Notes under the pieces: model-generated
Told to the model about the DNA's origin: nothing
Databases searched by the model: none
The model's input: only the letters and a program-made list of their open reading frames with translations
Translations under genes and position numbers: made by a program
Source: a virus
Virus record (IMG/VR): IMGVR_UViG_3300027851_000127
Span: 1 to 24,623 of that record
Direction: 5' to 3' (one strand)
DNA length: 24,623 bases
Part shown: piece by piece, positions 1-24,623 of the stretch
How positions within the stretch are numbered: position 1 is the first letter of the stretch
Layout of the letters: the number at the start of each line of letters is the position of its first letter

Positions 1-158
1 GGATAAAACATCATGTTGATCATATTGTCCCTCTCAAAAACCCTGTTGTTTGTGGCTTACACGTTCCGTGGAATTTAAGGCCATTACCAGCTAAAGAAAA
101 CATTTGTAAAGGTAACAGACTTATTGACAAAACTGTTACAGAAGTATTTGGGTATTGA
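1..158 (+). CDS. HNH endonuclease, C-terminal part only (cut by window edge)
   Basis: The reading frame open from position 3 to the TGA at 156-158 encodes 51 residues that end a gene starting outside the window. It contains HVDHIVPL, then CGLHVPWNL, then an Asn/Lys-rich end, which is the His-Asn-His nuclease core: the DH pair, the H of LHVPWN, and the N of PWN. The same series of motifs with the same spacing is found in the complete gene at 2447-2929, so the two are paralogues. Such free-standing HNH genes in phages usually act as homing endonucleases that copy themselves into related genomes. The frame ends 8 bases before the portal start, and the GAGG ribosome site of the portal gene overlaps its stop codon. 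Family assignment is firm; homing activity is inferred. Confidence 0.82.
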
Positions 159-166
159 GGTAGCAT

Positions 167-2251
167 ATGCAAGACGATGAAATGTTCTACGAGAATGAAG
201 GCGTAGATGCTATCGAAGATAGCCAAAAACACTATGACGAAGCTGTAGCTTTTGTTCGTGAACGATTTGAACGTGCTAAAGATAGAAAACTCGCAGACGA
301 AGGACGGTTTTTGCGTTGCTATCGAAATTTTCGTGGGCTTTATGGTTCTGACGTTCAGTTCTCAGAAAACGAAAAGTCTCGTGTTTTTGTAAAGGTGACG
401 AAGACGAAAGTCTTGGCTGCTTATGGACAAATTACCGAAGTTTTATTTGGTAACGGTAATTTTCCTATTGCGGTTAATCAGACAAAACTTCCTGAGGGTG
501 TTTCGGACGCAGTTCATTTTGATCCTCAAAATCCTTCTGCTCCGAAGCAACAGACTTCTCCTTCGCCCTTTGGTACTCGGGATGGTCCTCGTCTTCCTCC
601 GGGGGCAACAGCAATTAGCTTAGGTGGTTTGACAAAAAAACTTGAACCTGTTGCGGGAAAGCTACAAGAAGGTCCGGGCACTACCCCCACTGCAGTTACT
701 TTCCATCCAGCACAAGTTGCCGCCAAAAAGATGGAAAAGAAGATTCAAGACCAACTCGAAGAAAGTGGTGCTTCTAAACATCTTCGTTCTTCGGCTTTTG
801 AGTGTGCACTGTTCGGTACAGGCATTCTTAAAGGTCCGATGGCTTTGGACAAAGAGTATCCGAACTGGGATGACAAGGGTGTTTATACTCCTGTTAAAAA
901 GATTGTCCCCACTGTCTCTCACGTCTCTGTCTGGAATTTCTATCCTGACCCTGATGCAACCAATATGGATCAAGCCGAGTATTGCGTGGAACGCCACAAG
1001 ATGTCTCGTCGTGATCTTAAAGACCTTAAAAAACGCCCCTTCTTTCGTGAAACAGCTATTGACAATGCAATTGACAAAGGCCCTGACTACCAGCGAGAAT
1101 ACTGGGAAAACGTCATGGAAGATGACAATGGGCATCCTGATGTAGAGCGTTGGGAGGTTCTGGAATATTGGGGCTATATGGAAGCCAAGCATCTTCGTGA
1201 AAAAGGTGTTCCGGTTGACAAAAAGATTGATGACGATGACATGGTTAATGTCAACGTCTGGGTTTGCCAGAGCGAAGTTCTTCGTTTGGTTATGAACCCT
1301 TTCCAACCTGCTCGTATTCCCTACTATGCAGCCCCCTACGAAGTTAACCCGTACAGCTTCTTTGGTATTGGCATTGCCGAAAACATGGAAGATACGCAAA
1401 TCCTCATGAATGGGTTTATGCGTATGGCTGTGGATAACGGTGCGCTTTCTGGTAACCTTGTTTTTGAAATTGATGAAACCAACCTTGTTCCGGGTCAAGA
1501 CCTTTCGATCTATCCGGGCAAAGTGTTTCGTCGTCAAGCAGGTGCTCCGGGTCAGGCTTTGTTTGGTACACAATTCCCCAACGTTTCTCAGCAGAATATG
1601 ATGCTCTTTGACAAGGCTCGGGTTCTGGCTGACGAAAGCACAGGGTTGCCCTCTTACTCGTATGGACAAACCCAAATTCAGGGTGTTGGTCGTACAGCCT
1701 CGGGCATCTCAATGCTTATGAATGCAGCAAACGGTTCTATTCGTACTGTGGTTAAAAACCTTGACGACTACCTGCTTGCTCCCCTTGGGAAAGCTTTGTT
1801 TGCCTTTAACATGCAGTTTGACTACGATCCTGAAATTAAGGGTGACCTTGAAATCTCGGCTCGTGGCACAGAAAGCCTGATGGCAACCGAAGTTCGTAGC
1901 CAGCGGCTTATGCAGTTCCTTGGTGTTGTATCTAACCCTGTTCTTGCTCCTTTTGCAAAGCTTGATCAAATTGTTCGTGAAATTGCTTCGTCTCTGGACC
2001 TTGATCCTGACAAAGTTACAAACAATATGGCTGACGCTGCAATTCAAGCAGAAATCCTTAAAGCCTTCCAGCCTCCCACAGGCCCTCAAGGAGGCCCTCA
2101 GAGCGGCCCTACAGGGCCTCAAGCTCAAGGACCAGCCGGAGTACAGGCAACTGACACACAAGGCTCTGGCGGGGCTAATATGGGCACTGGAAGCGTTCCT
2201 GCGCCGGGCACTCCGGGCTTTAGCGCAAATATAGGACAAATGCCGCAATGA
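167..2251 (+). CDS. Portal (head-tail connector) protein
   Basis: A 694-residue protein that would form the dodecameric portal ring through which DNA is packaged and ejected. Family resemblance is seen in the central and C-terminal core: a region around ARIPYYAAPYEVNPYSFFGIG, followed by long helices (QNMMLFDKARVLADESTG, GRTASGISMLMNAANG) typical of the portal stem and crown of podophages. The length is closer to P22-type portals (about 725) than to T7 (about 536). The last 55 or so residues are rich in Pro, Gly and Gln and are probably disordered. The ATG at 167 has GAGG 6-7 bases upstream. It is followed by a 4-base ATGA overlap with the next gene and lies five genes before the capsid gene, as expected. 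An exact portal subfamily cannot be given by eye. Confidence 0.88.
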   Translation: MQDDEMFYENEGVDAIEDSQKHYDEAVAFVRERFERAKDRKLADEGRFLRCYRNFRGLYGSDVQFSENEKSRVFVKVTKTKVLAAYGQITEVLFGNGNFPIAVNQTKLPEGVSDAVHFDPQNPSAPKQQTSPSPFGTRDGPRLPPGATAISLGGLTKKLEPVAGKLQEGPGTTPTAVTFHPAQVAAKKMEKKIQDQLEESGASKHLRSSAFECALFGTGILKGPMALDKEYPNWDDKGVYTPVKKIVPTVSHVSVWNFYPDPDATNMDQAEYCVERHKMSRRDLKDLKKRPFFRETAIDNAIDKGPDYQREYWENVMEDDNGHPDVERWEVLEYWGYMEAKHLREKGVPVDKKIDDDDMVNVNVWVCQSEVLRLVMNPFQPARIPYYAAPYEVNPYSFFGIGIAENMEDTQILMNGFMRMAVDNGALSGNLVFEIDETNLVPGQDLSIYPGKVFRRQAGAPGQALFGTQFPNVSQQNMMLFDKARVLADESTGLPSYSYGQTQIQGVGRTASGISMLMNAANGSIRTVVKNLDDYLLAPLGKALFAFNMQFDYDPEIKGDLEISARGTESLMATEVRSQRLMQFLGVVSNPVLAPFAKLDQIVREIASSLDLDPDKVTNNMADAAIQAEILKAFQPPTGPQGGPQSGPTGPQAQGPAGVQATDTQGSGGANMGTGSVPAPGTPGFSANIGQMPQ

Positions 2252-2445
2252 GCTTAAAACAGTTGGTTAATTCTCATGATGTTTACCAGTCTTTTCTGGA
2301 ATACATCCGTAAGAAAATTGACCTTCATCAACGAAGCTTAGAAACAGCAACCGAACCTCTGGACATTTATCGTCTGCAAGGACAGATCATTGCTCTACGT
2401 CGGTTGCTTTCTCTTCGAGATGAAGTGAATAGTATGGATAAATAA
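2248..2445 (+). CDS. Small helical protein coupled to the portal gene
   Basis: A 65-residue protein whose ATG overlaps the portal stop codon (ATGA), so it is probably translationally coupled to the portal. Almost the whole sequence is predicted helix with heptad-like hydrophobic spacing (YQSFLEYIRKKIDLHQ, then IYRLQGQIIALRRLLSL), suggesting a short coiled coil. No catalytic motif, membrane segment or Cys cluster is visible. Similar small ORFs after the portal gene occur in other podophages. Its role is unknown; a minor head-assembly or portal-associated role is a guess from position. Confidence 0.75.
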   Translation: MSLKQLVNSHDVYQSFLEYIRKKIDLHQRSLETATEPLDIYRLQGQIIALRRLLSLRDEVNSMDK

Positions 2446-2446
2446 T

Positions 2447-2929
2447 ATGGCAGACGGAATTTTTGAAAACTTCCGTTGCAACAGGTGTCAAGAGTTAAAA
2501 ACAAGGCAAGACTTTTCACCAAGAAAAGATAGGCCAAACGGCTTACATTACTCTTGTAAAACTTGTTTATCCGCGCAAGCTAAAGACCGTAGATCAAGAG
2601 GGTTAAACATTCCTGATCAAGAGATTGCAAAAATAAGATCGAGGCTTTGGAGAAAACAAAACCCATCTCGCAGAAACGCACTAAAAGCTGCGTATAAAGC
2701 CTCTAAAAATAAAGCTACACCTTCTTGGTTAAATTTAAGTCAGAAACAACAAATTGTTGACTTTTATGAGTTAGCTAAAGATTGTTGTTTGACAACAGGG
2801 CTGCTGTACGAAGTGGACCATATAGTCCCTCTAAGGGGTAAAGATGTTTGTGGACTTCATGTGCCTTGGAATTTACAAGTCCTTCCTGTAGACATTAATA
2901 GAAAGAAGAGTAATTCGCATGAACATTGA
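2447..2929 (+). CDS. HNH homing-type endonuclease with N-terminal Cys4 module
   Basis: A 160-residue protein with two parts. The N-terminus has two CxxC pairs (C11/C14 and C37/C40), a probable zinc-binding DNA-recognition module. The C-terminus holds the HNH core: D124-H125 in VDHIVPL, H138 in LHVPWNL, N142, and the N151-RKK end. It is a paralogue of the truncated gene at 1-158. Its ATG is one base after the preceding stop and has no convincing Shine-Dalgarno sequence, unlike the structural genes around it. Its 3' end overlaps the following virion gene by 11 bases. The likely role is a free-standing homing endonuclease inserted into the morphogenesis operon; the target site is unknown. Confidence 0.85.
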   Translation: MADGIFENFRCNRCQELKTRQDFSPRKDRPNGLHYSCKTCLSAQAKDRRSRGLNIPDQEIAKIRSRLWRKQNPSRRNALKAAYKASKNKATPSWLNLSQKQQIVDFYELAKDCCLTTGLLYEVDHIVPLRGKDVCGLHVPWNLQVLPVDINRKKSNSHEH

Positions 2930-3992
2930 TCCTGTAAGTGGGAATGAAATTCCTCCCGGAGCATCTGCAAACGAAGTCCGGGATGACGTGCCCATCCTAG
3001 CGAGTGAAAATGAGTATGTAATTCCTGCTAACGTTGTCCGTTATCTTGGCCTTGACCGTATTGAACGTATGGTAAAGAATGCTAAGAAAGCCCTCCAAGA
3101 GTTGGATGCACAAGGCCGTATTGGTGGGTCTACAAAAGATGACCTGCCTTTTTCGGCAGAAGAGCTGCAAGCAGTTGATGAAGAACAACCTGCCCCACAG
3201 CCTCAGGTGCCTCAAATGGCAGCAGGTGGTATGGTTAAGAAGCCTGCAGACGTAGACCCCCTTACGGGTTTGCCTCTTTGGCTTTTAGACCTGAATAGTG
3301 GACCTGCAGGAGCAAGGGCATCCTCTTCTGCTCCAATGTCTTCTTCTAGTTCTGGACGTACTCAAGCAGAACGTGATGCTGATAAGCCTACAGGTCTTGC
3401 AGGTAGTGTTACAGACTGGACCCCTGATGACTTCACGAAATATGCTATAGCGAGAAACAGTGTTGAGCAAAAATTTGGTCAAACTCTGGCTTCTTATGTT
3501 CCGTTCGGCGGAATTATGGCAAAGGCTCGTGAACGCTATTTGGAACGTAATGTTCCTCGTGAACTGGAAAAGATGATTAGCACAGGCATGGACCTGCAAG
3601 GCAATCCTCTTGACACTACACAAATTGATAAGCTTCGTGAGACATACAATCAGATTAGCTCTGAACCTCTCGGAAAGATTGCTGGCGTTAGCGGAGTAGC
3701 TAAAGCTATTGCAGAAGAGAGCGGTCTCATCAAGCCTAAGAATTACACTGCGGAAGATATTAAAGAATACAACGAAAAGGTTCGTGGAGACAGCCTTATT
3801 AATCGTGGTATGGATAAGCTTTCCGGTGCAGCTAAATCGGCTATTACTTCTTCTCGTACCAAAGTTAAACCTAAACAAGATGACAGCAACGAGGAAGAAG
3901 AAAGAGCCGCAAGAGAATCGTCTGGTGGAAGTGACGGGAACCCGTTAACCCCAGAAACAAGTCAACGTCCTCAACCCAACCCATTACGATAA
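2919..3992 (+). CDS. Probable virion or assembly protein, unknown function
   Basis: A 357-residue protein lying between portal and scaffold. The N-terminal 70 residues are ordered and include NEYVIPANVVRYLGLDRIERMV, a motif that recurs in proteins beside the portal gene in marine podophages (from memory of family patterns). The middle has a PQPQVPQ stretch, the AAGGMV motif and a Ser-rich linker, and the C-terminal 45 residues are charged and disordered (EEEERAARE, then Pro-rich). Its ATG lies inside the end of the upstream HNH gene, with only a weak AAGAAGAG site 8-14 bases before it, so the endonuclease now supplies its ribosome-binding region. No enzymatic motif is visible. A minor capsid or head-maturation role is possible but not shown. 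Confidence 0.75.
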   Translation: MNIDPVSGNEIPPGASANEVRDDVPILASENEYVIPANVVRYLGLDRIERMVKNAKKALQELDAQGRIGGSTKDDLPFSAEELQAVDEEQPAPQPQVPQMAAGGMVKKPADVDPLTGLPLWLLDLNSGPAGARASSSAPMSSSSSGRTQAERDADKPTGLAGSVTDWTPDDFTKYAIARNSVEQKFGQTLASYVPFGGIMAKARERYLERNVPRELEKMISTGMDLQGNPLDTTQIDKLRETYNQISSEPLGKIAGVSGVAKAIAEESGLIKPKNYTAEDIKEYNEKVRGDSLINRGMDKLSGAAKSAITSSRTKVKPKQDDSNEEEERAARESSGGSDGNPLTPETSQRPQPNPLR

Positions 3993-4033
3993 TGGCTACC
4001 CATCAATAATGATGGCCCCAGAAGGAAATATTA

Positions 4034-4846
4034 ATGTCTGATTATATTGCTCCCCGTTCTGTTAAACGTCTTGAAGATGAGCTTGCAGAACTTGAGAAAC
4101 AGCAGCTTGGCAATCCTCAGGAAGATGAGGATGAACAGGAAGAAGATAAACAGGAAGACCCTGTTAAGTCGGAATCTAAAGCTGACGAACCTCCCCTTTC
4201 AAAAGAAGAGGAGACGTTTAAAAAGCGATACTCCGATCTTCGTCGTCATAGCCAAAAGCTTAGTGATGACCTGAAAAAAGCCGAAGCTCTCGTTGAGGAG
4301 CTAAAGAAACAAAAAACACAAGTTGGGTTGCCCACAGCAGAAGAAGCTGAGGAATGGGCAAAAGCAAACCCTAAGGCTGCTGCCATTATTCGTGCAATTG
4401 CAGCTAACGAAACACAGTCTTCGTCTCAAGAGCTTTCTCAAATTAAAGAGAAACTTACCCGAGCGGAGCAGGAAGCTCGTATTCTCAAAGCTCATCCTGA
4501 CTTTGAAGAGATTACGAGCGAAGATCAGTTTCACGACTGGGCTGAACAACAGCCCGCGAGTGTGCAAAAACTCATCTACAGCTCTTCTGCAGATGATGTA
4601 ATTTGGGCTATCGGTCAGTACAAAAAAGAAGTGAAGACCGAGAAGCTCAACCCTAAGAAAGAAGCAGCTAAGGCTGTTTCTTCTAAATCTAGCCCTGTTG
4701 ACCCAAAGACTGAAACTAAGGGACGCTTTAGTGAGTCGATGATCAACAAAATGTCGATGTCAGAGTATGAAAAGAACGAAGCCGCAATTCAAGAAAGCAT
4801 TCGCAATGGCACGTTCATCTACGACCTCTCTGGCGCGGCACGGTAA
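4034..4846 (+). CDS. Capsid assembly scaffolding protein
   Basis: A 270-residue, highly charged, helical protein directly upstream of the major capsid gene. It has an acidic segment around residues 35-60 and a coiled coil around 60-95 (Lys/Glu heptads ending in VEELKKQK). Next comes a segment with HPDFEEITSEDQFHDWAEQQP, a pattern recurring in podophage scaffolds, and a basic or helical C-terminus (MSMSEYEKNEAAIQESIRNG), the part that in scaffolds commonly contacts the coat protein. Scaffolds guide procapsid assembly and leave before or during DNA packaging. An AAGGA site lies 8-12 bases before the ATG. Assignment rests on composition, position and this family pattern. Confidence 0.82.
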   Translation: MSDYIAPRSVKRLEDELAELEKQQLGNPQEDEDEQEEDKQEDPVKSESKADEPPLSKEEETFKKRYSDLRRHSQKLSDDLKKAEALVEELKKQKTQVGLPTAEEAEEWAKANPKAAAIIRAIAANETQSSSQELSQIKEKLTRAEQEARILKAHPDFEEITSEDQFHDWAEQQPASVQKLIYSSSADDVIWAIGQYKKEVKTEKLNPKKEAAKAVSSKSSPVDPKTETKGRFSESMINKMSMSEYEKNEAAIQESIRNGTFIYDLSGAAR

Positions 4847-5005
4847 TCTGGCCCCGTAAGGTATCCCAGATTAATTAACACAAAAGCATACCCATTCGAG
4901 TAGTGGCCGAGGGGCTTGGGCACATGTCCCCTCCACCCACCAAAGATGGCCCTTGTGTGTTGGTGGTCGTATCTTTTAATTTCCATCAACAAAAGGATTA
5001 ACATT
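4847..5005 (+). promoter_or_regulatory. Structured leader between scaffold and capsid genes
   Basis: This 159-base gap is unusually long for this compact region and contains three successive inverted repeats: AATCTGG/CCAGATT (4845-4851 with 4866-4872), GAGGGG/CCCCTC (4909-4914 with 4928-4933) and CCACCAA/TTGGTGG (4937-4943 with 4960-4966). None is followed by a T run, so simple intrinsic termination is not supported. A poor sigma70-like pair, TTGTGT at 4953 and TTTAAT 16 bases later, could place a start just before the AAGGA ribosome site of the capsid gene. The region most likely serves to boost or stabilise capsid mRNA; this is inference. Confidence 0.4.
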
Positions 5006-6073
5006 ATGGCTTTTAAAGCTGCTGCGGGTCATAACTCGCTTCCTAATGGCGTTTTCTCGCCCGTCATCTACTCCAAAAAGGCCCAACTGGCGTTCCGTAA
5101 ATCGTCCGTCATTCAGGCCATCACCAACACCGAATACTTTGGCGAAATCGCCTCGTTTGGTGACTCGGTGAAAATCATCAAAGAGCCGGAAATCCAAATC
5201 CGTCCCTATGCCCGTGGCAAAATCATCCAGCCGCAAGACCTCGTGGACGAAGACTTCACGATGGTCATTGACCAAGCGAACGAGTTTGCCTTCCAACTGG
5301 AAGACATTGAACAAGCTCACTCGCACATCAACTGGATGTCGCTGGCAACTGACCGCGCTGGCTATAAGCTGCGTGACCAGTTTGACTCGGAAGTTCTGGG
5401 CTACCTGACTGGCTTCAAGCAGTCGGTTCTGGGCAACCCCGCTGACACCCTCCGTGTGGCTGCGGACATCCCCGGCACCAAGGCTGTTTCCTCGGCTGGC
5501 GCTGACGAACTTCTGGCTTCGAACAAGCTGAACCGTGGTTCGTTCATTGCTTCGGGTGGCGACAACTCCATCCCGGTTGCTCCGCGCTTCCCCGGCCAGC
5601 AGACCAAGCCGACCGATCTGGCTTCGCCGCTGACCATCCTCGCTCGTATGTCGCGTAATCTCGACCTGCAGAACGTGGACCAGTCGGGCCGTTGGGTTGT
5701 GATTGACCCGGTGTTTGCTGAAATGCTTAAGGATGAAGACAGCCGTCTGTTCAACGCTGACTACTCGGAAAAGGGTGGCCTGCGTAATGGTCAGATCGGT
5801 AAGCAAATCCACGGCTTTACGGTGTACATGTCGAACTCGCTGCCGCGTGTTGGTACTGGTCCGACCACGGTTGGCACAACTGGTCAGAACTCCAACTACG
5901 GTGTTATCGTGGCTGGTCATTCGTCGGCTGTTGCTTCGGCTGAAAACATCACGAAGACTGAAACCTTCCGTTCGCAGGAAACCTTTGCGGACGTGGTTCG
6001 TGGTCTGCATGTCTACGGTCGCAAGATTCTGCGTCCGGAAGCCATCGTGACTGCTAAGTACAACGTAGCGTGA
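5006..6073 (+). CDS. Major capsid protein
   Basis: A 355-residue coat protein, identified by its place after the scaffold gene, its length, and a pattern shared with podophage coat proteins near the N-terminus (residues about 14-75: FSPVIYSKKAQLAFRKSSV, then FGDSVKIIKEPEIQIRPYARG). I chose the ATG at 5006 because AAGGA lies 8 bases upstream; the frame is open from 4916, but that extension lies in the structured leader and has no ribosome site. Codon use is strikingly different from the neighbours, favouring C- and G-ending codons (CTG, GCC, ACC, AAC), as expected of the most highly translated gene. The fold (HK97-like is usual) cannot be read directly from the sequence. Confidence 0.87.
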   Translation: MAFKAAAGHNSLPNGVFSPVIYSKKAQLAFRKSSVIQAITNTEYFGEIASFGDSVKIIKEPEIQIRPYARGKIIQPQDLVDEDFTMVIDQANEFAFQLEDIEQAHSHINWMSLATDRAGYKLRDQFDSEVLGYLTGFKQSVLGNPADTLRVAADIPGTKAVSSAGADELLASNKLNRGSFIASGGDNSIPVAPRFPGQQTKPTDLASPLTILARMSRNLDLQNVDQSGRWVVIDPVFAEMLKDEDSRLFNADYSEKGGLRNGQIGKQIHGFTVYMSNSLPRVGTGPTTVGTTGQNSNYGVIVAGHSSAVASAENITKTETFRSQETFADVVRGLHVYGRKILRPEAIVTAKYNVA

Positions 6074-6085
6074 TCTAGATAAAAC

Positions 6086-6514
6086 ATGATTGACAAAATT
6101 CCCTACGATCATGCAGGTCAAAAAGCAAGACATTGTAGAATTTGTGGGGAATTTAAACCTGCGGATCAATTTGGTCTTGTAAAAAGTAAAGCCTCTTATG
6201 GGGGCTATCAAGCATTAAATGCTTGTTTGTGTTGTGATAAGCAACGAAAATTTGCATCTCACCTTAAGAACAAGTATGGACTGTCTTGGGAGACCTATAC
6301 ACAAATGGTAGAGGAACAGGGTAATAAATGTTACCTGTGTAACCAACCACCATCTGATGTTTTTGATAAGTTGGTTGTTGATCACTGTCATAAAACAGGG
6401 CAAGTCAGAAAACTGTTATGTCGAATGTGTAATATACACTTGACTAAAATAGAAGCTTGTCCTGACTATCTTGATCGAGTTGTTTCGTACTTAAAGTACA
6501 ACAACGTGGCCTAA
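6086..6514 (+). CDS. Endonuclease VII-type (His-Me finger) nuclease, likely homing
   Basis: A 142-residue protein. The C-terminal 80 residues match the recombination endonuclease VII family: GLSWETY, the zinc pair C82/C85, the catalytic VVDHCHKTG (D99-H100, H102), and LLCRMCN with the second zinc pair C112/C115 and N116. The N-terminal 55 residues add another double CxxC module (C17/C20, C47/C50) like that of the HNH protein at 2447. T4 endonuclease VII resolves DNA junctions, but short free-standing relatives in phage structural operons more often behave as homing endonucleases. The gene starts 12 bases after the capsid stop with no clear Shine-Dalgarno sequence and has AT-rich codons, in sharp contrast to both flanking genes, which suggests later insertion. 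Confidence 0.85.
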   Translation: MIDKIPYDHAGQKARHCRICGEFKPADQFGLVKSKASYGGYQALNACLCCDKQRKFASHLKNKYGLSWETYTQMVEEQGNKCYLCNQPPSDVFDKLVVDHCHKTGQVRKLLCRMCNIHLTKIEACPDYLDRVVSYLKYNNVA

Positions 6515-6522
6515 TGAAACTG

Positions 6523-6543
6523 GGAGGGCTATTATGGCCCTCC
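6523..6543 (+). terminator. Hairpin after capsid/nuclease genes, possible terminator
   Basis: A perfect 7-bp stem, GGAGGGC with GCCCTCC, closes a 7-base loop and is followed by the weak pyrimidine run TCTTTC. It lies between the nuclease stop and the ribosome site of the next gene. It may be a partial terminator or an mRNA-stabilising 3' end for the capsid transcript. Confidence 0.45.
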
Positions 6544-6567
6544 TCTTTCGAGAAAAGGATTTGATAT

Positions 6568-7029
6568 ATGCCTACTCTGAATAGCGCAAAGCGCAACACT
6601 TCGGGCCTTCTGGAAGCTGGTTTTCAGCGCCATGCCCGCGTCATTGACACGGTTCTCGACCTGAGCACCGATGTCACTATGGGCACTGCTACGGATGACA
6701 TTAACCTGCTCACCCTTCCGGGTGGCACGGTCGTTCTGGCTGTCACTGTTCAACAGCTTGTTGCTGGTACGGGTACGGGTACGCTGGTTGGCCGTGTTGG
6801 TTCGACCACTGTGACTGGCACTCTGGCTTCGACCGATGCTGCTGGTACGGTTGCTGCTACGGTTCCGGCTGCCATTCCGCTGGTTGTTCCGGCTGCTGGT
6901 GCAGAATTGAACCTGCTTGGTGCTACGGCTGTCCGCACAAACGGTAAAGTTCGTGTGGTGGCTGTGGTTGTCGAAGGTGACCGCACTCCGCGTCAGGCTG
7001 AGACTGTTGACCGCGACACTCTGGCCTAA
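6568..7029 (+). CDS. Probable head decoration or minor structural protein
   Basis: A 153-residue protein with no Cys, rich in Val, Thr, Ala and Gly, predicted mostly beta strand with short repeats such as GTGTGTLVG and DAAGTVAATVPAA. It shares the C/G-ending codon bias of the capsid gene and is followed by a strong terminator, both signs of very high expression as a virion component. Its position just downstream of the capsid gene suggests a capsid-decorating (cement) protein, but no family motif proves this, and a head-fibre or tail component is possible. The ATG has AAAGGA 8-9 bases upstream. Confidence 0.7.
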   Translation: MPTLNSAKRNTSGLLEAGFQRHARVIDTVLDLSTDVTMGTATDDINLLTLPGGTVVLAVTVQQLVAGTGTGTLVGRVGSTTVTGTLASTDAAGTVAATVPAAIPLVVPAAGAELNLLGATAVRTNGKVRVVAVVVEGDRTPRQAETVDRDTLA

Positions 7030-7037
7030 TTGACCTT

Positions 7038-7070
7038 GGGGGCGGAAGCTACGGCCTCCGTCCCCTTTTT
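7038..7070 (+). terminator. Rho-independent terminator
   Basis: A 9-bp GC-rich stem (7038-7046 GGGGGCGGA with 7057-7065 TCCGTCCCC, one G-U pair) closes a 10-base loop and is followed directly by TTTTT at 7066-7070. It begins 9 bases after the preceding stop codon and separates the highly expressed head genes from the tail genes. Confidence 0.85.
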
Positions 7071-7089
7071 ACATTGACGAGGGTGTTTT

Positions 7090-7776
7090 ATGGCCTACAA
7101 TTATCTTGAGCTTGTTAATGACGTAAACAAGCGCCTCAATGAGGTTCCTCTTACCTCGTCTAACTTTGCTAGTGCTTCGGGTTACTATGCAGATGTTAAG
7201 GGGTACGTTAATGCTGCACTAAATCGGATTAACCGAGAACATTTTGAGTGGCCCTTTAATCATGCCACTACTACACAAACATTAGTTATTGACCAATCTA
7301 AATACTCGTATCCTGCCGATGCTAAGATCGTTGCGTTTGATACATTTAGGTTGAAGGGAGACGACACACTAAACGTCTCTTCTCGTCGTCTAAAGGTTAT
7401 GGATTACGAAGAGTATTTGCATAACTACCCAGACTACGAATTTAATCCTACTGACTACCAAGATCAGCCTGAGTATGTTGTTCGTAATCGAGACCTTTCG
7501 TTTACCATTGTTCCTCCGCCTGATCAGGCTTACGAAGTTAAGTACGAGTATTACAGACTTCCCACTGACCTCTCAAACTGGGATGATGTCCCTACGGTTC
7601 CAGAACAGTTTCGTTGGGTTATCCTTGAGGGAGCTATGTACCACGCTTACATGTTCAGGGGTGGATTGGAAGAGGCTGCAGTTTCTAACCAGTTATTCCA
7701 AGCTGGTATGAAGGATATGAGAACTCTCTATATTAACCGCTATGAGTATGCCCGTTCGACCGTAGTAAAATCGTGA
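7090..7776 (+). CDS. Head-tail adaptor / tail tubular protein A-like
   Basis: A 228-residue protein, mainly helical at both ends with a beta-rich middle. Typical adaptor features are the N-terminal helix pair around residues 3-47 (LELVNDVNKRLNEV, then VKGYVNAALNRINREHFEWPF), a central aromatic beta domain, and the C-terminal helix WVILEGAMYHAYMFRGG. This organisation resembles the gp11-type gatekeeper proteins of T7-like phages that ring the portal and receive the nozzle. It precedes the nozzle gene by 8 bases and starts after GAGGGTG. The assignment is by pattern and synteny; no active site is expected. Confidence 0.68.
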   Translation: MAYNYLELVNDVNKRLNEVPLTSSNFASASGYYADVKGYVNAALNRINREHFEWPFNHATTTQTLVIDQSKYSYPADAKIVAFDTFRLKGDDTLNVSSRRLKVMDYEEYLHNYPDYEFNPTDYQDQPEYVVRNRDLSFTIVPPPDQAYEVKYEYYRLPTDLSNWDDVPTVPEQFRWVILEGAMYHAYMFRGGLEEAAVSNQLFQAGMKDMRTLYINRYEYARSTVVKS

Positions 7777-7784
7777 GGTGATAA

Positions 7785-9302
7785 ATGCCTACTAGATGGG
7801 AAACATTCCCAATTCCGTTGCAAGGCGGGCTGACTACCAATATGGGTCGCCTTGAGCAAGGTATTAATGCTCCGGGCAGTGCTACCATCTTGCAGAATTT
7901 TGAGCCTGATGTTGAAGGGGGCTATACACGAGTTCTGGGTTATAGTAAATTTTCTGTCAATGCCGTCCCCGGAACTGGCTTAATCCACGGAGTTATTGCT
8001 GTAAGCCCTACAGAAGCAATTGTTGCTAGAAGTGGTAACTACTACTATTCTATTGGTGGTGGTTGGACAAGTAAGCTTGCAATAACTAACCCTACTATCT
8101 CTCGCATTCGTTACGACCACTACAATTTTTCTGGGGTCGAAAAAATGGTCATTGTAGACGGTGTTAACCCTCCGGCTTATTTTGACCAAAACACAAAAAC
8201 AATGGCGTATGCAGTTGGTGCTCCGACTGATGTTGTAGGTGCTTTACGGGTAAAAGTTTTTAAGGCCCATCTTTTTTTCTCAAAAGGCCGTCTTCTTTCT
8301 TTTACCGCACCCTATGGCGAAAGTGACTTTAGTGCTGCAAATGGGGCTGGTGTAATCAATGTAGGAGACGATATTACAGGTTTGATGGTCTTTCGGGATC
8401 AACTGTTTGTCTTTTGCATGAATAGCATCTATCGACTTTCTGGGAACACTATTAGCGACTTTGTTCTTTCACCAGTTACAAATAATACTGGGTGCCTTTG
8501 TGGGGATACTATTCAAGAAGTCGGTGGCGATATTATGTACCTTGGTCCTGATGGAATTAGGTATCTAAGTGCCTCTGAGCGAGAAAATGACTTTGGCCTT
8601 ATTCGTGCATCTGAAAAAATTCAGAATAAAGTGTTAGAAGTAACGAATGCTAACTGCATTTACTCGTCTGTAACAATTGCTAGTAAAAACCAGTATCGCT
8701 TGTTTTACTACCTCTCTAACGTCCAAAGGGCGAACTCTAAAGGGTTCTTAGCTACTAAATACTCGAACCAAACAGTTGACAACATTGCATGGTCAGAACT
8801 GAAAGGTTTTAAAGTGTATGGGATGTCTAAACACCAGAATAGAGACAGCGAAACTATCCTCTTTGTGTCAGATACCGACTATGTATACAGGATGGAGTCT
8901 GGCAACTCTCTAGATGGCTCTGATATTGAAGCTGTATTTGAAACCCCCTACATGCCTATAAACGATCCCAAAATTAGAAAGACGTTGTATAAGCACACAT
9001 TGTATGCAAAACCTCGCGGACCAATGGACCTTTCGTGCTTAATTAAATTTGACTATGCACAGCCTAATGCGTCTCCTTCGTCTCCGTTTGCAGTAAACGG
9101 TACTACCTCTGTTGCAACCTATGGTGCTATCGGAAGCACATATGGCTCTGCTGTTTATGGTAGTTCGTCAGAGGAACAATTCTACAACAACATTATTGGC
9201 AGCGGTTTTGTGACAGCTTTGCGTTACACTTCTACGGGGCAAAACCCCCCATTTAACTTAAACTTCGTCGTACTTGAATACAGAACAAACGAGAGGAGAT
9301 AA
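7785..9302 (+). CDS. Tail nozzle (tail tubular protein B / gp10-like)
   Basis: A 505-residue, almost wholly beta-strand protein. The N-terminus (FPIPLQGGLTTNM, LEQG, PGSATILQNFEPDVEGGYTRV) follows the pattern common to podophage nozzle or DNA-stabilisation proteins, where an extended arm precedes a beta-propeller-like barrel. The product would form the distal tail tube below the adaptor and hold packaged DNA until ejection. A strong AGGTGA ribosome site overlaps the stop of the adaptor gene, so the two are expressed together. The Ser/Gly-rich segment around residues 430-465 may be a surface loop. An alternative would be another tail hub protein. Confidence 0.72.
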   Translation: MPTRWETFPIPLQGGLTTNMGRLEQGINAPGSATILQNFEPDVEGGYTRVLGYSKFSVNAVPGTGLIHGVIAVSPTEAIVARSGNYYYSIGGGWTSKLAITNPTISRIRYDHYNFSGVEKMVIVDGVNPPAYFDQNTKTMAYAVGAPTDVVGALRVKVFKAHLFFSKGRLLSFTAPYGESDFSAANGAGVINVGDDITGLMVFRDQLFVFCMNSIYRLSGNTISDFVLSPVTNNTGCLCGDTIQEVGGDIMYLGPDGIRYLSASERENDFGLIRASEKIQNKVLEVTNANCIYSSVTIASKNQYRLFYYLSNVQRANSKGFLATKYSNQTVDNIAWSELKGFKVYGMSKHQNRDSETILFVSDTDYVYRMESGNSLDGSDIEAVFETPYMPINDPKIRKTLYKHTLYAKPRGPMDLSCLIKFDYAQPNASPSSPFAVNGTTSVATYGAIGSTYGSAVYGSSSEEQFYNNIIGSGFVTALRYTSTGQNPPFNLNFVVLEYRTNERR

Positions 9303-9305
9303 CAA

Positions 9306-11003
9306 TTGGCCGGATATACACGTAATGACGTGACCGATCAGATTGCAAACGGTAACACTATTGATGCCCTTCCTCTCGACGGGGAGTTTAATGCTATTCA
9401 AGGTGCTTTTGCTGCTGTAGGTGGTCACAAACACGATGGCTCTATAGGAGAGGGTGCTCCAATTACAGTGGTTGGTCCAACTCAAGATGTAGTTGTTTCT
9501 GGTGTAAGCGTCACCCCTAAGACAGATAACACAGTGGACTTAGGTAGCACTACTCTTGAATTTAAAGACCTTTGGATTGATGGCGTAGCCAATATTGACA
9601 GTCTCGTTGCAGATACAGCAGACATCAATGCTGGTACTATTGATGGCACTGTCATTGGTGGCACTACTCCTGCAGCAGGTACATTTACTACCTTAGATGC
9701 TACAAGTGGTAATGTTGGTGGTGTAGCAATTACTACAGCATCTAACACTCAAACACTGACGAACAAGACTATCAACCTAGCCAATAACACTTTGACAGCT
9801 ACAAGTGCTCAGATTGCTGCGGCTGTCACTGACGAGACAGGGACAGGTGCTCTTGTATTTGCAGGCTCTCCTGCCCTTACAGGGACACCTACAGCCCCTA
9901 CAGCAGTCGCTGGTACAAACACTACGCAGATTGCTACAACAGCCCATGTGTTTGCTGAACGTTCTAATACGGCTACATTAACGAACAAGACGTTAAGCTC
10001 GCCTGTGATTAACAACGGTACGATTACAAGTGCCACAATCAACACCCCTGCCATTACTGGTGGTACGATTAGCACAGCAACTATCACTGGTGGTTCTGTT
10101 AGTGGTATTACAGACCTAGCAGTTGCGGATGGTGGTACAGGCGCTTCTGATGCGGCTACAGCACGAACTAACCTTGGTCTGGGTACAATCTCTACTCAAA
10201 ACGCTAACTCTGTAGCTATTACTGGTGGGACAATTAATGGCACCACTGTCGGGGCTACAACACGTGCTGCTGGCTCGTTCACCTCACTAGACTTTAACAC
10301 TACACTTACTCGTGGTGGTACAGCAGCCTATACACTTCGTAGTTCTGTCGTTATCACTACGCCTGTAGGCTCGAATGGCACATATACAACCCCAACAGGT
10401 TGCCGAGCTATCCGTGTCACTGTCGTTGGTGGTGGTGCAGGCGGTGGTGGTGTAGACGGTCAAGGAGCCAGCTCTGCACAAGTTGCTGGTGGTGGGGGTG
10501 CAGGTGGAATTGCTACAAAGCTTATCATTAACCCCTCAGCATCCTACGTCATTAACGTTGGCGCAGGAGGTGCTGGTGGTGCTGGTCTTGCTGGTGCTAC
10601 AGGCTCTAATGGTGGAGATACCACTTTCTCTGATGGCACCCTAACCCTAATTGGGCGTGGTGGTGCTGGTGGTACAGGAGACGCTGGTGGTGGTGCTGGT
10701 GGTTACTCGGCTGCTGCTGGTGGAGAAGGAGGCATTGGCGAAAATGGCGATGTCAACGTCAAAGGACAACCGGGAATGCGGGCTGCGCGTCTTAGCGGTT
10801 CTTCCGCTATTCTCTGTTTTGGCTATGGTGGTTCTGGTCCTTACGGCTCTGCTGCAGCTTATGGCGCTCTTGCAGGGACTGCAGGGGAGAATGCAACAGG
10901 CTATGGTGCAGGCGGTAATGGTGCCCGTGCACGAGACACAACTGTAAATTATGATGGTGGTAATGGTACACAAGGGTTTATCCTTGTGGAGGAGTTCTTT
11001 TAA
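9306..11003 (+). CDS. Tail fibre protein with glycine-rich C-terminal domain
   Basis: A 565-residue fibre. The N-terminal 60 residues probably anchor it to the tail (DQIANGNTIDALPLDGEFNAIQGAF). The shaft has degenerate repeats seen in many phage fibres: TLTNKTI/TLTNKTL twice, several ITGGTI units, and GGTGASDAATARTNLGLG. From about residue 355 a C-terminal domain begins with VTVVGGGAGGGG and contains many Gly-rich loops, resembling the glycine-rich adhesin tips that bind host surface receptors. The start codon is TTG, chosen because GAGGAG lies 7-12 bases before it and no nearby in-frame ATG exists. It begins 3 bases after the nozzle stop and would decide host range. Confidence 0.82.
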   Translation: MAGYTRNDVTDQIANGNTIDALPLDGEFNAIQGAFAAVGGHKHDGSIGEGAPITVVGPTQDVVVSGVSVTPKTDNTVDLGSTTLEFKDLWIDGVANIDSLVADTADINAGTIDGTVIGGTTPAAGTFTTLDATSGNVGGVAITTASNTQTLTNKTINLANNTLTATSAQIAAAVTDETGTGALVFAGSPALTGTPTAPTAVAGTNTTQIATTAHVFAERSNTATLTNKTLSSPVINNGTITSATINTPAITGGTISTATITGGSVSGITDLAVADGGTGASDAATARTNLGLGTISTQNANSVAITGGTINGTTVGATTRAAGSFTSLDFNTTLTRGGTAAYTLRSSVVITTPVGSNGTYTTPTGCRAIRVTVVGGGAGGGGVDGQGASSAQVAGGGGAGGIATKLIINPSASYVINVGAGGAGGAGLAGATGSNGGDTTFSDGTLTLIGRGGAGGTGDAGGGAGGYSAAAGGEGGIGENGDVNVKGQPGMRAARLSGSSAILCFGYGGSGPYGSAAAYGALAGTAGENATGYGAGGNGARARDTTVNYDGGNGTQGFILVEEFF

Positions 11004-11227
11004 TGGAAGTTCTTAACCTTGTTATTCAGTATGTTGTTGTTCCAATCGCCGCTTTTGTGTGGCTAATTTATCAACGACAAATAGACCACCACACCTCTAT
11101 TGCGGTTTTACAAAGCAGGGTAGATGCCCATAAGCAGAGTCAAGACCGAGAAATGGCAGAAATCCGTGAGACAACTAATAAGATTTTTGCAAAATTGGAC
11201 AGTATTGAAGAGGCCCTTAGGAAGTAA
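11003..11227 (+). CDS. Single-span membrane protein, possible holin or lysis regulator
   Basis: A 74-residue protein with one N-terminal transmembrane segment (about residues 6-23) and a long charged coiled coil (residues 28-73). Its ATG overlaps the fibre stop (TAATG) and has GGAGGAG upstream; the endolysin gene follows after one base. Short proteins of this layout beside endolysins are often annotated as holin or holin-like, but a second and better holin candidate lies at 11906. It could be an antiholin, a pinholin-type protein, or a membrane anchor. Only topology and context support a lysis role. Confidence 0.6.
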   Translation: MEVLNLVIQYVVVPIAAFVWLIYQRQIDHHTSIAVLQSRVDAHKQSQDREMAEIRETTNKIFAKLDSIEEALRK

Positions 11228-11228
11228 T

Positions 11229-11792
11229 ATGGACAAGTTTTTTAACGAGATTGGTTCTCTCTTTCCTCGTATGTCCGAAAAGCAACGAGCAGGTTTAATC
11301 AGTCTCGTTAATGCAACTCGGAACCTACCTCTTGGGCAAAGAGCTTACCTACTTGCAACCACTTATCACGAGACAGCATTTACCATGCAACCTATTACGG
11401 AGTTTGGTGGTGTTAAGTATTTTGAAAAGTACGACACAGGTAGGTTGGCTGCTGCTCTGGGCAACACTCCTCAGGCAGACGGAGATGGTTACTTCTTTCG
11501 TGGGAGAGGTTACGTTCAGATTACAGGACGAGCCAATTACATCAAAGCTGGTAAAGCCCTTCGTCTCAATCTAGTTGAAAAACCTGATCTTGCATTAGAA
11601 CCTCGTATTGCTGCTGAAATCCTTATTAAAGGTTCAACAGAAGGTTGGTTCACAGGTAAGAAGCTTAGTGACTATATCAATGACACTAAGACAGATTATC
11701 GTAATGCAAGACGAGTAATCAACGGATTAGATAAAGCAGATACCATTGCAAGGTATGCTAAGGTATTTGAAACAGCATTACGTCATCTATAA
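11229..11792 (+). CDS. Endolysin, glycoside hydrolase family 19 type
   Basis: A 187-residue lysozyme that would cut the peptidoglycan glycan strand. It shows GH19 chitinase-like marks: H47-E48-T49 with E48 the probable catalytic acid, then GDGYFFRGRGYVQITGRANY (about residues 85-104), the conserved substrate-cleft loop of the family, and a C-terminal helical part. No signal peptide is present, so export needs a holin. The frame is open further upstream, but the ATG at 11229 has AGGAAG 5 bases before it and follows the previous stop by one base. It is followed by an AT-rich gap and then the holin/spanin cluster. Confidence 0.87.
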   Translation: MDKFFNEIGSLFPRMSEKQRAGLISLVNATRNLPLGQRAYLLATTYHETAFTMQPITEFGGVKYFEKYDTGRLAAALGNTPQADGDGYFFRGRGYVQITGRANYIKAGKALRLNLVEKPDLALEPRIAAEILIKGSTEGWFTGKKLSDYINDTKTDYRNARRVINGLDKADTIARYAKVFETALRHL

Positions 11793-11905
11793 TAATATAG
11801 TATATATTCTTAGGGTGGCGGGATAATTTTTAAAACCCCTATACATATATAGTTGAATTTTGGTGCTTGTCAAGGGGTACAAGAAAATATTTTTTAAGGT
11901 GTCAC
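11793..11905 (+). other. AT-rich gap before the holin/spanin genes
   Basis: A 113-base, strongly AT-rich gap, one of the longest on the + strand. It begins with the inverted repeat AATATA/TATATT (11794-11799 with 11803-11808) and contains the near-palindrome CTATACATATATAG. A weak sigma70-like match (TTGTCA at 11867, TATTTT 15 bases later) could drive the lysis genes. No convincing terminator is visible. A regulatory role is inferred from its base composition. Confidence 0.35.
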
Positions 11906-12265
11906 ATGGCATTAGTTACTCAGGCCAGTAAGTTCCCTACACGAAAGATCATGGCAGTGATCATTTCTGGTATGATTACTGGTGTCATTCAAAGCCTTCT
12001 TCGTTATTACTGGCCTGATCACCCTTTCAGCCCGTACATGGAAGATGTGGATATTTGGCTGCAAGGGGTGATCATGGTATATGCAGGGTATATGACGAAG
12101 GAAAAAGAAAATGTTTCTGATAAACAAACTGATTTCCTACAAGAACCTAATCCTAGCGTTTCTAGCCAGCTTTCTTTTAATCCTCTTTGGGGCAATGAAA
12201 AAGAAAGAGGGGAAGATCGAGGTGGAGAACAAAATCTTGAAGGACAAAGAGGAGAGCCTCAATGA
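11906..12265 (+). CDS. Holin (two-span) with a C-terminus overprinted on the i-spanin
   Basis: A 119-residue protein. The N-terminal part follows a holin pattern seen in marine phages: a short polar start with PTRK, a first hydrophobic span (about residues 16-34, MAVIISGMITGVIQSLL) and a second (about 52-66, WLQGVIMVYAGYM), followed by a charged segment. The ATG at 11906 has AAGGTG upstream. Residues 70-119 are polar, low complexity and without structure, and their DNA is shared in another frame with the inner spanin. The stop codon overlaps the o-spanin ATG (ATGA). It would make the membrane pores that release or activate the endolysin. Confidence 0.68.
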   Translation: MALVTQASKFPTRKIMAVIISGMITGVIQSLLRYYWPDHPFSPYMEDVDIWLQGVIMVYAGYMTKEKENVSDKQTDFLQEPNPSVSSQLSFNPLWGNEKERGEDRGGEQNLEGQRGEPQ

Positions 12266-12371
12266 AGCTCGTAGAGATGTTGCGCGAGAAAAAAGGGCCG
12301 TTGACGGGCTTTCTGATAGCGATCTTGTTGACCGCCTGCGCCGCAGGGGTGACGATTGGGGCAGGTTGTGA
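12111..12371 (+). CDS. Inner-membrane spanin subunit (Rz-like)
   Basis: An 86-residue protein with an N-terminal transmembrane anchor (about residues 11-29, LILAFLASFLLILFGAM) followed by a Lys/Glu-rich periplasmic coiled coil (31-65) and the ending DLVDRLRRRGDDWGRL, a layout typical of Rz-type i-spanins. It starts inside the holin gene in another frame, 155 bases before the holin stop, with an AAGGA-type site upstream, and overlaps the o-spanin gene by 110 bases. The product would pair with the outer-membrane lipoprotein to fuse the two membranes at the last step of lysis. Confidence 0.8.
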   Translation: MFLINKLISYKNLILAFLASFLLILFGAMKKKEGKIEVENKILKDKEESLNEARRDVAREKRAVDGLSDSDLVDRLRRRGDDWGRL

Positions 12372-12486
12372 AGTTTATGCTTCGTACCGAGTGACTATGC
12401 CCGACCCTACAGGAGCTTCGAGGGCTTTTCTGGAATGGTTTAATTACCTTGATACTGAAATGCTAAGTGTTTGTAAGAGGGGCTAA
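12262..12486 (+). CDS. Outer-membrane spanin lipoprotein (Rz1-like)
   Basis: A 74-residue protein with a lipoprotein signal: basic K10-K11, a hydrophobic stretch, and the lipobox LTAC with the acylated cysteine at C26. The mature chain is about 49 residues and contains two more cysteines (C36 and C71). Its ATG overlaps the holin stop (ATGA), GGAGAG lies just upstream, and the first 110 bases overlap the i-spanin in a different frame, the classic Rz/Rz1 arrangement. It would sit in the outer membrane and complete the spanin bridge, which indicates a Gram-negative host. Confidence 0.8.
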   Translation: MKLVEMLREKKGPLTGFLIAILLTACAAGVTIGAGCEVYASYRVTMPDPTGASRAFLEWFNYLDTEMLSVCKRG

Positions 12487-12488
12487 GG

Positions 12489-13976
12489 ATGGCTAAAAAG
12501 TTTGGTGGTTTCACCGATCAACAAAAAGAGGTTTTAGCCCGGAGGATGGGGTTTAATGGCCCTATGGATCAGTTTGGAAAGTTCCTCCAATCCTCCCCTG
12601 CTTACCAAGAAAAGTTCCTATCATACGAGAATAAAGCTCGTCAGATGGTCGAAGGAACAGCTAGTCAGTCCCCCAAACCTACCGCTGCTTTTGCTGAGGG
12701 TGGGATTGTGACTGAGCCGAACAAAACTGTGGCAAATCTTCCTGACAGAGTGGATAAGTGGGAAGGCTCTAAAACCACAGACAAGATGATTACCACTCCG
12801 GAGAAATATGTCACCTCTGTTGAGACAGAGCAAATGACTACCTCTCCGGATGAATTTATCTCTCAAGACTCTGGGCAGATGACGCCGGGTGCAGATGTAA
12901 CAGCAGCCCCTGTTGCTCCCACTGCACAAGCAGAAGCACCTACAGTTACAGAAGCGCCACAGGTTGAAACAGCTACAGTGGCTCCTCAAGTTGAGCAGGC
13001 CACTCAAACAATGCAGGCTGCTCAAGGCACAGTTTCTCAACAGGCTCAAGTTACAGCAGCACAAGCTCTTCCGTCTGCTAATGCCACAGTGCAAGGGCAA
13101 CTTGAAAACCTGATGAAACAGTTTGAGGGCACAGAGCCTCCTCCGTGGGCTGCTGGTGCTCTACGTAATGCTCAAGCCCTCATGGCACAGCGGGGTCTTG
13201 GTGCTTCGTCTATGGCGGCTGGTGCAGCTACGCAAGCAGCTATGGAGAGCGCAATTGCTATTGCTGCACAAGATGCTGCTACGTTCTCGCAATTTGAAAT
13301 GCAAAACCTGAATAACCGTCAACAAGCACGTCTTGTTAACGCTCAGGCTTTCTTGCAGATGGACCTTGCCAATCTTGATGCTGAACAGCAGATGGCAATG
13401 TTCAAAAGCCAGTCAATTATCCAATCGCTGTTTACTGACCAAGCTGCTGAGAATGCTTCTCGTCAGTTTAATGCCACAAGTCAAGCCCAAACTGATCAGT
13501 TTTTTGCCAGTCTAAAAACTCAAGTACAACAATTTAATGCTGCTCAGTTTAATGCAATGGAGCAGTTTAAGGCTGGACAACAAGATTCCATCTCGATGTT
13601 TAACCGTCAGATGAATGACGCTGCTGAGCAATTCAATGCCGCTAACCGTCTTGTCATTGACCAGTCTAACGCTGAATGGCGTAGAGCTGTTACCACAGCT
13701 AACAATGCTACGATTAACGAAGCTAACCGTATTGATGCAATGAATGCTTCTAACCTCACGTTGGCTGCTTATAACAATAAGATGCAACGTGAACGTGACA
13801 TGTACTCTTTCATCTTCACTTCTAGTGAAAATAGGCGTAATCGTATTAACGAGTTAATCCTTGCTAAGTTGAATGCAGAAACCTCCCGTTACGCTGCTGA
13901 TCAGCAATCAAAGTCTGATACATGGGCTGCTGTGGGTTCTCTTGCGGGAGAAGCTGTTGATAGTTGGTGGAGCTAA
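12489..13976 (+). CDS. Internal virion (ejection) protein, Ala/Gln-rich
   Basis: A 495-residue protein. It has an ordered N-terminus (about 1-55, FTDQQKEVLARRMGFNGPMDQFGKF), then a Pro/Thr/Ala-rich linker (about 65-200), and a long Ala/Gln/Asn-rich helical region (about 200-470) with repeated QFNA units (QFNATSQAQ, QQFNAAQFNAMEQF, EQFNAAN). Long alanine/glutamine-rich helices are typical of podophage core proteins that leave the capsid with the DNA and form a channel across the host envelope. It opens a block of five genes following the lysis cassette. No enzyme motif is visible. The exact equivalent of T7 gp14/gp15 or P22 gp7/gp20 cannot be assigned. Confidence 0.68.
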   Translation: MAKKFGGFTDQQKEVLARRMGFNGPMDQFGKFLQSSPAYQEKFLSYENKARQMVEGTASQSPKPTAAFAEGGIVTEPNKTVANLPDRVDKWEGSKTTDKMITTPEKYVTSVETEQMTTSPDEFISQDSGQMTPGADVTAAPVAPTAQAEAPTVTEAPQVETATVAPQVEQATQTMQAAQGTVSQQAQVTAAQALPSANATVQGQLENLMKQFEGTEPPPWAAGALRNAQALMAQRGLGASSMAAGAATQAAMESAIAIAAQDAATFSQFEMQNLNNRQQARLVNAQAFLQMDLANLDAEQQMAMFKSQSIIQSLFTDQAAENASRQFNATSQAQTDQFFASLKTQVQQFNAAQFNAMEQFKAGQQDSISMFNRQMNDAAEQFNAANRLVIDQSNAEWRRAVTTANNATINEANRIDAMNASNLTLAAYNNKMQRERDMYSFIFTSSENRRNRINELILAKLNAETSRYAADQQSKSDTWAAVGSLAGEAVDSWWS

Positions 13977-14803
13977 TGGAATACGCAAACGTACTAAAAA
14001 GCCTTAGGGCTAAGTTGTCAGAGAAGGCTACAGGTACAACTGCACCTGAGATTCGGCCTGTCGAATCCTTAATTCCCTCTAGAAATATGTCAGAAATGCC
14101 ACAACAACCTACAGAGGATTTTCTTTCTCGTAGTGCTGAGTGGCTTTCTGAAATCCGTCAAGCTTCCTCTGAACATCGTGCATCTCTTGAGCGTATGGCA
14201 TCTACCCCCTATAAAACTACAAAAGGTGGGTTTGCAGAGGGCTTTGCAGAATCTGTCAATCAAAACAGAGCAGAACGAAAAGCAGCTAGGAAGCGGCAAG
14301 AAGAGATGGCAGAAGAGCCGTTAAATGCCCCTCTAGTTGCTCGTCGTGGAGAGCGTCCTTCTTCGTATGCCCCTGATAGTGGAGAGGCTACACCAGTTCC
14401 TACAGATGCTCCTGTGGATCGAGTGTTGGAAGCCGTTGCTGCAGTGGAAAGCCGTGGCTCTGGTGACTATGCAGCCGTTGGTCCTGTCGTCGAGAAAGGT
14501 ATGTACAAAGGCCAACGTGCCTATGGACGTTACCAAGTGATGGAAGGAAACATTGGCCCTTGGACAGAAGAGGCTCTTGGTCAACGTTTGACCAAAGACG
14601 AGTTCATGGCTAGTCCTGAGGCTCAGGACGCTGTTGCTGCTCATCAGCTACAGAAGTCTAAAGAAAAGTTTGGTACGTGGGAAGACGCTGTTTCGGTTTG
14701 GTTTAGCGGGCGTCCTATGTCGCAGGCTGGTAATGCAAGTGATGGCTATTTAACTACGCCTCAATACATCAATAAATTTCGTCGTAATTTTGTGAGGGTT
14801 TAA
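13976..14803 (+). CDS. Virion-associated lytic transglycosylase-like protein
   Basis: A 275-residue protein, with its start set at the ATG overlapping the previous stop (TAATG) and GGTGGAG just before it; the TTG 12 bases upstream is less likely. Residues 1-140 are charged and linker-like. Residues 147-275 form a lysozyme/SLT-like domain: AAVESRGSGDYAAVGP with E158 the probable catalytic glutamate, then RAYGRYQVM (181-189), NIGPWTEEALG, and a C-terminal YLTTPQYINKFRRNF. In other phages such a domain locally opens peptidoglycan during DNA entry. Because it sits among ejection-protein genes and not beside the endolysin, an entry role is more likely than a lysis role. Confidence 0.76.
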   Translation: MEYANVLKSLRAKLSEKATGTTAPEIRPVESLIPSRNMSEMPQQPTEDFLSRSAEWLSEIRQASSEHRASLERMASTPYKTTKGGFAEGFAESVNQNRAERKAARKRQEEMAEEPLNAPLVARRGERPSSYAPDSGEATPVPTDAPVDRVLEAVAAVESRGSGDYAAVGPVVEKGMYKGQRAYGRYQVMEGNIGPWTEEALGQRLTKDEFMASPEAQDAVAAHQLQKSKEKFGTWEDAVSVWFSGRPMSQAGNASDGYLTTPQYINKFRRNFVRV

Positions 14804-15321
14804 TGAAACTTATGGCACCTATTCCGGGGATGTCGCTTACCCAAGAGCCGGGAAACTCCCCTTGGGAACAACCTCCCCTCTATGCTACAGTTGAAGAATC
14901 TCTCGGCTTCTATCTCAAGAAATTTGAGGACGAAGAAGTTATTGACGACATTCTCTTCATTCTTGAAGCAGGCTACCCTGTGGCCTCCTTCGTTGACATG
15001 CTAACCTCTCTCGGGGTTATGGATGGCTATCACACCTTTGACGTGAAAATGCTCCTCTCTCCTGTTATTCATGAGTACATTGTTAATCTCGCTGAGGCAG
15101 CAGGTATTGAATACACAGAAGAGATGGGTCCGAGTAAAGAAGAACGCATGAAGGAGAAGGATAAGAAGCGGGCAAAAGCCTTGCTGATGAAGGCTATGAG
15201 TATGCCTGTTGGTCCTATTCCGGAAGAGACGGTTGAACAAGCCGAAGATATGATGGAACAAAGTGAGGATGACTCCACCGAAGAGGAGGATACTCCTTCT
15301 CTAATTAAACGGAGGTCGTAA
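14803..15321 (+). CDS. Probable minor virion protein, unknown function
   Basis: A 172-residue protein starting at an ATG that overlaps the upstream stop (TAATG) behind GAGGG. The first 25 residues carry MAPIPGMSLTQEPGNSPWEQP, a motif I recall from conserved proteins of marine podophages and myophages. Residues 28-105 are helical and acidic, and the C-terminus is highly charged (Lys/Glu, then Glu/Asp-rich). No catalytic or membrane feature is seen. It lies within the ejection-protein block, so a virion or assembly-chaperone role is likely, but its function is unknown. Confidence 0.68.
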   Translation: MKLMAPIPGMSLTQEPGNSPWEQPPLYATVEESLGFYLKKFEDEEVIDDILFILEAGYPVASFVDMLTSLGVMDGYHTFDVKMLLSPVIHEYIVNLAEAAGIEYTEEMGPSKEERMKEKDKKRAKALLMKAMSMPVGPIPEETVEQAEDMMEQSEDDSTEEEDTPSLIKRRS

Positions 15322-15323
15322 GT

Positions 15324-16472
15324 ATGTCCGCGCTTCAAGGTTTTGTCAGGGGCTTTTCGGAGACGATGGCGGAAAACATCCGCATTCGTAAAGACGAAGC
15401 TCGTGACTTTTTCAATAAACAAGTTGAGTATGCTCGCACTCAAGGTCTGCAAAACCGTCAACGTGTCCGTCAAACAGTCGATGCCAGCCTTTCTGTTGCC
15501 AAACAGCTTGAAGCTGTTGGGGTTCCTCGTGAAGTAATTATGGCTCAGATTAATCAAAACCCAGAGGGGCTTGGTGATTTCTACACACAAGCAGAGAAAA
15601 TCAGGGCAGCCTCTAATAAAGAGTTAACACCAGAAGAGTGGAAAACCATTTACAAAGTGTCAGGGGATTTCAAAGCCCCCGACGAGGATTTGGCTACATT
15701 TATCTCCCGTACATACGATCCAATTGCTAATGCGGCTTCGTCCCCTGAATTTTCTGATGACCCCGAAGGAAGCATTGTAGCTTCTCTGCTTGGCTTTAAC
15801 GCAATGGATAAAGCTCGTCGTCGTCTTGGTACAACTGAAATTGCAGAAGGACTTACAGCAGACGAGCTTATTCGTTATGGTGATGTTCAGCCTCAGCGTA
15901 TTGGCGGTAATGCAACAGTGGTTACAAACTACCAAGCTGTGCCAAGCGAAGGTGAAGAACTAAGCACCTCGGAAACAATTGCAATTAATAAGCAGATTAC
16001 CGAAGACCTTGGGGCTGAGATCGACTCTGCTATCCAAGGCGGTATGCTTTCCGAAGGTGGAGATGCTACAACCATCCGTGATAAAGTCGTTCAAGAGACT
16101 GCGGAACTATTTGTCGGCGCTCCTCGCACTACAATCGAACGTTTGGTTGACCGAGAGTTGAAACGCCTTGGTTATACTGTAGGTACGGAAGAAGTGCCCG
16201 TAGAGGCCCCAGAAACGCCCGTAGAAGGGGGTGAAGAGGTTCTCCCTACCGAGGGTAGCCAAACTACGGAGACGCCTTCTGAGACCCCTTCCACGGCCTC
16301 TACGGAAGAGCCGCTTTCCCCAGAAGAGAGGGCAGCAGTTATGTCGGGTCTTCCCGGAGTAGTTGATGTCGTCATGGAAGGGAATGATGTAGTTGTCAGT
16401 ATGGAAGATGGGACAACCCGTCGTTACAAACCTTCCGCCCTAAGAGCGGCCTTAAAAGCTAAGTTTGGTTAA
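15324..16472 (+). CDS. Probable internal virion protein
   Basis: A 382-residue, mostly helical protein with an ATG preceded by GGAGG. The N-terminal 100 residues (FVRGFSETMAENIRIRKDEARDFF, then VDASLSVAKQLEAVGVP) look like an amphipathic coiled coil. A mixed middle follows, and residues about 290-345 form a Pro/Thr/Glu-rich linker before a small C-terminal domain (VVDVVMEGNDVVVSMEDGTTRRYKPS). Size, location between other ejection-type proteins and the lack of enzyme motifs suggest a capsid core or ejection protein. No firm homologue is recognised. Confidence 0.62.
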   Translation: MSALQGFVRGFSETMAENIRIRKDEARDFFNKQVEYARTQGLQNRQRVRQTVDASLSVAKQLEAVGVPREVIMAQINQNPEGLGDFYTQAEKIRAASNKELTPEEWKTIYKVSGDFKAPDEDLATFISRTYDPIANAASSPEFSDDPEGSIVASLLGFNAMDKARRRLGTTEIAEGLTADELIRYGDVQPQRIGGNATVVTNYQAVPSEGEELSTSETIAINKQITEDLGAEIDSAIQGGMLSEGGDATTIRDKVVQETAELFVGAPRTTIERLVDRELKRLGYTVGTEEVPVEAPETPVEGGEEVLPTEGSQTTETPSETPSTASTEEPLSPEERAAVMSGLPGVVDVVMEGNDVVVSMEDGTTRRYKPSALRAALKAKFG

Positions 16473-16490
16473 TTCATAAGGAGTAAGATT

Positions 16491-19400
16491 TTGGTTGAGA
16501 CGTTATACGACGACCCTTTTAAAGACTTTCAGATTGAGGGTGTTACCCCTCAACCAAAAACTCCTCTGGTTGTTCCTTCGGAATATGAGGGGACAACCCC
16601 TGAAAACCTGTATAATGATCCGTTTAAAGATTTTGAGATTCAACCTAAGAAGCCTACTACTTCTTTAACGGTTGAGGATGTCATTAACGACACAGAACGT
16701 CTGGACAAAATTCGTAAGATGATGTCCACGACGAAGGATGTGTATTACGAGTCTGCTCCTGCAGAGGAAGTGGTACAGGATTTCATGACACACATGCGTT
16801 GGATGAATACCAACGAACTCTCTACAGCTAAAGAAGCCCTTAATATTGCTGCTGCTGATGATAATACAAAAGCGGTCTATGGGGATGCCTATCGGGTCTA
16901 TGACGAGATGGGAAATGTCTTTAGCAACGGGGATACGTGGAATGGTATGATCGACTATGGGACAGCTTTTGTAACGTCCCCTAGTTTGTGGTTGGGTCTG
17001 GGCATTGGCAAGATTGCTGGCACTGCGGGTACCAAAGCTGCAGCTAAAGCTGCTACATCCACTGCAATTAATGCTGCTGCTCAACAGATTGCCAAGAAAT
17101 CTGGCGGGAAGGTAGCTGCAGAGGCGGTTAAGAGTGAACTAAAGAACACTGCCGCTAAAGCTGCTGCTCGTTACCATGTTGCTGGTGCCCTTGCTGTAGA
17201 AGCTCCTCTTGCGGGGATACAGGACTACATGCTTCAAGATATTCGTATGGACACAGGTGTTCAGGACGAATACAGTTTCCTGCAAGGTGCTATTGCAACA
17301 GTTGCTGGCGGCATTAGTGCTGCTCCGGGCATTCTCACACTTCGTCGTAGTTCCAATTCCACCCTTGCTGAAACAGGTAAACTATTGGACGAAAGCTACG
17401 CTCTTCGTGCTAAAACCTCTGCTAAACGTGCTGCTCCTAAGGTGCAGGCTTCTCTTGAAAAAGCACAAATCGACTGGCTTAAGATGGCCGAAGCTGGTAT
17501 TCCTTTTGAGAGCAATGTCAAGCTTCAAGACTCCATCACAGACTGGTTCTTTGATGTTGACAAAGAGGATAGCCTCGTTCGTATCCTTCAAGCAGAGGGT
17601 GCTGAAATCTCTTTTGAAGAGGATGCATTTACTCGTGATTTAATTGGGTACGCTTTGAATATGGGAGACGAAGCTCTCGAAGGCTTTAATAAAGCATTCG
17701 AGCCTCTTGGTGTGACTTTTGGTGAAGCCACTGAAATCCTTGCTAACACTGTTCGTCGTGGTGGTAAGACCATGAGTAAGGCGTCTTTAGCCTCTCGCTT
17801 TTTCAAAGATATGAGAAACATCTCTGTGGCAAAGAAAAATGCTAAGCAGAAGGTTTCTCAAGGAATTGGTGAAGAAGCTCCTGATGCTGCTGTTACTTCT
17901 AGGGACATGTTGGGTTATGCCCAGTCGATTTGGAAGAAGATGCTTGTCTCCACCTTCCCGACAACTGCTGTTAACGTGAAGGGTTGGGCTATTGCTCGTA
18001 GCTCTACAGCTATGGCAGATATGATGCTGGCTGGTGCCTACATGGGACGTGCTGGTATCCGTGCTGTTGTTGATCCTGCTGGTGCAGCGAAAGACCTCGC
18101 TAAAATGCGGGCTTTGGCACAGAACCAAACTTTTGCTCTGCAAACCTTGGTGGACCCGTTCCTCTCTGCAGAAGCTTTCTTAGCCCTCCTTGATCGTGCA
18201 CCTACGAAAATCAAGAAAACTGTCACTGGTCAAATCTATGGTGGTGTAGAGGATTTTGGTCCTGAGAGGTTTGGTCTGAATCCTGCCTCTAAAGGAGTTA
18301 AGGCCACAGAAAAGATTTCAGACACTGCTCAAAAAATTAGCCTTGTGCATTTGCAAGATAGCTTAACGAAAGGTGTTTCAGGTCTAACAGCCCTTGACAA
18401 ACAATCTCGCATTAACTTTGGAAAAGGCATCCAGCAACTCATTGAAGATGGAGAAGCTTGGAAGCTGACGGACGAGATGTGGGAGAAGTCGATGAAGGCT
18501 GTCCTTCGTGAAACCTTCTCGGAAGACCTGTCAAAGGGAGATCATGCTCTCCGTGGATTTGCAAAATTCATTCAAGACCTGTCTGGTCAGCCCGGTGTGG
18601 GTTTTATTCTTCCGTTCGGTAAGTTCTTGAACAACACGGTTGCCTTCACCTACCGTCACTCTCCTTTGGCCTATTTTGGTCTGGTTGGTAGGATGTTTAG
18701 GGGCAAGCCCAATGAGGATTTAGCTGAAAGCCTTTCTCGTGCTACCGTTGGCAGTATGGCACTTGGCTATCTTACCTACGAAGAAGGTCTTAAGCAAGCC
18801 GAAGGGCTTCAATGGTTTGAGCGCAGGAACGAAGACGGTTCTATCGAGAACATCACAAACCTGTTCCCGTACTCGGTGTATGCCCTTGCAGGACGTATTG
18901 TCCACAACTTCCTTCGTGGAGAAGGTATGGACCAAGGCTTGATTGAGTCCATGCTTCAACAACTTGGTCCGTTGGATGCTCTTGAATCTGTGGCTGCTCC
19001 TACATTCATCAAAGACTTTACTCGTTATGTCACCGATACAGCTATTGACAACGAAGAAAAAGGTCTTACGTTTGAGACTTTTGGGGATGTAGCTCTTTAT
19101 CTCGGCGCTAATGTGGCGGAGATTGCTGCAGGCTATACACGTCCTTTGGACCTTGCAAGCCGCACTCTGTCCTACCAATTTCCTGAGGCAGGTGGCGGTT
19201 TGGCTACTGACCGCAAACAGGCAGAGGGGATGGATAAGATCGTTCTTGGTCTCACCCGTTATGTCGATGGCTTCTTCAACCTGCTTGCAGGAGAAGAGAA
19301 TGAGTATGGCGTGAGCATGTATGGGAAGCCCAAGGAAAGCGCAATGACCAGTGGGCCTGTACGTATGCCTAACCCTGCCGCTTCCTTTGCAGGTACCACC

Positions 19401-19844
19401 CTACAGCCCCCTGCAACGAAGCTTGACAAGTTGATGGGTATGGTTGATAAACCTCCGTTCCGTGTTGACAGCTTCACATCAGGTGTCCCTGAGTATGATG
19501 CTTTCATGAACAAGGAAATCACACCTCTACTTGAGAGCCGTGCTGCTGCTCTTCTTAAGAACCCTACGTTCATTAAGGGAGAACAGTCGTTAAAGATTAA
19601 GATGGTAGACAACTTAATCCAAGAGACACGTCAGGACATTCTTGACCTTCTTGAGGACCACCGTATTGGTGATCCGAAAGAGCGTCTCCTGAATGAACGT
19701 CGTAAACTGTTGGTTATGGACAGGGCAGCACGTCGTCGTGCTATGAAAGCTCTGGGTATTACCACAGACGAAAACAAACTCAGTCTGTACGAGATCGAGG
19801 TTATTCGTAGACGAATGGACCTTGAGGAAGATAGCTTGAAATGA
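16491..19844 (+). CDS. Large internal virion (DNA ejection) protein
   Basis: A 1117-residue protein, the largest here and the last late gene, in the position of the gp15/gp16-type ejection proteins of podophages. The start is TTG at 16491, chosen because AAGGAG lies 7 bases upstream and the first in-frame ATG comes some 70 residues later. The N-terminus carries two copies of LYxDPFKDFxI. An Ala-rich region at about 165-235 and a hydrophobic stretch (about 258-280, FLQGAIATVAGGISAAPGILTL) could insert into or cross membranes. No transglycosylase motif is visible; that activity seems to be supplied by the 275-residue protein two genes upstream. The C-terminus is basic and helical. A transcription terminator follows 5 bases after the stop. 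Confidence 0.72.
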   Translation: MVETLYDDPFKDFQIEGVTPQPKTPLVVPSEYEGTTPENLYNDPFKDFEIQPKKPTTSLTVEDVINDTERLDKIRKMMSTTKDVYYESAPAEEVVQDFMTHMRWMNTNELSTAKEALNIAAADDNTKAVYGDAYRVYDEMGNVFSNGDTWNGMIDYGTAFVTSPSLWLGLGIGKIAGTAGTKAAAKAATSTAINAAAQQIAKKSGGKVAAEAVKSELKNTAAKAAARYHVAGALAVEAPLAGIQDYMLQDIRMDTGVQDEYSFLQGAIATVAGGISAAPGILTLRRSSNSTLAETGKLLDESYALRAKTSAKRAAPKVQASLEKAQIDWLKMAEAGIPFESNVKLQDSITDWFFDVDKEDSLVRILQAEGAEISFEEDAFTRDLIGYALNMGDEALEGFNKAFEPLGVTFGEATEILANTVRRGGKTMSKASLASRFFKDMRNISVAKKNAKQKVSQGIGEEAPDAAVTSRDMLGYAQSIWKKMLVSTFPTTAVNVKGWAIARSSTAMADMMLAGAYMGRAGIRAVVDPAGAAKDLAKMRALAQNQTFALQTLVDPFLSAEAFLALLDRAPTKIKKTVTGQIYGGVEDFGPERFGLNPASKGVKATEKISDTAQKISLVHLQDSLTKGVSGLTALDKQSRINFGKGIQQLIEDGEAWKLTDEMWEKSMKAVLRETFSEDLSKGDHALRGFAKFIQDLSGQPGVGFILPFGKFLNNTVAFTYRHSPLAYFGLVGRMFRGKPNEDLAESLSRATVGSMALGYLTYEEGLKQAEGLQWFERRNEDGSIENITNLFPYSVYALAGRIVHNFLRGEGMDQGLIESMLQQLGPLDALESVAAPTFIKDFTRYVTDTAIDNEEKGLTFETFGDVALYLGANVAEIAAGYTRPLDLASRTLSYQFPEAGGGLATDRKQAEGMDKIVLGLTRYVDGFFNLLAGEENEYGVSMYGKPKESAMTSGPVRMPNPAASFAGTTLQPPATKLDKLMGMVDKPPFRVDSFTSGVPEYDAFMNKEITPLLESRAAALLKNPTFIKGEQSLKIKMVDNLIQETRQDILDLLEDHRIGDPKERLLNERRKLLVMDRAARRRAMKALGITTDENKLSLYEIEVIRRRMDLEEDSLK
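16503..16640 (+). repeat. Duplicated N-terminal motif LYxDPFKDFxI
   Basis: Residues 5-15 and 40-50 of the large ejection protein read LYDDPFKDFQI and LYNDPFKDFEI. The coding DNA of the two copies differs at six synonymous codons but in only two amino acids, so the peptide has been kept while the DNA drifted. A short binding motif is likely. Confidence 0.75.
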
Positions 19845-19849
19845 AAAAG

Positions 19850-19876
19850 GCCCCCGCAGCGAAAGCTGACGGGGGC
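19850..19876. terminator. Bidirectional terminator between convergent operons
   Basis: GCCCCCGCAGC, a GAAA tetraloop, and GCTGACGGGGGC form an 11-bp GC-rich stem with one bulged A. An A run (AAAAA at 19844-19848) lies on the left, acting as a U tract for - strand transcripts, and TT on the right precedes an AT-rich stretch. It lies between the last + strand gene (stop at 19844) and the last - strand gene (stop at 19888), so it can end both transcripts. Confidence 0.9.
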
Positions 19877-19887
19877 TTAATTATTTC

Positions 19888-20589
19888 TTACAGCTTCTCA
19901 CTCTCAAAGGCGATGAGCCACTGCTTACAGGTGTCACTACGAACAATGTCATCAATACCAAACTCAATCACAGGAACATCCATATGATATTTCTTTGCGA
20001 GGTGGATGATCTTAGACAACCCAGATTGCTCTTTGATGTCACTTTGTTTTACATCCCCGTTGATGACCACCTTAGTCCCTTCCCCGATACGGGTTAGGAA
20101 CATCTTCATTTCTGCTACCGTTGTGTTCTGAGCTTCATCAAGAATAACAAAAGCGTTCTTAAACGATCTACCACGCATAACCGACATAGGAGACAGTTCG
20201 ATATTGCCATTCTTGATGTCAGTTTTAACCTTCTCCTTACCAAGACGTTCTTGGAGAACATCTACAACAGGTGCAGCCCAAGGACCAAACTTCTCGTTCA
20301 GGTCTCCGGGAAAGTAGCCAAGGTCTTTACCTACAGCTACGTTAGGACGAGTGAGGACAATCTTGTCTACCTGCTTGGTAAGGTACATATTAGCTGCCAT
20401 AGTTGCAGCAATAAAGGTTTTTCCTGTTCCGGAGTAACCACAGACAATAGTTTGATCCGAGTGTTTTAAGGCGTCGATATAAAGTCGTTGGTTCTCGTTG
20501 AGTGGCTGCAGATCAAAGATACGTGCTGCAGCTTCCTCAGGAGCGTTTTTGTATCGAGAGACACGTTTACCCTTCGGCTTTTCGAACAT
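19888..20589 (-). CDS. phoH: PhoH-like P-loop ATPase
   Basis: A 233-residue phage PhoH. It shows Walker A GYSGTGKT (residues 51-58), the family segment LTRPNVAVGKDLGYFPGDLNEK (79-100), Walker B FVILDEAQNT (147-156) and INGDVKQSD (176-184). The size matches the short, single-domain phage version. PhoH is an ATPase widespread in marine phages; its role is unsettled, with RNA helicase or RNase-associated function and phosphate-stress links proposed. The start was placed at 20589 because AAGGAT lies 8 bases upstream; an ATG 25 codons further upstream lacks a good site and lies inside another small gene. It is the last gene of the - strand unit. Confidence 0.9.
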   Translation of the reverse strand: MFEKPKGKRVSRYKNAPEEAAARIFDLQPLNENQRLYIDALKHSDQTIVCGYSGTGKTFIAATMAANMYLTKQVDKIVLTRPNVAVGKDLGYFPGDLNEKFGPWAAPVVDVLQERLGKEKVKTDIKNGNIELSPMSVMRGRSFKNAFVILDEAQNTTVAEMKMFLTRIGEGTKVVINGDVKQSDIKEQSGLSKIIHLAKKYHMDVPVIEFGIDDIVRSDTCKQWLIAFESEKL

Positions 20590-20743
20590 TATTTTTATCC
20601 TTGGGGGTGAGGTCAAACCCCATCTTAAATTGATTTCTGATGATGAAAGGTTCACCATGAACATCTAACACCATCGACTGTCTTTCAGGAGGTTCCTCCC
20701 AGACCGTGATAGTCTGGGAGGGAGTATTATACCACCAGCTCAT
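20567..20743 (-). CDS. Small protein (58 aa) overlapping the phoH start
   Basis: A 58-residue ORF beginning MSWWYNTPSQTITVWEEPP and ending DLTPKDKNNVRKAEG. Its ATG overlaps the stop of the 29-residue ORF (TAATG) and it overlaps phoH by 23 bases in another frame, which fits tight operon packing and translational coupling to phoH. The Trp/Pro-rich start and the VLDVHGEPF and GFDLTPKDK segments look like a folded small phage protein and not a chance frame. No membrane span or Cys is present. Function unknown. A strong DNA hairpin lies inside it (20695-20721). Confidence 0.62.
   Translation of the reverse strand: MSWWYNTPSQTITVWEEPPERQSMVLDVHGEPFIIRNQFKMGFDLTPKDKNNVRKAEG
20695..20721 (-). other. 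Perfect 10-bp hairpin inside a small gene
   Basis: CCTCCCAGAC (20695-20704) and GTCTGGGAGG (20712-20721) are exact inverted complements around a 7-base loop; one U-G and one U-A pair could extend the stem to 12. There is no T run on the - strand side, so it does not look like a terminator. It could be an RNA-processing or mRNA-stability element ahead of phoH, or a protein-binding site. Confidence 0.6.
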
Positions 20744-20832
20744 TAGCCCAACTTGATAACACGATACAAGGTGTAGAGTTGGACAATAAACATAATTTCG
20801 ACAATACTGAGGCGGATGATGTCAATAAGCAT
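20743..20832 (-). CDS. Tiny membrane protein (29 aa) after nrdJ
   Basis: A 29-residue ORF (MLIDIIRLSIVEIMFIVQLY, then TLYRVIKLG) that is almost one hydrophobic helix with basic residues at both ends, as in small single-span membrane peptides. The ATG is 5 bases after the nrdJ stop and its stop overlaps the start of the 58-residue ORF. The ribosome site is weak (GGATAA at the nrdJ end). Evidence is position, composition and exact end-to-end packing; function is unknown and it could be a chance frame. Confidence 0.45.
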   Translation of the reverse strand: MLIDIIRLSIVEIMFIVQLYTLYRVIKLG

Positions 20833-20837
20833 AGATG

Positions 20838-22805
20838 TTATCCATTGATGTCTACGATCTCGCAAACTCCGCCAACACACGCGAAGGTGCTAGAACCTTT
20901 TGAGGTATCTTCAAACTCATACTCACTAAGCTTAGTCCAGTCAATCTTCTTAGGCATAAGAGCCAGAAGCTCCTCGTACTCGTGCTTCGTAATGTCCTGA
21001 TAAGGGGCTTGCTGGTAAGTGTGGTCTGAGTGAGGCAGGAAACTGATACCAGACACTTCGTCAAAGTGCTTATATACCCAAGCACCCACTTCCAACCATT
21101 CATGATCACGGACAGTGACAGTGATGGAGGGCTTATGCTCACACCAATGACGTTGATATACCAGCCACAGCTCAAGCTGTTCGATGGCCGACATATCGTT
21201 ACGAGTGATGGCACCATCAGGAGACTTCATCGGGAACGAGAAGACAGTGGTACTCTCAGGCTTCATAACATCAGGTTCACTCGGGATACCTTGATCCTTC
21301 ATAAACTGCGTCAGAGGGTCTTTGTTATCGCCTCTAACAGTGCGAATGTAATAAGCAGAATGGCGGGCATGGATACCAGAAGCACTATCAACCAACTGGC
21401 TAACCGTCCCAGAGGGCTTGACACAAGTGATAGCCGCACTAGCAGGAATGCCAAGGCGATCAGCCCAATCGCGGTTAGTAGTGACAGCAACATTTTTTAG
21501 ATGCTCCAAGACTTGTGCAAGGGTCAAATCTTCGTCAAGAGTGTAGGTGAACGAAGTACCAGCGTCCTTATCAATCTTACCATTAAGGATTGGGCTGTCC
21601 ATGATACCCGTCAGCGAGACACCAAGCAATCTCTCTTCCTCAGTGTTATCCTTCCACACTTTACGCAGATACGGGAAATGCGTGTAGGTAGATTGGATAG
21701 TGCCAAGGATCGTAGCCAGTTTCACCTTACGCTCAAGGTCTTCCAGAGTATCGGTAGCACGAACCACAACCTCAGTCAAGTTACAGAACTGATACGGACG
21801 AAGGATAATTTCCGAGCAAGGGTTGGTTCCCCACTCGTAGTTAGGATCACGACGACCATTCTTAGCCGCTTGCTTCTTAGAGGCTACACGAGAGAAGATA
21901 CCACGTTCACCAGACTTGCTTTCGACAAGGGCTGTCCACTCACGAAGGAAGGTCTCCATGTCAGGCTTTTCGGTGTAGGACACCGAGTTGTTAGCCAGAG
22001 AACGGTGAGCAGCTTTCTCCCACCAAGACCCACTCTTAGCATGACGCATACGATCATCTGACAGGTTGGACAAGCTGATCATAGCCGAGCGACGAACGCC
22101 CCCAACAACCACAACTTCCCCAATCTTACACATGAGGTCGTGACACTCAAGCGAACTAAGCTTACGTCCCTTTGCCTTTTGGAACAGGTCAACCGTAAAG
22201 TTGAAAAGCTCTACCAGAGGGCCGGGACCAGACGCACGACCACCAAAGGTTTTAAGACGAGCACCAGCGGGCCTTACTTTGGAGATGTCCCAAGAAGGAA
22301 TTTCACCAGCATATAGGTGAGCGATGAGCTTACGGAAGGCTTTTGCCCACCCCTCTTTACTGTCTTGGACGACAATAACATCTTCGCTACGTTCAATTGC
22401 ATCAGGAACCTCAGGCAAGCGGGAGATGTATTGGCGCTCAACAGAGAAGCCAACACCAGTGCCACAAAGGAGAATAAACATAGCCTCATCGAAGCTACGG
22501 GGGTCATCTACAGGCAGGTACGAACAGTTGTAGCCTGCGGTGTTGTCACGGTTCAAAGCCCCACCAGCGGTCATTACAGCGCGCATAGAGGGGGCAACTT
22601 CACAGTTAAGAAAAGCTTCCCTAATCTGATTAACTACTTCTTTATCACTTTCTGAAACACGAGGGGCGATCACATTAGACACATAGCGATCTACTGTTTC
22701 CTCCCAAGTCTCCCTGCGTTTCTCTTCCTCAATCCACCGAGAGTAACGGCTTGTGTGGATAAAAGCCCTGTAATCGTTTTCGAGATATTTATGCAAAGTG
22801 TTCAC
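20838..22805 (-). CDS. nrdJ: Adenosylcobalamin-dependent (class II) ribonucleotide reductase
   Basis: A 655-residue monomeric class II reductase that makes deoxynucleotides using an adenosylcobalamin radical. Catalytic residues are present and correctly spaced: C94 (GYNCSYLPV), N328, C330 and E332 in NPCSE (C330 the thiyl site), and C341 eleven residues on, with C94 and C341 forming the active-site redox pair. CVKPSGTVSQ lies in the C-terminal half, and C643/C648 (CVGGVC) form the C-terminal shuttle pair. The layout follows the Lactobacillus-type monomeric enzyme, usually triphosphate-specific. It starts at GTG 22805 without a clear Shine-Dalgarno sequence and overlaps the upstream gene by 17 bases. 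Activity would depend on host cobalamin. Confidence 0.93.
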   Translation of the reverse strand: MNTLHKYLENDYRAFIHTSRYSRWIEEEKRRETWEETVDRYVSNVIAPRVSESDKEVVNQIREAFLNCEVAPSMRAVMTAGGALNRDNTAGYNCSYLPVDDPRSFDEAMFILLCGTGVGFSVERQYISRLPEVPDAIERSEDVIVVQDSKEGWAKAFRKLIAHLYAGEIPSWDISKVRPAGARLKTFGGRASGPGPLVELFNFTVDLFQKAKGRKLSSLECHDLMCKIGEVVVVGGVRRSAMISLSNLSDDRMRHAKSGSWWEKAAHRSLANNSVSYTEKPDMETFLREWTALVESKSGERGIFSRVASKKQAAKNGRRDPNYEWGTNPCSEIILRPYQFCNLTEVVVRATDTLEDLERKVKLATILGTIQSTYTHFPYLRKVWKDNTEEERLLGVSLTGIMDSPILNGKIDKDAGTSFTYTLDEDLTLAQVLEHLKNVAVTTNRDWADRLGIPASAAITCVKPSGTVSQLVDSASGIHARHSAYYIRTVRGDNKDPLTQFMKDQGIPSEPDVMKPESTTVFSFPMKSPDGAITRNDMSAIEQLELWLVYQRHWCEHKPSITVTVRDHEWLEVGAWVYKHFDEVSGISFLPHSDHTYQQAPYQDITKHEYEELLALMPKKIDWTKLSEYEFEDTSKGSSTFACVGGVCEIVDING

Positions 22806-23178
22806 CCTTGAATCGTTTGGCTAATTTTGATACGTAGGACTGGTCAACAGAGAATTTTTCTGCCACCTCTCTCTGTGAAAGGCTTTCAGATAACCAAGTC
22901 TTAACGATGAGAAATTGATCTTCTTTTAAGATTTTTCTTTTTCCCTCCCAACGCTGTTGTTGGTTCTCTTCAACAGGACAGATGTAACAATTCTTTTTAG
23001 AGTACGGTCCTTGGTCTCCATACCTAGCCATACAGTACTTTCCACTAGACTTACCTCGTAGTTCCCATTTACCGGATAAGAGCCACATCTCTAACCAGTC
23101 TTCGTAGGAAAATTCCCAAGAAATACCTCTGGATTCTGCATGCCTTTTTTGGTCGTCATACGCTTTTCTTGGAGTCAA
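22789..23178 (-). CDS. Homing-type nuclease-like protein with C-terminal HTH
   Basis: A 129-residue protein. Residues 1-75 (KRHAESRGISWEFSYEDW, then GKYCMARYGDQGPYSKKNCYIC) match a compact phage family often labelled HNH-like, recognised by the YCMARxGDxGPY signature and the following N-x-x-I-C. Residues about 85-125 form a helix-turn-helix (LSQREVAEKFSVDQSYVSKLAKRF) suited to DNA binding. The start is TTG at 23178 with GGAG 7 bases before it. Its 3' end overlaps the 5' end of nrdJ by 17 bases, an arrangement typical of an intruding selfish gene. It could instead be a transcription regulator; nuclease activity is not shown. Confidence 0.66.
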   Translation of the reverse strand: MTPRKAYDDQKRHAESRGISWEFSYEDWLEMWLLSGKWELRGKSSGKYCMARYGDQGPYSKKNCYICPVEENQQQRWEGKRKILKEDQFLIVKTWLSESLSQREVAEKFSVDQSYVSKLAKRFKGEHFA

Positions 23179-23180
23179 GA

Positions 23181-23630
23181 TTACACTCCAATGTTGTAAT
23201 AGTCGTAGCCCGGAACTTTCACCTCTTCGATGAGGTCTTCCATATCGGCAGGTTTGTAGTTCTTAGATTTGAGAACTTTACCATCTTCACGATAGATGGG
23301 CCTACCATCATCATCAAGTTTGCTCATATTACTCTTATGGACACGTACAAAGGCTACCTGCAGAGGCAGACCAAAGGTTACAGCCATACCTGACAGAACG
23401 TATTGAAGATCAGCCATCTCTTTTAGCATACGCTCTTTAGTCTTCTTTTTTACATCACCAGTCATAGCGATGTCCGTAAGAGCTGCAGCAAACTCCTCTT
23501 TAAGTTCTGTCCACTCTTCGGTCAGGAGTTTGTGACGAAGCAGCAGATCATCTTCTGTCATACGTTTATTAACTGGGTGACCAAAAGCCTTGTGGAACTC
23601 GGTCACTATATCTTCACGGCTCATATACAT
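23181..23630 (-). CDS. MazG-like NTP pyrophosphohydrolase
   Basis: A 149-residue all-alpha pyrophosphohydrolase. Metal-binding acidic residues appear as EEWTELKEE (38-46) and KEMADLQYVL (70-79, E71 and D74), followed by FVRVHKSNMSKL (94-105) and GKVLKSKNYKPADM, typical of the phage MazG/PRA-PH-like family. It would hydrolyse nucleoside triphosphates to monophosphates, either cleaning the nucleotide pool or altering alarmone-like signals. The ATG at 23630 was chosen because GGAGG lies 6 bases upstream; it overlaps the previous gene's stop (TGATG). It fits beside nrdJ as part of a nucleotide-metabolism unit. Confidence 0.8.
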   Translation of the reverse strand: MYMSREDIVTEFHKAFGHPVNKRMTEDDLLLRHKLLTEEWTELKEEFAAALTDIAMTGDVKKKTKERMLKEMADLQYVLSGMAVTFGLPLQVAFVRVHKSNMSKLDDDGRPIYREDGKVLKSKNYKPADMEDLIEEVKVPGYDYYNIGV

Positions 23631-23857
23631 CACTCACCTCCGCCGTTTACAATTGCTTCTGCCAAACCTTGCAGACGATAGATAGCATACACAAGGTCAC
23701 GACGATGTTCAAAATTACACCCAACAGAGATTTCACCATTTGTCTTCTCAACGAGGAAGATGGCATTAGCATTGTCTTGGCGAAGCTCTTCAATAAACTT
23801 CATGTATTCTTCGTCGTTTTCATCAAGGCTAGACAAGTTAACAATATTTGCAGTCAT
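23630..23857 (-). CDS. Small acidic protein, unknown function
   Basis: A 75-residue soluble protein (SSLDENDEEYMKFIEELRQDN, then IFLVEKTNGEISVGCNF and a C-terminal helix YAIYRLQGLAEAIVNGG). The alternating helix-strand-strand-helix pattern suggests a small alpha/beta fold. The start ATG overlaps the methyltransferase end and the stop overlaps the MazG-like start, so it is tightly coupled to both. No catalytic motif is recognised. Confidence 0.7.
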   Translation of the reverse strand: MTANIVNLSSLDENDEEYMKFIEELRQDNANAIFLVEKTNGEISVGCNFEHRRDLVYAIYRLQGLAEAIVNGGGE

Positions 23858-24396
23858 TAAGCTCTTCCAAAAAATTGCGTTGGTGTTCCAACGTCTTTGT
23901 TATTATCAAACATGTACCAAGCGTAATTATCTACGCCAGATACCTTACTTCCTTCAATCCACTTTACTCGACCAATACTCTGTACCCAAACACACTTGTC
24001 CATGTACGGCTTCATACGTCTATTGTGCATGAAGTCTGCTGGAAGCAGTAGAAGTGTAGGACGAAGACTAATCCACTTATCCATCAAAGGTTTTAAGATA
24101 GACCATGTGTAGGGAGGATTAGTAATGATGTATCTACAGTTTTCGAGGCTTTCATCATTTAGGTCGTTTGCATCCCCTTTGAGGACATAACCAGCCTGTG
24201 GTTCAATATCCATAGCGAGGAAGCAAATAGAGTTTTCGATTACATCTTCTAGATGTAGAATTAACCTTCCGTCTCCTGCACACGGTTCACAGAATGTGAT
24301 ACCTGTAGGCATACGTGTTTTTAGGGGACGTACAGCTTCGATGGGGGTGGGATAGTAGTCTCTAGGTCTTTTTTCAAAGTCACTTCTCTTGCCCAA
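23857..24396 (-). CDS. Adenine-specific DNA methyltransferase-like protein
   Basis: A 179-residue SAM-dependent methyltransferase of the N6-adenine type. Motif I is seen as FCEPCAGDGRL (SAM binding) and motif IV as TNPPY (the catalytic DPPY equivalent), and the protein begins MGKRSDFEKRPRDYYPTP, a start common to phage members. I chose the TTG at 24396 because GGAGG lies 5 bases upstream and the family start fits; the longer frame from 24420 adds eight unsupported residues. It lacks a recognisable large target-recognition domain, so the site methylated is unknown. It may protect phage DNA from host restriction. Confidence 0.78.
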   Translation of the reverse strand: MGKRSDFEKRPRDYYPTPIEAVRPLKTRMPTGITFCEPCAGDGRLILHLEDVIENSICFLAMDIEPQAGYVLKGDANDLNDESLENCRYIITNPPYTWSILKPLMDKWISLRPTLLLLPADFMHNRRMKPYMDKCVWVQSIGRVKWIEGSKVSGVDNYAWYMFDNNKDVGTPTQFFGRA

Positions 24397-24595
24397 AAGC
24401 AGCCTCCCACGCCTCGTCAAACGACAAGTAAATATTGTCGTGACCGTCTTTTATCCAACGACATAAGCAGTCAGTGCAGTAGGATGAGGAAACCAAACTT
24501 ACCCCGTCAACATCCTCTTCTATGACGTACAGCCCCCATCCGGTAGGTTTTCTTTCGTCTTCGTGCCCACAACTTAGAAATATTTTCCCAGTCAT
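24380..24595 (-). CDS. Small Cys/His protein, possible zinc-binding
   Basis: A 71-residue protein with C9-x-H11 and C40-x-x-C43 (plus C45), a spacing that could bind one zinc ion. The middle is a short beta hairpin (GWGLYVIEEDVDGVSLV) and the C-terminus an acidic helix. It overlaps the methyltransferase start by 17 bases. The ATG follows GGTGGG, which also ends an upstream frame with a TAA at 24599-24601. No known family is recognised. Confidence 0.62.
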   Translation of the reverse strand: MTGKIFLSCGHEDERKPTGWGLYVIEEDVDGVSLVSSSYCTDCLCRWIKDGHDNIYLSFDEAWEAAFGQEK

Positions 24596-24598
24596 CTG

Positions 24599-24623
24599 TT
24601 AGCCCACCAATAAAAACCAAACA
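24599..24623 (-). CDS. Possible end of a further - strand gene (cut by window edge)
   Basis: An open frame on the - strand ends in VWFLLVG and a TAA at 24599-24601, three bases before the next start. The spacing fits the packing of this operon, but only seven residues are visible, so this is weak evidence. Confidence 0.25.

Follow-up and report, generated by a model that had tools for sequence, protein, structure and literature searches.

The window analysed here is a 24.6-kb stretch of DNA that represents one virus record (IMGVR_UViG_3300027851_000127). It encodes a portal protein of the SU10 type and a glycine-rich tail protein, and directly 3' of its lysis genes lies the gene of a conserved 495-aa virion protein with relatives in HMO-2011, the Roseobacter CRP phages and Pelagibacter HTVC033P. 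The window comes from a tailed phage, probably marine, and this virion gene is akin to genes of HMO-2011-type marine podoviruses. Elsewhere in the window, a recombination endonuclease VII-like gene (6086-6514; PF02945, E 7.1e-22) is situated amid structural genes, possibly as a homing-type insertion, and minus-strand genes of host-metabolism type (20838-22805, 19888-20664 and 23181-23633) gave matches to B12-type ribonucleotide reductase, PhoH and a PRA-PH/MazG-like pyrophosphohydrolase.

The lysis cassette comprises a 74-aa ORF, a glycoside hydrolase family 19 (GH19)-like endolysin gene and the genes of a putative holin, i-spanin and o-spanin, in this order (Table 1). Judged from its genes, it is of the ordinary Gram-negative phage type, with an endolysin, a predicted two-helix holin and an overlapped Rz/Rz1-type spanin pair. 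The first-pass annotation had placed the last three genes in three different forward frames, and this proved exact (their starts fall in frames 2, 0 and 1, modulo 3), as did the overlaps of 155 nt between holin and i-spanin (12111-12265) and 110 nt between i-spanin and o-spanin (12262-12371) and the ATGA in which all three frames meet. It also had the last third of the holin overprinted, which was right about the overlap and understated its size, since the tail of residues 69-119 makes up 43% of the protein. Shine-Dalgarno-like sequences precede the holin, i-spanin and o-spanin starts (AAGGTG, GAAGGA and AGGAGA, respectively), and all three putative proteins are presumably made. Promoter and terminator scans yielded signals at or near chance level. 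The 74-aa ORF, with one helix and a coiled-coil-like character, has similar-sized counterparts at the same position in most relatives and a weak match to PHROG 739 'Rz-like spanin' (E 0.054); its product is possibly an accessory lysis protein.

Table 1. Features of the lysis cassette, in window coordinates.
Feature	Position	Strand	Basis or remark
Membrane/coiled-coil ORF, 74 aa	11003..11227	+	Just 5' of endolysin; ORF list
Endolysin, glycoside hydrolase family 19-like	11229..11792	+	Pfam PF00182, E 2e-7; PHROG 181 endolysin, E 2.8e-39
Putative holin, whole ORF, 119 aa	11906..12265	+	ORF list
Putative holin core, residues 1-68, predicted to form two hydrophobic helices (at about 11-35 and 42-65)	11906..12109	+	Conserved in 9 other cassettes
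Putative holin run-on tail, residues 69-119 and TGA stop	12110..12265	+	-1 (+2) frame of i-spanin
Putative i-spanin (Rz-like), N-terminal membrane helix and charged periplasmic region	12111..12371	+	PHROG 1026; hydropathy
Putative o-spanin (Rz1-like lipoprotein), lipobox LTAC at residues 23-26	12262..12486	+	+1 frame of i-spanin
ATGA, o-spanin start codon overlapping holin stop codon	12262..12265	+	Sequence; identical in L004

Relatives were sought by scanning IMG/VR contigs, labelled L004-L034 here. Protein searches of isolate phage genomes with the holin, i-spanin and o-spanin gave no match, and neither did genome-collection scans for relatives of the cassette, so every comparison is limited to IMG/VR contigs. 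There, a homologous spanin pair lies 5' of the same virion protein in 8 other contigs, and the same holin is present in 9 contigs besides L004. The endolysin type varies beside the conserved spanins: it is GH19-like in the window, L007 and L027, a lysozyme in L004 with a similar sequence in L010, an amidase in L017, and a protein lacking a Pfam match in L006, with similar sequences in L005 and L015.

The predicted i-spanin has a hydropathy peak at residues 7-31 followed by charged sequence, and matches the Rz-like spanins of PHROG 1026 with E 0.0016, its orthologues reaching 2e-5 (L008) and 1e-4. The o-spanin carries the lipobox LLTAC at residues 22-26, with Cys26 invariant in six aligned sequences and also present in L010, L015 and L017; orthologues with the conserved lipobox Cys occur in 8 other cassettes, and the match to the lipoprotein-site model PF08139 is weak (E 0.17). 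Its start lies inside the i-spanin gene, in the +1 frame in every cassette examined, and its end 115 nt beyond the i-spanin end. With an i-spanin helix, an o-spanin lipobox and an o-spanin start within the i-spanin gene, the pair has the predicted features of overlapped two-component spanins, and it would most likely act as overlapped Rz/Rz1-type spanins do (PMC6139136). In the close relative L027 (3501-3718), a holin with a 65% identical core is directly followed by the virion protein, with no i-spanin or o-spanin between; either its spanins are encoded elsewhere or outer-membrane disruption differs in this phage.

Among the contigs compared, only the window and L004 carry a holin of 119 residues. 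In L004, as in the window, the i-spanin ATG falls at holin codon 69 and the holin stop within the o-spanin ATGA. The same holin is shorter, 68-78 aa according to the start codon used, in L006, L007, L008, L009, L010, L027 and L032-L034; its stops there fall where the i-spanin begins or slightly beyond, frequently in ATGA or TAATG. Further viral-contig scans did not detect a third relative with the run-on. Trees grouped the window and L004 on the spanins (99/98); for the neighbouring virion protein, the window, L004 and L010 formed a single clade (100/99). L010 shares the frame relation, with the i-spanin start at holin codon 69 and a holin stop at codon 75, resulting in an overlap of 20 nt, and is a plausible intermediate toward the full run-on. 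Moreover, in L015 the frame is open from the stop of its own holin to the o-spanin GTGA, one stop codon short of a full run-on. Variability of the i-spanin N-terminus prevents the exact stop-removing mutation from being read from the sequences.

The window and L004 align free of gaps across the cassette, and the test of the tail rests on these two run-on sequences. The holin core is identical at 56 of 68 residues (82%) and the tail at 12 of 51 (24%) with no conserved motif, while the i-spanin part under the tail retains 25 of 50 residues (50%). Codon-by-codon comparison, which the first-pass annotation had proposed, revealed that nucleotide changes in 12111-12260 follow i-spanin codons and not holin codons (20/10/31 at positions 1/2/3 of the i-spanin codon). 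Counted by holin codons, this stretch changes least at third positions, the reverse of the pattern in the holin core (10/9/30). The adjacent i-spanin/o-spanin overlap served as internal control and does show constraint in both frames, with 13/11/7 changes at positions 1/2/3 of the i-spanin codon, so that dual coding is detectable where it is real. Third positions of the i-spanin changed in 7 of 36 codons in this overlap vs 31 of 50 in the holin-tail overlap (Fisher P 1.4e-4), and suppression in both frames was not detected between the two sequences where the holin tail covers the i-spanin. The low tail identity and the distribution of changes imply that the tail is not detectably constrained as a protein, for which the evidence is strong but not final. 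Together with the short holins in nine relatives, the i-spanin-frame changes indicate an ancestral i-spanin frame and a derived, unconserved run-on tail on the holin, which bears out the direction of change first proposed. Holins that stop soon after residue 70, which had been regarded as potential counter-evidence, do exist; they confirm the extension and leave the overlap intact.

Whether the frame is kept open irrespective of its sequence is a separate question. Of 443 stretches of 50 codons taken from genes of the window itself, 0.2% are open in the corresponding relative frame. With its i-spanin recoded synonymously, the window kept an open frame at P about 0.0005-0.0007 and L004 at 0.007-0.010, and, given an open ancestor, a simple recoding model predicts an open frame in both with P 0.001-0.02, despite 41% nucleotide divergence. 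However, permutation of the actual i-spanin codon set gave an open frame with P about 0.25-0.28, so openness alone is not decisive. Stops in this frame are likewise scarcer in other i-spanins than the recoding model expects, and L015 is open on its own after position 26. These comparisons are suggestive of selection for an open frame, and no more than that.

Altogether, the data are probably best explained by an ordinary lysis cassette in which the holin stop was lost in an ancestor shared by the window and L004, leaving the tail as a freely changing by-product of the run-on. In this ancestor, the holin would have lost the stop normally located at the i-spanin start; translation would then pass over the initial 51 codons of the i-spanin in its -1 frame and terminate at the TGA that ATG-A, the o-spanin start, invariably creates there. 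Residues 1-68 would do the membrane work, while the 51-residue tail, hydrophilic and probably disordered, would be a by-product whose sequence can change freely. The short form of the holin in all relatives bar L004, the stop at codon 75 within the same clade, the single stop remaining in L015, the substitution pattern with its positive control, and AlphaFold2 pLDDT values below 50 for most of residues 67-119 argue for this explanation. The comparisons establish the anatomy of the run-on, its phylogenetic distribution, the direction of change and the frame under constraint. We infer that the tail is cytosolic and either close to neutral or associated with only a modest shift in lysis timing. 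With two run-on sequences, selection on the tail is weakly tested, and the frame that stayed open in both despite their divergence hints at selection for openness.

A possibility which we regard as unlikely is that selection keeps the run-on because holin termination is shifted away from the beginning of the i-spanin and onto that of the o-spanin, which would couple o-spanin translation to holin translation, so that the open frame matters and the tail sequence is irrelevant. The low recoding and conditional probabilities in two strongly diverged lineages favour such coupling, and L006, L007, L032 and L017 couple the holin to the i-spanin via ATGA or TAATG, so that a shifted junction would change gene ratios. 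The ATGA could have consequences for translational coupling. However, an o-spanin start codon followed by A creates a TGA in the -1 frame of the i-spanin; the ATGA is automatic, a holin reading through in this frame must stop there, and the junction needs no special explanation. In several relatives, GTGA occupies the matching position. Furthermore, the o-spanin is preceded by a good ribosome-binding site of its own (AGGAGA in the window, AGGAGG in L004), RNA folding around the starts was unremarkable with no unusual structure hiding the o-spanin start (z -0.26 and -0.95), and the codon-set permutation, the stop-poor i-spanins of other relatives and the independently open L015 all weaken the case. 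That the stop loss couples translation of the hole-former to the outer-membrane spanin, bypassing the inner-membrane one, with selection keeping the 50-codon frame open to this end while its protein sequence drifts, seems rather improbable.

It is also doubtful, and in our estimation quite improbable, that the small membrane protein is another lysis regulator, such as an antiholin, with the holin encoded elsewhere, for instance by the 74-aa ORF. The window protein and its orthologues gave no significant holin-family match in Pfam or PHROG, which makes the holin assignment less likely but still tenable, as holin families are very diverse. Against this stand its two helices and its position between endolysin and i-spanin, a slot which in L017 is occupied by a non-homologous protein of a recognised holin family (PHROG 1356, E 1.8e-15). 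It is a small protein with a charged C-terminus and two hydropathy maxima, the second modest, as in class II-like holins. An AlphaFold2 model predicted helices at residues 11-35 and 42-77 with low confidence; built on ten sequences, it is poor even in the core. Unrelated small membrane proteins fill the slot in L005, L015 and L017. In L032 (2955-3707) and L034 (398-1150), a phage lysozyme (PF00959, E about 2e-39) is in frame with the two-helix holin without an intervening stop, forming a 250-aa ORF that represents either an endolysin-holin fusion or a holin translated from an internal start; L033 has amidase and holin as separate genes.

A true overprinted domain, in which the tail sequence itself is functional, e.g. 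in cytosolic timing, is very unlikely. Both tails are equal in length, hydrophilic and net acidic (5 K+R/10 D+E in the window and 7/10 in L004), and holin stop-loss mutants of phage P008 were selected in the laboratory (PMC9371310); however, tail length is set by geometry, nine relatives lack a tail, and the tails share less identity than the underlying i-spanin frame. That the 119-aa frame is an artefact, either of a sequencing frameshift or because the open frame is not the real holin end, is scarcely credible even for a metagenomic fragment with an unconserved tail, since the independent contig L004, whose neighbouring protein shares 71% identity with that of the window, reproduces the frames, the lengths and the ATGA, and all three proteins align without shifts; sequence error was rejected on account of this identical architecture.

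The cassette is a real and tidy gene overlap generated by run-on, a new arrangement of known parts and no new lysis mechanism. It illustrates how overlapping genes originate by stop-codon loss, with probable intermediate states preserved in relatives, namely a stop located at the i-spanin start, next 20-28 nt beyond it and finally 155 nt beyond it, and with a built-in positive control for dual constraint in the adjacent spanin overlap. For annotators it is a caution that a frame left open across an adjacent gene does not necessarily encode a second conserved protein sequence.

In the literature, as partially covered here, a holin/i-spanin overlap of this length was not found described. The leviviral lysis gene L also bridges two neighbours, coat and replicase, in another frame, as the window i-spanin does; in contrast, L is a de novo gene of an RNA phage, whereas the bridging i-spanin is the older gene. 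The spanin pair resembles the overlapped P2 LysB/LysC type surveyed by Kongari et al. 2018 (PMC6139136) in the N-terminal membrane helix of its i-spanin and in the partial overlap with a +1-frame o-spanin lipoprotein that extends past the i-spanin end. It differs in that the i-spanin is also overlapped by the holin from the other side, which the accessible part of that survey does not describe. In phiX174, genes A and C gained de novo overlapping C-terminal extensions (reviewed in PMC8227390), likewise new C-terminal sequence on an older gene extended over another in a different frame, albeit in other genes of another virus with no holin involved. Loss of a holin stop codon with extension over the next lysis gene has a precedent in lactococcal phage P008, where the holin overlaps the endolysin start and laboratory evolution yielded mutants with a lengthened holin and an unchanged downstream protein; there, the host is Gram-positive, the overlapped gene encodes an endolysin instead of a spanin, and the extension is a few codons long and of laboratory origin (PMC9371310).
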